64,000 nt of DNA, taken from positions 124,001 to 188,000 of the forward strand of contig NZ_SNUJ01000003.1 of the NCBI RefSeq assembly GCF_012027395.1, given 5' to 3'. This stretch comes from Thermococcus sp. LS1. Lineage in GTDB: Archaea; Methanobacteriota_B; Thermococci; Thermococcales; Thermococcaceae. Under the pieces are notes generated by a model. That model searched no databases and was not told the origin of the DNA. It saw only the letters and a program-made list of their open reading frames with translations. The translations under genes and the position numbers were made by a program. How positions within the stretch are numbered: position 1 is the first letter of the stretch; each line of letters starts with the position of its first letter. Shown here one piece after another: positions 1 to 64,000 of this stretch.

Positions 1-752
1 CTTATGTACTGTGCTCTCTCCGGAACGTAGATGCCAGCAGCATCCTCAACTGCCTGACAGTATGCGGCGGAATGGGTGCAACCACAGATTCCACATATCC
101 TCTCCGCGAGGAATGGGATTTGGTTTATTGTCATTCGTGATTCAGCAAGCTTCTCCATTCCCCTGTGGATGTGAAATCCCCTGTATTCCGCATCTACGAC
201 TTTGTCTCCTTTAACATAGAGCTCAAAATACTCTGGTTCGTGAAGGGAGGGATGATATGGTCCTAGGGGTATCTCCATGACGTCTTTTTTGTGCTCCCTT
301 TCTTTTTCTATGGGTTTTGACGGTGGAAGCTTTTTGTTGTAAGGAAAGTCTTTTCTCAGGGGATGGACTCCTTCTGGCCAATCGTCCGGTAGAATAAGCC
401 TTTCGGGCTTTGGATGTCCACTGAAAACTATGCCGAGCATGTCCATGGCTTCTCTCTCTGACCATTCAGCACCCTTGATAACAGGGGTTATTGACGGTAT
501 CTCAGGGCTCCCTTCGGGGGATGTTATCTTGAGAACCACATATCTTCCCTCTGTATCGCAGTTGAATATGTGGTACATTGCAAACCTCCCGTTTATGGGC
601 CGTTCGTCTACTCCCATGCCACTAGAGTAGTAATAACCCCTCTCGAATAACGCCCTTGCAATCTCCCGTATATTGCTGGCGCCGACCTCGGCGACTGTCA
701 TCTTATCATTGTGCTCCAGTATTTTACATCCTTTGAGGATATCAAATACCAT
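1..752 (-). CDS. CO-induced membrane hydrogenase, large subunit (NuoC-NuoD fusion type), partial
   Basis: Catalytic [NiFe] subunit that would reduce protons with electrons from CO oxidation. About 250 codons are visible and the C-terminus lies beyond the left edge. The first ~150 residues resemble the NuoC/30-kDa domain (HPDDWPEG-like LPDDWPEGVHPLRKDF). The rest begins the NuoD/large-subunit domain (IPLGPYHPSLHEP, then FHIHRGMEKLAE). The first Ni-binding motif, RICGICGCTH, is intact. The ATG at 752 lies 3 nt beyond the stop of the NuoH-like gene and uses a GGTGG site inside that gene. It belongs to the cooF-cooS operon, so a CO-linked role is inferred from context. The remaining hydrogenase and any Mrp antiporter genes probably continue leftwards. 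Confidence 0.9.
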   Translation of the reverse strand, partial: MVFDILKGCKILEHNDKMTVAEVGASNIREIARALFERGYYYSSGMGVDERPINGRFAMYHIFNCDTEGRYVVLKITSPEGSPEIPSITPVIKGAEWSEREAMDMLGIVFSGHPKPERLILPDDWPEGVHPLRKDFPYNKKLPPSKPIEKEREHKKDVMEIPLGPYHPSLHEPEYFELYVKGDKVVDAEYRGFHIHRGMEKLAESRMTINQIPFLAERICGICGCTHSAAYCQAVEDAAGIYVPERAQYI

Positions 753-755
753 AAT

Positions 756-1637
756 TTACCACCCCACCACTCCCAAAATCCAACTTAGGATTCCAACTAT
801 TGCAAAACGCTTGAGGAATCTGGCGGCGTCTTTAGTCCTGAATCTTCCATAGTGGGCTTCAATTGACGCGTAAACAACTGATATGATGACTAGTCCAATG
901 ACGTAGACTAGTACTCTCACTGTGCCATCTTGGGGCAGGAAGAAGTTCAGGAGTATCGTGGTGAGAAGTAGCCGTTTCACGTAGATTGAGAGCTTTAACA
1001 TTCCCAGGCCTTTCCCGCTGAACTCTATAAAGGGACCTTCGACTATCTCTGGTTCGGCTTCAGCGACGTCAAATGGGATTCTGGCTCCCGCGACGTATGC
1101 CATAACTGCGAATGCCAGAGCACCTGTTATGGTAGATACTTTTAGTTGGAGGGGGAAAAGTCGCGAGAACGAGAGACCCCCACTGGATGCTGCGAGTGCG
1201 GCCACTATAAAAGCCAAGGAGAATTCCTCTGCCATTATGATTGAAACTTCTCTGTGGGACCCTATTTGGGCATATGCACTTCCAGTTGAGAACGCTCCGA
1301 GGGCTATGGCGACGGCTGAGAGCGTTGAGAGGTATATGAAGGCGATTATATCCCCCCATGTGTCTAAAGAGCCAGGAAGTAGTGATGGGATGAACAAGGA
1401 CGCCGCCAATACAGATACAAGCGCTATTGCTGGTGCTGGTTCGAACAGCCACCTTACGGACTCCCTAGGCCTGACGTTTGGCCTTCTGAAGAGCTTTAAT
1501 AAATCAAGCCACGTCTGGATTAACGGCGGCCCTTGTCTTGACTGAAGTCTTGCTTTGACTTTCCTCTCGATTCCGTCTAATAACGGAGCAAAGAGTACTA
1601 TGAAGATTAGATTGAGGGCAGCATAAACTGCATTCAT
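756..1637 (-). CDS. NuoH-like membrane subunit of the CO-dependent hydrogenase
   Basis: Membrane subunit of the NADH dehydrogenase subunit 1 family (NuoH, MbhM, CooK). It anchors the hydrogenase module and takes part in ion translocation. Family signs are ERKVKARLQSRQGP near residue 25, GARIPFDVAEAEPEIVEGP near 200 and about eight hydrophobic segments. The ATG at 1637 overlaps the stop of the NuoL-like gene as ATGA, which argues for coupled translation. An upstream in-frame extension of 16 codons lies inside the neighbour and was rejected. The acidic EAEPEIVEG loop of the family is intact. Length 293 aa is usual. Confidence 0.92.
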   Translation of the reverse strand: MNAVYAALNLIFIVLFAPLLDGIERKVKARLQSRQGPPLIQTWLDLLKLFRRPNVRPRESVRWLFEPAPAIALVSVLAASLFIPSLLPGSLDTWGDIIAFIYLSTLSAVAIALGAFSTGSAYAQIGSHREVSIIMAEEFSLAFIVAALAASSGGLSFSRLFPLQLKVSTITGALAFAVMAYVAGARIPFDVAEAEPEIVEGPFIEFSGKGLGMLKLSIYVKRLLLTTILLNFFLPQDGTVRVLVYVIGLVIISVVYASIEAHYGRFRTKDAARFLKRFAIVGILSWILGVVGW

Positions 1638-3538
1638 AACAGAACACCCCCGAGTATTGTAAGGAGTATAAGGAGCATTAGCCAAGCTCCAGTCATCATC
1701 TTGTCCAAGTCGAAGGATGCTTCCTCAAAGCTGGACAAGACGGCTTTTGTGGCGTCCCATAGTCTTTTCGTGGTACATACACACCATTCTCCCCAGCTAT
1801 AAACATCCTCGAATTCTTCCTCAAAGGAGGCATAGTATGAGCTCGCTGGAAGCCTCATGGCCAGGGACTTTCTCGTGCCAGTTGTCCACACTGGAAGACT
1901 GATTTTGTATGGGAAAATGGCTAGTAACACTGCGGTCAGAGCTCCGGAGAATACCAGGAGAGCCAGAGGAGCTATGTTTCCAATACCGTCGGACACTATG
2001 AGACCGGGAAAGACCGTGATTGATGGAGTGGTCACGCCTACTGAGTCAACCGCTTTTGAGATTGCTTCCAGTGGCAATGCTGGATAAACACCAAAAATTA
2101 CACAAAGAACTGCAAGAATCAACTGGGACGCCCACATTGATACTGGGACTTCTTTGACCGTTATCTCCTTGGCAGGCGGTCTTACAAAGATGGAAGTGAA
2201 GTACTTAACGAAAGATGCGGTTGTTACAGCGCTTATGAATAGTGCTAGGGCCCCAAACAGGGAAACGAGAGTCGGAGTCGGAAGTGTTGAAACGTATATC
2301 ATCCACTTGCTAACAAAGCCGTTGAATGGTGGCATCCCAGCTATGGAAAGAGAACCTATCAGTGCGGCAAATGCCGTTATCGGCATAAATCTAGCTAGTC
2401 CTCCCAAGTGGTCCAAATCCCTGCTTCCAGTTCTATAAAGGATCGAGCCTGCTGTTAGGAAGAGCAGTCCCTTGAAGAATGCATGGTTGAGAGCGTGGAA
2501 TAGGGATGCCATAAGGGCAAGAGCTCCGAATGTGGTGTACCCCTTGGAGAGGAGATATATCCCTGCCCCAAGGGCAAAGACAACGTAACCTATCTGGCCG
2601 ACACTATGGTAGGACAGTAGGCGCTTTGAGTCTGTTTGCTTTAGTGCGTACATCGTGCCAAAAAACAGGGTTAATGTTCCGAACAGTGCTATGAGTAGAC
2701 CAATATTAGGGGTTAGTGGGGTGAAACTCAGGAAAAAGCGGAACATCATATACACTGGCATTTTTTCCATGGCCCCACTGAGCAATGACGAGACGTTACT
2801 TGGTGCCTCCACGTATGCGTCTGGAAGCCATACGTGGAACGGCACAAGGGCGGCCTTGACACCAAGTCCGATCATGAATCCAGCACTTACAAGATACATC
2901 TCCAGAGGATGAGAGCGGAAATAGTTTACGAGCTGGGACGAGAGGATATCGTAATCACCTCCGCCAGAGATTGTTATGAGTACTAATACTATGGCTATCA
3001 GCATAAAGTCTGCTGCGGCTTTAGTCATGCAGAAGTACTTGAGGGTCGCAATGAGAGTCTTCTCGTTCCTTTCAAACGCTACCAGGAACTGGGAGAAGAG
3101 AGTCATCAGTTCCCAAAACACAACAAACCACAGGAGATTCCATGAGACGAGAACAAGGAACATGAAGAGCAGGAAGAGGGGATAGTTGAAGGCATATAGT
3201 CTCTTGTCTCCTTTATACATGTCTAAGTATGCAATACCATAAACCGATGTACAGAAGCCCAGAATTCCGAGTATTATCATGAAAAAGCCTGACAGGGGGT
3301 CGACTTTGAGTGTTAGAGTTGAGAACGCATTGATAATGGAATCCGATTTCAGATGTAACAGAGTGATGTTTAATTCAACGCTCTCTTTGAGACCCATAAT
3401 CCCAGCATAGGCTATTGTCAATGAGCCGAGAGCGGAGAGGGCATTTACTAACTTCGTTAAAATTGCGCTCCTCGAAAAGACCCCAATGAAAGATGCAACT
3501 GACAGAATAATGACAATAAAAAGAAAAATTACCTCCAT
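1634..3538 (-). CDS. NuoL/MrpA-type proton antiporter-like subunit of the CO-dependent hydrogenase
   Basis: A 634-aa polytopic protein of the NuoL/M/N antiporter family (proton_antipo_M). It likely couples CO-driven H2 formation to ion pumping. It shows about 14 or more hydrophobic segments, the conserved FWELMTLFSQFLVAFERN region near 145, VKAALVPFHVWLPDAYVEAP near 230 with the family Lys and His, and SYHSVGQIGY near 310. The start ATG at 3538 has a strong GGGGGTGAT site. It sits between the CooT-like and NuoH-like genes, with 4 nt before and a 4-nt overlap after. The C-terminal ~130 residues are divergent, like HyfB/CooM-type subunits. Confidence 0.92.
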   Translation of the reverse strand: MEVIFLFIVIILSVASFIGVFSRSAILTKLVNALSALGSLTIAYAGIMGLKESVELNITLLHLKSDSIINAFSTLTLKVDPLSGFFMIILGILGFCTSVYGIAYLDMYKGDKRLYAFNYPLFLLFMFLVLVSWNLLWFVVFWELMTLFSQFLVAFERNEKTLIATLKYFCMTKAAADFMLIAIVLVLITISGGGDYDILSSQLVNYFRSHPLEMYLVSAGFMIGLGVKAALVPFHVWLPDAYVEAPSNVSSLLSGAMEKMPVYMMFRFFLSFTPLTPNIGLLIALFGTLTLFFGTMYALKQTDSKRLLSYHSVGQIGYVVFALGAGIYLLSKGYTTFGALALMASLFHALNHAFFKGLLFLTAGSILYRTGSRDLDHLGGLARFMPITAFAALIGSLSIAGMPPFNGFVSKWMIYVSTLPTPTLVSLFGALALFISAVTTASFVKYFTSIFVRPPAKEITVKEVPVSMWASQLILAVLCVIFGVYPALPLEAISKAVDSVGVTTPSITVFPGLIVSDGIGNIAPLALLVFSGALTAVLLAIFPYKISLPVWTTGTRKSLAMRLPASSYYASFEEEFEDVYSWGEWCVCTTKRLWDATKAVLSSFEEASFDLDKMMTGAWLMLLILLTILGGVLL

Positions 3539-3542
3539 AGAA

Positions 3543-3737
3543 TCACCCCCTGAGTTTAAACCTCATGATGTGCCTCAGAAAATCAATGCTGTCCAGTTCA
3601 TAGTCTTCGAGTAGCATCTCCCTACCGAGAATGTCTCTTATCACTGGCTTTCCTTCCTTAAAATACAAAAACGCCACGTCCTCCATTATGATTTCTTCCT
3701 TTCCATTTTCCACAACAACGGCTTTTGACTCACACAT
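3543..3737 (-). CDS. cooT: CooT-like small nickel-binding protein
   Basis: A 64-aa protein starting MCESKAVVVENGKEE and continuing with IIMEDVAFLYF, VIRDILGREMLLE and DSIDFLRHIMRF. This matches the CooT family (PF10133), small dimeric proteins that bind Ni(II) through the Cys at position 2. They are linked to CODH maturation in Rhodospirillum. Cys2 is present here. The ATG at 3737 directly abuts the TGA of cooC, using a GGTGG site in the cooC tail, so the two are translationally coupled. The predicted role is nickel delivery to CooS together with CooC. The family call rests on pattern memory, not on a search. Confidence 0.75.
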   Translation of the reverse strand: MCESKAVVVENGKEEIIMEDVAFLYFKEGKPVIRDILGREMLLEDYELDSIDFLRHIMRFKLRG

Positions 3738-4547
3738 TCATACCACCTTTGAGCGTTTTTTCATGCTCAGAAGTTTATTTGCAAGAGATTCAACATCACG
3801 GTAAATCCTAGAATCCATTGGTATGGAATCGACACCCAGACCTTCATTGTCAGCTTTAATTACGGACGTGTCAAAATGCACCAGGTGATAGGGAACTAGA
3901 TAGTCAGAGAAAACACGTGAGTAAAGCTTAGCGGCTTCCATGGAATCGTGTACTTTGTTAATTATGAGCATTAAGTTCGAAATGTTGAGTTCCTCACCCA
4001 TTTTGAGAAGTTTCTTGGCTATGGTGAGCGATTTAAGTGTTGGTTCCGCAACACAAAGCATAACATCGAATTTTTCCGCTAGACCTCTACCGAACACCTC
4101 TGCACCGGCTTCACTATCAACTATTACAATGTCCTTTTCTCTTAGAAGGACATGATTCAGGAATGCTTTGGCGAGTGCTATCGACGGGCACAGACAACCT
4201 TCCTTTGGCTGCTCTGTACTCCCGACCACGACGAGACTTAGATTTGGTTTTATCCTTATTCCGTACATGTCCACTAAGTCGTCAACTTTCGGTGTGAGGG
4301 AGAACAGTACCCCCCAACCGGAACCAGGTTTTGCTCCCGTTCTCTCTTGGGCAAGCTCCTCGTTCCGCGAGAGTGGAACGATATCTAATGCCTCATCATA
4401 TGGGACACCAAGGCTTTGAGCAAGGTTTGGAACGGAGTCTGTATCAAGGGTCAGTACATTGTAGCCTTTGTCGGCGATTATATGGGCGAGTAATGCTGTT
4501 GTTGTTGTCTTGCCAACCCCTCCTTTTCCAGCTACTAGTATTTTCAT
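3738..4547 (-). CDS. cooC: CODH nickel-insertion ATPase CooC
   Basis: A MinD/ArsA-type P-loop ATPase that helps insert nickel into the C-cluster of CooS. The N-terminus MKILVAGKGGVGKTTTTALL holds the deviant Walker A with its signature Lys. The switch-like LTLDTDSVPNLAQSLG follows near 40, and CLCPS near 120 supplies the CxC pair through which CooC dimers bind Ni/Zn. IVDSEAGAEVFGR near 145 is the Walker B region. The ATG at 4547 is chosen because GGAGGTG lies 5 nt before it. The longer in-frame reading has no site and runs into cooS. Length 269 aa is typical. Confidence 0.93.
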   Translation of the reverse strand: MKILVAGKGGVGKTTTTALLAHIIADKGYNVLTLDTDSVPNLAQSLGVPYDEALDIVPLSRNEELAQERTGAKPGSGWGVLFSLTPKVDDLVDMYGIRIKPNLSLVVVGSTEQPKEGCLCPSIALAKAFLNHVLLREKDIVIVDSEAGAEVFGRGLAEKFDVMLCVAEPTLKSLTIAKKLLKMGEELNISNLMLIINKVHDSMEAAKLYSRVFSDYLVPYHLVHFDTSVIKADNEGLGVDSIPMDSRIYRDVESLANKLLSMKKRSKVV

Positions 4548-4614
4548 TGTTGGCACCTCCGGCAATGTTTGTACGTTTAATGTACAAAATTCAAAGTTAA
4601 AATAATAGAAACTA

Positions 4615-6507
4615 TCAGACGGGCCATCCAAGTTTCTTCCTCTTCTCAATTATCACGTTGTATATTGTTTCTGCTGCTTTCACTGGATCTGTCTCAACGT
4701 AGAACTTTCCTCCAAGGAGATCCTCGATGTCATCTGTGAGGAGTTTGGTAACCTTCTGGCTTCCAAGGACTGGTGGGATAACTCCCAAGTGTGTGAAGAC
4801 GCCGCTTGCAACGAAGTAGGTTCCTATTGCCACTGCCTTCTCACTCATCCATTCTGGAGCAGAGCCAGCAACTGGCAAGTCTGAAATGTCAACATTCAGA
4901 GCATTGGCGAGGGCACTCAAGACCAGCAGGATTCTTGAACAGTCAACACAGCTTCCCATGTGCAGGCATGGTGGAATTCCAAGCGCTTCGCATACTGCCT
5001 TCAGCCCTGGACCGGCCATTTCAGCTGCTTCGGGGGTCAGTAATCCATGCATTGCTGCAGCAATTCCCCAGCAACCAGTTCCAACAACCAGGATGTCCCT
5101 CTTGATGAGCTCCTTGGCCAAGGTGACGTGACCGTAGTTCTGCTTGACCCTTGGATTGTTACATCCAACGATTCCGACGATTCCCTTTATTGTTCCGTCC
5201 TTGAGGGCTTTTATGAGGGGCTCCAATGTTCCACCAAGGGCTTCAAGTATTGCCTCAACGCTAAATCCAGCAACCAATTCCATCTTGTGCTCTGGAATGT
5301 AGACCTTTGCCGGAACTCTGTTCTTATAGTTCTCAATTGCAATCTTGATGATCTCTTTGGCGATCTCGTCCGCTTTCTCCGGGTCAAATTCGACGTGTAT
5401 TGCTCCCGGAATGCGAGCCTTTGGCTCAGTAGTTATTATCTTAGTGTGGTAACACGAAGCGACATCAACTAATGAGGGCATTAGGCACTGGTAGTCGACT
5501 ATCACGGCCTCAACTGCACCAGTTATAATCGCCAGCTCTTGCATCAGGAAGTTTCCAGCGACCTGGACTCCCATTCTTGAGAGAACTTCGTTTCCGGTAC
5601 AGCACATTCCAGCAACGTTAATTCCCTTTGCTCCGTACTGCTCTGCCAGCTTCTGCATCTCTTCACTCTGGGCAACCTCTGCTATTTTCATAGAGAGAAT
5701 CGGGTTGTGGCCGTGAACAATTATGTTAACCATGTCTTCCTTCAAGACTCCCAGGTTCGCCAGCGACTTTATCGGCTTCGGTGTTCCGAAGAGAATGTCG
5801 CTCAGATAGGTGGCCATCATTGAGCCGCACCAGCCATCTGCCAAGGCAGTCCTCACACCATGCAGTAGAAGGCTTGCAGGGTCTGCATCACAGCCTATGT
5901 GGGTTCTGTGCATGCTCAAACAGATTTCTCTATCGATTGCTCTTGGTAAGACTCCTAGCTTCTCCCAGATCTTAATCCTCTTCTTTGGTGCTGTTGCTGC
6001 AAGTAATCTTACTGGCTCCTCATCTTGTTTTCCGAACTCCATCTCAAGAATGTGGGCGACTTCCAATGCAATTTCATTTTCACTCTTGCCCTCTGTTTCG
6101 ACACCCAGAATCTTAGCCAGCTCTTTGAGCTTTTCAACATCTGTTAGTTTGTAATCCCTGAACTTCCCCTCGGCAACACCCTTGAACACATGAACCACAT
6201 CTCTTGAATGATCACTGTGACCAGCAGCACCAGCGGCTATCATTCTTACAATGTTCCTTGCCACTATTGTGTCTGCATCTGCACCACAAACTCCCTTAGT
6301 TGGGCCAACTCCAAACGGATCGATTCTACATGGCCCCATTGTACAGTTCTTACAGCAGACACCTAGGAGACCAAACCCACACTGAGGCTGCTGCTCCAAA
6401 AATCTGTGCCAGGCAGTCTTGACTCTATCGTCCTCGGCTTTCTCAATAAGCTTTCCAACACCCGGAGTTATGGAGACTTGCTTTGAGGGAACCTTCTTTC
6501 CGGCCAT
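4615..6507 (-). CDS. cooS: Anaerobic carbon monoxide dehydrogenase, catalytic subunit
   Basis: Ni-Fe-S enzyme that oxidises CO with water to CO2, giving two electrons to CooF. The 630-aa product has the N-terminal cluster cysteines CGFGLLGVCCKNCTMGPC near 41-58. C-cluster ligands are His in HGHNP, Cys in MCCTGNEVL, DYQCLMP, GIVGCNN, VGTGCWG and HMGSCVDCSRI. All expected ligand positions appear filled, so an active enzyme is predicted. The ATG at 6507 follows GAGGTGG by a few bases. An in-frame 21-codon extension overlaps cooF and lacks a site. Order cooF-cooS-cooC matches hydrogenogenic CO clusters of Thermococcus. Confidence 0.97.
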   Translation of the reverse strand: MAGKKVPSKQVSITPGVGKLIEKAEDDRVKTAWHRFLEQQPQCGFGLLGVCCKNCTMGPCRIDPFGVGPTKGVCGADADTIVARNIVRMIAAGAAGHSDHSRDVVHVFKGVAEGKFRDYKLTDVEKLKELAKILGVETEGKSENEIALEVAHILEMEFGKQDEEPVRLLAATAPKKRIKIWEKLGVLPRAIDREICLSMHRTHIGCDADPASLLLHGVRTALADGWCGSMMATYLSDILFGTPKPIKSLANLGVLKEDMVNIIVHGHNPILSMKIAEVAQSEEMQKLAEQYGAKGINVAGMCCTGNEVLSRMGVQVAGNFLMQELAIITGAVEAVIVDYQCLMPSLVDVASCYHTKIITTEPKARIPGAIHVEFDPEKADEIAKEIIKIAIENYKNRVPAKVYIPEHKMELVAGFSVEAILEALGGTLEPLIKALKDGTIKGIVGIVGCNNPRVKQNYGHVTLAKELIKRDILVVGTGCWGIAAAMHGLLTPEAAEMAGPGLKAVCEALGIPPCLHMGSCVDCSRILLVLSALANALNVDISDLPVAGSAPEWMSEKAVAIGTYFVASGVFTHLGVIPPVLGSQKVTKLLTDDIEDLLGGKFYVETDPVKAAETIYNVIIEKRKKLGWPV

Positions 6508-6517
6508 TTTCACCACC

Positions 6518-7156
6518 TCAATACCACACCACATTTGAATAGGCAAGATACAGATCCATAGGTCTAACAAGATCCTCTTTCTTCTTTGACTCGGAGACGG
6601 GCTTCATGTAGACCATTCCCTGCGATTTCAGCCCAGATATGAGACTCTCTGCCTTCTCCTTTCTAACCTCTTCCAGTATTTCGCCGAGAGTCCCGAACTT
6701 CAGGGCTCTAGTTGGACAGGCCTCAACACATGCTGGCTCTTTGCCTTCTCTGACCCTATCCACACAACTGTCGCACTTTATCACAGCCTTGTATTCGGGC
6801 TCGAACTTGGGATGGCCAAATGGACAGGCCATCACACACATGAGACAGCCTATGCACTTGTTGGCGTTAAGGACAACAAAGCCTTCTTTGGTTCTGGAGA
6901 TAGCTCCTGTCGGGCAGGCCTCCATACAGGGAGCGTCCTCACAGTGCTGGCATCTCATTGGAACATTAAAGAAGTCGGCGACAACAACTTGGAGTCGGGG
7001 TTTTGGGGTTGGTTTTTCAAAAATTGCACCGAAGAGGTTTTTGCTCATTGAATGTTCAACTGCACAGGCAATTTCGCAGGCCCTGCACCCCGTGCATTTC
7101 TCTGGATTTATGTAAATTGTAAGCTTCTCCATGTTGGAACCGGAAAAAGTTGGCAT
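6518..7156 (-). CDS. cooF: CO dehydrogenase iron-sulfur electron carrier CooF
   Basis: A 212-aa polyferredoxin of the 4Fe-4S dicluster family (CooF/HycB) that passes electrons from CooS to the membrane hydrogenase. Four cysteine groups are visible: CTGCRACEIAC near 21, MRCQHCEDAPCMEACP near 68, NKCIGCLMCVMACP near 100 and IKCDSCVDRVREGKEPACVEACP near 127. This implies up to four [4Fe-4S] clusters. It is the first gene of the CO-oxidation operon. The ATG at 7156 follows GAGGTGAT with 6-nt spacing. A second ATG eight codons in is possible but has no site. The C-terminal ~50 residues after the last cluster are probably the docking region. Confidence 0.95.
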   Translation of the reverse strand: MPTFSGSNMEKLTIYINPEKCTGCRACEIACAVEHSMSKNLFGAIFEKPTPKPRLQVVVADFFNVPMRCQHCEDAPCMEACPTGAISRTKEGFVVLNANKCIGCLMCVMACPFGHPKFEPEYKAVIKCDSCVDRVREGKEPACVEACPTRALKFGTLGEILEEVRKEKAESLISGLKSQGMVYMKPVSESKKKEDLVRPMDLYLAYSNVVWY

Positions 7157-7260
7157 TGTTGATCACCTCGTATAATGTAAACAAAAAGATTTTAAGATGG
7201 AATCGTGTTCGGCGATCCGTATAAAAACGCAAGAAATTATTCGATTTACCGTATTAGGAC
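7157..7260 (-). promoter_or_regulatory. cooF operon promoter with a 15-bp direct repeat (candidate CorR site)
   Basis: The 97-nt gap between corR and cooF holds, on the minus strand, a TATA-like TTTTATAC at about 7219-7226 and the cooF ribosome binding site at about 7162-7169. Two copies of ATACGG-N5-CGAA lie in direct orientation at 7240-7254 and 7208-7222, 32 bp apart (about three helical turns). One copy touches the corR stop codon and the other overlaps the TATA-box edge. The layout suits a regulator-binding site. Assignment to CorR is inference. Confidence 0.5.
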
Positions 7261-8363
7261 CTTTCATTTAGAGACAGTAAAACTCTCTCTCGGATCCGTT
7301 GGTATTCTTTCAGGAGATCCAAGGCAACTCCAGTAAGTACAGTTATTCCTTTTTTTCGACCTCCCTTAACGGAGACAATCAATCTTCTCCCGAGTTTTTC
7401 CTCAATATCCCTGATCCTTTCCCAGTATGTTGATGGGGAAACCCCCATAATCTTACATGCCGCCCTAAATGATCTGGTCTGAGAAATAAGTTCAAGGAGT
7501 TCCATAATATCTCCAGGAATTTTTATGCCTGATGGCGTAACAAAGGATATTTCAACTTTTGGTACAAAATTCGGATTCTTATTGTCGGGACATGGGGAAA
7601 AGAATATCTTCCGAAGCACTTCTCTAGTCATCTCTCGGTAGCTTACTGAAAAATTTGAGTTTGGACACTTTGATATAATGCCATATGGATTAACATAAAG
7701 ATGCCTGCATGGATCCATAGGGGACATAAGCAGAGTAATGGGATAATCATTTAGGAACACTTTCATAGCAGAATAAAGATATTTCCTTCCATAATGCAGG
7801 CCAAGTTCGACATCTTTTCTAGCGCTTATTGATTCAATGAACATATCTCCGGATGGAGGGCTGAAAAGGGATGGTCCAACGGTTATTCTTAATCCTCGCT
7901 TCATGCATTCCCCGATTTTCCTAAGGATTTCCCCTGGATCCGAGCTCGAGTTAAACACCAAATAAGCCTCAATGTGATCAATACCTCTTGATTCAAGGGC
8001 TCTAATGAGAGTATCCCCTCTTTTAATATCTATCGTGGGAGGGACAATTATAGAAACCATGTCCATATCGGCAAGTACATCTACTCTGAGGTTGGAAAGA
8101 CTGGCAGTTAAGGGTATAAAAACGGTCACCCTTTTTGATATGTCTCTCAGCTCATCGTAGATAATCCTTATTTTTGGATGAAGAAATGGGTTAGGGCACA
8201 TCAATATTCCTTCATCGAATTTGAACCCATCTAAAAGAGAGGCTATTCTAGGGAGAACATCCCCAGGGAGCATTACTCCACTTAACCTCTCTCTCCAAAT
8301 GCAGTTTGCACAGGTTGCATCACACCTTCCTGATGATTGTACAACTATAACTCCCATAACCAT
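7254..8363 (-). CDS. corR: CorR-like CO-responsive regulator: radical-SAM/SPASM-like domain plus LysR/ModE-type HTH
   Basis: By position this is CorR, described in T. onnurineus as a regulator with a LysR-type DNA-binding domain needed for CO growth. The HTH is C-terminal (about 285-360): FRAACKIMGVSPSTYWERIRDIEEKLG, then GGRKKGITVLTGVA, as in ModE/LysR winged helices. The N-terminal ~270 residues look like a radical SAM core. CDATCANC near 14-21 fits CX3CX2C, and a SPASM-like tail near 225-275 has PCRHLYVNPYGIISKCP and FSPCP. This suggests an Fe-S cluster in the regulator. The start is ambiguous among GTG 8366, ATG 8363 and ATG 8357. All overlap or abut the corQ stop. Confidence 0.85.
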   Translation of the reverse strand: MVMGVIVVQSSGRCDATCANCIWRERLSGVMLPGDVLPRIASLLDGFKFDEGILMCPNPFLHPKIRIIYDELRDISKRVTVFIPLTASLSNLRVDVLADMDMVSIIVPPTIDIKRGDTLIRALESRGIDHIEAYLVFNSSSDPGEILRKIGECMKRGLRITVGPSLFSPPSGDMFIESISARKDVELGLHYGRKYLYSAMKVFLNDYPITLLMSPMDPCRHLYVNPYGIISKCPNSNFSVSYREMTREVLRKIFFSPCPDNKNPNFVPKVEISFVTPSGIKIPGDIMELLELISQTRSFRAACKIMGVSPSTYWERIRDIEEKLGRRLIVSVKGGRKKGITVLTGVALDLLKEYQRIRERVLLSLNERS

Positions 8364-8917
8364 CACTCAAATACTACCTCAAAGCCACAGAAAGAGTAGC
8401 CAAGTCCCTGACAGTATATCTCTCTTGTAATGTTTCTGCCTACTAGCTCTTCTATGATACCTTGGATCAGGCCTGCTTCAAAATCGCATAAAGTTCTCCC
8501 TATAGGGACAGCATGGTAACAACTCATACACTCATAGATATTTAGCTTTATCCTATTAAAAGACTCTTCCAAGATATCAAGAAGCCCTATCTTCTGATTT
8601 AAGAACACTTTAGGTAGGTCATCTAGACTTTTGACTTCCCCACTTTCTACAAGTCTTTTAGCGAGCTTTAATCCCGCACCCCTCAAAATGAGACTTCTTA
8701 GAGATGGACTATATTCCATCATACCATAAGAAATCATCCTGAAAGTTCTTACGTATTCTGGATCCTCTGGAAAAAGCTTTGCAAAAAAAGGTCTTCTAAC
8801 TTGGAAGTAATTCTGTGGCGTCAGCTCATTTCTCTGAAGTTGAGAGGGCTTTTCTTTAACCTCAGACCTGTAAATATTTCGCCATTGTTTGATTAGATCG
8901 ATGTACTCAATTTCCAT
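8363..8917 (-). CDS. corQ: CorQ-like V4R-domain CO sensor
   Basis: A 184-aa protein with the C-terminal 4-vinyl-reductase (V4R) fold. In T. onnurineus the V4R protein CorQ pairs with CorR to switch on CODH genes. The V4R cysteine pattern is visible near 130-180: ECMSCYHAVPIG, TLCDFEAGLIQG, EIYCQGLGYSFCGFEV. These residues probably bind a metal or Fe-S/heme-like ligand. It overlaps corR at the stop, so the two are made together. The ATG at 8917 follows AGGTGT by 5-6 nt and is preferred to an in-frame GTG at 8926, which has no site. Confidence 0.85.
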   Translation of the reverse strand: MEIEYIDLIKQWRNIYRSEVKEKPSQLQRNELTPQNYFQVRRPFFAKLFPEDPEYVRTFRMISYGMMEYSPSLRSLILRGAGLKLAKRLVESGEVKSLDDLPKVFLNQKIGLLDILEESFNRIKLNIYECMSCYHAVPIGRTLCDFEAGLIQGIIEELVGRNITREIYCQGLGYSFCGFEVVFE

Positions 8918-8981
8918 CTCTAACACCTATGAAAGAGTATGCATACATCAATTTAAAAGTTTTGAAAACCAAAATATAAAT
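8918..8981. promoter_or_regulatory. Shared divergent promoter of corQ and sfsA
   Basis: The 64-bp gap has one good TATA candidate, the palindromic TTTAAA at 8952-8957. To the right it lies about 27 bp before the sfsA ATG, which would make that mRNA leaderless; no ribosome binding site is present there. To the left it would start the corQ mRNA near 8930, just ahead of AGGTGT. A symmetric box could serve both strands. Confidence 0.45.
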
Positions 8982-9704
8982 ATGGCCAGAATACTCCTCA
9001 GGCTTAATGTTGTACCATGTACATTCATCAAAAGGCTCAACCGCTTCGTGGCACTGGTCGAGGTTGACGGGGAAAAGAGAAAAGCCCTAGTTACAAACAC
9101 CGGCCGCTTGGAAGAGTTCATGATTCCTGGGAGGAAGGCCTTCTGCGTTCCCAAGAGTGGGGGAAAGACAGACTTTGTTCTGGTTGCCTTTGAAGACCTT
9201 CACGGGAAGGGTGCGGTTATAGACACGAGGACTCAGGCCAAAGCCTTTGAGAAGGCGGTGGAGCTTGGCTTGGTTCCATGGCTTAAAGACTGCAGGATAA
9301 AGAAGAAGGAGGTAACCGTTGGGAAGTCCCGCTTGGATTACCTCTTTGAGTGTCCAGGCGGAGAGATTTACGCTGAGATGAAGAGCGCGGTTCTGAGAGG
9401 TGGGAAGAGGGGAGAATATGCTATGTATCCGGACTGTCCTACCCTGAGGGGGCAGAAGCACATAAAAGAGCTGATAGAGCTCCAAAAGGCCGGGAGGAAG
9501 GCAATGATTTTCTTCATTGGCGCGATGCCGGGTGTTGAGAAGTTCAGGCCATATGAGAAGGGCGACCCTAGGATAGCACGCCTTCTGAGTGAAGCCAAGA
9601 ACGCCGGCGTTGAAATCCACGCGCTGAGCATTTCACTTCTTCCAGACGGCAGGGTGATCCTCGAAAGGCCGAGCCTTGAGGTTGAGCTGAGGGAGGATTT
9701 TTAA
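8982..9704 (+). CDS. sfsA: SfsA family nuclease/sugar fermentation stimulation protein
   Basis: A 240-aa SfsA protein. The family has an N-terminal OB-like domain and a C-terminal PD-(D/E)xK nuclease-like domain, and E. coli SfsA binds DNA. Signs are FIKRLNRFVALVEVDG near 13-28, ALVTNTGRLEEF near 35, KSRLDYLFE, YAEMKS near 132 and FPDCPT-like YPDCPTLRG, RGQKHIKEL. The nuclease Asp and E-x-K residues are in place. The ATG at 8982 gives the family N-terminus. Upstream in-frame codons cross the promoter and were discarded. It is divergent from corQ and is not obviously part of CO metabolism. Confidence 0.93.
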   Translation: MARILLRLNVVPCTFIKRLNRFVALVEVDGEKRKALVTNTGRLEEFMIPGRKAFCVPKSGGKTDFVLVAFEDLHGKGAVIDTRTQAKAFEKAVELGLVPWLKDCRIKKKEVTVGKSRLDYLFECPGGEIYAEMKSAVLRGGKRGEYAMYPDCPTLRGQKHIKELIELQKAGRKAMIFFIGAMPGVEKFRPYEKGDPRIARLLSEAKNAGVEIHALSISLLPDGRVILERPSLEVELREDF

Positions 9705-9753
9705 AGACCCCACCCTATTTTCAAAGGGGTAACGACCCCGCGAGGTGATGGGA

Positions 9754-10647
9754 ATGGCCATAGTCGATGTTAGAATTTTGGTTGAAGGTGCGAGCGACGT
9801 TGAAGTGGTAAGTAAAGCTCTTCAAGGTCTGGCTTTGGGAAGTGAGTACAACATAACGATTTCCGCCATAATCCCGACGACCAACGTTGAGATTGCAAAG
9901 AGCGCCGCAGCTGGGGCCGACCTGCTTATCATAGCCACTGACGCCGACCGCGTTGGAAGGGACCTTGCCGAGAGGCTTTTCAATGAGCTGAGCGAGATGG
10001 TCGGCCACGTCGAGAGGATGAAGCTCCCCCTCGGCCACGATCTCGAGCACGTAGATGTCGAGCTCGTCAGGAAGGAACTCAAGAACACCCTCGTCAGGGC
10101 TGGTTTGAAGAGCCTGCAGATACTCCCTGAGTACATGGCTCTGAGGAACCAGCTCCTTGATCTCAAAGGCCGCTACGATGGTCTTGCCGAGGAGTACCGG
10201 AGGCTCCGCGAGGAGCACGAAAAGATCACTAGCGCCTGCGAGGAACTCAAGGCTGAGAACGACAGACTGAGGGAGGAGAACGAAGGGCTTAAAGCTCTTC
10301 TCGAGAACACCAAGAACATCTACCGCATCGAGGAGGCCTGGAAGTCCCTCTTCCCGGCCGAGCCGGTTCCGGATGAGGCATACATAGGCAATGCCGTTGA
10401 GAAGCTCGGACTGGCGGGTAAAGTCATAGTCGGCCAGGGCTACATCTTCGCCGAGGACAAGGGACTCGTCGATGAGCTCCTCAAGACGGTCTACCTCAGC
10501 CTTATCATAAGGGAGGAACCTCCAAAGCCACCGGAGCCGCCGAAGAAGGAGCCGCCAAAACCGCCTGAACCCCCCAAAGAGCCGGAAGTTGTCGCTGACG
10601 CAGAAATAAAGCCCGACGACATCGAAGGCCTCCTGAAGGGGCTGTGA
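9754..10647 (+). CDS. Toprim-domain protein with coiled coil and Pro-rich linker
   Basis: A 297-aa protein. Residues 1-95 form a Toprim domain: VEGASD near 9-14 has the catalytic Glu, and IATDADRVG near 57 has the DxD. Toprim occurs in topoisomerases, primases and OLD nucleases. Residues ~130-195 are charged and heptad-like, probably coiled coil. A PPKPPEP repeat stretch near 252-275 precedes an acidic tail ending [10 protein letters not shown]. The ATG at 9754 is used because GAGGTGAT sits just upstream; the GTG and ATG before it lie inside that site. The stop is 1 nt before xerA, so one operon is likely. Enzymatic function is unknown. Confidence 0.8.
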
Positions 10648-10648
10648 A

Positions 10649-11509
10649 ATGGAAGCCCTCAACGAGATAATTGAGGAGTACGAGACCTACCTTGATCTGG
10701 AGGGCAAGAGCCCGAACACCATTAGGATGTACTCCTACTACGTGAGGCGCTATCTGGAATGGGGCGGGGAGCTTAAAGCCCGCTCCGCCCTTCGTTTTCT
10801 TGCAAAGCTCAGGCGCGAAGGCTACTCCAACAAAAGCCTGAACCTCGTAGTCCAGGCCCTGCGCTCCTACTTCCGCTTCGAGGGCTATGACGAAGAGGCT
10901 GAAAAGCTCAAGCCGCCAAAGGTGCCCAAGAGCCTCCCCAAGAGCCTGACGAGGGAGGAGGTCAGGAAACTTCTCTCCGTTATCCCGCCGACGAGGAAGC
11001 GCGACAGACTCATTTTTCTCCTCCTCTACGGCGCAGGTCTTCGCGTCAGCGAGCTATGCAACTTGAAAAAGTCCGACGTCGACTTCGAACGCTCCCTTAT
11101 AATCGTTCGCGGCGGAAAGGGTGCCAAGGATCGCGTTGTACCGATTCCTGCCTTTCTGCTGGAGGAGATTGAGGCCTACCTTGAAACAAGAGATGACGAC
11201 AGCGAGTACCTTATTGTGGAAGACAGGCGGGAGAGGAAGGATAAGCTCTCTCCGAAGACTGTCTGGTACCTCCTTAAAAAATACGGCGACAGGGCTAGAA
11301 TTCGGGTTACACCCCATATGCTCCGCCACAGCTTTGCCACCCACATGCTCGAAAACGGCGTTGATATAAGGGCTATTCAGGAACTGCTCGGCCACTCAAA
11401 CCTGTCAACGACCCAGATTTACACGAAAGTTACAGTGGAGCACCTCAGAAAGGCACAGGAAAAGGCGAGGCTGATAGAGGGGCTGATGGAGGGTCAGGTA
11501 GGGCCATAG
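10649..11509 (+). CDS. xerA: Tyrosine recombinase XerA
   Basis: A 286-aa XerC/D-type site-specific recombinase, the archaeal enzyme that resolves chromosome dimers at dif. The SAM-like core-binding domain covers ~1-90 and the catalytic domain ~95-286. Catalytic residues are visible: Arg in GAGLRVSEL, Lys in GGKGAKDR, His/Arg in [12 protein letters not shown], His in LLGHSN and the nucleophile Tyr in TTQIYTKV. It is not next to a tRNA or integration scar, and its base composition matches the neighbours, so it is the housekeeping Xer and not an integrase of a mobile element. It is coupled to the Toprim gene upstream (1-nt gap). Confidence 0.95.
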
Positions 11510-11511
11510 GC

Positions 11512-12783
11512 TTAGAAGTTCAAAAGAAATTTCCAGAGCGGCACGACTTTGATCCTGAATCCGTCTCTGTTGATCGTGTCTTCTTCTTCCAGGGTTACTA
11601 TGGTGAGGTTTCTGCACCGGAAAGTTTTTCCTGCCTTTACTATAGCGTTCACTTCTCTTTCAAAGCTTTCCGAGAGAGTCTGTGTTACCTGAATCAGCTC
11701 AGTAACTCTCCCCGATTTGGTTACGAGGAAATCAACTTCTTTCTCTCCAGAGCCACCATAGTAGTAAACGTTAAGCAGAGGGTTCTGGTAGTGCTTTCTT
11801 CTTAAGAGTTCCAAAAAAACCACGTTTTCCATGTCCCTTGCAGTATCCTTTCTCGAGAAGAGGGCCAGTCCAGTGTCCACAAGGTAGACTTTTTTCGGAG
11901 CCCTTTGGGACTCTTTTTCGGAGCGGGTATATCTAGGCAGGAAGAAGACAAAGAAAGAATCTTCAAGCGCTTTTAGATACTCAAAAACCGTAGTCTTGGA
12001 GACACCAAACTCGGATCTCAAGAACCTGTGAATCGAGCTGTAGGAGGTGTACTTGGAGTAGCTCGCGAGGAGGAGCTTGACAATGCTTTCCACAAGGGCA
12101 ACATTCCTTATGCCGTGCCGCTCGATAATGTCTTTGGTTATCATAACGGACAGATACTCCTCGAGGATTCTCACCCTATCATCGAGGAGTGCGACCTCAG
12201 GGAAGGCACCAAATCGAAGGTACTCAAGGAGGAGTTTTTTGACCTTGTGAATCTTTCTCCCGTAGAGGTCGGACTTACTGAACTTTACTCCTTTGAACTC
12301 CAGAAATTCCCTAAATGACAGGGGGAGCAGGATGTAGGAAACCGCTCGGCCCCGAAGCTGGGTAGCCACCTCTCTTGACAGGAGCTTGGAGGACGAACCG
12401 GTAACAGATACCTTGAACCCTTCGTCAAGGAGGTATCTAACACCTATTTCCCAGTCCAGAACGTTCTGAATCTCGTCTAAGAGAAAGAAGATTTCGCTCT
12501 TAATGTTTTCTGGATAGAGGTCAAAGTACGAATCAACGATCTGTGGGAAATCTCTTCCAGTTATGCCAAAGAGAAGGGGGTTTTCGAAGTTGAGATAAAC
12601 ATACCTTTCTCGATCCGCTCCAATAATGGAGTAGAGGAGATACGTCTTTCCAGAGCGCCTTGGCCCAATTATTGCACTCGCTTTGCCGGGATACAACCGC
12701 GGTTTTAGCTCCCTTCCTTTCACCTCGGGCAGTTCTCTCTCGTGGAATAGCCTGATATAGCGCTTGACGTCTTCCGAATTCAT
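11512..12783 (-). CDS. AAA ATPase of the AAA_14/DUF4143 family
   Basis: A 423-aa ATPase common in archaea, of unsettled role. Walker A is GPRRSGKTYLL near 41, Walker B FFLLDEIQN near 97, and a sensor-like TGSSSKLLSREVATQLRGR follows. The C-terminal half (~200-400) is the DUF4143 module with a winged-helix-like stretch (VSKTTVFEYLKALEDSFFVF) and a nuclease-like end (GEKEVDFLVT). ATG 12783 begins about 25 bp after a TATA box, so the mRNA is probably leaderless. The promoter carries an inverted repeat around that TATA box. It converges with xerA with a 2-nt gap. Such genes are often lineage-specific and possibly mobile. Confidence 0.85.
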   Translation of the reverse strand: MNSEDVKRYIRLFHERELPEVKGRELKPRLYPGKASAIIGPRRSGKTYLLYSIIGADRERYVYLNFENPLLFGITGRDFPQIVDSYFDLYPENIKSEIFFLLDEIQNVLDWEIGVRYLLDEGFKVSVTGSSSKLLSREVATQLRGRAVSYILLPLSFREFLEFKGVKFSKSDLYGRKIHKVKKLLLEYLRFGAFPEVALLDDRVRILEEYLSVMITKDIIERHGIRNVALVESIVKLLLASYSKYTSYSSIHRFLRSEFGVSKTTVFEYLKALEDSFFVFFLPRYTRSEKESQRAPKKVYLVDTGLALFSRKDTARDMENVVFLELLRRKHYQNPLLNVYYYGGSGEKEVDFLVTKSGRVTELIQVTQTLSESFEREVNAIVKAGKTFRCRNLTIVTLEEEDTINRDGFRIKVVPLWKFLLNF

Positions 12784-12795
12784 GGTATGGTATAC

Positions 12796-12824
12796 TGTAC
12801 CAAATCTTATAAGGTTTTGGTACA
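12796..12824 (-). promoter_or_regulatory. Inverted repeat enclosing the TATA box of the AAA ATPase gene
   Basis: Perfect 9-bp arms TGTACCAAA (12796-12804) and TTTGGTACA (12816-12824) flank an 11-bp spacer that contains the palindromic TATA box CTTATAAG (12806-12813). A third half-site, GTACCAAAA, lies at 12832-12840. The arms would place a repressor directly on the TBP site. The ATG is at 12783. Confidence 0.55.
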
Positions 12825-12861
12825 CCTTACAGTACCAAAATGGAACAAGGTCTAAAATACT

Positions 12862-14241
12862 TCAGAGTTCTCCTTTCTCTTTCAGCAGGGCAAGGTAGCT
12901 CGTGAAGGCTCCGGCTGAAATCGTGTCCCCAAGGCCAACCGTTGAAACCGGGTTCTTGACGAGCCTTGTCGGGATTATGACGACCTTGTACTCCCTTGTC
13001 CTCAGCTTCCTCTTGGCTTCTTCGAAGCGGAGCTTGACGTATTCACCGCGCTCGTTGTAGGGAACTTTGAGGCCAACCTTGAAGTCCTCGGGCGATTTGA
13101 TGTTCCCCAGAGAAGCCCTCGCTGCCGCTAAAGTCGTGGCCAGCTCGAGACTCTGCATGAGCTCATCCTCGCTCAAGGGATTGTCAGCATGGGTAACGTA
13201 CATGATGTAATAGATCGTATGAATCTGGAGGACCTCGAGGTTCATCTCGTCAATGAGTATCTTTCCGCCCAAAACGGTGTCCTCGATGCGGTTGTAGGTG
13301 AATATCCTGTCCGAGAGTTTTGAGTATCCCAGAGCGTTCAGGATGTGGGCTATCTCTGACTCGTCCATACCTACGCTGTCGACGAGTGGGAAGAGGTTGT
13401 AGATGACTTTCTTCCTCAGCTCGCGGTTCTGGATTGAAGCAAACTCCAAGTGGACCTTGACGTCCTTCTTCCTCTTGAGGAGTATGATATCATCTTTGGC
13501 CTTCTTGAGGTAGTAGTTCGCATCCTTCCCGTCGGAATAGCGGAGCTTTATCCCCTGGTAGCCCGAAAGGATTGCCCCATCAACCTCGTTCCCTATCTCG
13601 GGAAGGAAAGGTCTCAGCTCGGATTCAGTATGGATCTTTATGCTTTCGAATCTGGCCGAAACGATAAACCTGCCTGAGAAAGGAACCGTTATCGTTTCGC
13701 TTCCGAGCTTGAAGGTAGTCCCTGCGCGGAACTCGAATATCCTGTTGACCTTTATCGGGTCGCCCTCGCGGTAGGCCTCGCGCGGGTGCTTGAAGGTCAG
13801 CTTTCCGTCTTCGACAACGGGATAGAAGAGATTGGGTTTATCAACAAACATCTTGGCCTGCTTTTTGGCCAGATGGGGGGTGTAAACTATAACGCGCCTG
13901 AAGTCGAGGTTCGCCAGGAGGTTCGCTATTATGCCCGCCTGACCTCCCATCCTCTCGACGTCGTATTTGAAGTGGGAATCAAACCACTCGTGGAGCTCCT
14001 CATTAACCAAAGGCACAGCCATCGGCTTGCCCGTTTTAAGCGCATGAACCAGTCTCGCAACGAAGTCTATGGGCTCGTTTATCTCCCTTGGGTACTCCTC
14101 CATCCTTCTCCTCACGGCTGCTGCGCCAAATTCGTCTATCAGTTTCTGGACTGTCTCTCCCTTGAGAAAGACTATCGCGTCGACGTTCGTGTTGTACGCG
14201 GTGTATATCGAAAGTTCCCTAGCCTTGTGGAGGAGCTCCAT
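12862..14241 (-). CDS. pfkC: ADP-dependent phosphofructokinase
   Basis: Phosphorylates fructose 6-phosphate with ADP in the modified Embden-Meyerhof pathway of Thermococcales. The 459-aa product carries AYNTNVDAIV near 15, GGQAGIIANLLANL near 100 (sugar-site Gly motif), VPFSGRFIVSARFES near 190 and the C-terminal NPVSTVGLGDTISAG with the catalytic Asp. It resembles remembered ADP-PFK sequences (REINEPIDFVARLVHALKTGKP region) more than ADP-glucokinase. The ATG at 14241 follows GGTGAT by 5 nt; the GTG three codons earlier lies in that site. A TGM-like palindrome overlaps the transcript start. Confidence 0.93.
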   Translation of the reverse strand: MELLHKARELSIYTAYNTNVDAIVFLKGETVQKLIDEFGAAAVRRRMEEYPREINEPIDFVARLVHALKTGKPMAVPLVNEELHEWFDSHFKYDVERMGGQAGIIANLLANLDFRRVIVYTPHLAKKQAKMFVDKPNLFYPVVEDGKLTFKHPREAYREGDPIKVNRIFEFRAGTTFKLGSETITVPFSGRFIVSARFESIKIHTESELRPFLPEIGNEVDGAILSGYQGIKLRYSDGKDANYYLKKAKDDIILLKRKKDVKVHLEFASIQNRELRKKVIYNLFPLVDSVGMDESEIAHILNALGYSKLSDRIFTYNRIEDTVLGGKILIDEMNLEVLQIHTIYYIMYVTHADNPLSEDELMQSLELATTLAAARASLGNIKSPEDFKVGLKVPYNERGEYVKLRFEEAKRKLRTREYKVVIIPTRLVKNPVSTVGLGDTISAGAFTSYLALLKEKGEL

Positions 14242-14244
14242 ATG

Positions 14245-14294
14245 TATCACCCTCAGTGACTAACATTTAGAAAATGTGCACGGATTCTTAAAAG
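14245..14294 (-). promoter_or_regulatory. pfkC promoter: TATA box with TGM-like site downstream
   Basis: On the minus strand a TATA box CTTTTAAGA lies at about 14286-14294, giving a start near 14265. A site matching TATCAC-N5-GTGATA (the Thermococcales glycolytic motif bound by Tgr) covers 14245-14261, with the left half perfect and GTGA of the right half kept. It is downstream of TATA, where Tgr is known to repress glycolytic genes. The match is imperfect. Confidence 0.5.
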
Positions 14295-14339
14295 AGTTTC
14301 GGAGCTAGAACAGCGAGCCGAGTCCATTGTCTGTCGTTA

Positions 14340-14456
14340 ACTACAACTAAGTTTTTAAAACCACAACAAATTTCATGTTGGTAGAAAAACTTAATAGTTA
14401 TTGTGAGCATTATATTCTAACTAGTATCTGTACTTACATCTATAGGGGTGGGAAGT
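14340..14456 (+). promoter_or_regulatory. AT-rich leader of the island genes with TATA box
   Basis: This AT-rich stretch marks the left edge of a low-GC island. A TTATATTC box at about 14409-14416 would start transcription near 14436. GGGGTG at 14445-14450 then serves the ATG at 14457. I see no att-like direct repeat or tRNA here. Confidence 0.4.
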
Positions 14457-15413
14457 ATGCAACTGGAATTGATCCTAGGCATTATCGGTGCTGTGGGAGC
14501 TATTTTGACTGTAGCAATGATAATTGACAGAGTGCTTGAAGCCTATCACCAAAGAGAGAAGTTTAAACATCTTTTAACAGCAGTAATAAATTGGTTAAAA
14601 GCTTATGGGATCTATATATCTCAACCTTTAGAGGATTTAGAACCTAGCGATATTAAAAAAGCCTTGAATCAGGTTGTGGAGGATATAGAAAAACTAAACT
14701 CTATTAGTGACGATTTGAGAATATTTCGGGGACGAATCAAAACCCTTCCTTCCAATCTAAGATCATTTATCCAAGAAAAATACCTCTCCGATCTTTTAAA
14801 CAATTCTCGAGTCACATTGACAGTTGAAGAGTTCTATCAATTCTGGACAGATCTTCTTACTCAAGATGAGGACAAAGTTATTTTTATTAGAGCTACTAGT
14901 AGAATTGATCCAAAATTCTGGCTAAATCCCGAAATGCAAATATATCAAAAGCGACAATTTGAAAGAATTAAGGAATTAAGCCAACCTACTTATGCTAAGA
15001 ATGCACAAGAAATCGTGGAAAAGACAATTAGGCGTGCTCTTGAACATGTAACTCATCCTTCATTTAAAGAAATCGACGTTAATGATCTTCTTAAAAAAAT
15101 CGATCCCAAAGTCTTTTTTGAAAGAATTTTTCTCTATAGTCCCGGTAGCAATGGAGTTCTTAGTGAAGCTCTTTCTTCTCAAGTTCAAGGTAATATCTCT
15201 GTACTAGTATTGAAATTAAATGCTAATGAAAGGCCTACTCCTGCTCGACCTCAAGATTTTGGGGTAATAATAACTGAGAAAGGAAATGTATTCACAATGT
15301 ACTTGGATCTAGATGAAAATAATACCCCTATGGGAGGGTATATAACATTTAACAATTTTAGACCTTTTTGTTCATTATCTGCTCAATTATTCGCTGATAA
15401 AAGAAAGATCTAA
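14457..15413 (+). CDS. Unknown membrane-anchored protein (AT-rich island gene 1)
   Basis: I do not recognise this 318-aa protein. Residues 4-24 (ILGIIGAVGAILTVAMI) form one N-terminal membrane segment. The rest is soluble, mostly charged and helical to ~210 (LEDLEPSDIKKALNQVVEDIEKL; FERIKELSQPTY), then more mixed, with a beta-like end. No catalytic motif is evident. The codons are strongly A/T-ending, unlike neighbours, which suggests horizontal gain. ATG 14457 has GGGGTG 6 nt upstream. It lies just before a methyltransferase-like gene on the same strand, so the two probably form one transcript. The start GTG three codons earlier is rejected. Confidence 0.6.
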   Translation: MQLELILGIIGAVGAILTVAMIIDRVLEAYHQREKFKHLLTAVINWLKAYGIYISQPLEDLEPSDIKKALNQVVEDIEKLNSISDDLRIFRGRIKTLPSNLRSFIQEKYLSDLLNNSRVTLTVEEFYQFWTDLLTQDEDKVIFIRATSRIDPKFWLNPEMQIYQKRQFERIKELSQPTYAKNAQEIVEKTIRRALEHVTHPSFKEIDVNDLLKKIDPKVFFERIFLYSPGSNGVLSEALSSQVQGNISVLVLKLNANERPTPARPQDFGVIITEKGNVFTMYLDLDENNTPMGGYITFNNFRPFCSLSAQLFADKRKI

Positions 15414-15468
15414 GAAAATACGGACCGAAGATAGGTCCAAAATACAAGGCATATTAAACTCTCTCCAA

Positions 15469-16338
15469 TTGATTTCCATAGACGATATTTATGGAAATAG
15501 GTGTCTAAAATGCCTCCAAAGCGCAGAAGAGAAAGTTGGAAGTAACCGGGACATTTGGAAAACTGAGCTAACTGCAAAGAAGATTTGGTATCGCATCATG
15601 GCAGAGGAAAATCAAGCAATTCTTAAGGCATGTAGGGAAATCGCTATGGGGTTACATGGGGGCACTCCTTTACATGTTCTTGAGATTGGTACTGGGCCTG
15701 GTAGAGTTATAGCGTTACTACTAAATAGTGATCTCAGGTACACTATAAAGAAAATTGTTGGAATAGAACAAAATAAGGACATCCATAATGAGGTTCAGAA
15801 GCGATTTGAAGATGAGCGTGTTAGAGTGTTTATACGTAATGCTTTTGTAGGCATAGATGAAAGCGGACATCTTCATTCTATCCGACATGCACTTAAAAAA
15901 TCCTTGGACTTCCACATAGTTTTGGCTGTTTCAAATTTAGTTGGATGGCAGTGTTCGCTTAGTGGTAGCAATTGGAAGTGTAAAGAACGAGAATTCCTAA
16001 TCGATATACTAAAGCATGCAGTTCTCCCTGGTGGTGGCTTATTCTTTACGGTTTACAAAAAGGATGAACTTATAGATTTGGAAAGAGCAAGGATGTACCG
16101 TGCAGCAGGAGACATAATTGAATTTGTAGATATTGGAGGCCAGAGACACATTGCCATCTGTACTGATGCATTTAGCGGAGAGAAACATGTGTCAAAAGCC
16201 TATACAATCTCAGAACTAGAGAAAATTTTGAATGATGTGAGGTCTAACCTTCAACGGGAGAACATCGATATTGAGTACACTATTGACAGCTCGTCTATGT
16301 TCTATATGTATGGGGTTATAATTAGGCGTCTTAGTTGA
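15469..16338 (+). CDS. SAM-dependent methyltransferase-like protein (AT-rich island gene 2)
   Basis: A Rossmann-fold class I methyltransferase is suggested by LHVLEIGTGPGRVIALLL near 68-85 (motif I), IVGIEQNKD near 95-105 (acidic ribose-binding Glu) and HAVLPGGGLFFTVYKKDEL near 183-200. The target is unknown. The reading frame is open from 15346 but contains no ATG until inside the domain. TTG at 15469 is the first usual start, has no ribosome binding site, and is uncertain. A small overlap with the upstream gene is possible. An N-terminal CLKC pair is near 12-15. AT-rich codons match the upstream gene. Confidence 0.6.
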   Translation: MISIDDIYGNRCLKCLQSAEEKVGSNRDIWKTELTAKKIWYRIMAEENQAILKACREIAMGLHGGTPLHVLEIGTGPGRVIALLLNSDLRYTIKKIVGIEQNKDIHNEVQKRFEDERVRVFIRNAFVGIDESGHLHSIRHALKKSLDFHIVLAVSNLVGWQCSLSGSNWKCKEREFLIDILKHAVLPGGGLFFTVYKKDELIDLERARMYRAAGDIIEFVDIGGQRHIAICTDAFSGEKHVSKAYTISELEKILNDVRSNLQRENIDIEYTIDSSSMFYMYGVIIRRLS

Positions 16339-16362
16339 CTTTTGTATTTTTTTAAACTTTTA
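16339..16362 (+). terminator. T-rich terminator after the island methyltransferase
   Basis: Directly after the stop comes CTTTTGTATTTTTTTAAAC and then TTTTAAC. Archaeal transcription ends at such oligo-T runs without a hairpin. It lies on the plus strand and also marks the right edge of the AT-rich island. Confidence 0.5.
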
Positions 16363-16408
16363 ACTATTGAGAATAAAATTAGAACCAGAGGTAACAACGT
16401 AGGGTGAA

Positions 16409-17122
16409 TCAAAACTGCGTGAAGAGTCTTCCAAGCCAGGGAATCTTCTCCATGACGTCCATCTCTCTGAGTGCCAGCCAGAGAGAAGCCTGGTTGCTGG
16501 TGACTACTGGGACACCAAGGTCTTCCTCCAGAGGCTCGATGATCTCGAACGTTCTCAGGTTGGTGCAGCTTATGAAGATTGCATCAGCCTCGTCCACGAA
16601 GGTGGCCTTAGCTAAGCGGTAGGCCTCGTAGGGCTCGAGCTTCCCTATCTTGGTGTTGTCCTCTATGCCGAGACCCCTGATGTCGAGAACCTCGAAGTCG
16701 TTGGCCTCGAGGAACTCCTTCTCGCGTTCGTTTATCTCGTCGGTGTAAGGAGTTATCACGAGTATCGACTGGGCGTCGAGCATCTTCAGGGCCTCGACGA
16801 CGGCCGTGCTCGTGCTCACCACCGGAACGTTTACTTCGTTCTCTATCTTTGCCTCGAGCTCCTTCTCGAAGTCCTTGCCGCCAATGAATGAACCGCTCGT
16901 GCAGCCGTAGAGAATCAGCTCAACCCCTGCATCGCGGAGGAGCTTGGCGCTCTCCACCGCTAAAGCGTTCATCTTGATGAGCTCTTCCTCGGTGACGTTC
17001 CTGAGCGGAACCCTCGCGGTGTGCAGCGAGACCCCCTCGGGGATGGCCGAGTGAAGCTCCATCTCCATCGTGGTGTTCGAAGAGGGAACGATAAGACCGA
17101 GCCTGCCTCTCCATCCGTACAT
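16409..17122 (-). CDS. Maleate isomerase/Asp-Glu racemase family protein
   Basis: A 237-aa enzyme of the maleate cis-trans isomerase/arylmalonate decarboxylase family. The two Cys pockets are present: Cys74 in LYGCTSGSF and Cys186 in FISCTNLRTFEII. LGLIVPSSNTTME near 8-20 is the usual N-terminal substrate loop, and VVTSNQASLW near 213 the C-terminal motif. Substrate in Thermococcales is not known; racemisation or isomerisation of a small dicarboxylate is likely. ATG 17122 gives the family N-terminus. It is divergent from the nitroreductase gene over a short shared promoter region. Confidence 0.88.
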   Translation of the reverse strand: MYGWRGRLGLIVPSSNTTMEMELHSAIPEGVSLHTARVPLRNVTEEELIKMNALAVESAKLLRDAGVELILYGCTSGSFIGGKDFEKELEAKIENEVNVPVVSTSTAVVEALKMLDAQSILVITPYTDEINEREKEFLEANDFEVLDIRGLGIEDNTKIGKLEPYEAYRLAKATFVDEADAIFISCTNLRTFEIIEPLEEDLGVPVVTSNQASLWLALREMDVMEKIPWLGRLFTQF

Positions 17123-17219
17123 GCTTTCACCTTAGGGGGGATTACTCAAGGGCTCTCTTAAACCTTTGGTTTTGGAAAGACTGATTAACCTTCCCACTAA
17201 CGTTTCACCGGGTGATACT

Positions 17220-17828
17220 GTGGAGCTCGGCGAGGCAATACTCAAGAGGACTTCTGTGAGGTATTTTGAGGGGAGGGATGTTCCGGAGGATGCCATCAAG
17301 GCGCTCATCGAAGCGGCAGTGAGGGCACCTACCGCCAGCAGCCTCGAGAACTGGCTTTTCGTTGTTTTCAGGAGTGAGGAAGCACGGGAGAGGATTTACC
17401 ACCTGATAGCACGCGGGATGGAGGAGTACTATCGGGCGGTGAATCTCTCGGAAGAGAAGATAGAGAAGCTTAGAAAGAAGATGTACGAGGGGGGAATGTA
17501 CAGGGCGCCGGTTTACATAGCAGTTTTCATCGACAAACGTGTCCGCTTCCTTAAAGGTGAAGAGTTCGATGAGCCCGAGCTTCTCTGGAGCGTGGAGAGC
17601 GCGGCAATGGCGATACAGAATTTAATGCTCAAAGCAGTTGAGTTAGGCCTCGGTACTGTTTACGTAGGTGTTACGAACTTCAGGGGCATCGAGGAACAGG
17701 TCAGAACGCTGGCTGGCCTCGATGAGAACTACTATCTCGTCGGCGTCATACCTGTTGGCTATCCGCTGGAAAAAGCAGCACCACGGAAGCGGAGGAAGAC
17801 CCTCGAACAGGTCACTCGCTTCATCTAA
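17220..17828 (+). CDS. Nitroreductase family FMN protein
   Basis: A 203-aa flavoprotein of the nitroreductase family, which reduces quinones, nitro compounds or flavins. The FMN-binding N-terminus is ILKRTSVRYFEG near 6-17. PTASSLENWLFVVF near 38 fills the PSA-x-N-x-QPW position with altered residues. SAAMAIQNLMLKAVELGLGTVYVG near 125 and the C-terminal GVIPVGYPLE are family marks. GTG 17220 is taken as start because GGGTGAT lies 3 nt upstream; 18 in-frame codons further left have no site. The natural substrate is unknown. Confidence 0.85.
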   Translation: MELGEAILKRTSVRYFEGRDVPEDAIKALIEAAVRAPTASSLENWLFVVFRSEEARERIYHLIARGMEEYYRAVNLSEEKIEKLRKKMYEGGMYRAPVYIAVFIDKRVRFLKGEEFDEPELLWSVESAAMAIQNLMLKAVELGLGTVYVGVTNFRGIEEQVRTLAGLDENYYLVGVIPVGYPLEKAAPRKRRKTLEQVTRFI

Positions 17829-17869
17829 ACGTTTTTATTCTCCCTCCCTCAATTCCTTTTGGTGAAAGG

Positions 17870-18196
17870 ATGATAGAGTTCGTCATACTCCTCGGTGTCA
17901 TCGGCGGCTGGATAATAGTGGCTTCGACGCTATTCCTGATGCTTGCTCTTGGAAAGATGTGGGGGTTAACTGGGGTTCTGCTCCTCGTTCTGGCCATTCA
18001 GATAAACCACTGGCTCAAGAGGAAGTACATGGGCGCCATAGTTGACGCCACGCCGAGGGCGAAGGAGATAGCGGCCCACATTTTCGAGATGAACGAGCTG
18101 ATACTCCTTTCCTCATATCTCATCTCGATCGTCCTCTATGTCGTCATTCAAAAGTACGTCGAGATTGTGATCAAGTTCCCGCATATGGTGGGGTGA
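17870..18196 (+). CDS. Small membrane protein of unknown function
   Basis: A 108-aa protein with membrane segments near 4-28, 32-48 and 78-97, separated by a charged loop (WLKRKYMGAIVDATPRAKE). No named family is recognised. The ATG follows GGTGAAAGG. It ends 5 nt before thiI, so it is probably co-transcribed with thiI, but this gives no clear clue to its job. Confidence 0.7.
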   Translation: MIEFVILLGVIGGWIIVASTLFLMLALGKMWGLTGVLLLVLAIQINHWLKRKYMGAIVDATPRAKEIAAHIFEMNELILLSSYLISIVLYVVIQKYVEIVIKFPHMVG

Positions 18197-18201
18197 TATT
18201 C

Positions 18202-19347
18202 ATGTTCAACGTCGTTATAGTCCGCTACGGTGAGATAGGCACGAAGTCGAGGCAGACGAGGAGATGGTTCGAGAACATCCTCATGAACAACATCCGTGAG
18301 GCCCTGGTGAGTGAGGAAGTAGAGTTCAAGAAGGTAGAAGCAAAGCACGGGAGGGTTCTTGTAAAGACAAACAGGGCTGAAGAGGCCGTTGAGGTTCTTA
18401 AGCGGGTCTTCGGCATAGTCTCGCTTTCCCCGGCGATGGAGATCGACGCAGAAATGGAGAAGATCAACAGGACGGCCCGCAAGCTGTTCCGCAGAAAGAA
18501 GAGGGGACTTGGATTAGAAAAACCTCGCTTTAGGGTAACCGCGAGGCGCATAACCAAGGAGTTCCCTCTGAAGAGTCCGGAGATCCAGGCGAAGGTCGGC
18601 GAGTACATCCTCGAGAACGAAGAGAGCGAGGTGAATCTCCACGAGTATGACATAGAAGTTGGCGTTGAGCTGATGGAGGGCAAGGCCTACATCTTCGTGG
18701 ACAAGGTCAAAGCCTGGGGTGGCCTTCCCATCGGCACTCAGGGCAAGGTCGTGGCTCTGCTCAGCGGCGGCATTGATTCACCGGTTGCCGCTTTCCTCAT
18801 GATGAAGCGCGGTGTGGAGGTAATCCCGGTGCACATCTACATGGGCGAGAAGACCCTCGAAAAGGTCAGGAAGATATGGAACCAGCTCAAGAAGTACGGC
18901 TACGGCGGCAAGGGCGAGCTGATTGTGGTTAAACCTAAAGAGCGCGAAAGAATTCTTCAGAAGCTCAAGGAGCTCAAAAAGGAGAACTACACCTGCGTCT
19001 TCTGCAAGTTCATGATGGTTCGCCACGCCGATAGAATCGCGAGGGACTTTGGGGCAAAGGGCATCGTGATGGGTGACTCCCTCGGCCAGGTAGCCTCTCA
19101 AACCCTGGAGAACATGTACATCGTCAGCCAGGCGAGCGATCTGCCGATTTACCGCCCGCTCATAGGCATGGACAAGGAGGAAATCGTCAAAATAGCAAAG
19201 GAGATAGGCACCTTTGAGCTGTCCACTCTCCCTGAGGACGAGATTCCCTTTATACCAAGGCATCCAGTGATAAGGGGTTCCTGGGAGGAGTTCAGAAAGC
19301 TCTACAAGGCCGTCTTCGGCGAAGAACCGAAAAATAGGGCATGTTGA
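18202..19347 (+). CDS. thiI: tRNA 4-thiouridine synthetase ThiI
   Basis: Adds sulfur to U8 of tRNA (and may supply thiamine thiazole sulfur). The 381-aa product has an N-terminal ferredoxin-like region, a THUMP domain (~60-165) and a PP-loop ATPase near 180, VVALLSGGIDSPVAAFLMMKRG. NYTCVFCKFMMVRHA near 263 carries the CxxC pair. There is no rhodanese domain, so sulfur delivery must differ from E. coli. The ATG at 18202 follows GGGGTGAT; the GTG three codons earlier lies in that site. A shorter ThiI-like PP-loop protein is encoded 600 nt downstream. Confidence 0.95.
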   Translation: MFNVVIVRYGEIGTKSRQTRRWFENILMNNIREALVSEEVEFKKVEAKHGRVLVKTNRAEEAVEVLKRVFGIVSLSPAMEIDAEMEKINRTARKLFRRKKRGLGLEKPRFRVTARRITKEFPLKSPEIQAKVGEYILENEESEVNLHEYDIEVGVELMEGKAYIFVDKVKAWGGLPIGTQGKVVALLSGGIDSPVAAFLMMKRGVEVIPVHIYMGEKTLEKVRKIWNQLKKYGYGGKGELIVVKPKERERILQKLKELKKENYTCVFCKFMMVRHADRIARDFGAKGIVMGDSLGQVASQTLENMYIVSQASDLPIYRPLIGMDKEEIVKIAKEIGTFELSTLPEDEIPFIPRHPVIRGSWEEFRKLYKAVFGEEPKNRAC

Positions 19348-19356
19348 GGTGATGTT

Positions 19357-19911
19357 ATGGAGTCGACAAAACTCCCGGCATACATCTCCCTCCTCCTACC
19401 ACTCGTATTTCTTATTGGGCTGATCGTTGTCATTTACCATAACCCCTGGTTTTCATTCACCGACAACGCCCTCAGCGACATGGGGTCAGTACGGAATCCC
19501 GTGAACTACTACTTCAACGGCTTTCTTATGCTGTTTGCAGTTTTGGGCTTCATAGCCTCGCTCGGAGCCTTCAAGAACGGTCTCTCTTATCTCATGCCCA
19601 TCGCCATGGTCTCGCTTTTCCTTGTTGGCATCTTTCCTGAGGAATATCCCCTACATACTCCTTCAGCAATTCTCTTCTATGTTTTGGCGCTAGCCGATAT
19701 AGTCCTCATAGGGCTCAAGCTCGCTCGTTCTGGCCTTTCCGTCGGGATGCTCTGGGCAATTCTTTCGGTTGTTACTTTTGTGGTGATGCTCTACATGGTG
19801 AAAGCTCGCGTTTTCAAGGGCCTTGCCATCCCCGAGCTTATAGGTGCAGCCATGATACTGGCCTGGTTCATCTACATCGGCCTCCTTCAGCTCAAGGGTT
19901 TGGAACTCTAA
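19357..19911 (+). CDS. DUF998 membrane protein
   Basis: A 184-aa polytopic protein of the DUF998 family. Six hydrophobic segments are seen, and the family motif FTDNALSDMGSVRNP near 32-46 and IFPEEYPLHTPSAILFY near 92 are clear. The ATG follows AGGTGAT, 10 nt past thiI, so it is probably read with thiI. No function is known for the family. Confidence 0.85.
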   Translation: MESTKLPAYISLLLPLVFLIGLIVVIYHNPWFSFTDNALSDMGSVRNPVNYYFNGFLMLFAVLGFIASLGAFKNGLSYLMPIAMVSLFLVGIFPEEYPLHTPSAILFYVLALADIVLIGLKLARSGLSVGMLWAILSVVTFVVMLYMVKARVFKGLAIPELIGAAMILAWFIYIGLLQLKGLEL

Positions 19912-19953
19912 GTTGCGGAAAACTTCATATATCCTTTTTTCCTGCCCTTGGAT

Positions 19954-20544
19954 ATGAAGGCCGTTGCACTGCTCAGCTCGGGCATTGATTCTCCAGTGGC
20001 GATATACCTCATGCTCAGAAAGGGCATGGAGATAACGCCGGTCCACTTCAAGCAGAGCGATAAGAAGGAGTCAAAAGTTCTGGAGCTCTGCGAGATTCTG
20101 AGTAAGTACGGGAAGCTCAACGAGCCCGTAATCGTTGATGCTTACGAGGAACAGGCGCCGATCTTTTCCAAGCTGGTCGAGATTGGAAAGGCCAAGTGGA
20201 CGTGTCTTTTCTGCAAATACACGATGCTGAGGAAGGCCTGCAGGGTTGGGCATGAAATCGGAGCAAAGGCTATAGTTACGGGCGACTCTCTCGGGCAAGT
20301 GGCATCGCAGACCCTCGACAACCTGCTGATAATAAGTCAGGCGAGTGATCTGCCTATTTTGAGGCCCCTCATCGGCCTCGACAAGGAGGAGATAGTCAAA
20401 ATAGCAAAGGAGATAGGCACGTTCGAAATAAGCATAGAACCTGAAGAGCCCTGTCCATTCGTGCCGAAGTATCCGGTGGTGCGCGGCTCCCTTGGAGAGT
20501 TCGAGAAGATAAGGGAGAAACTCGTGAGGGAAGGGGTGCTTTGA
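19954..20544 (+). CDS. Stand-alone ThiI-type PP-loop ATPase (no THUMP domain)
   Basis: A 196-aa protein homologous to the C-terminal half of ThiI. It opens KAVALLSSGIDSPVAIYLML (PP-loop, SxGxDS). It keeps KWTCLFCKYTMLRKA with the CxxC, GDSLGQVASQTLDN, ISQASDLPILRPLIG and DKEEIVKIAKEIGTFE, all nearly identical to ThiI at 18202. The N-terminal ferredoxin-like and THUMP regions that bind tRNA are missing from the start, not lost by truncation. A TATA box about 28 bp before ATG 19954 suggests leaderless mRNA. A role in thiolation of a different tRNA site or small molecule is inference. Confidence 0.85.
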   Translation: MKAVALLSSGIDSPVAIYLMLRKGMEITPVHFKQSDKKESKVLELCEILSKYGKLNEPVIVDAYEEQAPIFSKLVEIGKAKWTCLFCKYTMLRKACRVGHEIGAKAIVTGDSLGQVASQTLDNLLIISQASDLPILRPLIGLDKEEIVKIAKEIGTFEISIEPEEPCPFVPKYPVVRGSLGEFEKIREKLVREGVL

Positions 20545-20547
20545 AGC

Positions 20548-20622
20548 ATCTCATTCCTCGCATGAGATTCTCTCAAGCCCACATCGAGGATGCTGGTGCA
20601 GTTCCTTATACGGGCATCCTCG
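20548..20622. other. Two stem-loops between converging genes
   Basis: Hairpin 1 has arms ATCTCAT (20548-20554) and ATGAGAT (20562-20568). Hairpin 2 has perfect 9-bp arms CGAGGATGC (20585-20593) and GCATCCTCG (20614-20622) with a 20-nt loop. No oligo-T run follows, so this is not a classic archaeal terminator. A small structured RNA is possible; no C/D boxes were found. Confidence 0.4.
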
Positions 20623-20635
20623 GACACACCACTGG

Positions 20636-21556
20636 TCACCACGGGCTGAGTATCTTGTAAGCTTTCACCCCCTTTGTTGTCTGGACGTAAACGATGTTTC
20701 CTTCGAGTTTGACTTTTAGTGGTCTCTCACCGTCTTCAAATTCCGTGCACGCGATTTTAATCAGCCTGCCTGCAGTGAAAACACAGACCCCGTTTTTTTC
20801 GTTTCCAATTTCGTCGTGAAGGTAGTATGCGACAGCTACATATTTTCCGTTGGTATCCAACGGCAATTTAACTCCGAGGGGATGACCTTCGATAGTAGCA
20901 ACTTCTTTTCTCCTCAAATTGCCTCCTTCTATGAGATACAGAAATGCTTTTGTCTCTCCGGAGAGGGTTCCAACACTGTAGTACCCCAACGTAACATATA
21001 CCCTGTTATCAACAATTTTAACGTGTGAAATGTGAGCTTTAGGGACATCCAGGCAATACTTTTTATCCGTACTCCCCGTTGAAGGATTTACGAAATAAAT
21101 GCAAGAGTTTGAGCCGTACGGGTCAGACCTCACGAACACAAGACTGTTTCGTACGTACTGATCTGGAAAGCCGGAGAAGTGCCGCCACCATTTAAGGGGT
21201 AGGTTGTAATCAAATAATGCCGCATTAATCCCTGCCGAGGGATCACCAAGGTAATACGAATAAACAAAAATCCCTTCGGGAATGCAAAAGAAGTGTTCCC
21301 CCAAAAATCCTCTGAGGGTTATATTTGCTTTCTTATTCTCCCCAAAAGAAAGCGTGAAGTTCACAAGGTGATCGAGCCTGTATTGATAGTATTCCGCTTT
21401 CACTTGAAGGTCTGGTGGACATTGTATAAATCCTGAAGCACTGCTATCAAAATTTGCTCTCTCTGCGTCTGTGGGAATAAGTAAGCCTTTGGGAGAGAAA
21501 TAAAACAGGAGCAGGAGGATGAAACCCAGGATTATTGCCTTTTTCTTTTTGTTCAC
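20636..21556 (-). CDS. Secreted/membrane-anchored protein, tandem paralog A
   Basis: A 306-aa protein with an N-terminal signal/anchor (KKKKAIILGFILLLLFYF). The remaining extracellular part is rich in beta-strand-like repeats and Tyr (YVTLGYYSVG, KYVAVAYYLHDE, VYVQTTKGVKAY), suggestive of a beta-propeller. It shares HLVNFTLS, ATIEGHPLGVK, EKNGVCVFTAGRL and the C-terminal VYVQTTKGVKAY with the gene at 21596, so the two are a tandem duplication. Start GTG 21556 has GGTGAT upstream. Function is unknown; a surface role is inferred from the signal sequence. Thermococcales-restricted families of this kind are common. Confidence 0.75.
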   Translation of the reverse strand: MNKKKKAIILGFILLLLFYFSPKGLLIPTDAERANFDSSASGFIQCPPDLQVKAEYYQYRLDHLVNFTLSFGENKKANITLRGFLGEHFFCIPEGIFVYSYYLGDPSAGINAALFDYNLPLKWWRHFSGFPDQYVRNSLVFVRSDPYGSNSCIYFVNPSTGSTDKKYCLDVPKAHISHVKIVDNRVYVTLGYYSVGTLSGETKAFLYLIEGGNLRRKEVATIEGHPLGVKLPLDTNGKYVAVAYYLHDEIGNEKNGVCVFTAGRLIKIACTEFEDGERPLKVKLEGNIVYVQTTKGVKAYKILSPW

Positions 21557-21595
21557 AGTCCATCACCTTGCTACCAACCCATTTTTCGTATTAGA

Positions 21596-22588
21596 TTACC
21601 CCAAGCTGAGTATCATATACGCTTTCACTCCCTTAGTTGTTTGTACGTACACGATGTTTTCTTCGAGTTTGATGTTCACAGGCCTTTCGCCGTTTTCAAA
21701 TTCCTTACAGGCGATTTTCCTTAAGCGCTCTGCTGTGAACACGCAAACGCCGTTCTTCTCGTTCCTGAGCTCGTCCCGAAGGTAGTAAGCCACCGCCACA
21801 TATTCATCGTTGGCGTCAATCAGCAGTCTAACACCGAGGGGGTGCCCTTCAATCGTGGCGATTTCACTCTTTTTCACCTCCTCGGCCCTCACGAGGTATA
21901 TCAGCGCCCTCGTTTTCCACAGATCAATGTCATAGTAGCCCACTGTATAGTACACCGTCTCACCCAGAATCCTTATGTGTGAGATGTATGGTTCCCTGAC
22001 GTCAGGGCATATCTTCCTGCTTACGTTCCCGTCAGAGGTGTTCACAAAGTAAATGCACGAATCCACGAGGATTATGCTCCCATTGTGGTACATTTCCGGG
22101 AAGGCCCGGTATTTTTCCTTCCATATGAGGGTTAAGTTGTAGTCAAACAGCGCCACGGAGCTTCTCCGTTCTCCCGGGTAGTATGAATATACGACTACCC
22201 CCTCGGGAACGCAGAAATAATTTCCTTCCACACCTTCTAAGGTCACGTTCGCCTTCAGCGTTCCGTTAAGGAAGAGGGTGAAGTTCACGAGATGCTCAAG
22301 TCCGCTCTGGTAGTACTGAGATTTAACTTGGATTACCGGTAAACATTGAATGAAACCAGTAGTCTCTCCCTCAAAATTAACTTCATCAGTTGCTATCGGA
22401 ACAAGTGTCTTATTATCGCCTGTTTCGTTGACACTTATTGAGATGCTGGACTTATTTTGTAAATGTAATCCTTCACCCTCATTAGGAGGAGACGAGTCAT
22501 CTTTTTGAATGATAAACAAAGAAACAGCGAAAACAAAAATTAAAAATCCTGCCAAAATCTTTTGTCGTTCTTCATGACACTCCACCAT
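21596..22588 (-). CDS. Secreted/membrane-anchored protein, tandem paralog B
   Basis: A 330-aa paralog of the preceding downstream gene. The signal/anchor is near 10-28 (ILAGFLIFVFAVSLFII), followed by a low-complexity linker and then the conserved domain (EHLVNFTLFLNG, VPEGVVVYSYYPGE, ATIEGHPLGVR, NGVCVFTAERLRKIAC). It differs from paralog A by a longer linker after the anchor. The ATG at 22588 has a GGTGGT-like site. Forty nt separate it from paralog A, so they are probably one operon. Function is not recognised. Confidence 0.75.
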   Translation of the reverse strand: MVECHEERQKILAGFLIFVFAVSLFIIQKDDSSPPNEGEGLHLQNKSSISISVNETGDNKTLVPIATDEVNFEGETTGFIQCLPVIQVKSQYYQSGLEHLVNFTLFLNGTLKANVTLEGVEGNYFCVPEGVVVYSYYPGERRSSVALFDYNLTLIWKEKYRAFPEMYHNGSIILVDSCIYFVNTSDGNVSRKICPDVREPYISHIRILGETVYYTVGYYDIDLWKTRALIYLVRAEEVKKSEIATIEGHPLGVRLLIDANDEYVAVAYYLRDELRNEKNGVCVFTAERLRKIACKEFENGERPVNIKLEENIVYVQTTKGVKAYMILSLG

Positions 22589-22670
22589 TTACCACCTTAT
22601 TACCCAGTCCCATCCACATTGGCTCCCATACTCTCCCCGAGTACAGACTACAAAATTCTGGGATCTATGT

Positions 22671-22823
22671 CTATTCTCTCATTCTCATGTCGATTTGGAC
22701 TACTTCCGTAAACGTCAGTTCAGCTGCTTGCTGATAGTAGGCTATGAACCACTTCAAGTCCACGTCAGCTCTAACTGGATGGACTTTTTTAACGTGCTCT
22801 TGGACAATTATCAACTTCCGCAT
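22671..22823 (-). CDS. Small protein of 50 aa, unknown
   Basis: Reading the minus strand gives an ATG at 22823 and a TAG at 22671-22673, encoding MRKLIIVQEHVKKVHPVRAD then VDLKWFIAYYQQAAEL and a charged end MRMRE. A TATA box (minus GTTATATACA, about 22868-22876) lies ~50 bp upstream, and AGGGGCGA lies next to the ATG. The codons look sensible and the product is a soluble helix-rich peptide. It could instead be the remnant of a larger gene. It is otherwise unannotated sequence between the paralogs and the cysteine synthase gene. Confidence 0.45.
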   Translation of the reverse strand: MRKLIIVQEHVKKVHPVRADVDLKWFIAYYQQAAELTFTEVVQIDMRMRE

Positions 22824-23067
22824 TCGCCCCTTCCCCAACAAGGCTGTTAAATGTAATTACTCAAAGCTGTATATAACACTTTCGTCTTTGAAATATATAA
22901 ATTAAACCCACGTTAAATTACATGGAAACATGTTTGATAATACAACGTTCAAATTATATCAAAGGAGTACTGGTGAACAAACCGATTTAGTACCCAATTT
23001 TGTGTATAACTGTTCGTTTAAGGAAAGCTTTTAAGGTCTTTGCCGGAGCCTTTTATGGTGATGGCAA
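22824..23067. other. AT-rich intergenic region with divergent TATA boxes
   Basis: Two TATA boxes point in opposite directions: 22868-22876 (minus) and about 22893-22901 (plus, ATATATAAAT). The plus one lies ~27 bp before an ATG at 22922 that opens only a 22-codon frame. A third box, CTTTTAAGG near 23026-23034, serves the cysteine synthase gene, with GGTGAT at 23057-23062. Confidence 0.4.
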
Positions 23068-23971
23068 ATGAACGTGTTTAACAACACACTGGAGCTGTTC
23101 GAAAAGTACAAGCCGACCCCCCTTGTTAGGCTTTCCACCGAGAGGGGGGATGTATTTTGCCAAGTTAGAGTTCTTTAACCCCTTCAGCAGGAGCATTAAG
23201 GACAGGGCCGTTTTTAACATGCTTATGAAGGCCATCGAGCGCGGGGACATCAACGGCACGAGGAAGCTTTTTGAGGCAACTTCCGGCAACGTCGGGATTT
23301 CTCTGGCGGCGCTCAGCAACGTTCTGGGAATAGAGTTCAGGGCATACCTGCCAAAGCCGACACCAAAGGCCACCCAGGTTCTGCTCAGAGTACTTGGTGC
23401 GGATGTTGTCATGACTAACTTCGAGACCATAGACCCCACTATGGTTCAGTACGTCGTCGAAGAAGCAAAGAAGGCTGGAGCGGCTAACCTCAACCAGTTC
23501 GAGAACGACGACAACTTCGAGGCCCACTACCGCTTTACCGCCAGGGAGATAGACGAGCAGCTGAAAAGCATAGGTAAAAAGCCCGACGTTGTGATAGCAG
23601 GCATAGGTACTTCGGGCCACATAGCAGGTCTGGCAAAGTACTTCAAGGAGCGCTACGATACAACCGTTGTGGGCGTCGTCCCGGCGAAGGGTGAGAAGAT
23701 CCCCGGCATAAAGCGCCTTGAAACAAAGCCCAAGTGGTACTTCCAGGTGGACATAGACAGGGTCGTGGAGATAACCCGGAACGAAGCCATTGAGGGTGCC
23801 CTCAGCGTGGCACGCAGAGACGGTCTCTTGATAGGACTCAGCTCTGGAGCAGTGGTCAAAGCGTACGAAAAAGTCTCCAGCGAATTTGGTGAGAAAACCT
23901 ACGTCCTAATCTTCCCGGACGATGGGTTTAAATACGTAGAGATATTTGAGGGTTACCTGGGGATTACATGA
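23068..23971 (+). CDS. PLP-dependent cysteine synthase family protein, frameshifted near the N-terminus
   Basis: Beta-replacing PLP enzyme that would make cysteine from an activated serine. The true start is ATG 23068 (GGTGAT upstream), reading MNVFNNTLELFEKYKPTPLV to ~23150. A single-base excess near GGGGGG or TTTT (23143-23158) then shifts the frame, and AKLEFFNPFSRSIKDR continues in the next frame. The PLP Lys is in SIKDR. TSGNVGISLAALSN and GIGTSGHIAGL bind the substrate and phosphate. It ends overlapping the next gene as ATGA. As given, translation from 23068 stops after ~36 codons. The cause may be a mutation or a base-call error. Confidence 0.85.
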
Positions 23972-24282
23972 AAAGGTTAACCCTCGCCACCTATCTTCTT
24001 TTCCTTAACGGCTTTCTGCTTCTGTATTATGCTTACTCCTTTGGTTCAGTATTTTACCTGGCCTTCGGCCTGCTGAGCATGGCTCTCGCATACGGCCTCA
24101 CGCGGGAGAACCGGACTGCCATAAAAATCGCCCTTATCTACGCTGCAATAGAGTTCTTCTTCGCGTTGCTGTTCCTGATAGCGGGCAACATATGGTCTGT
24201 CGTTGATGCCGCGGTGAGCTTTTTCATACTGCATGACATACTTGGTTATGTCCAGGATGTTGCAAGAAAGGAGGACATATAA
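23968..24282 (+). CDS. Small polytopic membrane protein, unknown
   Basis: A 104-aa protein with four hydrophobic segments (near 4-22, 25-42, 50-70, 74-92). Its ATG overlaps the cysteine synthase stop (ATGA), so translation is coupled. No family is recognised. The tail YVQDVARKEDI is charged and probably cytosolic. Confidence 0.75.
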   Translation: MKRLTLATYLLFLNGFLLLYYAYSFGSVFYLAFGLLSMALAYGLTRENRTAIKIALIYAAIEFFFALLFLIAGNIWSVVDAAVSFFILHDILGYVQDVARKEDI

Positions 24283-24401
24283 GGTTTTGATTGATTTTTA
24301 ACCTCTAACTTTCTGTGGTCCAGTTGTGCAGTTACAAAACTTTTTTTAACAACTGCTGCCAACTTTGTAGTAATGATGATAATGTTATGGGGGGACCACT
24401 T

Positions 24402-25106
24402 ATGAGCAAGAATTTTGAGAAAACACTTTTTGAATATGCGGACATGATTCGACCCGGAGAGCTAGTTCTCGTGGAGTACACCTCAGAGGATCCTGTTCAC
24501 CTAATCCTTCAAATGATCCTAAGATATGCCAAGCTCAAGGCAGTCCCTATTTTTATAGTTGATACCCTAGATGGGCTTCATGTCATGAAAACTAAGCTGG
24601 ATCTTGAGGACATAGATACAAGCCTCATTGATGATGTGTTTGTAGTGAAGGTGGGAGGATTGATAAATGTCGGCAATGTTTTCAAAAAGATAGAAGAGAT
24701 AAATGAGATCTCGATTCTTAAGAGGCAGTATACAGAGCTCCTGCAGAAAATATGTGAAAAAACTGAAGGTAACTCTACCATACGCCTCGTTGTGGGTGCT
24801 ACTGAGCTTTTGCAGCGGCTGGAAAGCGATCCCGTGAAAAGGGAGGAGTTTATCACCGGCCTCATAAAGCCGCTGGTCGGCCACCAGAACACTATTGGTG
24901 TTGTATTCCTAAACAGAAAGAGAATCACGAGGCCCGTACTGAGTGAGGTGGAGGAAACTGCAACCCGTGTTCTGAGAACAAGGATTGAAAACGGCAAGCT
25001 CCTCGTGAGGATCGTGAAGTCAGTTTACTTCGATGAATACGGTGCCGAAGTTCGTGTTGATCCTTGGGATCTCAGGGAGTATCTCATCGCGGCAGGGGGT
25101 GATTAA
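24402..25106 (+). CDS. DUF257 family protein, tandem copy 1
   Basis: A 234-aa protein of DUF257, a family so far tied to Thermococcales. The pattern is an N-terminal FEYADMIRPGELVLVEYTSEDP, then VVKVGGLINVGNVFKKIEE, IRLVVGATELLQRLESD and the C-terminal RIENGKLLVRIVKSV. The fold looks like a RecA/RadA-type core without a P-loop, but that is inference. The ATG at 24402 gives the usual MSKNFEKTLFEY start. An in-frame 29-codon extension lies in the promoter. It precedes a second DUF257 gene by 1 nt. Confidence 0.8.
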   Translation: MSKNFEKTLFEYADMIRPGELVLVEYTSEDPVHLILQMILRYAKLKAVPIFIVDTLDGLHVMKTKLDLEDIDTSLIDDVFVVKVGGLINVGNVFKKIEEINEISILKRQYTELLQKICEKTEGNSTIRLVVGATELLQRLESDPVKREEFITGLIKPLVGHQNTIGVVFLNRKRITRPVLSEVEETATRVLRTRIENGKLLVRIVKSVYFDEYGAEVRVDPWDLREYLIAAGGD

Positions 25107-25107
25107 T

Positions 25108-25782
25108 GTGGCCGTGGAACGGGCTATTAATGATGTACTCGAAGCTTTTAAAAGCATCAAACCGGGGGAACTCATAGTCGTAGAGTACACCCCTCTCATA
25201 CCTCTCCATCTTGCAGTGTCACTTCCCATTCGTATCGGGCGGGAGAGGAAAATACAAGTTGTTATCAATGACATCTTCGACCAGTTTCACGTTCTGCTTT
25301 CCCACCTGGCTACCATGGGAGTTGACACGAGCTGGGCCAAAGATGTGCCGGTCGTGAAGTTTGGAGGATCCCTTTCGACGGGAAAAGTCATCAATAGGAT
25401 CAGTATCCTCAAAGCTACTCCTGTATGGCACATGGAATATGAAAAAGCACTGAAAGAGGTACCCGGTTTAAAGCTAATCGTGACGCTGGGTCTCGAAAAG
25501 CTGATAGCTATCAAATCAGAGCTCCCGGCCTCCACAGTGTGCCGCATGACTGTTGCATCCTCTCTCGGGGCAGAGGACAGGATAAACGTGACATTTATCA
25601 ACAGGGATATGCTCACTGAAAGCACCCTAGAGGACATCAGGGAGCTGGCCAGCAGGGTGTTCGAGCTCGGATTTGAGAATGGAAAGCTCACGCTCAGGAC
25701 TTTAAAGTCACTGCGGTTGGAAGACTACGGAAGGAAGCTCTCCATTGATGCCAGTGCACTACTGGACTACTTGGCAACCTGA
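25108..25782 (+). CDS. DUF257 family protein, tandem copy 2
   Basis: A 224-aa paralog of the gene before it. It shares IKPGELIVVEYTPLIPLHL, VPVVKFGGSLSTGKVINR, GLKLIVTLGLEKLIAI and FENGKLTLRTLKSLRLEDYG. Start GTG 25108 is chosen because GGGGGTGAT lies 4 nt before it, ending in the stop of copy 1. The longer in-frame reading overlaps copy 1 and has no site. The two may form a heterodimer. Function is unknown. Confidence 0.8.
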   Translation: MAVERAINDVLEAFKSIKPGELIVVEYTPLIPLHLAVSLPIRIGRERKIQVVINDIFDQFHVLLSHLATMGVDTSWAKDVPVVKFGGSLSTGKVINRISILKATPVWHMEYEKALKEVPGLKLIVTLGLEKLIAIKSELPASTVCRMTVASSLGAEDRINVTFINRDMLTESTLEDIRELASRVFELGFENGKLTLRTLKSLRLEDYGRKLSIDASALLDYLAT

Positions 25783-25897
25783 AAAGCGATCTTTTGGGAT
25801 GAAGAGAAGACCCATTTGCGTGTCTCTCTGCAGTTGTTGTTTAGAAGGGCCACTCCCGACACTGAGGACTGAGCGAAGTAAATGGAAGAAAAGAAAA

Positions 25898-26605
25898 TTA
25901 CTTCAGGATTATCCTGGCGTCAACTATCACGGCACCTTTGCCCTGCTCGTAGACGAAGACGGGGTTAAGGTCCATTTCCTTGATGTAGTCCCTGAGCTCA
26001 TCCACGAGCTGGCTGACCTTGAGGAGGAGGTCAACTATTGCATCGATGTCGGCTGGTTCTTCTCCGCGCGCTCCGGCAAGAATCGGGTAGCTCTTGATTT
26101 CCCTGATCATCTTCCTGGCGTCATTTTCGGTAATCGGCACCAGCCTGAAGGTGACGTCCTTGAGAACCTCGACGAAGATTCCACCAAGGCCAAACATTAT
26201 GGCGTGGCCGAACTGCGGGTCCTCGGTAACGCCTATAATGATCTCCCTTCCGGGCTTGAGCATCGGAGCGATAAGGACGCCGAGTATCTCAGCATCTGGC
26301 CTGTACTTCCTTGCGTTCTCGTGGATGAGCTCCCACTTCTCCTTGAGCTCCTCTGGGGTCTTTATGTTAAGGAGAACGACCTTCGCGTCACTCTTGTGGA
26401 GTATCTGCGGAGACATCAGCTTCATGGCAACTGGATAGCCAATCTCCTCAGCGTACTTGAGTGCCTCGTCGAGGGTCTTGGCAAGCTTCTCCTCTGGAAC
26501 GGGAAGGCCGTAGGCCTTGAGGACCTGTTTAGCCTCGTATTCAACGAGTGCAGTCCTCCCGGACTTCAAAACCTCTTCGATAACTTTAAGGGCTTCCTCC
26601 TTCAT
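25898..26605 (-). CDS. ADP-forming acyl-CoA synthetase, beta subunit
   Basis: ATP-grasp subunit of the enzyme that turns acetyl-CoA or other acyl-CoA, ADP and phosphate into acid, CoA and ATP. This is the main ATP-forming step of peptide and sugar fermentation in Thermococcales. The 235-aa product has ALVEYEAKQVLKAYGLPVP near 18, GYPVAMKLMSPQILHKSD near 55, VGVTEDPQFGHAIMFGLGG near 125 (Mg/His-phosphate region) and the C-terminal EMDLNPVFVYEQG. ATG 26605 follows GGTGGTG. It lies 31 nt after the alpha gene. Which isoenzyme (ACS I, II or III) is not clear from sequence alone. Confidence 0.92.
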   Translation of the reverse strand: MKEEALKVIEEVLKSGRTALVEYEAKQVLKAYGLPVPEEKLAKTLDEALKYAEEIGYPVAMKLMSPQILHKSDAKVVLLNIKTPEELKEKWELIHENARKYRPDAEILGVLIAPMLKPGREIIIGVTEDPQFGHAIMFGLGGIFVEVLKDVTFRLVPITENDARKMIREIKSYPILAGARGEEPADIDAIVDLLLKVSQLVDELRDYIKEMDLNPVFVYEQGKGAVIVDARIILK

Positions 26606-26636
26606 GATACCACCACCGGGAAAGTGAATGAGGGGC

Positions 26637-28055
26637 TCAGTCGCCCCTCCTCAGGTGTTCAGCATATTTGACAAGGCCTGCCAAGGCCCTTACTCCCCTC
26701 TCGGGGGTTGGATAGACCGGGACTCCCTTCTCCTCGAGGATTCTAGCGTAGTAATCAGTCTTCTTACCACCCATGGCAACGGCAACGATGGGCTTGTCGC
26801 TCTTCTTCTGGTACCCCGCAAGGATGTCAATTATCTTCTCCTCCTCGAGGAGCGGCACCTGGAAGAGCACGATGACAAGTATAGCATCGACGTTCGGGTC
26901 ATTGACGAAGCCCTCTATAGCGATCCTATACCTCTCGGCGTCGGTGTCGCCGACAACGTCGGTCGGGTTGCCAGCGACGGCGTGCGGCGGAAAGTTCTCC
27001 TTGAGGAACTTGAGTGTTTCCTCGCTCAGCTCGGCCATCCTAAGGCCGAACTTGGCAACGGCATCGCTCGCCATAACTCCGGCTCCACCGCCGTCGGTGA
27101 TGATTCCTATCCTGTCACCCTTCGGAAGTTTGTCCTTCAGAGCCGCGAAGGCCTTCGCAAGGTCGAACATGTGCTCGAAGTCCTCAGCACGGATTACACC
27201 CGTCTGCTTGAAGACTGCGTCGTAGATAGTGTCCGCTCCAGCAAGGGAACCGGTGTGAGATGAAGCTGCCCTGGCTCCGTACTCGGTTCTTCCGCTTTTG
27301 AGGGCTATGACTGGCTTGACCTTGGTTATCCTCTTGGCGGCTTTCATGAACTTCCTTCCGTCCTTCACGCCCTCGATGTAGAAGGTGACGACGTTTATGC
27401 TATCGTCGTGGATAAAGTAATCCATGAGGTCCGCATCGTCGACGTCGAGCTTGTTGCCGTAGCTGACCATCTTGCCTATGCCTATGTCCGCCATGGCCGC
27501 CCAGTCGAGCATGGCTGCCGCGAAAGCACCGCTCTGGCTGACGAAGGCAATTGGTCCGCTCTTGGGTCTGTCCATTTTGTTCTCAGGCAGGAAAACCGTG
27601 TCAACACCGGTATCCGGCACGTAAACACCAACACAGTTCGGACCGATGATCCTTATGCCGTTCTCTCTGGCTATTTCAAGAATTTCGCGCTCGAGCTTCT
27701 TTCCTTCCTCGCCGAGCTCACCGAAACCACCGGTGATGATGATTACTGCTTTTATGCCCTTCTTTGCTATCTGTCTCATCGTGTCCGGAACGAACGGGGC
27801 CGGAATCGAGATGACTGCTAAATCAGTGTCATCTGGGAGCTCCTCAACGCTCTTGTAGACCTTGTAACCGTCTATCTCGTCGAGCTTCGGGTTCACCGGG
27901 TAGATGTTGCCCTTGAAGATACCGCGTTCCTTGTTCATCCTGAAGTTCTCAAAGATGACGTTTCCAACCTTACCTTTCTTGTTAGTTGCGCCGATGATAG
28001 CGACCGCCTTCGGGTCAAAGAAGGGCCTCATTTCCTCCACTATCTTTGCCTCCAT
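26637..28055 (-). CDS. ADP-forming acyl-CoA synthetase, alpha subunit
   Basis: CoA-binding and ligase subunit (472 aa) of the same enzyme. The CoA-binding domain opens DPKAVAIIGATNKKGKVGN near 14. The ligase domain has GPNCVGVYVP near 138 and GPIAFVSQSGAFAAAMLDW near 167. The phosphorylated His267 is in ASSHTGSLAG, and DGGGAGVMASDA lies near 320. ATG 28055 follows GGAGGGATG. The two subunits are adjacent here, whereas ACS I genes of P. furiosus are apart, so this may be another isoenzyme. Confidence 0.93.
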   Translation of the reverse strand: MEAKIVEEMRPFFDPKAVAIIGATNKKGKVGNVIFENFRMNKERGIFKGNIYPVNPKLDEIDGYKVYKSVEELPDDTDLAVISIPAPFVPDTMRQIAKKGIKAVIIITGGFGELGEEGKKLEREILEIARENGIRIIGPNCVGVYVPDTGVDTVFLPENKMDRPKSGPIAFVSQSGAFAAAMLDWAAMADIGIGKMVSYGNKLDVDDADLMDYFIHDDSINVVTFYIEGVKDGRKFMKAAKRITKVKPVIALKSGRTEYGARAASSHTGSLAGADTIYDAVFKQTGVIRAEDFEHMFDLAKAFAALKDKLPKGDRIGIITDGGGAGVMASDAVAKFGLRMAELSEETLKFLKENFPPHAVAGNPTDVVGDTDAERYRIAIEGFVNDPNVDAILVIVLFQVPLLEEEKIIDILAGYQKKSDKPIVAVAMGGKKTDYYARILEEKGVPVYPTPERGVRALAGLVKYAEHLRRGD

Positions 28056-28120
28056 TGTACATCCCTCCGAAAGAAATAACTTCCCTTTTTCCTTTCATTT
28101 TAAATGTATAAAAGCCTTGT
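28056..28120 (-). promoter_or_regulatory. Promoter of the acyl-CoA synthetase operon
   Basis: On the minus strand GCTTTTATAC (28106-28115) is a good TATA box, giving a start near 28085. A strong GGAGGGAT (28061-28068) then precedes the ATG at 28055. No clear operator was seen. Confidence 0.5.
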
Positions 28121-28155
28121 GTCTACCAAAAACGGGCTTTAATGAATTAAAAGGT

Positions 28156-28935
28156 TCATCGGTGCAGGTTTTTCAGAAATTCGAGGCTTTTTCTCGCTGA
28201 TTCTATGTTCCCCACCTCAAGGGACCACGTTGCCGTTGGAAGTTTGGGGACGACCTGAGCCCAGGGAACGGTTCCCTCTCCTAACGGGAGATGCTCGTCC
28301 TTATCGCCGCGGTTGTCGTGGAGGTGAAGGTGCACGATTCTGCTCCCAAGAAGCTGGATGAAGCGGTCAAAGTTCCTTGTCGTGGTGTTTAGATGGCCGA
28401 CATCGAGGGTAATTCCAATATCAATGTCCGCCACCAGCTCTGCGAGTCTTTCGCAGCTCTGGGCGTCCAGAATGGGAAAGCGTGGCATGTTTTCGAGGCC
28501 GACCTTTATGCCAAACTCTCCACTCCATGCGGCAATCTTTCTGAGCGATTTCCTATGTATCTCAAGGTATTTCTCCCTGTGCTTTACGCTGAGTGGAGAG
28601 CAGTGGCCGGGGTGGATGGTGACCACTAGGGCGTTCATCTCAGCGGCGACCTCTATTGTCTCGCGCAGAACCTCCAGTGCGGCTCTCCGTATCTTTTCGT
28701 TGAACGCGCCGATGTTGATGTCGCTGAAGGGAGCGTGGACGGTTATCTTCATCCCGTAGCTCTCAACGATCTCTGCGAAGTCCCTGTAGCTCGCTCTCGT
28801 CAAATAGTGCGGCCACTCGCTCAGGAGTTCTATGAAGTCAAAGCCAAGCTTTTGTGCTTTTCCGGCCCATTCCTCGAAGTCCTTTATGCTCTTTCCCGAA
28901 AATGCCGTCATGGATAGGCCGAGCAACTCAACCAC
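28156..28935 (-). CDS. Xylose isomerase-like TIM barrel/AP endonuclease 2 family protein
   Basis: A 259-aa TIM-barrel protein of the AP_endonuc_2/sugar isomerase superfamily. Metal-binding motifs are VTIHPGHCSP near 104, KVGLENMPRFP near 143, GITLDVGHLNT near 172 and IVHLHLHDNRGDKDEHLPLGEG near 199. These are His, Glu, Asp and His ligands of the family. Reaction unknown: either epimerase/isomerase or DNA repair. It overlaps the MgtE-like gene by 8 nt. Start GTG 28935 is provisional; TTG 28926 has better spacing from GGTGG. Confidence 0.85.
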   Translation of the reverse strand: MVELLGLSMTAFSGKSIKDFEEWAGKAQKLGFDFIELLSEWPHYLTRASYRDFAEIVESYGMKITVHAPFSDINIGAFNEKIRRAALEVLRETIEVAAEMNALVVTIHPGHCSPLSVKHREKYLEIHRKSLRKIAAWSGEFGIKVGLENMPRFPILDAQSCERLAELVADIDIGITLDVGHLNTTTRNFDRFIQLLGSRIVHLHLHDNRGDKDEHLPLGEGTVPWAQVVPKLPTATWSLEVGNIESARKSLEFLKNLHR

Positions 28936-30097
28936 CCACCATAAGCTTCGCTATTACCACGACATATATCGTGCCGAATATGTCGCTGTTGTTCGAAATG
29001 AGCGGTATCGCCACGTTGTCTGGATCGATGTTCTTCTGGAAGAGGAAGTAGGAGATTGTGTACGAGTAGAGCATTATTAAAAGTGCCATAAATGGATAGC
29101 TGAGGGTCAGCTCGTAAACTATTCTTGGCTCGGCTCCCGCGATGAAATAGGCTATCCCAGCACCAAAGACGTTTATCAGAGTCCCAACGATTGGCGTTGT
29201 GAGGAAAAGTGCGAGTATCTCCATGAAGGGCTCCTTGGAGAGGTAGCCGTCAATCTCACCGAGGTGGAGTGCGGTTGAGGTTTTCGCCGCTATTATTGAG
29301 CCGTAGTTTCCAAAGGAGCTGAGGATTGAAGGATAGGCGAAGCCGAGGATTACAGAAGCCCCTATCAGCCCGCTGAACCTTTGGAGTGTGAAGCCCGAGA
29401 TGAGCGAGAGCAGGGCTAAAGCTGTTATTATCGTGAAGAGCTCCTTGAATTCTACTATCTCGGCCTTTCTCACACGGGAGATTGCCAGCAGGACGAGGAA
29501 GAGCAAAATTAGGGCGAGGTTGCTTCCCCAGAAGGTCTCCTTCGAGGTCTCGAGGAGGAGTATGAAAGCTATCAATGCTGGAATGGTGAGCAGGTCACCC
29601 ATCGAGGCAACGAGCGGGGCGGCCATGCTGTCGGGGTCAACCTCCTTCCTGAAGGCGAATATGGTGACGAAAGCCGTAAAGTAGCCGAGGATAAGAGAGA
29701 CGAGTATGGTCGAGCTCACAACGATGAGGAGAATCTGGAGGGCGTGGTACCTTATCCCCTGAATGACACCTATTGCCCAGAGAATAGTTACAGGGATTAG
29801 AGAGAGGAGCATCGCTATGACAATGTTCTTGAGAACCTTCTTTTCCCTGAGCGAGGGCTCAAGGTCACCGAGGTAGAGCATCGTGGAGAAGCGCGAGGCC
29901 ATCGAGCCAAAAACGTTGCCGCGGAGACCCATCATGCCCGGCAGAATGACGAGCAGACCGGGATAATCGCGGCTAATCTTCTCCAAGTACTTACCGAGGA
30001 AGGTGCCTCCAAAGAAGCCAATTATCAGAGAGACGACTAACGAGGGCAGTGAGACCCTGTAAGCCTGCCTCACCTTTTCCCCGAGCTCCTGAGCCAT
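28928..30097 (-). CDS. MgtE/SLC41-like divalent cation transporter
   Basis: A ~389-aa membrane protein with two repeated MgtE membrane domains (about 15-190 and 205-385), each with ~5 hydrophobic segments. There is no cytosolic CBS region, so it resembles eukaryotic SLC41 more than bacterial MgtE. Repeat marks are LPGMMGLRGNVFGSMASRF near 52 with the family's Gly/Asn-rich pore region, MAAPLVASMGDLLTIPAL near 157 and SILSSFGNYGSIIAAKTSTALH. Start ATG 30097 is used, with GTG 30109 possible. It is divergent from two PhoU/TrkA_C genes, which probably regulate it. Confidence 0.88.
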   Translation of the reverse strand: MAQELGEKVRQAYRVSLPSLVVSLIIGFFGGTFLGKYLEKISRDYPGLLVILPGMMGLRGNVFGSMASRFSTMLYLGDLEPSLREKKVLKNIVIAMLLSLIPVTILWAIGVIQGIRYHALQILLIVVSSTILVSLILGYFTAFVTIFAFRKEVDPDSMAAPLVASMGDLLTIPALIAFILLLETSKETFWGSNLALILLFLVLLAISRVRKAEIVEFKELFTIITALALLSLISGFTLQRFSGLIGASVILGFAYPSILSSFGNYGSIIAAKTSTALHLGEIDGYLSKEPFMEILALFLTTPIVGTLINVFGAGIAYFIAGAEPRIVYELTLSYPFMALLIMLYSYTISYFLFQKNIDPDNVAIPLISNNSDIFGTIYVVVIAKLMVGG

Positions 30098-30215
30098 CAC
30101 TGGTATCACTCTCCACGCCCTTCACCCCCTAAACGTTGACCTCTGGTGGTATTAAACTTTTCGCGGGCGAAAACTAAATAAGATCCCCCTCAATTCCCCT
30201 ATCGGTGAGAGCCGG

Positions 30216-30824
30216 GTGGAAGAGTGGGACGAAATCGATGTTCCCAAGAATGTTAAGGACATCTTCGTTGAGATGAAGAACACCGCTGAGCTGATGGTTG
30301 ACCTCGCCTACTCCTCCGTTCTCTTCGGGGAGGAAGAGATTGCAGAGGAGGTTCTCGAGCTTGAGGAGTACCTTGACCTGCTCAACTACCACCTGATGGT
30401 GCATGCCGTTCTTGCCGCCAGAAGCCCGAGGGAGGCGGAGCAGATAACGTCAATACTTCACATGGCACATGCTATCGATGACATGTCCAACGCAGCAGCG
30501 GACTTGGCGAAGATGGTTCTTGAGGGAGTTGAGCTTCACCCAGTTATCACCGAGGCCATCCTCGGCAGCGAGGAGATAATAGGCAAAATCTACGTCTCGG
30601 CGGATTCTCTCCTTGTCGGCAAGACGCTGGAAGAGCTCGACCTCGCGACGAACACCGGCGTGTGGATAATCGCCGTCAGACGCGGAAAGCGCTGGATATT
30701 CGACCCCGACGGAGACTTCAAGATATTCCCAGGCGACATACTCATAGGAAGGGGCACTAACACCTCAATTGAGTACCTCAAAGAGATAGCAAGGGGCAAC
30801 ATAAAGGTGATGGGCAATGAATGA
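30216..30824 (+). CDS. PhoU-like plus TrkA_C (RCK_C) protein 1
   Basis: A 202-aa protein. Residues ~10-110 form a PhoU-like helical domain (NTAELMVDLAYSSVLFGEEEIAEEVLELEEYLD). Residues ~125-200 form an RCK_C/TrkA_C domain (SLLVGKTLEELDLATNTGVWIIAVRRG, FPGDILIGRGTNTSIEYLKEIA). RCK_C domains bind regulatory ligands, including c-di-AMP in some bacteria. Likely a regulatory partner of the divergent MgtE-like transporter. GTG 30216 follows GGTGA with 7-nt spacing. It overlaps the next gene by 8 nt. Confidence 0.85.
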   Translation: MEEWDEIDVPKNVKDIFVEMKNTAELMVDLAYSSVLFGEEEIAEEVLELEEYLDLLNYHLMVHAVLAARSPREAEQITSILHMAHAIDDMSNAAADLAKMVLEGVELHPVITEAILGSEEIIGKIYVSADSLLVGKTLEELDLATNTGVWIIAVRRGKRWIFDPDGDFKIFPGDILIGRGTNTSIEYLKEIARGNIKVMGNE

Positions 30825-31395
30825 ACTCGAAGAGATTAGGAACTGCCTTATAGAGATGAAAGACCTCTCGTCGCTCATGGTTGACCTCGCCTTCTCATCG
30901 GTCATGTACAAGAGCGAGGATATAGCGGAGGAGGTTTACCTCCTCGAGGAGCGCATGGATGAGCTTACCCTGAAAGTCAAGAAGCTGGCCCTGATGCTGG
31001 CCAAGAATGAGGATGACCCGTTAAAGCTCCTCAGCGTCATAGACATGGCTGAGATAAACGAGCAGATTTCGGATGCTGCTTACAAGATCTCCGACCTTAT
31101 CCTTAGAGACGTCGAGCCCCACCCGATAATCAAGAAGATAATGGAGGACACTGAGGAGGAGCTGGGGAGAGTTACCGTAAGGAAAGGCTCCATTCTACAC
31201 GGCAAGACCCTGAAACAGCTTAAGCTCCCGAGCAAGATTGGAACGAGGATTCTTGCCATAAAGCGTGGAACTCGCTACATCTACAATCCCGGCAGAGATG
31301 ACATTATAAAGGAGGGTGACGTGTTAATAGCCGTTGGCTCGGACTTGGACAAGCTCAGGAAGCTCGCCGGGGAAGAAGTGGAAGAGGAGGAGTAA
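30817..31395 (+). CDS. PhoU-like plus TrkA_C (RCK_C) protein 2
   Basis: A 192-aa paralog of the gene before it, with the same domain order: PhoU-like (DLSSLMVDLAFSSVMYKSEDIAEEVYLLEERMD) then RCK_C (SILHGKTLKQLKLPSKIGTRILAIKRG, IKEGDVLIAVGSDLDKLRKLAG). The acidic tail ends EEVEEEE. ATG 30817 uses GGTGAT inside the first gene and overlaps its stop by 8 nt. The two products probably form a heteromer. Confidence 0.85.
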   Translation: MNELEEIRNCLIEMKDLSSLMVDLAFSSVMYKSEDIAEEVYLLEERMDELTLKVKKLALMLAKNEDDPLKLLSVIDMAEINEQISDAAYKISDLILRDVEPHPIIKKIMEDTEEELGRVTVRKGSILHGKTLKQLKLPSKIGTRILAIKRGTRYIYNPGRDDIIKEGDVLIAVGSDLDKLRKLAGEEVEEEE

Positions 31396-31443
31396 CTTCT
31401 TACTTTCGAAAACTTTTTATTCTTCAGAGTGGTTCTGCTTTCG

Positions 31444-32202
31444 ATGATTTCCATGAAGTTCAAGACTCTAGCCATTATCGTCGTGGTTTTCCTCTTGGCG
31501 GCTTACTCGGTTATCTGGCTCCACGAGAAGACGCTGGTGTCCTCTGGAGATGTCCATGTTGTCTGGCTAAGGGGAGAGGACATAATATCAAACGGCTCAA
31601 ACCTCTCAAGTCTCGCCGATGACTGGAGGGGCCTGGGCTTTGTCGAGAGGGAGTGGAACGGCTCCTTTAACCTACGAATCAGGTATGTCCCTAGAGCACT
31701 GTGGGCCACCTCCGGCCAGTGCTGGATTAGGGGCCCCTTCAGGATGCGGCTGCTGCTTCCAAACTACACGGTTTCAATAGAGCACATCTCCGTCAGAGCC
31801 ACGCTCATTGGTGACGGCTGGGCCGACGAAATCTGGCCCGATTTTTCTGACCCTGATCCAGTCATCGCCCCTCAGGAGTTTGAGGGAGGGCCCGGTTGCT
31901 ACGCAGGAGGGGACTTCAGCGAGTGCGCCGAGTTCAGGGCCGTTAAAACCCTCTGGGGCGAGAGGGTCCGGCTCTATCTTACCCCAAGCTTCATCCTGCT
32001 CCAGAACGGCTCCACCTGCGAGGGAAGCGTCCTCTTTGAGGTTCGCGTTGAGTACCTTGTGAGAACGGGCTTTTTTACGTCCAGAAGGGACAAGGTGGTT
32101 CTCAGACTTCCCGTGAAGTTCGAGATTTACGACCTTCCCAGGCCGACCTCAAAAATAGTGGTGAGAGTTGGAAACGAAACTACCGTATATCCTCAGCCCT
32201 GA
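31444..32202 (+). CDS. Membrane-anchored extracellular protein, unknown
   Basis: A 252-aa protein with an N-terminal anchor/signal (TLAIIVVVFLLAAYSVIWLH) and an outside domain of beta-strand character with Trp- and Gly-rich turns (WIRGPFRMRLLLPNY; GGPGCYAGGDFSECAEF). Four or more Cys may form disulfides. ATG 31444 is about 25 bp after a TATA-like TTTTTATTC, so it may be leaderless. Its 3' end overlaps the nth gene tail by 23 nt, convergently. No family recognised. Confidence 0.65.
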   Translation: MISMKFKTLAIIVVVFLLAAYSVIWLHEKTLVSSGDVHVVWLRGEDIISNGSNLSSLADDWRGLGFVEREWNGSFNLRIRYVPRALWATSGQCWIRGPFRMRLLLPNYTVSIEHISVRATLIGDGWADEIWPDFSDPDPVIAPQEFEGGPGCYAGGDFSECAEFRAVKTLWGERVRLYLTPSFILLQNGSTCEGSVLFEVRVEYLVRTGFFTSRRDKVVLRLPVKFEIYDLPRPTSKIVVRVGNETTVYPQP

Positions 32203-32896
32203 CGAGCCCCTTTGCGTAGGGACAGAGCTCCCGCAGGGGACATTTTTCACACTTCGGCCTTATTGGGCTACATATAGTCTTTCCGTGGTCAACCATGGCG
32301 TGGTTCACGTATATCCACTTCTCCCTTGGGATGAGCTCTCTTAGGTACTTCTCGACTCTCTCTGGCTGAACCCTCGGAGGAGCCAGGCCCAGGCGCTTGC
32401 TTATCCTGTTTACATGGGTATCAACCGGTATCGCCTGTCTCCCGAAGCCGTAAGCCAAGACAATGTTGGCGCACTTTCTGCCTATTCCCGGCAGTTTCAT
32501 GAGTTCGTGAATATCGTCCGGAACCTTTCCGCCGTACTTATCCAGGATTATCCTCGAGGCTTTCACTATCCATTCGCCCTTTGTTTTCCAGAGGCCGACG
32601 CCGTTCTCCTTCAGAAAGGCCTGCATTTCCTCTACCGGCGTTCTCGCGATGGTTTCGATGTCTCCGTACTTCTCAAACAGTTTTTCCCAGACCTTGTAGG
32701 TGACCTCGTCACGCATGCGCTGGGAGATTATGCAGTGGATTAACGTCCTGTAGGGGTCGCCGATGAGAAGCTTCTCCCTCGGATGGGTCTTCATCAGGAT
32801 TTCGACTATTTTTTCCGCCCTCTTTTTCTTCTCCTCCCAGCTCTCCTGGAAAGTGAAGCCATCAAGGCTTAACGAGCCTGAGTTTGTTTTTGCCAT
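32180..32896 (-). CDS. nth: Endonuclease III
   Basis: DNA glycosylase/AP lyase that removes oxidised pyrimidines. The 238-aa product has the helix-hairpin-helix LPGIGRKCANIVL near 132-144 with the catalytic Lys, the catalytic Asp in PVDTHVNRIS near 155 and the [4Fe-4S] cysteines CSPIRPKCEKCPLRELC near 208-224. ATG 32896 gives the family N-terminus. It overlaps the upstream gene by 35 nt in the minus direction. Confidence 0.95.
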   Translation of the reverse strand: MAKTNSGSLSLDGFTFQESWEEKKKRAEKIVEILMKTHPREKLLIGDPYRTLIHCIISQRMRDEVTYKVWEKLFEKYGDIETIARTPVEEMQAFLKENGVGLWKTKGEWIVKASRIILDKYGGKVPDDIHELMKLPGIGRKCANIVLAYGFGRQAIPVDTHVNRISKRLGLAPPRVQPERVEKYLRELIPREKWIYVNHAMVDHGKTICSPIRPKCEKCPLRELCPYAKGLVRAEDIR

Positions 32897-33293
32897 GCAC
32901 TATCACCACCGTCTCTTTGGAAACGCTAACTTTGTTGAGTTCCTCGAACTCATCGCTATAAATCTTTTGCCCATTATGGTTCAGGATTAGAACCTTATTG
33001 GAAAACACCACGACGAAGCCCTTCTCGAATGGAATGATGTCTTTCACAGGTTCATCGAACTCGAAGTTGATGATCTTAACTTCTCCCGTCGAGAACTCCA
33101 CCCTCGTGCTCCTCGCGACCTTCATCGGTGAGGGCTCCGCTAGCAGAACTTTGAAGCGGAGAGGCTTTCCGAGCAGGTCTATCTCGACTTCCTCGCCGGT
33201 TCTTACCTCTTTCCCGGCTAGCTTTTCCCGTACTATCTCCTCGAATCCGGCCGGAAGTTCTGCCTCGAAAAGGGGCTTCAGGACAAGCCTCAT
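32862..33293 (-). CDS. Small beta-rich protein of unknown function next to nth
   Basis: A 143-aa protein: MRLVLKPLFEAELPAGFEEI then GEEVEIDLLGKPLRFKVLLAEPSPMKVARSTRVEF, resembling the N-terminal beta-barrel of CDC48/AAA proteins, and a WD-like beta tail (FEKGFVVVFSNKVLILNHNGQK). ATG 33293 follows GGGTGGGA; upstream codons in frame come from the TnpB element. The native promoter may have been separated by that insertion, because no TATA box is evident just upstream. It overlaps nth by 35 nt and is probably co-transcribed with it. Confidence 0.7.
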   Translation of the reverse strand: MRLVLKPLFEAELPAGFEEIVREKLAGKEVRTGEEVEIDLLGKPLRFKVLLAEPSPMKVARSTRVEFSTGEVKIINFEFDEPVKDIIPFEKGFVVVFSNKVLILNHNGQKIYSDEFEELNKVSVSKETVVIVHGKNKLRLVKP

Positions 33294-33360
33294 ATTCCCA
33301 CCCTTGGATGCTTTTACCTCACGACTGACCTCCTCCTCGCCCTGAGGGGCTAAGGTTTGG

Positions 33361-33393
33361 CTCAACCCCTTGCTAAGGCGGGGGAGGTTTGAG
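33361..33393 (-). repeat. Bulged stem-loop at the 3' end of tnpB (candidate right-end/omega-RNA hairpin)
   Basis: CTCAACCCC (33361-33369) can pair with GGGGAGGTTTGAG (33381-33393) with two bulges, spanning the tnpB stop codon. TnpB elements carry their guide (omega) RNA at this position, from the 3' end of the gene into the right end. The exact element border is not visible. Confidence 0.3.
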
Positions 33394-34672
33394 GGGCTTC
33401 ATTAAAGCCTAACAAGGGTGGACTTTTTAGCCCCTCGGGGAGGGCCTTCCCCCCATTACCCCTCCCTTGGGCGCGGAGGCCACCCAAGTTTGGGGTTATC
33501 GTTTTCACAACTTTTTTCAAAATGTTAAACGCTCCAACTAAGTCCGCGTTAAAGACAAGCCCCGTCGTGGGACACTCAAACAAACCCCTAACAAAACGAG
33601 CCCCTTCGTGAGGCTTCCCACAGACGGGGCAAGTTTGAGAAGTGAAAGCCTCATCAACTACCTCAACCTTAATACCATACTCTTCTGCCACCTCTTTAAG
33701 GCGTTTTATCATGGTATTGAACCGCCAAACGTGAGAGAGGAGGAAATTCCGCTTTCTCCCCTTTTCAGAGTTTCTGCTGATGCCCTTGGGATAGCCAACG
33801 ACAATTTTAGAAACTCCTAATCGGTAGAGTTTCTCCACCGTTTGCCTTACCGCCGTGTTAATGAAGTATCTCGCTTGGAGTTTTGCCTTTTGATGCATTC
33901 TCCTAAATTTTCTGCTCGTTTTCTGTCCAGAATTGTTGATTTTCGACTGATAATCGGCAATTTTCCTCTGCCAGTAGAAGGCGATGGACTTTAACGGCCG
34001 ACCATTTACCAAAAAGCTCTCACCGTTCTCAACGTAAACCGCCATCAAGTTGTTTACTCCTAAATCTATCCCTGCTGAGAGGTTTCCTTTCGGAGTTCTT
34101 GGAACATCAATCCAGCCGTCCTTCGAGAGTTTTTGGTTAACAGTGAAGCTAATATGGGCATACCACTTCCGCTTCACGGGGTCGTAAGTTATTTCTAACC
34201 GGCCTTGCTTTCCCTTCAAGTGAATTCTGCCCTTGAATTGAATTTCCACGCGTTTGAACTCTCCGAGGCCTTTGAGGATTAATTTATTCCCCTCAATCCG
34301 GTATTGGTCGTTTCTGAGGACGATGAGAGGCTTTCTCTTTCCACCCTCCTTGAGGTAGTTTGGTGGTCTTGGCTTGAGCCACGTTGGGAGTTCTTTGCTC
34401 TTCCTCTTTTTGGCGAGAGAGAAAAAGCTCCTCCAAGCTTCCGCGTTTTTCCTCGCTATTTGCTGGACTGTTGCTGAGCCAATTTCCCGCTTGTATTTCT
34501 CATAAACGGTTTTCTCCGTGCTGTTAAAGTCCACGGGCTTTTTCTGGAAGAAGAGTTGCCTGCGATGGTAGTTTACTTCGTTCCAGGCTTTTGTTCCTAA
34601 GTCGGCTAACTGAAAGAGGATTTGCTCTTGAGCTTTTGAAGGTTGGAGTTTGACTGTCACTGAACGCTTCAT
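33362..34672 (-). mobile_element. tnpB: TnpB-only IS200/IS605-type element: RNA-guided nuclease TnpB
   Basis: A 436-aa TnpB (OrfB_IS605). The N-terminal helix-turn-helix-like region is LQPSKAQEQILFQL. The RuvC-like core has SAGIDLGVNNLMAVY near 203 (Asp), VVDEAFTSQTC near 350 (Glu) and FNADLVGAFNILK near 388 (Asp), so catalysis looks intact. The Zn knuckle is CPVCG followed by CPTTG, one Cys short of the usual four. There is no tnpA nearby, so it cannot move alone by the Y1 route. ATG 34672 lies ~27 bp after TTTTAAAG, so it is probably leaderless. The element sits between the nth operon and the PadR operon. Confidence 0.88.
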
Positions 34673-34807
34673 CACAAAGTATGGTATGGTTTTGAGGCTT
34701 TAAAAGAGTAACGCTTTCCTGCTTAAAGGCCGGTTTTAGAATCTCTGCATCCCCTCAAAAGGCGAGGCTCGAAAAAGAAAAATGTAATAAGGATTCCGAA
34801 CCAAAAT

Positions 34808-34834
34808 CTTTTTAAACGATATATCGTTCGATAT
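34808..34834 (+). promoter_or_regulatory. PadR operon promoter with overlapping palindromes
   Basis: TATA box CTTTTTAAAC lies at 34808-34817. A perfect 14-bp palindrome AACGATATATCGTT covers 34815-34828. ATATCG-TT-CGATAT covers 34821-34834. The ATG follows at 34843. The arms lie between TATA and the gene, where a PadR dimer could repress its own operon. Confidence 0.6.
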
Positions 34835-34842
34835 GTTGGGTG

Positions 34843-35304
34843 ATGCATGTGGAAAGACCCAATTTCAGGGGCTACATGAAGATACTGATCCTTGACCTGC
34901 TGAAGGAGCCGAAACACGGTTATGGAATAATGACAGAACTGGAGGAGCGATACGGCATAAAACTCAGCGCAGGGACCGTTTACCCTATACTCTCCTCACT
35001 AAAGAGGAACGGCCTCATAGAGGTGGCAGAGACGGGAATGAGGGACAAAAAGAGCTACGTGATAACCGAGAAGGGTCTGGCATATCTGGGGGAGCACGAA
35101 GAAGAGCTCGCGGAGATAAAGACCCGGATGCGGGCGTACAGGGCTTTTCTTGAGCTTGGAGGAGATGAACTAAGAACCGCCTTCAGGGAGCTCTTTCGGA
35201 ATATTGAAGACCTCAGCGAAGAGCAGAGGGCCAAGCTGAGGGAGCTCTTCCAGGACTGCGCCAAGAGGATAAGACTTGTACTCCTGGGTGAGATTGATGA
35301 GTGA
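34843..35304 (+). CDS. PadR-family transcriptional regulator
   Basis: A 153-aa winged-helix regulator. The PadR domain is LILDLLKEPKHGYGIMTELEERYG near 11 and SAGTVYPILSSLKRNGLIEVAE near 38, followed by a C-terminal dimer helix (~75-150, EEELAEIKTRMRAYRAF). PadR proteins often repress a linked transporter. Here an 8-nt overlap leads into a ferredoxin gene and then an ABC exporter, so control of those genes is likely. The promoter has palindromes suited to autoregulation. ATG 34843 is used; GTG 34840 is possible. Confidence 0.9.
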   Translation: MHVERPNFRGYMKILILDLLKEPKHGYGIMTELEERYGIKLSAGTVYPILSSLKRNGLIEVAETGMRDKKSYVITEKGLAYLGEHEEELAEIKTRMRAYRAFLELGGDELRTAFRELFRNIEDLSEEQRAKLRELFQDCAKRIRLVLLGEIDE

Positions 35305-35710
35305 GAGCGTTCGGGACTGGAGAGAGTACTACCGGGAGATGGAGAGCAGTGCCCCTCTCGTGATATACTACCCCCTTTGCGGTGGGGGCGAAGAGTGCAT
35401 AACGGCCTGTCCCTATGGAGAGAAGATATGGGAAGTCAAACCCATGAAGGTTTCGCTCTTTGGTGTGAAAGAGAAGGTCCGCCTCAGGCCTGTTATGGCG
35501 AATCCGGAACTATGTAGAAACTGTCAGCTGTGCGTTGAGGCCTGCCCAACGGGCGCACTGAGGCCGGGGGATACTCCGGTCAGACATCCAGTTTTAACGC
35601 TCGTGTACAACACGCTGCGGCTACCGTTTAAGGGGAAGTACAACCTGAAGTTTGTCTTTAGGAAGGAGCATGTTGAGCGGTTTAGAAAGAACAACGGGTT
35701 GGAGGTGTGA
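35297..35710 (+). CDS. 4Fe-4S ferredoxin-like protein in the ABC operon
   Basis: A 137-aa iron-sulfur protein. One canonical cluster motif, ELCRNCQLCVEACPTGALRPGD, lies near 78-99. The other is irregular (LCGGGEECITACPYG near 27-41), with a long first gap and only three Cys, so it may bind a partial or no cluster. The C-terminal ~35 residues are basic (NLKFVFRKEHVERFRKNNG). ATG 35297 overlaps the PadR stop by 8 nt. A redox protein inside an export operon is unusual; its partner is unknown. Confidence 0.8.
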   Translation: MSESVRDWREYYREMESSAPLVIYYPLCGGGEECITACPYGEKIWEVKPMKVSLFGVKEKVRLRPVMANPELCRNCQLCVEACPTGALRPGDTPVRHPVLTLVYNTLRLPFKGKYNLKFVFRKEHVERFRKNNGLEV

Positions 35711-35713
35711 TTT

Positions 35714-36700
35714 ATGTACGCAATTGAGGTTGAGAACCTCGTGAAAAAATACGGCGACTTCGAGGCCGTCAAGGGTATTTCGTTCAAGGTGAAGAGGGGG
35801 GAAATATTCGCCTTCCTTGGGCCAAACGGTGCCGGAAAGACGACGACGGTTCACGTGTTGACAACACTGCTCAAGCCAACGTCAGGAAAAGCTATTGTGG
35901 CCGGCCACGACGTCGTTAAGGAGCCGATGGAGGTCAGGAAGAAAATAGGCATAGTCTTCCAGGACCCGAGCTTTGACAGAGAACTGACCGCCTATGAAAA
36001 CATGCTCATCCACGGCAGGATTTACGGTCTGGGTGGAAACGAGCTCAAGAAGAAGATAGAGATGCTCCTAAAGTTTGTCGAACTCTGGGAGTTTAAAGAC
36101 AGGCCGGTTAAGTTCTTCTCGGGTGGAATGCAGAGGAGGCTTGAAATAGCGCGCTCGCTCCTCCACGAGCCCGAGGTGCTGTTCCTCGATGAACCAACCA
36201 TCGGCTTAGACCCTCAGACGAGGGCCCACATCTGGGAGTACATCAAGGCTATGAAAGAGGAGCACAACATGACGATATTCCTCACAACTCACTACATGGA
36301 CGAGGCGGAGCAGCTGGCAGATAGAATAGCCATTATGGATCACGGCAAGATAATCGCCGAAGGCACGGCAGAGGAACTGAAGAAACTCGTAGGCAACGAC
36401 ATCATTTACCTCAAGCTGGAGAGTCCAAAAGAGAACCTCAAGTGCATAAAGGCAGACTTCATCAAGGGCTGCAAGCTTTTGCCAGACGGAAGGGTCAGGC
36501 TTGATGTTGAGAATGCGGCCGAGGCACTGCCGAGGCTCTTCGAACTTGCCAGAGAGAGCGGCGTTAAGATTCTGGAAGTTACCTACCATAGACCAACGCT
36601 GAACGACGTCTTCCTGCACTTGACCGGAAGGGAGATACGCGATGAGGGCGGCGAAAGCAACGCGATGAAAATGGTCATGCGCGCGAGGATGAGGAGGTGA
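35714..36700 (+). CDS. ABC transporter ATP-binding protein (DrrA/ABC-2 type)
   Basis: A 328-aa ATPase of a drug/lipid-type exporter. Walker A is FLGPNGAGKTTTVHVL near 35, the signature FFSGGMQRRLEIARSLLHEP near 135, Walker B VLFLDEPTIGLD near 156 and the His switch FLTTHYMDEAEQ. The C-terminal ~90 residues form the DrrA-like extension. It pairs with the permease 4 nt downstream. ATG 35714 follows GGAGGTG. Substrate unknown; the PadR gene suggests control by a small toxic compound. Confidence 0.92.
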   Translation: MYAIEVENLVKKYGDFEAVKGISFKVKRGEIFAFLGPNGAGKTTTVHVLTTLLKPTSGKAIVAGHDVVKEPMEVRKKIGIVFQDPSFDRELTAYENMLIHGRIYGLGGNELKKKIEMLLKFVELWEFKDRPVKFFSGGMQRRLEIARSLLHEPEVLFLDEPTIGLDPQTRAHIWEYIKAMKEEHNMTIFLTTHYMDEAEQLADRIAIMDHGKIIAEGTAEELKKLVGNDIIYLKLESPKENLKCIKADFIKGCKLLPDGRVRLDVENAAEALPRLFELARESGVKILEVTYHRPTLNDVFLHLTGREIRDEGGESNAMKMVMRARMRR

Positions 36701-36704
36701 GAAC

Positions 36705-37469
36705 ATGAGGGTCTTTACCACTATGATATACCGTGAGATGAAGCGGTTCATCCGCTCGAAAGCAAGGGTTATAGGCTCCCTCTTAAATCCGCTTATCTGG
36801 CTGATATTCTTCGGCAAGGGTTGGGCTGGCGCTTTCAACTTCCCTGGCGCAAGCATGATATTCGGCGGCGTTGACTACATGACTTTCATGGTACCTGGAA
36901 TAGTTGCAATGACGGTCTTCAACATGAGCTTTATGCAGGGGATAACACTCATCTGGGATAAGCAGTTCGGCTTCCTCAAGGAGATACTCGTGGCTCCAGC
37001 GAGCAGGACTGAAGCAATACTCGGCAGGATCACCGGCGGCGCGATAATGGCCATGATACAGGGCGTCATAATACTCGCACTCAGCTTCACCTTAGCGGAC
37101 CTCAACGTCTCGGGAGTGCTTCCAGCCCTTGGCCTCAGTTTCCTCGTCGGAATAGCGATAGCGGCAATGGGAGTTGCAATAGCGCTCAAGATGACCAGCA
37201 TGGAAGGCTTCCAGATGATAGTGACCATGATAATGCTCCCGATGACCTTCCTAAGCGGAGCGTTCTATCCGATAAGCACCATGCCTGAATGGATGCAGTG
37301 GCTCTCGAAGGTCAACCCGCTGACCTACGCGGTGGACGGCTCGAGGTATTATCTGGCCGGAGTCAAGCCGACCTTTTCGCTGGCGACGGACTGGCTCGTG
37401 CTCGCTGGTCTGGCCGCGCTCTTCGCAGCAATAGCGGCGCTCGAGTTCAGGAAGGCGACGATAGACTGA
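36705..37469 (+). CDS. ABC-2 type permease
   Basis: A 254-aa membrane partner of the preceding ATPase. Six hydrophobic segments are seen, and the ABC-2 marks LLNPLIWLIFFGKG near 25, EILVAPASRTEAILGR near 90 and FLSGAFYPISTMPEWMQWLSKVNPLTYAVDG near 185 are clear. The ATG follows GAGGTGAGAAC. It ends a typical two-gene exporter; a decayed gene follows. Confidence 0.92.
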   Translation: MRVFTTMIYREMKRFIRSKARVIGSLLNPLIWLIFFGKGWAGAFNFPGASMIFGGVDYMTFMVPGIVAMTVFNMSFMQGITLIWDKQFGFLKEILVAPASRTEAILGRITGGAIMAMIQGVIILALSFTLADLNVSGVLPALGLSFLVGIAIAAMGVAIALKMTSMEGFQMIVTMIMLPMTFLSGAFYPISTMPEWMQWLSKVNPLTYAVDGSRYYLAGVKPTFSLATDWLVLAGLAALFAAIAALEFRKATID

Positions 37470-37501
37470 AGTGGTGGGGGATGAAGAAGCAGTAGCTTAC
37501 T

Positions 37502-37786
37502 ATGCTCTGCGTGGCCCTCGCGGGCCTTATTTTTATTCCCCTCATCTTCTTCAACAGCCCATCTGTGTCCTGATCGGGGCTTTTTGACCGGCTCCCTCCT
37601 CTGACTGGCTGGATGAAGCTGGATAGGGAAGCGAACGGGACGTTCCTGAAACTTCACGTCGCTGTGACGCTCATGGCTTACTCCATCTTCGTGGCATGGC
37701 TCGTCACAGGCACGGTAACCCTTGGCTTCGCATTCTTTGAGGTCTGGTGGATGGCAGTAGTCTTTGGTGTTCTGAGGAACTACTGA
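37502..37786 (+). pseudogene. Decayed small membrane-protein gene after the ABC exporter
   Basis: From ATG 37502 the frame reads MLCVALAGLIFIPLIFFNSP, then hits TGA at 37571-37573. It continues in the same frame (SGLFDRLPPLTGWMKLDREANG) through two hydrophobic segments ending VFGVLRNY at 37786. The second part reads too well as a membrane protein to be random. So this is a gene with one in-frame stop, or a short protein starting inside at 37613. It overlaps the pgk tail by 7 nt. A membrane accessory for the exporter is a guess. Confidence 0.5.
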
Positions 37787-39024
37787 GCTTTTCTTTCTAT
37801 TTTGTCCTTAAACCTCTCGTAGCTTATCCTGAACGCCTCCAGAACCGGAAGCTTCTCGCCGGCGAAGAAGCTCAGCATAGCCCCTCCGCCCGTCGACACG
37901 TGGCTTATGCCGGTTATATTGTACTGGTAGATGCTGGCTATTGAGTGCCCACCGCCGACAACCGAGAAAGCCGGGCTCTTTCCAATCGCCCTGAAGACCC
38001 CGACCGTTCCGACGGCGAACTCCTCCTGCTCAAAGACGCCCATCGGCCCGTTGGCGACTATCACCTTTGCCTTCATGAGAACCTCACGGTACTTTTCCAC
38101 GGTTCTCGAGCCAATATCGAGTATAGGATACTCGTCGAAGAGCCACTTCTCGTCGCTGAGGAGATCAACCTCAACCCGCTCGCCCTTGTAATCGACCGCA
38201 AAATCTACTGGAGTCCTCACGTAGGGATAGAACTCGTCGAGTATCTTCTCTGCCCAATCGACCAGCTCCAGAAGGCCCTTCTTAGTCATGAACTCGAGGT
38301 TGGCATCGCCGAGGTGGAAGCCCTTGGCGAGCGTAAAGACGTGGCCGACCAATCCACCCGTGAGGATTAGGTCTGCCCTTCCATTTCTGAGGACGTTCTC
38401 GGCCACGCGGAGGGAGTCGTCAACTTTGGCCCCACCGAGGACGTAAATCCTCGGCTTTTCGTCTGTCTCATATGCCCTGCTGAGGGCTTCAACTTCCTTC
38501 GCCATAAGAAAGCCCATTATCATCGGCTTCAACCGGGCGAATCCTACAAGGGATGGCTGACTTCTGTGAGCGGCTGCGAAAGCATCGTTAACGACGTAAT
38601 CTAAGAGCGGAGCAAGCTTTCTCACGAAGTGAGTTCTCTCACACTCCTCCAGGGACTTGTATTTGACATCCTCGGCAGCGAAGCGCAGGTTTTCGAGGAT
38701 TATCGCCTCGCCCGGCTTTAGCGCCTTTATTCTCTCTCTCGCATACTTTCCAAAGATATCCTCGACGTACTCAACCTCCTGGCCGAGGAGATTGCTCAGG
38801 ATTTCGGCGTGCTGCTCCGTGGTGATATAGTCACCTTTGTATGGCTTGCTCTGGTGGGTTCCGATGACGAGCTTCGCGCCTTCGTCCAGGAGGTGCCGGA
38901 TCGTCGGCAGAACAGCCCGAAAGCGAGCGTCGCTGATTATCATCCCATCTTTGACCGGTGAGTTGAGGTCGGCCCTCAGAAAGATGGTTTTGCCGTGATA
39001 GGTGAAGTCTGTGAGCCTGAACAT
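37780..39024 (-). CDS. pgk: Phosphoglycerate kinase
   Basis: Interconverts 1,3-bisphosphoglycerate and 3-phosphoglycerate; in Thermococcales it works mainly in gluconeogenesis because GAPOR bypasses it in glycolysis. The 414-aa product has IFLRADLNSPVKDG near 14, GTHQSKPYKGD near 55, ILENLRFAAED near 108, VNDAFAAAHRSQPS near 145, YVLGGAKVDDSL near 195 and the C-terminal STGGGAMLSFFAGEKLPVLEAF. The nucleotide site is intact. ATG 39024 follows GGTGAT. A TGM-like site lies upstream of the TATA box, as for genes activated by Tgr. Confidence 0.96.
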   Translation of the reverse strand: MFRLTDFTYHGKTIFLRADLNSPVKDGMIISDARFRAVLPTIRHLLDEGAKLVIGTHQSKPYKGDYITTEQHAEILSNLLGQEVEYVEDIFGKYARERIKALKPGEAIILENLRFAAEDVKYKSLEECERTHFVRKLAPLLDYVVNDAFAAAHRSQPSLVGFARLKPMIMGFLMAKEVEALSRAYETDEKPRIYVLGGAKVDDSLRVAENVLRNGRADLILTGGLVGHVFTLAKGFHLGDANLEFMTKKGLLELVDWAEKILDEFYPYVRTPVDFAVDYKGERVEVDLLSDEKWLFDEYPILDIGSRTVEKYREVLMKAKVIVANGPMGVFEQEEFAVGTVGVFRAIGKSPAFSVVGGGHSIASIYQYNITGISHVSTGGGAMLSFFAGEKLPVLEAFRISYERFKDKIERKAQ

Positions 39025-39053
39025 TTCATCACCGCAGAGATGTTAAAGTTATC

Positions 39054-39089
39054 CTGTTAAAAACCTTATTTTGAACACCTACAGTGATA
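39054..39089 (-). promoter_or_regulatory. pgk promoter: TGM-like site upstream of the TATA box
   Basis: On the minus strand TATCAC-TGTAG-GTGTTC covers 39073-39089, matching the glycolytic motif TATCAC-N5-GTGATA at about 10 of 12 positions. The TATA box GTTTTTAACA is at 39054-39063. TGM upstream of TATA is where Tgr is known to activate gluconeogenic genes. Confidence 0.55.
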
Positions 39090-39168
39090 ACGAATTCCGG
39101 GGGAAAGAAATTTATAAAATGACCCCCAAATGATTTTAGTGACAGATTTTCGCTTATGGGTGAGAATG

Positions 39169-41307
39169 ATGGCGTGGACCCTTGATCTAATAAGGCTCAC
39201 ACCGGAAGAAACTCTTATCGAGAACGTCATTGAGCTACTGAAGAGAATGGGCTTCAGGAACTACGAGAAGGTCGCAAGCAGGAAAGACTGGGGAATCGAC
39301 ATCGTGGCCATACGTGATGACCCCATCTCTGGAACCGAGAAGCTCGTCATAGCAGTCCATCGTAAGGGATTGGCCGCTTCCCGTGACGTTAACGTTTTTG
39401 CAGATCTGGCTGACAAGTACAAGGCCGACAAGGGAATCTTAATCTCGACGACCGGCTTCACGAAGGATGCCAAGGTTCTCATATCCCGGGAGTACCGGGG
39501 AAGGATAATCCCCTGGGATGGGGAGAAACTTGTTTCCCTTTTCCACAACTACTCCATAGAACCTCCGGCCGAGCTCGTTGAGATGGCCGCGGCCCAAAAG
39601 AGGGGGCAGAAAAAAGAGAGCCCTCTCAAGGAGTTTGAGCTCGACGCTCCGCTGCTCTATGACTTCTCCGCAGAGGGACTCATGAAGAGGGTAGCTTCCT
39701 TCGCCTCTTCCATGTATCCGATAAAGGCCGGTGAGATTGAGCTCCGGTCCCTCTCGGTTACCCTCTCGAGTGCATACATATTCTCCTGGTCCGTTGAGGA
39801 GGGAGGGGATAAGGATAAGGCCGTTGTCTTCTCGCCGGAGAACATTGTCCTGAGGGCAACCTCACACAAGAAGCTCCGCGTTCCAGTAACCAAAGCACTT
39901 CTCGACGACCGCTCCATAATACGGGCTACCGAGAGAGAAATAGAGGTTCCCATAAGCCCCAGCGAGGCGGTGCTCGTACTCAAATCAAGGGCCTCGCGGG
40001 AGCTGGACGTCCCGGAAGGGAAGATAGTAATCCACGAGAGGAAGAAGGTCTACATACCCAAAATGGCAGAACTCGAACTTAAAGTCGGTGAAAACACCGC
40101 GAAGGCCGTGGTAAACCTCGAGAACAATGAGATCGAGTTTCACATAACTCCGCTCTCCGATGAATACTTCCTTGAGAAGGCGAGGGGAATAATCAGTGAA
40201 CAGACCGGAGAAAAGACCGTCGAGCTTGACCTGAAGAGGGACAAAGGAAAGGTAAAGATCACCGGATGGACCGAGAGGTTTTCATTCGAAGTCTCGTTCA
40301 ACGGCTACACAGGCAAGCCGCTTGGTGTGGAGGTTTTGATGAACGACGAGGCTCTCGATGAACTTCTGAGAAGGGCATACCCTGACGGGGAGGTTCTGAA
40401 CCTGGAGAAGGGTAAGAAGGTTGCCGTGGCTAACATCCTCCTTGGAGACGGCATAGCCGTCGTTGAGGTTGACCTTACGAGAGGGAGCTACACTGAAGTA
40501 AGAAGGCTGCCTTCACCGGAGGAAGCCTACAAGAATGCCAGGGAGGTCATAGAGAACAACTTCCCCCTAGGGAACCTCGAACTTAAATCCTACTGGGTGC
40601 TGGAACACAAGTACCTTGAGCTGATCCTTGAAAGTGGCGATGGGAAGGCCGTCGTGAAAGTTGACGGTGCGACGGGTGATGTTCTCGACTACATCGTCGA
40701 GATAACGCCGGAGCGGGCAAAGGAGATAGTGGCGGAGAAGTACCCGGAGTTCGGGATAACAGCCGTTGAAGAGGCAGAAGCTGAATACACCATAACCGCT
40801 GAGAACGACAGACATGAGGTGAAGATACGGGTCAGTAAGGACGGAAAACTCATCGAAGAGATAGACAGGGTGCTCAAAAGGGAGCTCGCCGAAAATATAG
40901 CGGGGGAAAAGGTCAGGGAGGTAGATCCCGAGGCTGCCATTAAGGGTATCAAACTCCGTGAGCACTGGGAGGTTGAGTTCACTGGTGGGACGAAGGTAGG
41001 AAAGCTCGTGCTCCATAGGGCTACTGGGGAGGTCCTCAGCCAGGACGTCCGCTTCACGGAGATGGCAATAGAGGCAATGTATCACAACCACGTCAGAAAA
41101 GTTTACGGTGAAAAAGAGCCAAAGACCGAGAGGGTGACCCACTACAAGGACAGGGGCTACATCAACATCAAGCTCTCAGGAAAAGACCGGTTCTACTACG
41201 CGAGAATCGACACCAGAACGGGGAGAATAATCAGTGAGGACACGGCGCCAATAAAGGGAATAACAGCAAAGCTAAAGCAGATTCAGCTGGAGAGCAGGTA
41301 CAAGTGA
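39169..41307 (+). CDS. Mrr-like nuclease-fold protein with PepSY-like C-terminal repeats
   Basis: A 712-aa protein with an odd make-up. Residues ~10-110 look like an Mrr/restriction endonuclease fold: LIENVIELLKRMGF, Asp44 in WGIDIVAI, and VIAVHRKG with Lys66. The usual Glu/Gln two before that Lys is His64. ADKGILISTTGFTKDAK follows, as in Mrr proteins. From ~180 on come repeated beta-rich units, several ending TGKPLG, TGDVLD, TGEVLS, TGRIIS with long alternating strands, like PepSY modules. No signal peptide is seen, so it is probably cytosolic. ATG 39169 follows GGGTGAG. It is divergent from pgk. Function unknown. Confidence 0.75.
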   Translation: MAWTLDLIRLTPEETLIENVIELLKRMGFRNYEKVASRKDWGIDIVAIRDDPISGTEKLVIAVHRKGLAASRDVNVFADLADKYKADKGILISTTGFTKDAKVLISREYRGRIIPWDGEKLVSLFHNYSIEPPAELVEMAAAQKRGQKKESPLKEFELDAPLLYDFSAEGLMKRVASFASSMYPIKAGEIELRSLSVTLSSAYIFSWSVEEGGDKDKAVVFSPENIVLRATSHKKLRVPVTKALLDDRSIIRATEREIEVPISPSEAVLVLKSRASRELDVPEGKIVIHERKKVYIPKMAELELKVGENTAKAVVNLENNEIEFHITPLSDEYFLEKARGIISEQTGEKTVELDLKRDKGKVKITGWTERFSFEVSFNGYTGKPLGVEVLMNDEALDELLRRAYPDGEVLNLEKGKKVAVANILLGDGIAVVEVDLTRGSYTEVRRLPSPEEAYKNAREVIENNFPLGNLELKSYWVLEHKYLELILESGDGKAVVKVDGATGDVLDYIVEITPERAKEIVAEKYPEFGITAVEEAEAEYTITAENDRHEVKIRVSKDGKLIEEIDRVLKRELAENIAGEKVREVDPEAAIKGIKLREHWEVEFTGGTKVGKLVLHRATGEVLSQDVRFTEMAIEAMYHNHVRKVYGEKEPKTERVTHYKDRGYINIKLSGKDRFYYARIDTRTGRIISEDTAPIKGITAKLKQIQLESRYK

Positions 41308-41931
41308 TCAGGCCATCAACATGTTCTCTATCATCCTGATGGCTTCCACTATTTTCCTTTCTGGCTTCTCCTCGTTCTTGGGTATCTCCAGGTTTATAAC
41401 GAGCCTATCTTCCTTAGTGTCCTCCAAGTCGTATATCTCGAGCTCCTCGACCTCAACGTCCTCGAATATGCTCTCTATCTCCGGGCTTATTATCTTCTTG
41501 TCGTTCCCGTAGACTTCAACGCGAACCATGTCGTCAGTGGTTGAAGCAACGACGACTATCTCGTAGGAACCGACCTTCTTTATGAATCTGATGACACTGC
41601 CGTAGCCTTCTACCTCCTCTTTGAAGCCGAGCTGACGCATGGTGCTCCTTATGGCTTCAGTCTTGCTCTTTATCCTGTTAAGAATTCTCTCCCGGAGCTT
41701 GTAGCTCTCCTCGAGAGCCTTCTTTATCCCCTCGCCGGCTTCATCAACTGTACCTTCCCATATGCCTATGACCTTTATACCTGATGATGTTGGCTTGAGT
41801 TCTATCTTAATTGAATCGATATCAAAGTCTCGCAGGTCGTCTATTTTAAGCTCGCCGAGGGTGAGAATTTCAAATTCAATTCTCACGATGTTGCCGAAGG
41901 CCTTACCCTTGAACTTCACCTTCACCACCAT
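41308..41931 (-). CDS. Conserved hypothetical protein, Thermococcales-type
   Basis: A 207-aa protein not tied to a named family. The first half is beta-rich (KVKFKGKAFGNIVRIEFEI), the middle is helical (IKKALEESYKLRERILNRI) and the tail is acidic/basic (EEKPERKIVEAIRMIEN). ATG 41931 is ~22 bp after TTTTTAAAC, so it is probably leaderless; there is no ribosome binding site. It meets the preceding gene tail to tail with no gap. Confidence 0.65.
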   Translation of the reverse strand: MVVKVKFKGKAFGNIVRIEFEILTLGELKIDDLRDFDIDSIKIELKPTSSGIKVIGIWEGTVDEAGEGIKKALEESYKLRERILNRIKSKTEAIRSTMRQLGFKEEVEGYGSVIRFIKKVGSYEIVVVASTTDDMVRVEVYGNDKKIISPEIESIFEDVEVEELEIYDLEDTKEDRLVINLEIPKNEEKPERKIVEAIRMIENMLMA

Positions 41932-42021
41932 GGTGGGGTTCAGGGGATGGTTTAAAAACTCTTCCCCTTGGAAAGGCTCACAGAATAACGTCAGGTAATG
42001 TAAAGGGAAAAAGAAGGAAAC

Positions 42022-44024
42022 TCACTTCCTCCTCCTGAGGAGGAGTGGAACAAGCGCCAGACCAACAAGTGCGGCCGGGCCGCAGGTGCTTCCGGTGGAA
42101 CTGGGGGTGGTAGTGGTTGTAGTCGTGCCGGTGCTCGAGTAGGTGTACTCAGTTTCTCCAGTATTGCCATAGAAGTCTGTGGCTATAACCTTGATGGTGA
42201 AGCTTTCGGAGTCAACACCCGGAATTTCGGTGAAGTATGTCGCCTTGACCTCGGATGGCTTCATTGAGAACGCTGGATACTCTGCGACTACTTTTCCATC
42301 GACAATAATCTGCACCTTCATGTCCTTAATTCCGACGTTGTCGTTGGCACTGATGTAGACCTTGAATGCCTGTCCTGGCTTGGGCTTGCTTGGTGAGAGG
42401 TAGCCTATGCTCACCTCGGGAGCTTTGGTGTCGGCTTCCTTGACGACCGTTATCTGGCTGACTCCCTCCGGGACGGTAACGTTGAGGAGCATGTAGTAGG
42501 CTCCGCCTATTTCTCTCTCGCCGAGAACGGTGTAGGTTATGTTGGTGGCCTGCGGGTCGACCTTGGCACCGGCGGGAATCTCAAGGACTATCGGTCCGCT
42601 GACGCTCTGGCCGAGCTCGTTGATGAACTTGACGGCGGTTCCCTCTTCACCATTCTGCCTGAAGACGATGAACTTCTGCGGAATTGGGAGGGAGATGATC
42701 TTGTCCTCGGCGAATAGGTCGTCCACAAGCGGGAACTCAACCTTTCCGTCTGAGTAGACGTAGATTACCTGTGAACATACCATGAAGGCTTGGTGTATCC
42801 TCTGTTTATGTCAGTCTGGCTCGGCGGGTTGCTGGTCTTGTCTGGGGCACCGGTGGTGGTAAGGGCATAGAACCAGTGCTCGTTGCCGTCCTTATCGATG
42901 TAGAGGACGGGCTTGTCCTTGTGTATGTGTCCGCTGAGGATGAGCCTGACGTTGTACTTCTCAACGAGCTGGAGGAAGTACCTTGCTATGTCCTCGTACT
43001 CGCCGTTCCTTCCAACCCAGTCCCAGCTGGCGAGCTTCTTTATCTGCTGCCAGTCGTTGTCGTCGAAGGCAGTGAGGTTCTCAACGACTCCTCCTTCGTA
43101 TCTGCTTATGTACCAGAACGGGTGGTGGACGAGGACTATCGGTATCTTGTCCGGGTGCTCCTTGAGGACCTGCTCCATCCACTGAAGCTGCTCCATTTCG
43201 GGGTGCCTCTCCTCGCCACGGCTGTCGAGGCCGATGATTATGAAGTCTCCGATGACCTCGTAGAAGTACCGTGGACCGACGTACTGGAGGTAGTAGGTCG
43301 GCGGGTGGTCGTGGTTGCCCTTTACGCTTATGAAGGGCGTTCCAGCAGCTGTGGCGTAGGTTATGGCCTGGTCGAGCATCTCATAACCGGCCCTGTCTCC
43401 GTTGGTGTCGACATCGTCACCTGTAGCGAGGATAATGTTCACAATGTTCTCTCCATTCGAGCCCACCATTGCGTAGTACGTCATGAAGCTGTCGGTAGCG
43501 GTGTAGCTGTGCATCGGTATTGGGTTCTGGCAGTACTTGAGTATCTCGGTGATGCTCTTCTGGAAGTAGTCGCCGCAGACGAAACCCATCTTTGAACCGC
43601 TCGTGACGTGGAAGTCACTTCCCTGGGCTATTCTGAGAACTGTTGGGGCCTCCTTCATGACCCATACGCCGTTGGGTATGGTCACCTCACCTTTGTCGCT
43701 CTTGACAACGAGGAAGTAGACATCTGGAGCAGCATCCTCAGGTATTCTGGCCTTAACTACTCCGCTCTCTGTGCCCAGTATCTGCAGGTCGTAAGGCCCG
43801 TGTAGAATTGAGATTATCTGGAGGCTCTGGATTGTAACTCCTTCGACGGGGTAGATTTCAATGGTGTCCCCTGGAAAGCCAATAGCTGGGACTCCGGGGA
43901 GAGGCTTTACAAGAACGTCTCCAGGGGCCAGGCCGGTGGGTGTTGCTGCCCAAACGTTTGTCGTTGGAATTGCTGCTAAGGTGAAAAGAGCCATCAACAG
44001 GGCTATTATTCTTTTGCCCAGCAT
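42022..44024 (-). CDS. Secreted metallophosphoesterase with CGP-CTERM tail, frameshifted
   Basis: A calcineurin-like phosphoesterase exported by a signal peptide (RIIALLMALFTLAAIPTTNVWA). Metal motifs are GSDFHVTSG near 135 (D-x-H), LATGDDVDTNGD near 200, VKGNHDHPP near 232 and LVHHPFWY, LSGHIHKDKP near 300-365. The frame breaks near 42765-42790 after GYTKPSWY. In the next frame VIYVYSDGKVEF continues an Ig-like domain and ends with a Thr-rich linker and TCGPAALVGLA...LLLRRRK, the CGP-CTERM sorting signal of Thermococcales. So two adjacent ORFs are one gene with a 1-base deletion. ATG 44024 follows GGTGAT. An inverted repeat surrounds its TATA box. Confidence 0.88.
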
Positions 44025-44045
44025 GGTATCACCAAAACATTCATA

Positions 44046-44069
44046 GGAAAACTAAATTATAAGTTTTCC
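44046..44069 (-). promoter_or_regulatory. 8-bp inverted repeat flanking the metallophosphoesterase TATA box
   Basis: GGAAAACT (44046-44053) and AGTTTTCC (44062-44069) are perfect arms around the 8-bp TATA region AAATTATA. The gene starts at 44024. A repressor here would exclude TBP. One half-site of the same sequence follows the TATA-like box of the ABC substrate-binding gene at 49294-49301. Confidence 0.55.
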
Positions 44070-44093
44070 CTTTCTAATACAGCGTTTTGGGGC

Positions 44094-44693
44094 TCAGGGG
44101 TTCCATCTGAGCGACGAGACTGCCCATCCCATCATCTTCTCGGCAATTTCGGAATTTCCGCCGAAGCGTTTGTACATATGGTAGTTTAACCATATCCTCT
44201 CGTAGAGTTTCCTTGCGGCTTCAACCTTCAGGCTCCTCGTGGCAACGAAGAGCCTCGTTAGGTCAACAGCCATTTCAAGGAGGAGGTAATCGGCACGGCT
44301 TATGGGTCTGGGAGGAAGAGAACCTTCTATAACACCATCTGGTCTGAGGAAGCATCTGAGAACGGTGGTCTTTCCGAGCTCATCCTCATGAATTTCCTCC
44401 ACGAGCGTAACCTCCCCATAAACCCCTGGAAGACCTTTAATCCAGCGATACGGCTTTCTATCCATAAACTCAACTTCCACAGGAATGTTCAGTCCGAGCT
44501 TAACCAAGAGCTCGACGTCGTTCGTTACCTGAATCGAGGCATATGGATGGGTTTTCAGCTCCTCAGCACTTCTCCCACCAAAGAGCTTGAAGTTGAGGAT
44601 TCCCCCTTTTCTGACCACGCCTACAGGAGTGGCATTGGAGTGCGTAACCAGGAGAACCTCGTAAACCTGTCCCTCGTTGAAGAGTTCGAGCAT
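44094..44693 (-). CDS. DUF447 family FMN-binding-like protein
   Basis: A 199-aa protein of DUF447, a family with a flavin-reductase-like split barrel. YEVLLVTHSNATPVGVVRKGG near 11 and FGGRSAEELKTHPYASIQVTNDVELLVK near 38 fit the barrel and its FMN phosphate region. The C-terminal half is helical (YLLLEMAVDLTRLFVATRSL). Function unknown. ATG 44693 follows GGTGG with 5-nt spacing. It lies between the phosphoesterase and the ABC genes, on the same strand. Confidence 0.8.
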   Translation of the reverse strand: MLELFNEGQVYEVLLVTHSNATPVGVVRKGGILNFKLFGGRSAEELKTHPYASIQVTNDVELLVKLGLNIPVEVEFMDRKPYRWIKGLPGVYGEVTLVEEIHEDELGKTTVLRCFLRPDGVIEGSLPPRPISRADYLLLEMAVDLTRLFVATRSLKVEAARKLYERIWLNYHMYKRFGGNSEIAEKMMGWAVSSLRWNP

Positions 44694-44729
44694 CCGTGCC
44701 ACCAAAGGGGAAATGGAGAAAAAGGGAAT

Positions 44730-45794
44730 TTAAAGCTGCTGCTTTGGAAGAACGATTATGTCGTCCCTGTCAACGTAGAAGGTGACCTCTTGGAGCGGCC
44801 TGAGGTGGGCAACTTCCTTGTCGCTGATTGTTCTGGAGATAATCCTCGTCTCCCCGAAGAGGCCGACGACCTCGACGAAGAAGCCGTAGTACTCGATGAG
44901 GTCCACTGTTCCGGTGAATGAGACCGCGTTCTCGATGGGCTTGAGCTTTATCCTCTCGGGTCTTATGACGATAACGACCTTGTCGCTCTTCTCGGTGTAG
45001 TAGAGGCCATCGAGCCTTATGCCCTCGAACTCGACGGTGACCCTGTCTCCGTTCCTCTCGACGACTTTAGCCGGGATGACGTTGGTCTTGCCCATAAAGC
45101 TGGCAACGAACTCTGTCCTAGGGCTCTCGTATATCTCCTTGGGAGTTCCGACCTGCTCGACAGTTCCGACGTTCATGACGGCAATCCTGTCGCTTATTGC
45201 CATTGCCTCCTCCTGGTCGTGGGTGACGTAGATGACGGTTATTCCCAGCTCGCGCTGTATGCGCCTTATCTCCGAGCGCATCTCGAGACGGAGCTTGGCG
45301 TCGAGGTTGCTGAGTGGCTCGTCGAGGAGGAGGACCTTCGGCTCGACTACCAAGGCCCTAGCGATTGCGACACGCTGCTGCTGGCCGCCCGAAAGCTGGG
45401 TCGGGTAGCGGTCCTCGTAGCCCTTCAGCTTGACGAGTTCCAGTGCCCACTCAACCCTCTTCCGTATCTCCTCCTTGGGGAGCTTCTTGAGCTTCAGTCC
45501 GTAGGCAACGTTGTCGAAGACGGTCATGTGTGGCCAGAGGGCGTAGTTCTGGAAGACCAGCACGGCCCCCCTCTTGCTGGACGGGAGGTATGTGACCTCC
45601 TCATCGCCGAAATATATCGTTCCGCTGTCCGGAAAGTCCAGACCGGCTATTATTCTCAGCGTTGTGGACTTTCCACAGCCGCTCGGTCCAAGCAGGGTAA
45701 AGAGCTCCCCTGCCTTGATGTGGAGGTTTATTCCCTTGAGAGCCACGGTTTCTCCGAAGGTTTTAACAATGTTCTCTAGCTTAACATCAACCAT
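44730..45794 (-). CDS. ABC importer ATP-binding protein (iron/spermidine/phosphonate type)
   Basis: A 354-aa ATPase of the FbpC/PotA class. Walker A is LLGPSGCGKSTTLRII near 35, the signature LSGGQQQRVAIARAL near 132, Walker B VLLLDEPLSNLDAKL near 152 and the His switch YVTHDQEEAMA. The C-terminal regulatory TOBE-like domain covers ~230-354. ATG 45794 follows GAGGTGG. It forms one importer with the permease 10 nt upstream and the binding protein further upstream. The substrate cannot be told from the ATPase. Confidence 0.93.
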   Translation of the reverse strand: MVDVKLENIVKTFGETVALKGINLHIKAGELFTLLGPSGCGKSTTLRIIAGLDFPDSGTIYFGDEEVTYLPSSKRGAVLVFQNYALWPHMTVFDNVAYGLKLKKLPKEEIRKRVEWALELVKLKGYEDRYPTQLSGGQQQRVAIARALVVEPKVLLLDEPLSNLDAKLRLEMRSEIRRIQRELGITVIYVTHDQEEAMAISDRIAVMNVGTVEQVGTPKEIYESPRTEFVASFMGKTNVIPAKVVERNGDRVTVEFEGIRLDGLYYTEKSDKVVIVIRPERIKLKPIENAVSFTGTVDLIEYYGFFVEVVGLFGETRIISRTISDKEVAHLRPLQEVTFYVDRDDIIVLPKQQL

Positions 45795-45804
45795 CTCAAC
45801 CACC

Positions 45805-47646
45805 TCAGGTTAGACCGATGAATGAGTACTTCTGCTTGGTTATCAGGTTGGCCAGTACTATGGCTATTATCTGAACAGTCATGAGGAAGACACCCAGGGC
45901 AGCCGCGAGGTTGGCGCTTCCAACGGCGCTCGTCATCAGCTCGACCATTCTGGCCGTTATCGGATAGTAGTCCGGGTTGATGGAACCGAGGGTAATACCG
46001 ACGCTGGTCTCGCTCATACAGTAGACGAAGCTGAGCATCGCTCCTCCGAGGAGGTTCAGGAGTATCAGTGGGATCAGTATCCCTGTGAGGGCCTTCCACC
46101 TGCTGGCGCCAAGGTTGAGGGCAGCCTCCTCAAGGGACACATGCACCTGCTGGATTCCTGCGGAGATAGAGCGTGCCGCGAAGGGCAGACGCCTAATGGA
46201 GTAGGCCAGTATAAGCACCATCGCCGGGTTGAAGCCGAGCAGGTTGGTGGGGTCGAGCGGCGTATCCGGGAACACTTTGGCGAAGAAGAAGAAATAGCTC
46301 ATAGCTATGACGATACCTGGAACTGCTATCGGAATCGTGGCGAGGCTGTCGAGAACCGGTCCCAGCTTGCTCTTCTTGAACCTGCTGGAGGCGTAGGAAG
46401 CAGTCAGCGAGAGTAGGATTATGACGACTATGGCCGCGGTGGAGTACATGACGCTGTTCATGATGACCCTTTCGATGTCAGGCTGGGTGATTATACTCTG
46501 AATGTGCTGGAGGGTGAACCCCTCTGGCCAAGTCCCCGCCCAGCGCTCGCTGAAGGCAAGAAGGATCACACCGGCCTGGGGGAATATTGATATCAGGAGG
46601 GCGGGCATGACGACGAGGTATATGAGGGCCGCCTGCCAGGGCTTGGGCTTTGCAACACGGGGCTTCCACCTTCCACCCTTACTGAGCATGGCGTACTGCC
46701 TCATGCTCACGTACTTCCTTATTCCAAGGAACATGAGGATGGCTATGGTGAGCATTATGAGCGCAAGGGCAGCCAGCTGGGGACTTCCGACGTTGAATCC
46801 GCTGGTGAAGGCGCTGTAAATCTGGAAAGACATGAGCTTCCTGGCGAGTGGATTGCCCTGGAAGACTATCGGTGCGGCCAGGTCCTCGAGGCTGAATATA
46901 CCGACAAGGGTCGCTCCCGCCGCTATTCCGGGCAGGGCCAGGGGGAAGGTAACCGTCCTGAAGAGGTGGAACCCACCGCTTCCGAGGTTCTCAGCCTGCT
47001 CTTCGAGGGTCGGGTCGATGTTGATGAAGCTTGCGTAGGCGTTGAGGTAGACTATCGGATAGTAGGTCATCGTCTGTGCAACTATAACGCCGACTAGGCC
47101 GTCTATGACGATTCTGTGCGGGAAGATGTGTAGCATGTCGTAGAACAGCCAGTTGATAAGGCCGTTGGGGAGGAACATCTTCTTGACTATGAAGACGTTG
47201 ACGAAGGGTGTGACGAGCAGCGGGACGAAGAGCAGGATTCTAACAATGTTCTTGCCAGGAAAGTCGTAGCGCGCCATCACGAAGGCGAATATTGTTCCAA
47301 GAATTGTCGTGAGGATCATGACGCTTAGTGAGACTATTATTGAGTTCAGGATCACTCCAAAGTCAATGCCCTGGACGTAATATATCTGCTCGCCGTTGGG
47401 CATAGTTATGAGCTCCACGAAGGTTCCCTCTGGGCGGAAGCTGATGTAGTAATTTGACGTCAGTATGCTCGTGAACCAGTGGAAGGAGAACTGGCCGTTG
47501 TACTCGAAGGCTACTGCGAGCATTGCCAGCACTGGAATTATGAGAAACGCTATCAGATATAAGAGCGGAAACAAGAACGACGCGGTAACAACTGGGTCAA
47601 ATATCGGCGTTCCAAAGAGCCTCTCGCTCCATTTGCTAACCTTCAT
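45805..47646 (-). CDS. Double ABC importer permease (FbpB/ThiP-like fusion)
   Basis: A 613-aa protein with two fused permease halves (~60-320 and ~400-600), each with six hydrophobic segments and an EAA loop: LEEQAENLGSGGFHLFRTVTFPLALPGI near 214 and LEEAALNLGASRWKALTGILIPLIL near 522. Such fused permeases belong to Fe(III), thiamine or 2-aminoethylphosphonate importers. ATG 47646 follows GGAGGT. It has its own TATA box (about 47721-47734) and a T-rich stretch before it. It sits next to a secreted phosphoesterase and shares strand with it. Confidence 0.92.
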   Translation of the reverse strand: MKVSKWSERLFGTPIFDPVVTASFLFPLLYLIAFLIIPVLAMLAVAFEYNGQFSFHWFTSILTSNYYISFRPEGTFVELITMPNGEQIYYVQGIDFGVILNSIIVSLSVMILTTILGTIFAFVMARYDFPGKNIVRILLFVPLLVTPFVNVFIVKKMFLPNGLINWLFYDMLHIFPHRIVIDGLVGVIVAQTMTYYPIVYLNAYASFINIDPTLEEQAENLGSGGFHLFRTVTFPLALPGIAAGATLVGIFSLEDLAAPIVFQGNPLARKLMSFQIYSAFTSGFNVGSPQLAALALIMLTIAILMFLGIRKYVSMRQYAMLSKGGRWKPRVAKPKPWQAALIYLVVMPALLISIFPQAGVILLAFSERWAGTWPEGFTLQHIQSIITQPDIERVIMNSVMYSTAAIVVIILLSLTASYASSRFKKSKLGPVLDSLATIPIAVPGIVIAMSYFFFFAKVFPDTPLDPTNLLGFNPAMVLILAYSIRRLPFAARSISAGIQQVHVSLEEAALNLGASRWKALTGILIPLILLNLLGGAMLSFVYCMSETSVGITLGSINPDYYPITARMVELMTSAVGSANLAAALGVFLMTVQIIAIVLANLITKQKYSFIGLT

Positions 47647-47763
47647 TGGTTATCGACCTCCTGTTCTGTTTCTACCCATCCCAGTTATCGCTTCTGATTT
47701 GGTCTTCGTGGGTTCTATTTAAATATTTCCAAAAACTTGTTGACCCGAATCCATAGAAAACTG

Positions 47764-47800
47764 ACAAGAGAAAAGAAGAAAATTCTCAGAAAAATGTCAA
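47764..47800 (-). terminator. T-rich terminator/attenuator between binding protein and permease
   Basis: Minus-strand sequence after the binding-protein stop carries T runs TTTTTCTGAG, AATTTTCTTCTTTTCTC. Such pyrimidine tracts stop archaeal RNA polymerase and could keep the binding protein at higher level than the permease. Confidence 0.45.
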
Positions 47801-47802
47801 AG

Positions 47803-49257
47803 TCAGCCGGTAATCTTCTGGAGATCCTGGAGCACCTTGTTGTACTTGTCCATGGCGGCCTGGCGCCACTCCTGTACGAGCTGGTCCTGGAAGTTTCTGT
47901 CTTTGACTATCCTGTCGTTTATGCTTTTAGCGTACTCCTCGGTGAAGGTAACTATCTTGCCTGTCTCTGGGTCTTTGAACTGTATCGGTGCAGTGAGTTC
48001 ATCCTTGAGCTGCTTGAACTGCTCCTCGGTTATCTTTCCGTTCTTGTAGGCGGTGACTATGGCAACCCACGCATTGTGGAGTTGCTGGTTCGGGTCAACA
48101 AGGGTGGCCTTGAAGTAGTACTGGAGAGCGCTTATGGTTTCAAGGGCCCTCTTGTCGTCGAAGGGTATTCCCTCAGCATGAATGGCATCCTCATAGGCCT
48201 TCTTGAGGGCAGGTCTAGCCTCACCGTAGGTCTTGCCAGCGTTCTGGCCCTTGAATATGATCTTGGCGTAAACGTCGGTTACCTTCATATCAAAGATCTG
48301 CGGGTTGATTGGAAGCCTGTTGATGTCTGGACTCATCCAGATGGCCTGACCTTCGGTGAGGACCCAGTAGATGAAGGCCTGAGCCGCCTCGGGGTGCTGG
48401 GCGTTCTTGAGGAGTGCTATTGGGTCGCCGTTGATGATGCTCTCTCCCTTCGGGACGATGTAGACACAGTCGGGGTTCTGCTGCATGGCGGTGTAACCGT
48501 AGAAGTCGATGGTGTTTCCGGCTGCTATCTCGCCGTTAATGACTGCGTCCCTAACGGCGTCACTGGCCATGTAGACCTTGGAGTTGGCCGCTATGAGGGT
48601 CATGATGCGCCAGCCCTCGTCCCAGCCGAAGGCCTGGAGGATGATCTGGTATATCCTCGTGTTGGAGGTGCTCCTCGTCGGGTCGGCTATGCCGTACTGC
48701 GGCGGGTTGAGAGCCCAGTCCTCACTGGCGACATCCTCCCACTTCTCGGGCATTTTGAGGTTCCACTTCTCGAGCTGCTTCTTGTTGACAGTGAAACCAA
48801 AGGACGAGAGGGCCGCGGCTATCCAGTAGACGTTGCCGTTGTCGTCCTTTCTGATCATAGGCATTCCTGCCAGTTCAGTTGGTATTGGGTTTCCAAGGAG
48901 GTTAAGGATCTTCTCGTCAGTTATCGGAGCGAGATAGTTGGCCTTATAGAGGTCATCGAAGAGCGTTGGTCCTCCGCCCCATCCGACATCTGCGCCTTTC
49001 TGGATGTAGCTTGGCCAGAGGCTCTCGGGCACCTTGATGAACTTGAGGTCAGTGATGTGGTACTCCTTGGCTATATCGCTCTGGAGGAACGCCTGCTTCA
49101 CCATGTATTGGATCGTCGCATCGTGCCTCGTGATGATAACAAGGGTTATACCCTCGCCGGTGGTTCCTGTTTCCCCACCATTGCTGCTGATGCATCCGCT
49201 GGCTACGATACTAAGGGCAAGAAGCAGGATAAGGCCTATTGACGCCAGCTTCTTCAT
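47803..49257 (-). CDS. ABC importer substrate-binding lipoprotein
   Basis: A 484-aa extracellular binding protein of the iron/phosphonate/spermidine class. The signal is KKLASIGLILLLALSIVASGCISS with a lipobox-like Cys near 22. The bilobed type II fold is suggested by ITLVIITRHDATIQYMVKQ, GADVGWGGGPTLFDDLYKAN near 90, MPEKWEDVAS near 176 and IINGDPIALLKNAQHPEAAQAFIYWVL near 275. ATG 49257 follows GGTGAT. No His/Tyr iron-site signature is evident, so the iron label may be wrong. A phosphoesterase lies 5 kb away. Confidence 0.9.
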   Translation of the reverse strand: MKKLASIGLILLLALSIVASGCISSNGGETGTTGEGITLVIITRHDATIQYMVKQAFLQSDIAKEYHITDLKFIKVPESLWPSYIQKGADVGWGGGPTLFDDLYKANYLAPITDEKILNLLGNPIPTELAGMPMIRKDDNGNVYWIAAALSSFGFTVNKKQLEKWNLKMPEKWEDVASEDWALNPPQYGIADPTRSTSNTRIYQIILQAFGWDEGWRIMTLIAANSKVYMASDAVRDAVINGEIAAGNTIDFYGYTAMQQNPDCVYIVPKGESIINGDPIALLKNAQHPEAAQAFIYWVLTEGQAIWMSPDINRLPINPQIFDMKVTDVYAKIIFKGQNAGKTYGEARPALKKAYEDAIHAEGIPFDDKRALETISALQYYFKATLVDPNQQLHNAWVAIVTAYKNGKITEEQFKQLKDELTAPIQFKDPETGKIVTFTEEYAKSINDRIVKDRNFQDQLVQEWRQAAMDKYNKVLQDLQKITG

Positions 49258-49293
49258 GGTTTATCACCTGGTTATGCCAATCAGTTGGAGTTG

Positions 49294-49312
49294 GGAAAAC
49301 TCAATAAAAAAT
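49294..49312 (-). promoter_or_regulatory. TATA-like box and AGTTTTCC half-site before the binding-protein gene
   Basis: On the minus strand a T/A-rich box (TTTTTTATTG, about 49303-49312) is followed directly by AGTTTTCC (49294-49301). The same sequence follows the TATA box of the metallophosphoesterase gene. Only one arm is present here. Confidence 0.35.
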
Positions 49313-49324
49313 TAATGGTTCAAA

Positions 49325-49348
49325 CGACAAAGGAAAGGGAAGAAAAAT
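49325..49348 (-). terminator. T-rich terminator after the CGP-CTERM gene at 49349
   Basis: The minus strand reads AATTTTTCTTCCCTTTCCTTTG right after the stop, a pyrimidine-rich archaeal terminator. It separates this gene from the ABC genes. Confidence 0.4.
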
Positions 49349-50410
49349 TCACTTCCTCCTCCTGTAGAGGGCAAGCGGTATGAGGGCAAGGCCGACCAGA
49401 GCAGCAGGACCGCAGGTGCTGCTGGTTCCCTCACTCTCCGTTGCAGTCTCCTGGCCAAGGTTTTGCTGGACAGTTATGGCCCAGTGGATGAAGTTGGTGA
49501 CAAACTGCGGGCCGTCAAGCTTGACGTCGTGGTACTCTGGGGCCCACATCGGCTCATAGCCGCCGTAGGGGGTCTCACCGCTGACTATGAGGACGTTCTT
49601 CTTGTCCGGGAAGAGCTGAACCGCCATGAGTGGGAACTTGCCGGTGTCACCGGCGGTGTAGGCATTGGCTGCTGGGTCGGTGTTCTCAACGATCTGACCA
49701 TCATCGCTGCTGGTGACTATAACGTAGATATTCTCGATTCCACCGCCGACTGGAAGCGGCTTCCAGTTGCCGCTGTCGTCAACGTAGGCAACGACGCCCG
49801 GGCCGTGGAAGAGGACCTTTCCGCCGTTGGCGAGGTCCTTGGTTATCATGTCCTTCTCAGGGGTGTCCGGATCAGGGTTAACAAGACCAATGACACGGTA
49901 GCCAGCTCCAGCGTTGCTGGTAGCGTCTTCAACTGAAGCCTGGTCAACTCTGAGGTTGGCACCGATGGCATCGAGAACCGTATCGGCGAAGTCAATCCTG
50001 TTCGGACCGTCACCGTAGTCAGAGTCCGCAGCCACCCAGAGAATCCTGTTGCCGTCGTTCCACCACTGGACGAGGGCCTGTATCTCGTCCGGGCTGAAGG
50101 CCTGGCTCGGCTGTCCGAGGATGAGGAAGTCGACATCCTTGATGGCGTCATAGGTTATCTTGTCACCGACGTTCTGAATTCCAAGGGTGTCGGCCATAGC
50201 CGGGTCACCAATGTAGACCCAGTTAACGTCGCTGATAGTCTTGATCATTCCCTCTGCGAGGACGTTGCCGTCCTTGTCGGTCAAAACAGCGAGACCCTTG
50301 TCGCTTTCACCGTGGGAGAGGTCGACGCCAATGGTTGTAGCACTGGCCATGGCAAATCCAAAAACACCAAAGAAAACAAACACCGCAAGTATTATTGCAG
50401 CCTTCCTCAT
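49349..50410 (-). CDS. Secreted CGP-CTERM protein, GATase/ThuA-like fold suggested
   Basis: A 353-aa exported protein with a signal peptide (AAIILAVFVFFGVFGFAMASA) and the CGP-CTERM end (Thr/Ser linker, then TCGPAALVGLA and a basic tail). The body has Rossmann-like beta-alpha units: VDFLILGQPSQAFSPDEIQALVQWWNDG near 92 and RILWVAADSDYGD near 122, as in glutamine amidotransferase-like or DUF4350 proteins. There is no clear Cys-His catalytic dyad. It has its own promoter (TATA-like GATTTATAAC about 50437-50450). The protein at 59126 shares the QPQAF/QPSQAF region and may be a distant relative. Confidence 0.8.
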   Translation of the reverse strand: MRKAAIILAVFVFFGVFGFAMASATTIGVDLSHGESDKGLAVLTDKDGNVLAEGMIKTISDVNWVYIGDPAMADTLGIQNVGDKITYDAIKDVDFLILGQPSQAFSPDEIQALVQWWNDGNRILWVAADSDYGDGPNRIDFADTVLDAIGANLRVDQASVEDATSNAGAGYRVIGLVNPDPDTPEKDMITKDLANGGKVLFHGPGVVAYVDDSGNWKPLPVGGGIENIYVIVTSSDDGQIVENTDPAANAYTAGDTGKFPLMAVQLFPDKKNVLIVSGETPYGGYEPMWAPEYHDVKLDGPQFVTNFIHWAITVQQNLGQETATESEGTSSTCGPAALVGLALIPLALYRRRK

Positions 50411-50533
50411 GGTATTACCGTCGTTTATACAGCGTCGAGAGTTATAAATCTTATGAATCGGAACTTTAACAGGGCTGAAAAACTTCCGTAAAGTCCTTAA
50501 AGGCTTTGGTCATTCTGGCTTTAGGTGGTGAGC

Positions 50534-51661
50534 ATGGACATAGAGAGGAAAATAGAGCTGATAAGTAAAAAGCCCACAGAGGAACTTTTGACTGAGGAGA
50601 ACCTCAGGCACCTCCTCGAGGTAGGTGTCCCGATGCAGCACTACATCGGCTTTGAAATAAGCGGTTACATTCACCTTGGAACCGGACTCATGGCCGGAGC
50701 GAAGATAGCCGACCTCCAGAAGGCGGGAATAAAGACGAGGATTTTCCTTGCTGACTGGCACAGCTGGATCAACGACAAGCTCGGCGGCGATTTGGAGGTC
50801 ATCCAGAAAGTTGCTCTGACGTACTTCAAGGAGGGTATGAAGCAGAGCATAAAGGTCATGGGCGGCGACCCGGATAAGGTCGAATTCGTGCTGGCGAGTG
50901 AAATCCTCGAGAAGGGCGACTACTGGCAGACAGTCATAGACATCTCCAAGAACGTTACCCTAGCGAGAATGATGCGCTCCATAACCATTATGGGTCGCCA
51001 GATGGGAGAGGCCATAGACTTTGCCAAGCTCATCTACCCTGCTATGCAGGTGGCTGACATCTTCTACCAGGGCGTCACCATAGCACACGCCGGAATGGAT
51101 CAGAGGAAGGCTCATGTCATAGCTATCGAAGTCGCTCAGAAGCTCAAGTACCACCCGCTCCTTCACAACGGCGAGAAGCTCAAGCCCGTCGCTTTACACC
51201 ACCACCTCCTGCTCGGCCTTCAGGAGCCGCCGGTGTGGCCGATAGAGAGCGAGGAGCAGTACAAGGAGCTCAAGACCCAGATGAAGATGAGCAAGAGCAA
51301 GCCTTATTCGGCCGTCTTCATCCACGACACTCCCGAGGAGATCAAGCAGAAGCTCAGGAAGGCCTTCTGCCCGGCCAGGGAGGTTAAGTACAACCCCGTT
51401 CTTGACTGGGCTGAGTACATCATCTTCCGCGAGGAGCCGACGGAGTTCACAATCCACAGGCCGGCCAAGTTCGGCGGCGACGTTACCTACATGACCTTTG
51501 AGGAGCTCAAGCGGGACTTCGCTGAAGGAAAGCTTCATCCGCTCGACCTCAAGAACGCGGTGGCTGAGTACCTAATTGAGCTGCTCAAGCCGGTCAGAGA
51601 CTACTTCGAGAAGCATCCAGAGCCTCTCGAACTCATGAGGGAGATAAAGATTACCCGCTGA
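50534..51661 (+). CDS. tyrS: Tyrosyl-tRNA synthetase
   Basis: A 375-aa class I aminoacyl-tRNA synthetase of the archaeal type, charging tRNA-Tyr. The HIGH-like motif is YIHLGTGLMAG near 45, the KMSKS motif MKMSKSKP near 255. Tyr recognition residues lie in ADWHSWINDKLGG near 77 and YPAMQVADIFYQG near 162. ATG 50534 follows AGGTGGTGAG; the GTG three codons earlier is within that site. An Lrp-family gene follows closely and is probably read with it. Confidence 0.95.
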   Translation: MDIERKIELISKKPTEELLTEENLRHLLEVGVPMQHYIGFEISGYIHLGTGLMAGAKIADLQKAGIKTRIFLADWHSWINDKLGGDLEVIQKVALTYFKEGMKQSIKVMGGDPDKVEFVLASEILEKGDYWQTVIDISKNVTLARMMRSITIMGRQMGEAIDFAKLIYPAMQVADIFYQGVTIAHAGMDQRKAHVIAIEVAQKLKYHPLLHNGEKLKPVALHHHLLLGLQEPPVWPIESEEQYKELKTQMKMSKSKPYSAVFIHDTPEEIKQKLRKAFCPAREVKYNPVLDWAEYIIFREEPTEFTIHRPAKFGGDVTYMTFEELKRDFAEGKLHPLDLKNAVAEYLIELLKPVRDYFEKHPEPLELMREIKITR

Positions 51662-51686
51662 CTCCGTTTTTCTTTTGGTGAGTGAC

Positions 51687-52148
51687 ATGCCGGGGATAGA
51701 CGAGAAGGACAAAGAGATCCTCAGAATTCTGAGGAAGGAGGGCAGGATAACTCTCACTGAACTTGGGAGAAGGGTTAAACTATCCCCTGCGAGCGTGAAG
51801 AACCGGGTGGAAAAATTAGAAAAGCTCGGCGCGATTAAGGGGTATTCCGCCATAATTGACCCTGCCTTCCTCGATGAGTTCGTTCAGGTTCTTTTTGAAC
51901 TCAAACTTTCGATAGATGACCAGAACGTTGATGTGATCCTCAGGAGAATAGCAAAGCTTGAGAACGTCCAAGCCCTATACCGCAGGAGTGGCGAGAAGCA
52001 AATACTCATAAGGGCGAGCTTTCACGATACCGATGAGGTTAAGGAGTTTGCCGGAATGCTGAAAAAGCACTTTGGGAAGAACCTTGAACGAGTGGAGGTA
52101 ACGCTCATCATCGACACCTTCAAGGAGTGCTGGGTGACCGATGAGTAG
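51687..52148 (+). CDS. Lrp/AsnC family transcriptional regulator
   Basis: A 153-aa regulator. The HTH is ILRKEGRITLTELGRRVKLSPASVKNRVEKLEKLG near 10-44. The RAM ligand domain follows: GAIKGYSAIIDPAFL near 43, AKLENVQALYRRSGEKQILIRASFHD near 95. Such proteins sense amino acids or similar ligands. ATG 51687 follows GGTGAGTG. Its spacing after tyrS is small (25 nt), but a role in tyrosine control is only a guess. Confidence 0.9.
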   Translation: MPGIDEKDKEILRILRKEGRITLTELGRRVKLSPASVKNRVEKLEKLGAIKGYSAIIDPAFLDEFVQVLFELKLSIDDQNVDVILRRIAKLENVQALYRRSGEKQILIRASFHDTDEVKEFAGMLKKHFGKNLERVEVTLIIDTFKECWVTDE

Positions 52149-52196
52149 GTAAGACGCTGAGACGTGATGAGTGGACGACTGGCCGAGGCGGTTGCT

Positions 52197-54737
52197 ATGC
52201 TCTTCGTCATCAGACCAGGAAGAAAGAAGAACGAGCTCGAAGCTTTTTTCATCGAGAACGAGCCCGAGAAGCTCTCAGCAATGAAGAACCTCAAGGCGGA
52301 TAAGATTTACCGCTTCATCATGCGAGACGGCAGGCTCTTCAAGGTTCTGGAGGGAAGCCAGTACAGAAACCCGAAGGAAATCGAGAAGGCTCTTCGCCAG
52401 GCCAGAATCGTCTTAGTAAACGCCGACGAGTGGGAGGACTACTTCAAAAGGCGCCTCCAGAACAAGAGGGTTGAGAAGGCCGAACTCTGCCGCCTCTGCC
52501 TCCTTGAGGGTAAAATCACCGTTTTGACCGAAGGTAACAGGATAAAATACCACAGCGAGTACATCTGCGAGCGCTGCGCCGAGGACGAGCTGAAGAGGGA
52601 GCTCCGTTTCAGGTTCAAGAGCGTGGCCATGTTTGACCAGGCGAAGAAGCTCCTCGAACGCTTTAGGGATCTTGACAAGGTTCTCTACGCCTTTGACCCC
52701 CGCTTCGACCCAACGAGGCATCCGGAGGTTACCAAGTGGGATGAGCTCAAGGCCAAGCACGTAAGGGTTGAGAAGCTCAAAGTGGACGAGCTGAATCTCC
52801 CCGGGAAGTTTAAATCCGTTCTCAAGTCAGAGGGCGTTAGCGAGCTCCTTCCCGTTCAGAGCTTGGCTATAAAGCACGGGCTCTTAGAGGGAGAGAGCTT
52901 ACTCGTGGTCTCTGCAACTGCCAGCGGCAAGACGCTCATAGGTGAGTTGGCAGGCGTTCCCAAGGCGATGGAAGGTAGAAAGATGCTCTTCCTCGTCCCT
53001 CTTGTCGCCTTGGCCAATCAGAAGTATGAAGATTTTAAGAGGCGCTACTCCAAGCTCGGCCTCCGCGTGGCGATAAGGGTCGGCATGAGCAGGATTAAAA
53101 CGAAGGACGAGCTTGTAGTTGTAGATACGGGTATCGATGCCGACATAATAGTCGGAACCTACGAGGGAATTGACTACCTCCTGAGGGCGGGGAGAAAGAT
53201 TGGCAACGTGGGAACCATTGTCATAGATGAGATACACACCCTCGACGACGAAGAGCGCGGGCCGAGGCTTGATGGCCTGATAGCCCGCTTGAGGAAGCTC
53301 TATCCCAATGCTCAGTTCATAGGCCTGAGTGCCACCATAGGTAATCCCGAGGAGCTTGCCAAAGAGCTCGGGCTTAAGCTCGTCCTCTACGACGAAAGGT
53401 CCGTCGATTTGGAAAGGCACATAATCATTGTCAGAAACGAGAGCGAGAAGTGGAGGCATATAGCGAATCTCTGCCGTGCTGAGGCGAGTAGAAAGTCGCG
53501 GCAGGGCTACAAGGGTCAGAGCATAGTCTTCACGTTCTCGCGCAAGAGGACGCATGAGCTTGCCGCTTACCTCACGAGTAAGGGGCTCAAGGCGAAGCCC
53601 TACCACTCCGGCTTACCTTACAGACAGAGAAAGCTCACCGAGATGGAGTTTCAGGCTCAGATGCTCGACGTTGTAGTTACCACAGCCGCCCTTGGGGCAG
53701 GCGTTGACTTCCCCGCTTCACAGGTCATCTTTGAGAGCCTCGCCATGGGCAACAAGTGGCTGAGCGTTAGGGAGTTCCACCAGATGCTCGGCCGCGCTGG
53801 AAGGCCGCTCTACCACGAAAAGGGTAAGGTTTACCTAATCGTAGAGCCTGGGAGGAAGTACTCGGCCCAGATGGAGAGCTCCGAGGATGAGATTGCGTTC
53901 AAGCTGCTCACCGCCCCAATTGAGCCCGTCGTCGTTGAGTGGAGCGACGAGCTCGAACAGGACAACGTTCTCGCCCACGCCTGCGTCTTCAATCGTCTCG
54001 ACGTCATCGAGGACGTGCAAAGTAAATGCCTCGGCGCCAACCAGAGTGCCGAGAAGGTTCTGGAGAAGCTGGAGGAGTACGACTTCGTCCGCCTTAAGGG
54101 CTCCCTCGTCGATGTCACCCCCTACGGAAGGGCCGTGAGCATGAGCTTCCTCCTGCCCAAGGAGGCAACCTTCATAAGGGACAACCTCGGAAAGAAGCCT
54201 GCCCAGTGGATAGCCGTCAAGCTACTCCCCTTCGAGAACCTGTATTTGAGCGGAACGCTCCAGAGGGAGCTTGAGGGTGCAGTTAGGGGGAGGCTGAGTG
54301 CGAACGTCTTCTCACCGAGCTTCGCGTCGATTCTGGAAGAGCTTGATAAGGTCATCCCCGAGCTCAGCCCCAACGCCGCTGAAAGGCTCTTCACGATCTA
54401 TCAGGAGTTCTTTATGTGTCCTGAGGACGACTGCACCGACTACGCCATGGAGCGCGTTAGCAGCCTGATAATCGAGCTGAGGAGGAACGGTAAGCACCCG
54501 ACCCAGATAGCAGAGCACTTCAGGAAGGTCTACGGCCTCATCGTTTATCCGGGCGACGTCTTCACGTGGCTTGACGGCATAGTCAGAAAGCTTGAAGCCA
54601 TCGAGAGGATAGCAAGGGTTTTCAGAGTGAGGAGCACGGAGAACGAGGCAAAGCTTCTCAGGAGGGAGATTGAGGAGGGAAGAATCCTGGGCAGAGGCCA
54701 TCGAACCGAACCGAAGGATCGGACTCACCGCAGGTAG
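52197..54737 (+). CDS. Ski2-like DEAD/DEAH helicase with N-terminal zinc finger
   Basis: An 846-aa superfamily 2 helicase. The N-terminal ~190 residues hold a Cys4 finger (LCRLCLLEG near 96, ICERCAED near 124), not found in Hel308. Core motifs are SATASGKTLIGEL (I), VIDEIHTLDDEERG (II, DEIH), GLSATIGNPEEL (III), VVTTAALGAGVDFPASQVIF (V) and FHQMLGRAGRPLYH (VI). This fits the archaeal ASH-Ski2 family linked to RNA decay with aRNase J and the exosome. Start ATG 52197 has GAGGCGGT before it; ATG 52167 would add ten residues. The C-terminus is very basic. Confidence 0.88.
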   Translation: MLFVIRPGRKKNELEAFFIENEPEKLSAMKNLKADKIYRFIMRDGRLFKVLEGSQYRNPKEIEKALRQARIVLVNADEWEDYFKRRLQNKRVEKAELCRLCLLEGKITVLTEGNRIKYHSEYICERCAEDELKRELRFRFKSVAMFDQAKKLLERFRDLDKVLYAFDPRFDPTRHPEVTKWDELKAKHVRVEKLKVDELNLPGKFKSVLKSEGVSELLPVQSLAIKHGLLEGESLLVVSATASGKTLIGELAGVPKAMEGRKMLFLVPLVALANQKYEDFKRRYSKLGLRVAIRVGMSRIKTKDELVVVDTGIDADIIVGTYEGIDYLLRAGRKIGNVGTIVIDEIHTLDDEERGPRLDGLIARLRKLYPNAQFIGLSATIGNPEELAKELGLKLVLYDERSVDLERHIIIVRNESEKWRHIANLCRAEASRKSRQGYKGQSIVFTFSRKRTHELAAYLTSKGLKAKPYHSGLPYRQRKLTEMEFQAQMLDVVVTTAALGAGVDFPASQVIFESLAMGNKWLSVREFHQMLGRAGRPLYHEKGKVYLIVEPGRKYSAQMESSEDEIAFKLLTAPIEPVVVEWSDELEQDNVLAHACVFNRLDVIEDVQSKCLGANQSAEKVLEKLEEYDFVRLKGSLVDVTPYGRAVSMSFLLPKEATFIRDNLGKKPAQWIAVKLLPFENLYLSGTLQRELEGAVRGRLSANVFSPSFASILEELDKVIPELSPNAAERLFTIYQEFFMCPEDDCTDYAMERVSSLIIELRRNGKHPTQIAEHFRKVYGLIVYPGDVFTWLDGIVRKLEAIERIARVFRVRSTENEAKLLRREIEEGRILGRGHRTEPKDRTHRR

Positions 54738-54752
54738 CTTCACATTCTGGAC

Positions 54753-55013
54753 TCATTGTCTCCTCGTCTCATCCCTGTCCCACTTGAGCTTGAATGTCTC
54801 GCTATCCACGTAATTTGCGTCGAGTCTGCCGAAGCGCTTGGGCTTCCATGGTCTCGACGAAAGCTTCAAAGCTATTACGACTACCCCACCGGCGCCGGCC
54901 CAGAAGAGGTACTTTCCCCAGTTTGCCCCAAACCCGTAGAGCGTCGCCCCGAGGAGTAGCACAATGAGCGCGAGTGGAAACATGAAGACCTCGGACTTCA
55001 GGAAGTCTAGCAT
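54753..55013 (-). CDS. Small membrane protein, unknown
   Basis: An 86-aa protein with two hydrophobic segments (FMFPLALIVLLLGATLYGFGA near 10 and YLFWAGAGGVVVIALKL near 35) and a charged cytosolic tail. ATG 55013 follows GGTGGTGAA, and a TATA box (GCTTATATAC, about 55043-55052) lies ~30 bp upstream. No known family recognised. Confidence 0.65.
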   Translation of the reverse strand: MLDFLKSEVFMFPLALIVLLLGATLYGFGANWGKYLFWAGAGGVVVIALKLSSRPWKPKRFGRLDANYVDSETFKLKWDRDETRRQ

Positions 55014-55082
55014 TTTCACCACCGCAGGATTTACGTCTTCAGGGTATATAAGCATCACTGGCAAAAATTGAAGAATTGCGAA

Positions 55083-55825
55083 TCACCCAATCTGCAGCAC
55101 CAGCTGGGCCGGATCCCTTATTGCCGGGCCGAGGCCGAGGATGTAGATGGCCAAGTACCAGAAACGCCGCTCCTCTTCATCGGGAACGAGGTATTTAAGG
55201 CCGTAGTAGACGATGACCAGGATGAAGGTTATCCACGGGTAGTAGAAGTAGGCCCCCAGGTGGGTGACTAGGATATTCTCCAGCCAGTGGACTTCCCTGT
55301 ATCCGTAGAAGTGAATCGGTAGAGCCTCTCGAAGGGTTTCCAGCGATAGAAGGCAAAAACCGCGAGGAAGCTGACCGCTGTGTGAATTAGGGTCAGCTCA
55401 TAGGGTTCCCAGCTTTTGACGTTGGTTATAAGCAGATAGTTGGCCCACAGAGCTAGAATGCTCCCCCAGGCGACTGTTATCTTTGGATAGGTTTTCAGCT
55501 TGGCATCCGCAACGAGGGCAGGGACTATGAGGACGAAGGCCGTGAAGAATATTCCAGGCGTTAGAATGAGCGGGTTCTTGGGGAGAACGCCCCCATCGAC
55601 CAGCGCCCTGACGGTTGCTCCGAAGACTACCATGGGCGTGACAGCCAAGAAGAGCCTCTCGTCGACCCTGATTTTGAGCGGTTTGATTATATACTTATAT
55701 GAGTATATGATTCCGAAGCCAAGGAGGAGGGCATATACGAGGGTGTTGTAGGGGTTGTAGCCGCTCCTCGTGTACATCGGCTCGATGAAGTACTGGTAGA
55801 TGAAGTTCCACAGCGACTCCAGCAT
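55083..55825 (-). CDS. DUF63 membrane protein, frameshifted near the C-terminus
   Basis: A polytopic protein of the DUF63 family, found in archaea, function unknown. ATG 55825 (GGTGGGTAA upstream) reads MLESLWNFIYQYFIEPMYTR and several membrane segments (FFTAFVLIVPALVADAKL), as far as KPFERLY near 55320. There one base is missing. The next frame continues IHFYGYREVHWLENIL then AYFYYPWITFILVIVYYGLK, ending GPAIRDPAQLVLQIG at 55083. Translation as given adds a false tail and stops at 55268. The continued reading fits DUF63 to its end. Confidence 0.85.
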
Positions 55826-55920
55826 TTTACCCACCGTACTGGAATAACTTTCTGCGCTTAAAGGTCTTTTGGGAAGATTAATAAGTCTCGACAAGGAAAA
55901 ACAAATCTGGAGGTGGTGAC

Positions 55921-56313
55921 ATGCCTTACGGGCATGGATTTATATATGGACTTGGGGCCGTGTCTCTCCTCGGTTTCCTGCTCTCCCTGTTCATAGCAGG
56001 GTTCTTTCTGTCGCTAGCGGCCCATCTGGTCGGGATAAAAGAGGCCTCAACGCTTAAGGCGATGCTGGCAATAGTTGGCGGCGGAATCGTTGGAGCGATA
56101 GCGTACGCCGTGGTTGTAGTGCTGCTTATCTGGATAGCCCCCATGAATGTCCTTCTCGCGGTAGTGGCATTTATCCTGGCCTACGTATGGGTCATCAAGA
56201 CGATTTTCAACACCGACTGGATCAGGGCGTTTTTAGCCTGGATTCTGGCGGCGATAATAGAGGTAGTGGTGGTAGGGCTCCTCGTGCTTCTTGGTCTGGT
56301 TGCCCTGGCATGA
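55921..56313 (+). CDS. Polytopic membrane protein, unknown
   Basis: A 130-aa protein with about four hydrophobic segments and Gly/Ala-rich helices (AIVGGGIVGAIAYAVVVVLLIW). The ATG follows GGAGGTGGTGAC. No family recognised. It is divergent from the DUF63 gene. Confidence 0.75.
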   Translation: MPYGHGFIYGLGAVSLLGFLLSLFIAGFFLSLAAHLVGIKEASTLKAMLAIVGGGIVGAIAYAVVVVLLIWIAPMNVLLAVVAFILAYVWVIKTIFNTDWIRAFLAWILAAIIEVVVVGLLVLLGLVALA

Positions 56314-56373
56314 TCCTCTGACTTTCATTATTTTCGGAAAGGTATAAATATCCCGAGCGCGCTACATTATGTG

Positions 56374-57009
56374 ATGGCCATGTTCTTCAAACCGGCAGAG
56401 GTCCAATCGAGAGAGCTGAAGCCCTTCGATGAGTTCCCCCTATCTTTCAGTGAGGGGAGCCTAGCCGGGGTAATCTCCACTGACGAACTTGCCAACACGG
56501 TTTTTCTGTACCACCTGGTGGCGAATGCCCTGTCTGAAGGGCCCGTTTACCATGTTGGGCCCGGCAGTTCCTTCTCGATTAAAGTGCTCAAGCGCCTAGT
56601 TGAGGACGTCTCGAACCTCTACACCGGCAACGTCTACTCAATGGACGAGCTTCTTCAGGCTTTGAATCTCGTTGAAGATAACTCCCTCATGGTCGTTTCC
56701 CTCTTTCCAACGCTCCTTAACAGAACGGCCGAGAATATTGTGGAGCTAAGAAAGGTCGTCGATAGGAAGGGTCTGATGCTCGTACTGACCCATACGACGA
56801 TTGAGCTGAACGAACTTGATCTATCCGGTGAGTTCCGCGAGCTCTACACCCTCCCGGAGATATTTGAAGCCCTCGCCGTCCTGAGAACAAACTCCTACCG
56901 CGGCCACTACAGGCTTAATATGACGGTTCTGAAGGCTCCAGCCGAGTTTGTCTCAAGCATCGGTGACCACTCGATACCGATTGATTCCCTCGTCAAACCC
57001 CTTCTTTAG
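56374..57009 (+). CDS. RecA/KaiC-fold-like protein lacking a P-loop, unknown
   Basis: A 211-aa protein. The order of a beta-alpha core, VYHVGPGSSFSIKVLKRLVED near 58, then LVEDNSLMVVSLFPTLL near 98 and RKGLMLVLTHTTIELNEL near 130, recalls the RadB/RadA core. In that family a Walker A GxxxxGKT sits where GPGSSFS is here, so ATP binding is doubtful. The similarity is inferred from pattern only. A TATA box GGTATAAATA is at about 56341-56350, so the mRNA is short-leadered or leaderless; ATG 56380 is a possible start too. It converges with the ecfT gene. Confidence 0.65.
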   Translation: MAMFFKPAEVQSRELKPFDEFPLSFSEGSLAGVISTDELANTVFLYHLVANALSEGPVYHVGPGSSFSIKVLKRLVEDVSNLYTGNVYSMDELLQALNLVEDNSLMVVSLFPTLLNRTAENIVELRKVVDRKGLMLVLTHTTIELNELDLSGEFRELYTLPEIFEALAVLRTNSYRGHYRLNMTVLKAPAEFVSSIGDHSIPIDSLVKPLL

Positions 57010-57767
57010 CCGTATATCCTCACGTGGCCGAGGCCAAGGCCGTATCTAACGTAGAGTGCCAGCGCGAAGAGGAGAACGATGACAAAAGTTGCCGCGTAGT
57101 CTTTCCCACTCATCTTGATGTCGTAGAGGGACGTTCTCTTCTTACTCGCACCCAGAGCGCGGCTCTCAAGGGCTATGCTCAGCTCGTGGGCGGTCTTGAG
57201 CGAAGCGACCAGAAGTGGAATCAGGACGGCAGTCATTCTCTTCGTCCTGACGATGAAGTTGCCCTTCTCCATTTCCCAGCCGCGTGCCATTTGGGCGTCC
57301 ATGATGTTCCTCGTGAGGAGGTACAGCGTCGGGATGTAGCGGAGTGCTATTGAAATTGTCAGCCCGAACTCGTAGGGCATGCCGAGCCTGACGAAGCCCA
57401 GAATGAGCTCCCTCTGCTGGGTCGTCATGAGCAGGATGAAGGTCAGCAAACCGAAGGTAAGCAGCCTGAAGGCAAATGAGAGACCGAAGAGGAGTCCCAC
57501 CAGCCGCGGCTTGTAAATCAGCGGCCAGACTATTATGGTTATGATAACTATAGGAAAGAGAGGTTTCAGAAGACGGAGCTGTTCTTTTATCTCAACCTTT
57601 CCCAGCAGGCGGCCGTAGAGGAGGGTAACAAAGAACAGCGGGACGAGAAAGGTGGGATCGTTGAAGAGCATTATAACAGCTATCCCTACTACCGTGCCGA
57701 TTATCTTAACGCGCGGATCGAGGCGGTGAAGGAAAGAGTCGCGCTCGACGTAGAACGAGTACATCAT
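57006..57767 (-). CDS. Energy-coupling factor transporter transmembrane protein EcfT (BioN)
   Basis: A 253-aa membrane subunit of an ECF vitamin importer. It has about six hydrophobic segments and the EcfT coupling-helix motifs ARGWEMEKGN near 166 and ALESRALGASKKRT near 202, which carry the ARG/SRA signature. It overlaps the ATPase gene by 4 nt and is divergent from bioY, so it probably belongs to the biotin transporter. C-terminal hydrophobic region is usual. Confidence 0.92.
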   Translation of the reverse strand: MMYSFYVERDSFLHRLDPRVKIIGTVVGIAVIMLFNDPTFLVPLFFVTLLYGRLLGKVEIKEQLRLLKPLFPIVIITIIVWPLIYKPRLVGLLFGLSFAFRLLTFGLLTFILLMTTQQRELILGFVRLGMPYEFGLTISIALRYIPTLYLLTRNIMDAQMARGWEMEKGNFIVRTKRMTAVLIPLLVASLKTAHELSIALESRALGASKKRTSLYDIKMSGKDYAATFVIVLLFALALYVRYGLGLGHVRIYG

Positions 57768-58555
57768 CGAGAACCACCTGCCAGAGCCTCTATCAGCTCG
57801 CTCACACTTCTCACAAATCCTGCTCCAATCTTTTCGCTGATCCTTAGAAGTTCAGGCTTTTCAAGGCCGTAGTCGTGCAGGTTAAGAGAGAAGAACTCCT
57901 CTACTGAACCATCGAAAGCCTTCCTTCCATCATTAAGAAGCATCACTCTCTCGGCAAGCTCAAGAACGAGCTCCATGTCGTGGGTTATGAGCAGAATTCC
58001 ATGGCCCTCTCCCCTGAGCTTCCTTATCACGTTGACGACGCTCTCCGAGCTTCTCGCGTCCAGACCGGTCGTCGGCTCGTCGAGGATGAGGTACTTCGGC
58101 TTCATCGCCAGAACGCAGGCTATAGCCAGGCGTTGCTTCTCACCGCCGCTCAGAGAGTAGGGCGTTCTCTCCTCGTAACCCTCCAGGTTAACCGCCCTTA
58201 AAGCCCATCTCACACGTTCCTCTACCTCTTCCTCGCTCAGCCCGAGGTTCTTTGGTCCAAAGGCGACCTCCTTAAAAACGGTTTCCTCGAAGAACATGTG
58301 CTCCGGATTCTGGAAGACGTAGCCTACAACGCGTGAAAGCTCCGCGACCGTGTGCTCCAAGGTGTTCATGCCGTCAACGATGACTTCCCCTTTTGTCGGC
58401 TTGAGCAGACCGTTCAGGTGTTTGGCCAGAGTTGTCTTTCCGGAGCCGTTGGGGCCGACTAGGGCCACTACCTCCTCGCCCATCTTGAAGTCTATGCCCT
58501 TCAGTGCTTCCTTTCCGTTCTCGTAGATATGCCAAAGATTTTTAACTTCAATCAT
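57764..58555 (-). CDS. Energy-coupling factor transporter ATP-binding protein EcfA (BioM)
   Basis: A 263-aa ATPase. Walker A is LVGPNGSGKTTLAKHLNG near 32, the signature SLSGGEKQRLAIACVLA near 130, Walker B YLILDEPTTGLDA near 150 and the His switch LLITHDMEL. A single ATPase is present, so it probably acts as a homodimer as in BioMNY. ATG 58555 is ~25 bp after TTTAAAC, so the mRNA is probably leaderless. The longer in-frame reading covers the bioY promoter and was rejected. Confidence 0.92.
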   Translation of the reverse strand: MIEVKNLWHIYENGKEALKGIDFKMGEEVVALVGPNGSGKTTLAKHLNGLLKPTKGEVIVDGMNTLEHTVAELSRVVGYVFQNPEHMFFEETVFKEVAFGPKNLGLSEEEVEERVRWALRAVNLEGYEERTPYSLSGGEKQRLAIACVLAMKPKYLILDEPTTGLDARSSESVVNVIRKLRGEGHGILLITHDMELVLELAERVMLLNDGRKAFDGSVEEFFSLNLHDYGLEKPELLRISEKIGAGFVRSVSELIEALAGGSR

Positions 58556-58602
58556 CGGGGAATTTTCAAGTTTCAAGTTTAAAAGCTTTTTAAGGTGGTA
58601 GC
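58556..58602. promoter_or_regulatory. Shared promoter region of ecfA and bioY with tandem TTTCAAG repeats
   Basis: Two direct TTTCAAG units (58564-58570, 58571-58577) lie next to T/A-rich boxes for both strands. AAGGTGGT serves bioY at 58603. The repeats could bind a regulator of biotin uptake; no known BirA palindrome is seen. Confidence 0.35.
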
Positions 58603-59118
58603 ATGAGGGGCAGGGAGGTTGCCTTCGCTGGACTCTTCGCGGCTTTGACGGCTGTGGGTGCTCAAATAAGCATTCCGATAGGTCCTGTACCAATTACGTT
58701 ACAGGTGCTATTTGTCCTCCTCAGCGGCCTCGTTCTCGGGGCGAGGCTCGGATTACTGAGCCAGCTGGTCTACGTTGTCATGGGAGCAATTGGTCTCCCG
58801 GTGTTCGCCAACTTCCATGGTGGCTTCACGGTCATCTACGGCCCGACTGGTGGCTACATAGTAGCGTTTCCCATAGCGGCCTATCTTGCCGGGCTGTTCA
58901 CTGAAAGGCTTGGCAGAAGAGGAATGCTCATCGGCTCCATCCTGGGAGTTGGGGTTATATACCTCCTTGGCTGGCTGAGGCTCGGCCTATTCATGGGAGG
59001 GGACTTCGAAAAGGCCTTCCTCCTCGGCGTCACCCCATTCCTGCCAGTGGATGCAGTTAAAGCCGCTGTTGCCGTTGTGATAGCAGACAGGGTCAGAAAA
59101 GCGGTGGAAATAGGGTGA
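58603..59118 (+). CDS. bioY: Biotin ECF transporter substrate-binding protein BioY
   Basis: A 171-aa membrane protein that binds biotin. Six hydrophobic segments are seen. VGAQISIPIGPVPITLQVLFVLLSGLVLG near 18 and FHGGFTVIYGPTGGYIVAFPIAAYLAG near 70 are the BioY signatures that form the vitamin site. The ATG at 58603 follows AAGGTGGT. It is divergent from ecfA-ecfT, with a short shared promoter, which is the usual BioMNY set. Confidence 0.94.
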   Translation: MRGREVAFAGLFAALTAVGAQISIPIGPVPITLQVLFVLLSGLVLGARLGLLSQLVYVVMGAIGLPVFANFHGGFTVIYGPTGGYIVAFPIAAYLAGLFTERLGRRGMLIGSILGVGVIYLLGWLRLGLFMGGDFEKAFLLGVTPFLPVDAVKAAVAVVIADRVRKAVEIG

Positions 59119-59125
59119 AAAGAAA

Positions 59126-60157
59126 TCACCAATCTTCCATTGCTTCTTTTAATATTCCAACTGCCTGCTTCTGGTGCAGTGCGGCCTTCCTTAAGTCTAT
59201 GAAGATGTAAACTCTGGGGAAGTTTGCAACAACAGGACCGTATCTACTTGCGTTCGCATAGTAAGCTGCTGCGGTGTCGTTCTGAGTCATAGCAAGCCCG
59301 AGCGTTTCGTTGTCCATCCCTCCGGCCACGGCCTCCATGTACATCGTGTTGAACTTCTCAAGCGCCCGCTTGTACTGGATGTAGTAGTAGAAGTTGAATG
59401 TCATGAAGTCTATTCCTCTAATGACAATAACCGGAGCAACTGGCACAAATTGGGAGTAGCCCAAGTTGTTCATGAGCATCTCCCTGAAGAATGCCTCCCA
59501 CTCCGGACCTTTCCTTGCGACGCTGTACTCTATAGTCAGTCCGGTCACGAAAACCTTGCCGCTTCCCAGCGAATAGATCGCTGTGCTCGGTTTGTTGTAA
59601 TCAGGGTTTCCCGAGGGTGCCTGAACTGTAATTATCTCCGCGTTAGCTGGCAGGTTGATGAAGTAGCCGTGGCTCGCGTAGCTGCTCACCAGCGTCGTGC
59701 CGTTGGCTATCAGATAATCGTAGCTTGAGTAACCCTGCACTATCTCCGCTCCTCCGGGTAGGGGTGTTGTCCATACCCCTCCGTGCCATCCCCAGTTGGC
59801 GGCATGTATCTCGAGGGTTCTTCCGGCCCTCACATACTCCTCGAGCTTGTCCATCTGAGTGCCGAGGTCGTCGTAGAATGCCTGCGGCTGGTCGCTGACA
59901 ATGATTATCATATCATAGGTCTCTATTAGCTCTTGGGCAGTTTTGTTCTTCAGCTTTCCTGAGGTCATAACGTCGTAAGGTACCCCCATATCCGTGAGCG
60001 TGTTCTCCACTGCAGGTGAATTCCAGGCATCGACGCTTTTCAGGATCAGTACGTTGTAATCGCTAATGGGCTTTGCAGAAACCATGCCTGGGTCGAAGGC
60101 GCCCATCATACTAAACAGAATAAGCAGCGATATCGCTGCGCTTAAGAGTTTTTTCAT
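59126..60157 (-). CDS. Secreted protein with GATase/DUF4350-like domain
   Basis: A 343-aa exported protein with a signal peptide (KLLSAAISLLILFSMMGAFDPGMVSA). The fold is like a class I GATase/ThuA domain: YNVLILKSVDAWNSPAV near 35, YDMIIIVSDQPQAFYDDLGTQMDKLEEYVRAGRTLEIHAANWGWHGG near 82 and AIYSLGSGKVFVTGL near 196. A long helical tail (KRALEKFNTMYMEAVAGG) follows. No CGP-CTERM end is present, unlike the relative at 49349. ATG 60157 follows GGAGAGAT; a TATA box ACTATAATAT is near 60217-60228. Function unknown. Confidence 0.8.
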   Translation of the reverse strand: MKKLLSAAISLLILFSMMGAFDPGMVSAKPISDYNVLILKSVDAWNSPAVENTLTDMGVPYDVMTSGKLKNKTAQELIETYDMIIIVSDQPQAFYDDLGTQMDKLEEYVRAGRTLEIHAANWGWHGGVWTTPLPGGAEIVQGYSSYDYLIANGTTLVSSYASHGYFINLPANAEIITVQAPSGNPDYNKPSTAIYSLGSGKVFVTGLTIEYSVARKGPEWEAFFREMLMNNLGYSQFVPVAPVIVIRGIDFMTFNFYYYIQYKRALEKFNTMYMEAVAGGMDNETLGLAMTQNDTAAAYYANASRYGPVVANFPRVYIFIDLRKAALHQKQAVGILKEAMEDW

Positions 60158-60286
60158 AATTATCTCTCCTTTATGGTCCGAACCGAGCAGAAGAGCTTTT
60201 GGGACTCCCACCCTACTATATTATAGTCCTTGCTACTATTTAAGAATTTTTACAAAAATTTGAAAAATTTCCAGCAAATCTGAGGC

Positions 60287-60877
60287 TCAGAGCTTCCTCA
60301 GCGTCTCCTCTGCAAAGCGGACGTCGAACTGGTTTCTCACCTTAAAGAAGCTCAACGTAACCTTCGGGTTTCTCTTGGCAAGCTCCTCGATAGAGACGGG
60401 CTCATAGTCGAGGAACTCCGTTATTCTACTCAGGCTTTTGTAACCCTCTGCCAATGCAGCTTCTATAGCATCCTTCAGCGCATCGGATTCATAAACGGCG
60501 TGCGTTATCTCCGCAGTCCCGTCGCGCCAGACCGGAATTAGGGCTTCGGGTTCGTTCTCATAGAAGAGACCAGTCAGGTAATTCACCAGGAAGGGCATTA
60601 TGAGGGGCATGTTGCCCTCGGCGAGAAATATTGACTCTCCGGATGGAAAGGCGTTTAGAAGGGCTTCGAGCTTGTTCCTTCCTTTGGCCGGCAGGGGGTT
60701 TAAGACGTGAAGGGAATAGAGCTTCAGCTTGTCTTTCCTCACGATGGTTATTACATCATCTATGCGCTTGCTCATCAGAAGCCGCCTTTCAGTAAGCTTT
60801 ACCACAGGCTCGTCGTTTACTGGTATCGTGTAGTTCTCCCAGCGCTTCTCTGGGTAGGCCAGGATGTATGCTCTCAT
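60287..60877 (-). CDS. MobA/nucleotidyltransferase-like protein with degenerate active site
   Basis: A 196-aa protein. The overall order, an N-terminal AYILAYPEKRWENYTIPVNDEPVVKLTERRLL, then RIDDVITIVRKDKLK, ALLNAFPSGESIFLAEGNMPLIMP and ALIPVWRDGTAEITHAVYES, follows MobA-like NTP-transferases. The Gly-rich nucleotide loop (LAGGxSxRMG) is replaced by LAYPEKRW, and DMP becomes EGNMPLI, so classic activity is doubtful. ATG 60877 opens the gene. A T-rich stretch (60240-60270) follows it. Function unknown. Confidence 0.7.
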   Translation of the reverse strand: MRAYILAYPEKRWENYTIPVNDEPVVKLTERRLLMSKRIDDVITIVRKDKLKLYSLHVLNPLPAKGRNKLEALLNAFPSGESIFLAEGNMPLIMPFLVNYLTGLFYENEPEALIPVWRDGTAEITHAVYESDALKDAIEAALAEGYKSLSRITEFLDYEPVSIEELAKRNPKVTLSFFKVRNQFDVRFAEETLRKL

Positions 60878-61052
60878 GGGCTCTCATTTCAGTCAGAGCT
60901 TTAAAAACCCCACGGCGGTAGACGGTAAGAGATAAAGAACGCCTATCCGGAGCACATCGAAGAGGCGGAGAGTGCTGGATTATATACTGTGCGATTTACT
61001 TCGTCGATTTTCGTTTTTATGTTTTCAACCAAGGAAAAGGAGAGAGAAGAGC
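60878..61052. other. Intergenic region with no supported feature
   Basis: AT-rich stretches near 60890 and 61000-61020 may hold promoter elements for the gene at 60287 or a terminator for the peptidase gene. A frame on the plus strand through here is only the shadow of the peptidase. Nothing firm is seen. Confidence 0.3.
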
Positions 61053-62951
61053 TTACTCTTTAAGCCACCTCTCCATCCACCCTGCTATAAGCTCCAACCT
61101 CCTAACCCTGTGCTTAGGCTTTCCACCTCTGCTCAAGTCGTGGTTCTCTCCCGGAAATATCGCGAGCTCCACAGTCTTGCCGAGGTACCTCAGCGCAGTG
61201 AAGAACTGGAGCGCCTCCGGGAGCCAGCAGCGGTAGTCCTCCATCGAGTGGATTATGAGGAGCGGCGTTTCAACGTTGGGAGCATACTTCAGCGGGCTCT
61301 TCTCCCAGTAGCCGTCGAGGTTATTCCACGGGTCGCCGCCTATCTGGTCCGGGGCGAAGAAGTAGCCGATGTCCGTCGTTCCGAAGAAGCTCATCCAGTT
61401 GGAGATGGAGCGCTGAGTAACTGCCGCCTTGAATCTATTTGTGTGGCCGACTATCCAGTTGGTCATGAAGCCGCCGTAGGAACCGCCGGTGACACCTATC
61501 CTCTCGGGATCGATGAAGTCGAAGCGCTTTATGGCTTCGTCAACGACCTCCATGATGTCCTGATAATCGCGCTCTCCGTAGTGTTCCCTAATGTCCGCGA
61601 ACTCTTCACCATAGCCGTCGCTTCCCCTCGGGTTGCTGAAGATCACGACGAAGCCCTTAGTCGTCAAAACATGGAACTCGTGCATGAAGGAATAGCCGTA
61701 AGCTGTCTTTGGTCCGCCGTGGATTTCAAGCACGGCTGGATACTTTTTGCCAGGCTCAAAATCAACGGGCTTCATTATCCATGCGTCTATCTCAACGCCG
61801 TCACTGGCCTTAACTTTGAAGTGCTCGGGCTTCGAGAGCTTGTAGTCCTTAATCCAGCCGTTGAAGTCGGTTAGCTTCTTCTCCTTCCCGTCCCTGAATA
61901 TGTAGAGCTCCGTTGGAGTTACCGCATCCTGGGCGGTGAAGGCTATGTAATCACCGATGGCGAAGCTCTCAACGCTCCTGTCACCGCCGATGACTTTCTC
62001 AATCTTCCCCTCGAGGTTAACCCTGAAGAGATTCGCCCTTGGGCCATCGGTGGCGACGTAGTAGACCCAACCGTCCTTAAAGACAAGCTCTGCCCTCTGG
62101 GGTCCGCGAACGTCGCAGTTGAGCGAGTTATATGCGGCGCGGTCGAGATCCTTTGTGAGCTTTCTCAGCTCTCCCGTCTCGGGATTGTAATGATAGATGT
62201 GCGTGTTCGTGGCGAAGCCCCTTTCAAGGGTGTTGGCCTTGAGGATAAACGTCCCGTCGTCAAGCGGGATGAAGTCCTGAACGCTCCACTTTCCGGGCGT
62301 TAGCTTCCTTGCTTTCCTGCCTTCGAGGACGTAGAGGTCGCTCACCCTTGGGTTCTTCTCCCTGTCCTCCTGGGCGGTGAAGTAGAGCTTCCCTTTGTGG
62401 AAACGTATCGTCCCGACGTCGAGTTCCTTGGGAGTTAGGCGCTTCTTTCTGCCGCTCTCGATGTCAACGAGGTAGACAACGCTCCTCCTCCCGTAGACCC
62501 AGCCGACGCCGTTGAACCAGTATGGAATCTCCTTGATGACGTGGACGTCATCTTTGGGCTTCTTCTCTATGTTTATCGGCGTTATAACTGCTATTGAGCT
62601 GCCGTCTTCTGTAAAGCGGAGGGCCTTAATGCCATACTTGAACTTCGCTAGGAGCCTCGCCTCGCCGCCGTCGGTCGGGATTATGTATAGTTCTGCCTCC
62701 TTGCTCTCATTATCGCGCTTCGAGGTGAATGCGATGAGTTTTCCGTTCGGTGAAAAGCGCGGGTTTGAGTCCTTCTTTCCGGCCGTGAACGGCTTAACTT
62801 TCCTGCCATCGTAGAGGTAGAGCCTTGAGAAGTAGTCGTCCTTCTCAACGCTTATCTCCGTGACCTGGAAGACGAGCTTTCTGCCAAAAGCGTCGATGTT
62901 GCCGACGAGCTTGAACTTTCCGAGGTCTTTAATATCCAATCCTTTGGTCAT
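61053..62951 (-). CDS. Acylaminoacyl-peptidase/S9 family serine peptidase
   Basis: A 632-aa prolyl-oligopeptidase-type peptidase (S9C) that degrades peptides in the cytosol. The N-terminal beta-propeller (~1-370) has repeated FSPNGKLIAFTSKRDN-type blades. The C-terminal alpha/beta hydrolase has nucleophile Ser in GVTGGSYGGFMTNW, Asp in HSMEDYRCWLPE and His in GENHDLSRGGK. No signal peptide. ATG 62951 follows GGTGAT; GTG three codons earlier is within it. Peptide fermentation is a main carbon source of Thermococcales, which suits this role. Confidence 0.93.
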   Translation of the reverse strand: MTKGLDIKDLGKFKLVGNIDAFGRKLVFQVTEISVEKDDYFSRLYLYDGRKVKPFTAGKKDSNPRFSPNGKLIAFTSKRDNESKEAELYIIPTDGGEARLLAKFKYGIKALRFTEDGSSIAVITPINIEKKPKDDVHVIKEIPYWFNGVGWVYGRRSVVYLVDIESGRKKRLTPKELDVGTIRFHKGKLYFTAQEDREKNPRVSDLYVLEGRKARKLTPGKWSVQDFIPLDDGTFILKANTLERGFATNTHIYHYNPETGELRKLTKDLDRAAYNSLNCDVRGPQRAELVFKDGWVYYVATDGPRANLFRVNLEGKIEKVIGGDRSVESFAIGDYIAFTAQDAVTPTELYIFRDGKEKKLTDFNGWIKDYKLSKPEHFKVKASDGVEIDAWIMKPVDFEPGKKYPAVLEIHGGPKTAYGYSFMHEFHVLTTKGFVVIFSNPRGSDGYGEEFADIREHYGERDYQDIMEVVDEAIKRFDFIDPERIGVTGGSYGGFMTNWIVGHTNRFKAAVTQRSISNWMSFFGTTDIGYFFAPDQIGGDPWNNLDGYWEKSPLKYAPNVETPLLIIHSMEDYRCWLPEALQFFTALRYLGKTVELAIFPGENHDLSRGGKPKHRVRRLELIAGWMERWLKE

Positions 62952-63078
62952 CAGAATCACCGAATCAACTCAGTTCTTTTCGTATAAAAGCTTAGCGTTT
63001 CGATGATTATCGAGAGACTCTCTGAACCTCCTAACCTTTTTAAGCCTCCTACCCTCTCTTCTCTGGGAGGTGACGGCC

Positions 63079-64000
63079 GTGACCGTCAAGGTCCGCTTTG
63101 ACAAGGAAGTGAGAGACTACACCAAGGGCGAGAAGGTTAAGGATTCCGTTCTCAAGCTCACCGAGACGGCCCTTGCTCAAGCTTTGGAGAAGTTCCACCG
63201 GAGAATGATTGTCATCGAAGGAGACAGCCTGAGGAAGGCTGAACTGGCTGGAATCCTCGCGGGAGCCTCTGCAAAGGTTCTAAGCGAGATAATCGACGAG
63301 CTGAAGGAGAAGAGGCTCCGCGACGAGAGCGAGGATAAAATCGAGGTTCTCTACGCCACCGATGCCCTTGGAGAGGAAACCTTCGGAAGGAAGCGCTACG
63401 AGTCTTTTAGAAAGCACTTCGACGTTCTGGCCGGTTCTAATGTTAACGTTAAAGCCGTTACATTCAAGCACACCCGGGACATACTCGGAAGAACCTACGA
63501 CCTCCTCGTTCTTGACCTCAGCTACGACTACTCCCCCAACGACCTCGGAAGGATAATCGAGACGGTCAGGGGAGGCGGCCTAATATTCGTGCTGGCTCAC
63601 CCATTCGAGAAGTGGAAGAACATGTGGACGGGCTTCCACAAGAGCCTCGTTACTCCTCCATATACTATCGACGACGTCAAGAAGCGCTTCAACAGGCGTC
63701 TAATCAGAAAGTTCACGGAGCACGATGGCATCTACATAATCACCGAGAACGGGAAGGCCAGGAAGAAGCCCAAACGGAACAAGAGCCAGGCCAAGATAAA
63801 GGGCAGAAAGGGCGTTGATATTCCCGAGGAGACTATCTTCCCGCGCGAGCTCTACGAGATGGCCTTGACTGAGGGTCAGGTTGAAGTCCTGAAGGCTTTC
63901 GAAGAGCTCGTTGAGAACGAGGGTATGGTCGTTCTCACCGCCGACAGGGGCAGGGGTAAGAGCGTCTCCGTTGGAATAGCGGCGATAGGTCTTGCCCTGG
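63079..64000 (+). CDS. tmcA: tRNA(Met) cytidine acetyltransferase TmcA/Nat10-like, partial
   Basis: Acetylates cytidine in tRNA, and in Thermococcales in many RNAs, to ac4C. The start GTG 63079 follows GGGAGGTGA with 5-nt spacing. It begins MTVKVRFDKEVRDYTKGEKV and has the N-terminal TmcA domain (~60-190: IVIEGDSLRKAELAG, LLVLDLSYDYSPNDLGRIIETVRGGG, LAHPFEKWKNMWTGFHKS). A basic linker (KARKKPKRNKSQAKIKGRKG) then leads to the helicase domain with Walker A TADRGRGKSVSVG. The window ends there, so the acetyltransferase part is not visible. The frame is open to the end. Confidence 0.92.
   Translation, partial: MTVKVRFDKEVRDYTKGEKVKDSVLKLTETALAQALEKFHRRMIVIEGDSLRKAELAGILAGASAKVLSEIIDELKEKRLRDESEDKIEVLYATDALGEETFGRKRYESFRKHFDVLAGSNVNVKAVTFKHTRDILGRTYDLLVLDLSYDYSPNDLGRIIETVRGGGLIFVLAHPFEKWKNMWTGFHKSLVTPPYTIDDVKKRFNRRLIRKFTEHDGIYIITENGKARKKPKRNKSQAKIKGRKGVDIPEETIFPRELYEMALTEGQVEVLKAFEELVENEGMVVLTADRGRGKSVSVGIAAIGLAL

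Follow-up and report, generated by a model that had tools for sequence, protein, structure and literature searches.

A radical-SAM-like N-terminal half with conserved cysteines in the CO regulator CorR of Thermococcus

Introduction

The genes corQ and corR, which stand beside the CODH cluster of Thermococcus, raise the question of which of their two products senses CO, and by what means. The CO-responsive activators of CODH genes CooA and RcoM are heme-based (PMC6557876). Activation of the CODH cluster by CorQR is reported, as is increased H2 production by a corR-deletion strain carrying up-regulated corQR (PMC4791640). Thermococcus CorQR has so far been thought to sense via the V4R domain, by a mechanism left unspecified, and a Pfam search found neither a CRP-type nor a PAS domain in CorR, unlike CooA and RcoM. 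The domain descriptions of CorQ and CorR are swapped in PMC6557876, which does not fit the sequences. CorQR has also been termed a two-component system (PMC13077300), an assignment that is rejected here because a Pfam search found no kinase or receiver domain in either protein.

Here we present an analysis of corR in a stretch of 64,000 nucleotides from Thermococcus sp. LS1 (the window). A sequence-only reading of this DNA had proposed that the N-terminal half of CorR is radical-SAM/SPASM-like, so that an Fe-S cluster in the regulator itself could sense CO or redox state, or an enzyme core may have been recruited for sensing.

Gene features and locus organization

According to the ORF list, corR lies on the minus strand and starts with GTG (7254-8366, 370 aa) or with the next ATG (7254-8363); residue numbers given here count the GTG as residue 1, whereas those of the sequence-only reading counted from the ATG. 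The gene encodes a predicted pseudo-radical-SAM/twitch domain followed by a C-terminal winged HTH of the LysR/ModE type. It overlaps by 4 bp with corQ (8363-8926, 187 aa), the gene of the V4R-domain partner (PF02830, 1.8e-11). On the other side follow the genes for a cooF-like ferredoxin with several 4Fe-4S motifs (6518-7156, Fer4 Pfam matches), for CooS, the Ni-CO dehydrogenase catalytic subunit (4615-6570), and for a cooC-like accessory ATPase (3738-4649), and then the hydrogenase/antiporter genes of the CODH cluster (756-3538, continuing to position 1). All of these genes are on the minus strand, and cooF and cooS are syntenic in all loci, with a cooS identity of 76-98% in CorR-bearing Thermococcaceae. 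The order in the window is thus corQ-corR-cooF-cooS-cooC-hydrogenase, and V4R-corR-cooF-cooS-cooC is kept in 9/9 Thermococcaceae regions compared.

The window protein belongs to the same family as CorR of Thermococcus onnurineus NA1. Its ortholog in genome G026, which we take to be strain NA1 and whose CorR would then be the studied one, is 97% identical, with identical gene order. Selenocysteine, considered for some CorR homologs, was rejected since the in-frame TGA flags represent the stop codon beside the corR start.

Distribution and linkage to CODH

CorR is present in 16 of 94 Thermococcaceae genomes, in one of them split over two contigs. Hydrogenase-linked cooS (76-100% identical) was found in 15 of these 16; G063, the remaining one, has corQ-corR-cooF on a contig of 5.2 kb that breaks off before cooS is reached. 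Where the other CODH, about 60% identical, is the sole one in a Thermococcaceae genome, CorR is absent. A second archaeal phylum, probably the Korarchaeota, has divergent CorR homologs in its CODH clusters; their N-terminal half is 21-28% identical and the HTH is the same. One of the genomes concerned, G150, is presumably that of Korarchaeum cryptofilum. The genes of this second phylum adjoin a V4R gene and cooF/cooS/cooC, and wherever a genuine CorR was matched there the genome also has a CODH. Plasmids yielded no relative.

In genome G407 a CorR-like gene (L155, 7210-8247; also L192, contig C70) marks the far end of a CODH-Mrp-hydrogenase cluster and is read from the opposite strand. No V4R gene was found near it, the only V4R match of this genome being a 265-aa ORF on another contig. 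This suggests that no neighbouring CorQ is needed for CorR to function, but the point is weak, the assembly consisting of 180 contigs and having 6% contamination. Near the CorR-like gene of G407 there is also a gene for an aldehyde ferredoxin oxidoreductase.

Three further loci deserve mention. In one assembly a corR of the Korarchaeal type is interrupted through an in-frame stop or a shift, which may be real or a sequencing error (L141; G280 contig C11, 136173-136978). Locus L023 (JAADCS010000069.1), labelled Thermotogota, has a Thermococcus-like CorR and is probably a misbinned contig. The cooS gene of G087 (L066, 6975-8885) is 95-96% identical to that of the window despite the different genera, against 83-86% for relatives in the genus of G087, and corR (49%) and cooF (78%) beside it show no comparable closeness; by sequence comparison this looks like recombination of cooS alone.

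Domain architecture of CorR

The HTH had been placed at the C-terminus of CorR, and this is borne out. Residues 288-334 of 370 (7365-7505, minus strand) match Pfam HTH_1 (PF00126, 5.5e-8), the ModE model TIGR00637 (1.7e-10, with a score under the cut-off of that model) and the ModE structure PDB 2ijl (7.2e-6), which assigns them to a winged HTH of the LysR/ModE type. With ModE, CorR has the winged HTH in common but not the molybdate-binding domain. Publications describe CorR by a LysR-type HTH only, with a V4R partner (PMC6557876), and the LysR-like HTH itself would fit an ordinary LysR-type regulator whose N-terminal half is an unrelated ligand-binding domain with coincidental cysteine motifs. 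LysR-type regulators, however, combine an N-terminal HTH with a substrate-binding domain, whereas the HTH of CorR is C-terminal and a Pfam search found no LysR substrate-binding domain in the protein. As the fold and profile matches of the N-terminal half are radical-SAM enzymes and its cysteines are invariant across phyla (see below), an ordinary LysR-type regulator is highly improbable.

The N-domain was modelled with AlphaFold from an alignment of 20 CorR N-domains of both phyla, without templates (pLDDT 82.2, pTM 0.83; the Cys-loop segment 16-28 is of low confidence). This model replaced a first full-length model, based on Thermococcaceae sequences only and poor in the Cys region, with which MoaA and SuiB were already top-ranked. 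DSSP gave the element order b1-a1 to b6-a6, after which come additional strands and one helix. Residues 5-182 (7821-8354, minus strand) are predicted by DSSP, Foldseek and hhalign to form a (beta/alpha)6 partial TIM barrel of the radical-SAM type, and residues 186-262 (7581-7811, minus strand) a twitch-like extension, with strands in 186-232 and a helix at 248-256 according to DSSP and in agreement with the full-length MoaA alignment.

At E<=0.001 Foldseek returned 13 PDB matches to the N-domain, all of them radical-SAM enzymes, with MoaA first (1.7e-8, TMq 0.67-0.70), then SuiB, AbmM, BlsE, PqqE and SpeY. Aligned with five archaeal MoaA in hhalign, CorR reached a probability of 98.6% (E 5.2e-16, 230 columns), against less than 1% for all six reversed or column-shuffled MoaA controls. 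When whole genomes were searched with a CorR-only profile, the matches next after CorR itself were likewise radical-SAM enzymes; almost all of these have GGEP, and their E values per genome lie between 1e-10 and 1e-7. A TIM-barrel match in structure prediction had been set beforehand as a test of the radical-SAM-like N-terminal half, and AlphaFold and Foldseek provided it: model and profile alignments, as two independent lines, both show residues 1-262 as a predicted radical-SAM partial TIM barrel with a MoaA-like 'twitch' extension.

Direct sequence searches gave a different picture. The first ~262 residues of the window CorR have no radical-SAM match in Pfam, NCBIfam or PDB sequence searches, so that this route alone would wrongly reject the finding. 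Weak matches were obtained with other members of the family: PF04055 (Radical_SAM) in 5/15 CorR orthologs (best E 6.3e-4) and the archaeal MoaA model TIGR02668 in 4/15 (best 3.7e-4). Three Korarchaeal-type homologs reach 14.5-19.4 bits with PF04055, under the gathering cut-off of 29.5 bits.

MoaA (GTP 3',8-cyclase), the best PDB and profile match, has the partial TIM barrel, the CX3CX2C after beta-1 and the C-X13-C register in common with CorR. CorR differs from it in the third auxiliary Cys, which is C-terminal (C259) and in Thermococcus not a CX2C partner, in the added C-terminal wHTH and in the extra invariant Cys57.

Conserved cysteines

The CX3CX2C motif claimed from the sequence is present as CDATCANC at residues 15-22 (8301-8324, minus strand). 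It follows the strand 5-10, is invariant in both phyla and is aligned with the CX3CX2C of radical-SAM enzymes; this is the putative cluster site 1. A putative auxiliary-cluster site is formed by CRHLYVNPYGIISKC (residues 220-234, 7665-7709, minus strand), whose C-X13-C is also invariant and shares its register with the last two Cys of the archaeal MoaA CX2CX13C, together with Cys259 of FSPC (7590-7592, minus strand), invariant in 20 homologs and L155. One extra Cys, four residues before C220, occurs in the Korarchaeal proteins except L155. The auxiliary motif, CX8GX4C plus C259, is one residue short of the SPASM spacing CX9-15GX4C, and Cys for a second cluster of that type are absent. The proposal of a SPASM-like region was right as to the Cys motif and FSPC. 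A full seven-Cys SPASM domain is rejected because there is one auxiliary Cys set only, in what looks like the short twitch form of MoaA.

Seven Cys (15, 19, 22, 57, 220, 234 and 259) are invariant across both phyla and conserved in all CorR homologs, including those of the second phylum with 21-28% identity; a lack of such conservation had been named beforehand as a refutation of the radical-SAM-like N-terminal half. The Cys are kept in 15/15 full-length Thermococcaceae sequences aligned, which are 48-97% identical to the window protein, and make up seven of the 15 invariant N-half columns of the two-phylum alignment, compared with a Cys background of 3.8%; the motifs are thus more than chance. 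Conservation of C154, which is the only N-half Cys of the window protein outside this set, and of C304 does not extend beyond Thermococcaceae. From this pattern we infer that the conserved Cys hold two Fe-S clusters; alternatively, they could bind zinc.

Apparent loss of the SAM site

Cys57, which the sequence-only reading had missed, occupies the radical-SAM GGE position. At the end of beta-2 GGEPTLHPKF is aligned with CPNPFLHPKI of CorR (CPNP, residues 57-60, 8187-8198, minus strand), and all homologs have the invariant Cys57 where GGE has its first Gly. The position reads CP[N/D]P in 20/20 sequences of the CorR alignment and CPWS in L155, whereas of 14 radical-SAM sequences in the joint alignment 13 have GG[ED]P. 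In this alignment TNG (beta-3) and SLD (beta-4) are absent from all CorR, which are also short by about 13 residues after beta-4 relative to radical-SAM enzymes. In SkfB it is GGE and a Ser/Arg pair past beta-4 that hold the amino, carboxyl and ribose groups of SAM (PMC6231123).

With the fold and the cluster Cys kept and the cofactor site lost, the domain may be called 'pseudo-radical-SAM'. The alignments indicate that the SAM site appears lost and that CorR would accordingly not bind SAM. Some genuine radical-SAM enzymes deviate from GGE, and motif loss is therefore not strict proof of SAM loss. The combination of lost SAM-binding motifs and kept cluster Cys strengthens the option of an enzyme core recruited for sensing. 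Cys57 may provide cluster 1 with a fourth ligand, to judge from its position in the model, where strand 52-56 ends.

CorR might instead be an active radical-SAM enzyme with a variant SAM site, modifying for example CorQ, RNA polymerase or a small-molecule signal. The intact CX3CX2C and twitch Cys and the MoaA-like fold would agree with catalysis, but GGEP, TNG and SLD are all lost, the first Gly of GGE has given way to Cys57 throughout the homologs, and the post-beta-4 segment that in SkfB makes the SAM carboxylate and ribose contacts (PMC6231123) is shortened. We regard an active enzyme as improbable.

CorQ and the cooF promoter

Sensing could also reside in CorQ, which would bind CO or a metabolite at its V4R site, while the Fe-S or Zn sites of CorR would be structural, its fold an interaction scaffold and CorR as a whole the transducer and DNA-binding arm. 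In CorQ the V4R residues C147, C172, C180 and E169 are invariant across both phyla, and corQ adjoins corR in both. DmpR has a V4R zinc set, Cys151/Glu172/Cys177/Cys185, beside its phenol pocket (PMC7264223), to which the Cys triad and Glu of CorQ are similar in kind. On these grounds CorQ may also bind metal and stays a rival sensor. Sensing by CorQ alone is opposed by the CorR-like protein of G407 at its CODH-hydrogenase cluster, near which no V4R gene was found, and a purely structural role of CorR poorly explains a seventh invariant Cys exactly at the SAM position. Sensing confined to CorQ is the main rival reading and is held to be rather unlikely, if considerably less so than an active enzyme.

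Upstream of cooF a candidate operator, CCGAACACG (7204-7212, minus strand), is invariant in the loci compared. It occurs once and in the same place upstream of cooF in 10/10 loci (0.28 expected per 64 kb), always 5' of a TATA-like stretch. An exact inverted CGTGTTC at a fixed distance (40 nt between the arms) is found in five of the 10 loci and, with one mismatch, in one more; the window has no second inverted arm near CCGAACACG. The element may be the site of CorR or of TON_1525, a reported repressor (PMC4791640). A TCGGAA core upstream of cooF is common to the Korarchaeal loci L139, L140, L142 and L156 and loosely resembles the CCGAACA site of Thermococcus.

Proposed mechanism and implications

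The reading that we favour, and hold to be fairly probable, is that the radical-SAM fold of CorR is non-catalytic, has two Fe-S sites and senses CO or redox state in cooperation with CorQ. Site 1 would be the C15/C19/C22 cluster, with C57 filling the side of SAM binding, and site 2 a MoaA-like auxiliary cluster at C220/C234/C259. The state of a cluster would change when CO binds to it or when CO oxidation creates a low redox potential, and this change would re-orient the winged HTH of the C-terminus at the cooF promoter, for which CCGAACACG is the candidate site. CorR, with CorQ (V4R) as its co-encoded partner, would thereby activate transcription of the CODH-hydrogenase operon. Both sensing by CorR itself, of CO or redox state, and CCGAACACG as the CorR operator are inferred from these comparisons. 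For CO as the direct ligand the probability is about half of that for the Fe-S sensor reading as a whole.

FNR, IscR and NsrR are Fe-S transcription regulators in which the cluster state controls DNA binding. CorR would work like them, with an unrelated fold; to our knowledge, none of these Fe-S regulators uses a radical-SAM barrel. That CorR regulates the response to CO is already known. Among the openly accessible papers found by a literature search, none reports a radical-SAM or Fe-S domain in CorR, a CO-sensing regulator based on Fe-S or a transcription factor derived from radical-SAM enzymes. More tentatively, CorR might be the first Fe-S CO-sensing transcription factor and the first known 'pseudo-radical-SAM' sensor, a MoaA-like core whose SAM site gave way to an invariant Cys, with CO instead of SAM or substrate reporting at a site-differentiated cluster iron.

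As current family models miss the N-terminal half of CorR, genomes may contain further regulators of this kind that have gone unnoticed. CorR, with its seven predicted cluster ligands, gives Thermococcus CorQR a second candidate sensor, and heme-free CO sensing in archaea becomes testable by point mutation; corR deletion and complementation already exist in the studied organism. If the proposal is true, CorR would represent a rare reuse of the radical-SAM fold as a non-enzymatic sensor.

What the first reader, a model, noticed from the sequence alone, without database searches (positions are those of the whole stretch)
39169..41307. Mrr-like nuclease fold joined to long PepSY-like repeats
A restriction-endonuclease-like head (Asp44, Lys66, with His64 where Glu/Gln is usual) is followed by ~530 residues of repeated beta-rich units ending in TG-x-x-[LI] turns. 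PepSY modules are normally outside cells as peptidase inhibitors, so this cytosolic mix looks new. It might be a DNA-sensing or defence protein whose repeats bind DNA, peptide or a partner.
Basis: partly seen in the sequence, partly recalled or inferred. Interest (0 to 1): 0.7.

Follow-up and report, generated by a model that had tools for sequence, protein, structure and literature searches.

The report
Degenerate nuclease fused to PepSY array
A hyperthermophilic archaeon carries an apparently cytosolic protein that joins a worn-down, probably inactive DNA-cutting domain to a chain of eight small binding modules usually found outside cells; it is an inherited family of unknown function, with no sign that it is an antivirus weapon.

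Summary
The ORF (best start 39169, 712 aa) has an N-terminal Mrr-type PD-(D/E)xK domain (Pfam E 1.8e-16; head model closest to AF1548 and EndoMS), then eight alpha-beta4 units of PepSY type (modelled mostly at pLDDT 80-92; the unit profile's three best solved-structure matches are PepSY-like or PepSY proteins) and a C-terminal helix.

Alignment to canonical Mrr proteins places the catalytic Q-x-K at residues 62/64, not 64/66. Asp44 is kept (48 of 49 homologues), residue 62 is never D/E/Q (0 of 49), residue 64 is Lys in 10 and His in 39. The head is probably non-catalytic, yet under stronger purifying selection than the tail.

The gene is vertically inherited and found only in Thermococcaceae (full length in 58 of 94 genomes). 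It mostly sits between phosphoglycerate kinase and a near-universal 207-aa gene, not in a defence island, and is repeatedly lost or broken. A paralogue in 16 genomes keeps the repeats but has no recognisable nuclease motif. Best reading: a cytosolic pseudo-nuclease/PepSY adaptor whose repeats bind a partner. I found no description of this architecture; the function is inferred.

The parts
39111..39118 (+). TATA-like box TTTATAAA upstream of the gene
   Evidence: sequence; archaeal promoter assignment is inference
39159..39163 (+). Shine-Dalgarno-like GGTGA, 5 nt before ATG 39169
   Evidence: sequence
39169..41307 (+). Complete gene, 712 aa: degenerate Mrr-type head + eight PepSY-type units + C-terminal helix
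39169..39588 (+). Head, residues 1-140: PD-(D/E)xK fold of Mrr type; Asp44 kept, Ala62/His64 at the canonical Q/E and K positions
39640..39657 (+). LDAPLL motif (residues 158-163) between head and repeats; L158, D159 and P161 identical in 30 of 30 A and 13 of 13 B proteins
39664..39861 (+). PepSY-type unit U1 (residues 166-231); low model confidence in its second half
39952..40152 (+). PepSY-type unit U2 (residues 262-328)
40153..40341 (+). PepSY-type unit U3 (residues 329-391); Pfam PepSY hits the equivalent unit in L059
40342..40509 (+). PepSY-type unit U4 (residues 392-447)
40510..40704 (+). PepSY-type unit U5 (residues 448-512); Pfam PepSY hits the equivalent unit in L053
40705..40875 (+). 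PepSY-type unit U6 (residues 513-569); sub-threshold Pfam PepSY and PepSY_like hit in the window protein itself
40876..41055 (+). PepSY-type unit U7 (residues 570-629); Pfam PepSY E 7.8e-9 in L076, best stretch in the equivalent unit
41056..41250 (+). PepSY-type unit U8 (residues 630-694); Pfam PepSY best stretch in the equivalent unit of L044, L045, L046, L048, L052
41260..41301 (+). C-terminal helix, residues 698-711; Tyr711 invariant in 30 of 30 A and 13 of 13 B proteins
37780..39024 (-). Flank: phosphoglycerate kinase, divergent; next to the gene in 26 of 28 flanked homologous loci
41308..41931 (-). Flank: 207-aa conserved protein of unknown function, convergent, stop codons abutting; next to the gene in 22 of 28 loci, present in 91 of 94 family genomes

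Best explanation
A vertically inherited, accessory cytosolic protein of Thermococcaceae whose head is a restriction-endonuclease fold that has lost its cutting motif and is kept as a binding module (for nucleic acid or a protein), carried on an array of eight PepSY-type units that bind and restrain or hold a partner protein, as PepSY domains are thought to do outside cells. Shown here: the fold assignments (by profile and model), loss of the D/E/Q-x-K motif, stronger selection on head than on tail, fixed locus, restriction to the family among the genomes searched, and a paralogue whose head has degenerated further while its repeats persist. Inferred: that the head no longer cuts, that it still binds something, that the repeats hold a partner, and that the protein acts as an adaptor or inhibitor in the cytosol.
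For: Head fold: Mrr_cat in 26 of 26; head model against AF1548 1y88 Z 9.5, rmsd 5.8, 121 aligned; EndoMS 5gkj Z 9.0, rmsd 3.2, 102 aligned; Rpb5 7vba_E (recalled to be a non-cutting member of this fold) Z 8.1, rmsd 2.8, 98 aligned. Motif: register from canonical Mrr proteins with Q-A-K; residue 62 A24 K20 L3 R1 S1 of 49, residue 64 H39 K10, residue 66 K27, Asp44 48 of 49. The Lys/His state at 64 needs one change on the tree, so His64 is stably held in its clade. Repeats; PepSY at E<=0.1 in 18 of 26 A and 7 of 13 B proteins, in five different units across members; unit profile's three best solved-structure hits 3db7 (E 0.0015), 3due (0.0016) and 9vy3, a PepSY propeptide (0.011). Selection: median dN/dS 0.051 head, 0.096 tail over 60 non-independent pairs. 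Paralogue B: Mrr_cat in 0 of 13, Asp44 kept in 0 of 13, key residues of the repeats kept. Locus.
Against: Ten of 49 members keep Lys at 64, and some true nucleases lack the usual lysine (recalled), so cutting is not excluded. Stronger constraint on the head than on the tail sits awkwardly with the repeats being the main working part. The head model has low confidence (mean pLDDT 58.2), and the best hits of the whole-protein model were propeller blades, not PepSY proteins. Pfam PepSY is below its cut-off in the window protein itself (19.6 against 24 bits). No partner, localisation or binding data exist; head and tail are acidic (calculated pI 6.1 and 5.5), which does not favour non-specific DNA binding.
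Confidence: 0.5

Rival explanations
1. A working nuclease with an unusual active site (Asp44, Glu57, Lys58, His/Lys64, sometimes Lys62 or Lys66) that cuts or nicks DNA, with the repeats as sensor: the first reader's defence reading.
For: Asp44 in 48 of 49; Glu57 and Lys58 in 49 of 49; some Lys at 62, 64 or 66 in 44 of 49; strong purifying selection on the head; PADLOC matches of the head to type IV restriction models and PDC-S02, best E 9.9e-9.
Against: D/E/Q at residue 62 in 0 of 49, Lys64 in 10 of 49, Lys66 in 27 of 49 with Asp, Glu or Gly in 16 of 49; fixed housekeeping locus, vertical tree, no relative found in the viral contigs.
Confidence: 0.15
2. A cytosolic protease or enzyme inhibitor: the PepSY array is the active part and the head only an oligomerisation or localisation device.
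For: PepSY domains are postulated peptidase inhibitors or partners of a lytic enzyme (passages of PMC2954215, and PMC6660665); paralogue B keeps the array with a head lacking all recognisable motifs and has an alpha/beta hydrolase of the S33-like group in all 13 of its fetched loci.
Against: No peptidase among the A-locus neighbours scanned; the hydrolase link of B is untested; the head is the more constrained part in A.
Confidence: 0.2
3. A structural or nucleoid-related protein whose repeats hold DNA or chromatin proteins, or a decaying relic of an ancient type IV restriction enzyme without present function.
For: Repeated loss: full length in 58 of 94 genomes, broken or split in 5.
Against: Median dN/dS of 0.051 and 0.096 for the two parts argues against a relic; no charge bias for DNA binding.
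Confidence: 0.15

Closest known systems
Mrr_cat (PF04471), type IV restriction enzymes such as E. coli Mrr, MspJI, AspBHI
   Same: Domain of the same family by profile (E 1.8e-16) and similar fold (AspBHI 4oc8 Z 7.1, rmsd 4.3, 127 aligned; MspJI 4f0q Z 5.9, rmsd 4.4, 123 aligned); keeps the Asp of the motif and the F-T-K-D-A segment.
   Different: Lacks D/E/Q-x-K (0 of 49), has no match to a DNA-recognition domain, and is fused to PepSY-type repeats instead.
NA-iREase1 (PF22722), NACHT-associated inactive restriction endonuclease
   Same: Second-best Pfam match, 26 of 26 members at E<=0.1; 26.9 bits in the window protein against a cut-off of 27, above it in 4 of the 10 members (L031, L044, L055, L059). 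Named inactive as well.
   Different: No NACHT match in the protein or in the neighbours scanned.
PepSY (PF03413) and PepSY_like (PF11396, DUF2874)
   Same: Same unit layout of a helix with four strands, similar G-x-[LIV] end, remote profile matches in several units.
   Different: Eight units in one protein without a signal peptide; DUF2874 proteins hold one to four copies and are periplasmic (PMC2954215 passages).
EndoMS/NucS and the Rpb5 N-terminal domain
   Same: PD-(D/E)xK-type fold; EndoMS Z 9.0 (rmsd 3.2, 102 aligned), Rpb5 Z 8.1 (rmsd 2.8, 98 aligned).
   Different: Neither carries PepSY-type repeats (recalled). EndoMS is an active enzyme and Rpb5 a non-cutting use of the fold (both recalled).

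Membership tests
Mrr-type (type IV) restriction endonuclease | Mrr_cat domain / PD-(D/E)xK fold | tested here: met
   Pfam 60.7 bits against cut-off 21; 26 of 26 members; fold matches
Mrr-type (type IV) restriction endonuclease | Catalytic (D/E)...(D/E/Q)xK (as given in PMC3874153) | tested here: not met
Mrr-type (type IV) restriction endonuclease | Accompanying DNA-recognition domain (Mrr_N, SRA, wHTH) | tested here: not met
   No such Pfam match at E<=1 in the window protein nor among the families listed for 26 members at E<=0.1
Mrr-type (type IV) restriction endonuclease | Restricts modified DNA | not testable with these tools
   needs an experiment
Anti-phage defence gene | Lies in variable, mobile defence loci | tested here: not met
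   Fixed pgk / 207-aa slot in 26 and 22 of 28 loci; vertical tree; no viral relative; PADLOC hits in 3 of 10 neighbours, all to generic ABC ATPases or a regulator
PepSY superfamily (repeats) | alpha-beta4 unit with PepSY profile match | tested here: met
   Topology in model; PepSY E<=0.1 in 18 of 26 A and 7 of 13 B proteins; three best unit-profile hits among PDB sequences 3db7, 3due and 9vy3. Sub-threshold in the window protein itself
PepSY superfamily (repeats) | Extracytosolic location (signal peptide or membrane anchor) | tested here: not met
   No N-terminal hydrophobic stretch; the only 19-residue window above 1.6 is at 418, inside predicted strands. The same genome has an ordinary PepSY protein with a hydrophobic N-terminal segment (L129)
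PepSY superfamily (repeats) | Binds or inhibits a partner protein | not testable with these tools
   needs pull-down or inhibition assay
NA-iREase1 | Profile match above cut-off | tested here: inconclusive
   26.9 bits against 27 in the window protein; above it in 4 of 10 members
NA-iREase1 | Associated with a NACHT NTPase | tested here: not met
   No NACHT match in the protein or in the neighbours scanned

The most novel reading that the evidence does not exclude
A cytosolic, nucleic-acid-tethered PepSY regulator: a nuclease fold converted to a non-cutting (perhaps DNA-end or RNA-binding) anchor that places an eight-unit PepSY array on the chromosome or on a nucleic-acid machine, where the array captures or inhibits a partner. 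It would be the first PepSY array that I know of to work inside the cell.
Probability: 0.25. Interest if true: 0.62.

Novelty: new variant of a known kind. Interest (0 to 1): 0.42.

Why it matters
It shows PepSY-type modules in a long array without export signals and joined to a nuclease fold, so the usual picture of PepSY as an envelope module is too narrow if the protein is confirmed as cytosolic. The A/B pair (head with Asp44 kept against head with no motif, same repeats) is a natural experiment for asking what a restriction-type fold does once it stops cutting. It also warns that automatic 'Mrr restriction endonuclease' labels on these Thermococcaceae genes, and defence annotations built on them, are probably wrong.

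Tried and rejected
Defence island: rejected on locus, tree and distribution. Of 10 neighbours scanned with PADLOC, 3 have hits at E<=0.001 (two ABC ATPases and a regulator), all generic in my judgement; 7 have none.

Functional link to the 207-aa neighbour: rejected. It is in 91 of 94 genomes, with or without our gene; our gene is full length in 58 of 94.

Lysine that moved along the strand (62, 64, 66): considered because Lys62 is common where Lys66 is absent. Of 49, 20 have Lys62; 5 of 49 have no Lys at any of the three positions, so no single replacement rule holds.

Beta-propeller: Foldseek and VIA-align on the whole-protein model list propeller proteins. The TM-scores shown are 0.07-0.14 with rmsd of 30 or more, the good local alignments cover one or two four-stranded sheets, and helices separate the sheets in the model; taken as blade-like similarity only. 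VIA-align listed a calcium-binding protein, 3u1w (that it is DUF2874-like is recalled), at Z 6.6 with rmsd 18.6 over 106 residues, too poor to use.

PCNA-binding box in the C-terminal helix: looked at by eye, spacing does not fit.

Relatives of the tail in other archaea: profile A5 gave 0 of 200, 0 of 16 and 0 of 114 genomes in three other phyla; the same profile finds 9 of 13 genomes near the window. Bacteria were not searched with it. Full-length profile: 58 of 99 genomes of the phylum, all inside the family, 0 of 17 outside it.

Literature: T. kodakarensis locus tags guessed from memory gave nothing. 'PepSY' with 'Thermococcus' gives one paper (passages read: a secreted PepSY-M4 protease family, not this gene); 'PepSY' with 'Mrr' gives three papers, unrelated by title (listing only). 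The source of the NA-iREase1 family was looked for in PMC7159879 and not found there under that name.

Full report
What is there. The frame 39130-41307 (+) is open for 725 codons. The protein is then 712 residues. The window lies in a genome of Thermococcaceae: the named relative L031 is a Thermococcus metagenome-assembled genome, and kinship codes put the other holders in the same genus and family.

Head. Residues 18-124 match Pfam Mrr_cat at 1.8e-16, and all 26 homologues scanned match. A two-sequence AlphaFold model of the head has low confidence (mean pLDDT 58.2), yet its best structural neighbours are mostly proteins known to me as PD-(D/E)xK folds: AF1548 (1y88, Z 9.5, rmsd 5.8, 121 aligned), EndoMS (5gkj, Z 9.0, rmsd 3.2, 102 aligned), Rpb5 (7vba_E, Z 8.1, rmsd 2.8, 98 aligned), EcoT38I (7e8r, Z 7.8, rmsd 6.1, 129 aligned), and further down Can2, BspD6I, AspBHI, FokI and MspJI. 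AF1548 is titled a protein of unknown function there; that it is Mrr-like is recalled.

Active site. I aligned a profile of the 49 heads with Mrr-type proteins from plasmids and from other archaea. Residue 62 falls on the canonical Gln and residue 64 on the canonical Lys in L131, L133, L134 and L127; L132 differs by one position and L128 is a weak match (E 0.034). Sequences from L135 and L136 did not match usefully. Across 49 heads: Asp44 48, Glu57 49, residue 62 A24 K20 L3 R1 S1, residue 64 H39 K10, residue 66 K27 G9 R6 D5 E2. In neither register is there a single sequence with D/E/Q-x-K. The change between Lys and His at 64 needs one step on the tree and separates three genera (g11, g13, g14) from the rest. 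That His64 is fixed in its clade suggests it does something, which I cannot name.

Tail. The model of the whole protein, made from two sequences, is confident from residue 300 onward (most ten-residue blocks 81-92 pLDDT) and poor before 165 and between 211 and 269. It shows one helix followed by four strands, repeated, then a short helix; U1 and U2 have three strands in the listing, one of them long. Profile self-comparison supports the repeats (E 7.6e-10 and 1.2e-9 for the best off-diagonal matches). Unit-against-unit probabilities reach 92.6% (U4/U6), 80.4% (U5/U7), 76.6% (U4/U8) and 72.0% (U3/U8); 17 of 28 pairs reach 5%, and 40 shuffled controls never exceeded 3.3%. Eleven pairs stay below 5%, so the count of eight rests on topology as much as on sequence. 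That the units are PepSY rests on three things: Pfam PepSY at E<=0.1 in 18 of 26 A proteins, best 7.8e-9, and in 7 of 13 B proteins; best stretches fall in U3, U5, U6, U7 and U8 in different members; and the unit profile's three best PDB sequences are 3db7, 3due (putative periplasmic proteins; that 3due is the BVU2987 structure of PMC2954215 is recalled) and 9vy3, a PepSY propeptide. In the window protein alone PepSY stays below its cut-off, and a six-frame Pfam PepSY search did not ring for this gene at E 0.001 in any of 11 genomes, so these are divergent members.

Distribution and descent. In 94 Thermococcaceae genomes, 58 hold a full-length copy (A), 5 hold broken or split copies (G030, G074, G076, G088, G105) and 1 (G002) holds only the paralogue B; 30 hold neither (counted by me from its rows). 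A profile search of 99 genomes of the phylum found 58 with matches, none of the 17 outside the family. The paralogue B, at 30-34% identity, occurs in 16 of the 94 genomes, all in the window's genus. The 13 B proteins fetched keep a domain of 124-127 residues aligned to the 140 of the head, but with no Mrr match (0 of 13), no Asp44 (0 of 13) and no residue aligned at 64, while key residues of the tail (Trp600, Phe604, Tyr676, Gly685, Tyr711) are identical in 13 of 13. On the A tree the groups need the least possible number of changes (5), though the two g12 copies are on long branches and lie at other places in their genomes (L049, L050).

Locus. In 28 A loci with flanks, phosphoglycerate kinase lies within 400 bases, divergent, in 26, and the 207-aa gene within 400 bases, convergent, in 22. 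In four more loci (L051, L052, L053, L080) another gene stands in its place. Of ten A-less genomes looked at, seven have pgk and the 207-aa gene side by side with 70-339 bases between them and no remnant found; in three the pair is not adjacent. The 207-aa gene is in 91 of 94 genomes, so it is not a partner that comes and goes with A. Adenylosuccinate synthetase occurs in 12 of 13 B loci and an S33-like alpha/beta hydrolase in 13 of 13 (cluster table; names from one member each). Neighbours in the window are a PadR-like regulator, ABC transporters, pgk, a metallophosphoesterase-like gene and DUF447: no defence cluster.

Selection. Over 60 pairs with 80-99.5% identity, median dN/dS is 0.051 for the head and 0.096 for the tail. 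The pairs are not independent, and two pairs with L018 show an inflated head dS that suggests recombination. Both parts are under purifying selection; the head is not a free-wheeling remnant.

How it most likely works. Shown: fold of the head, loss of its motif, PepSY-type array, no export signal, fixed and vertical gene, frequent loss. Known in general: PepSY domains outside cells are postulated to bind or inhibit partners (passages of PMC2954215, and PMC6660665; passages of PMC12714742, where a periplasmic PepSY protein interacts with a sensor kinase and the text says the exact function of the motif is unclear). Inferred: inside the archaeal cell the array grips a protein, and the head, like other non-cutting members of its fold, supplies binding or assembly. 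The paralogue B, which keeps the array but not the motif, favours the array as the shared function. The strong constraint on the A head argues that A adds something through its head, possibly nucleic-acid binding. I put 0.5 on the adaptor reading as a whole, less on each specific version.

Comparison. It is not a member of the type IV restriction enzymes: it has the domain but fails the catalytic test and has no recognisable recognition domain. It may still work like one part of them, by holding DNA. It is a member of the PepSY superfamily by unit layout and profile, but fails the usual location. It resembles NA-iREase1 by score and probable inactivity, without a NACHT partner. Papers: I saw search listings and passages of PMC12714742, PMC2954215, PMC7159879, PMC3874153, PMC4158269 and PMC6660665; I read none in whole. 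That this architecture is undescribed rests in an open-licence library only.

Noticed in passing
42022-44024 (-): A metallophosphoesterase-like gene is split into two ORFs with a frame break near 42774-42777; the close relative L061 has one 728-aa ORF and other relatives 654-695 aa. Either a frameshift in this strain or a sequencing error.
   Followed up: partly
41308-41931 (-): 207-aa protein of unknown function in 91 of 94 Thermococcaceae genomes, with only a sub-threshold NCBIfam match to RNA polymerase subunit L (E 0.0064). A near-universal family protein without a name.
   Followed up: partly
L018 (G036) against L017 and L039: The head region of L018 has synonymous divergence of 0.8-1.1 while the tail has 0.09-0.19, which suggests that the head was exchanged by recombination.
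   Followed up: no
L063-L075: Paralogue B in 16 of 94 genomes: same PepSY array, head without Mrr match; fixed near adenylosuccinate synthetase and an alpha/beta hydrolase.
   Followed up: partly
L129:1279-1794 (G000:C2:604077): The same genome has an ordinary single PepSY protein of 171 aa with a hydrophobic N-terminal segment (Pfam PepSY E 7.5e-17); it was not found in the ten relatives searched in that call.
   Followed up: no
39640-39657: The LDAPLL motif between head and repeats, in a stretch modelled with low confidence, is the segment most alike between A and B (48% mean identity over residues 153-165); it could be a docking or hinge motif.
   Followed up: no
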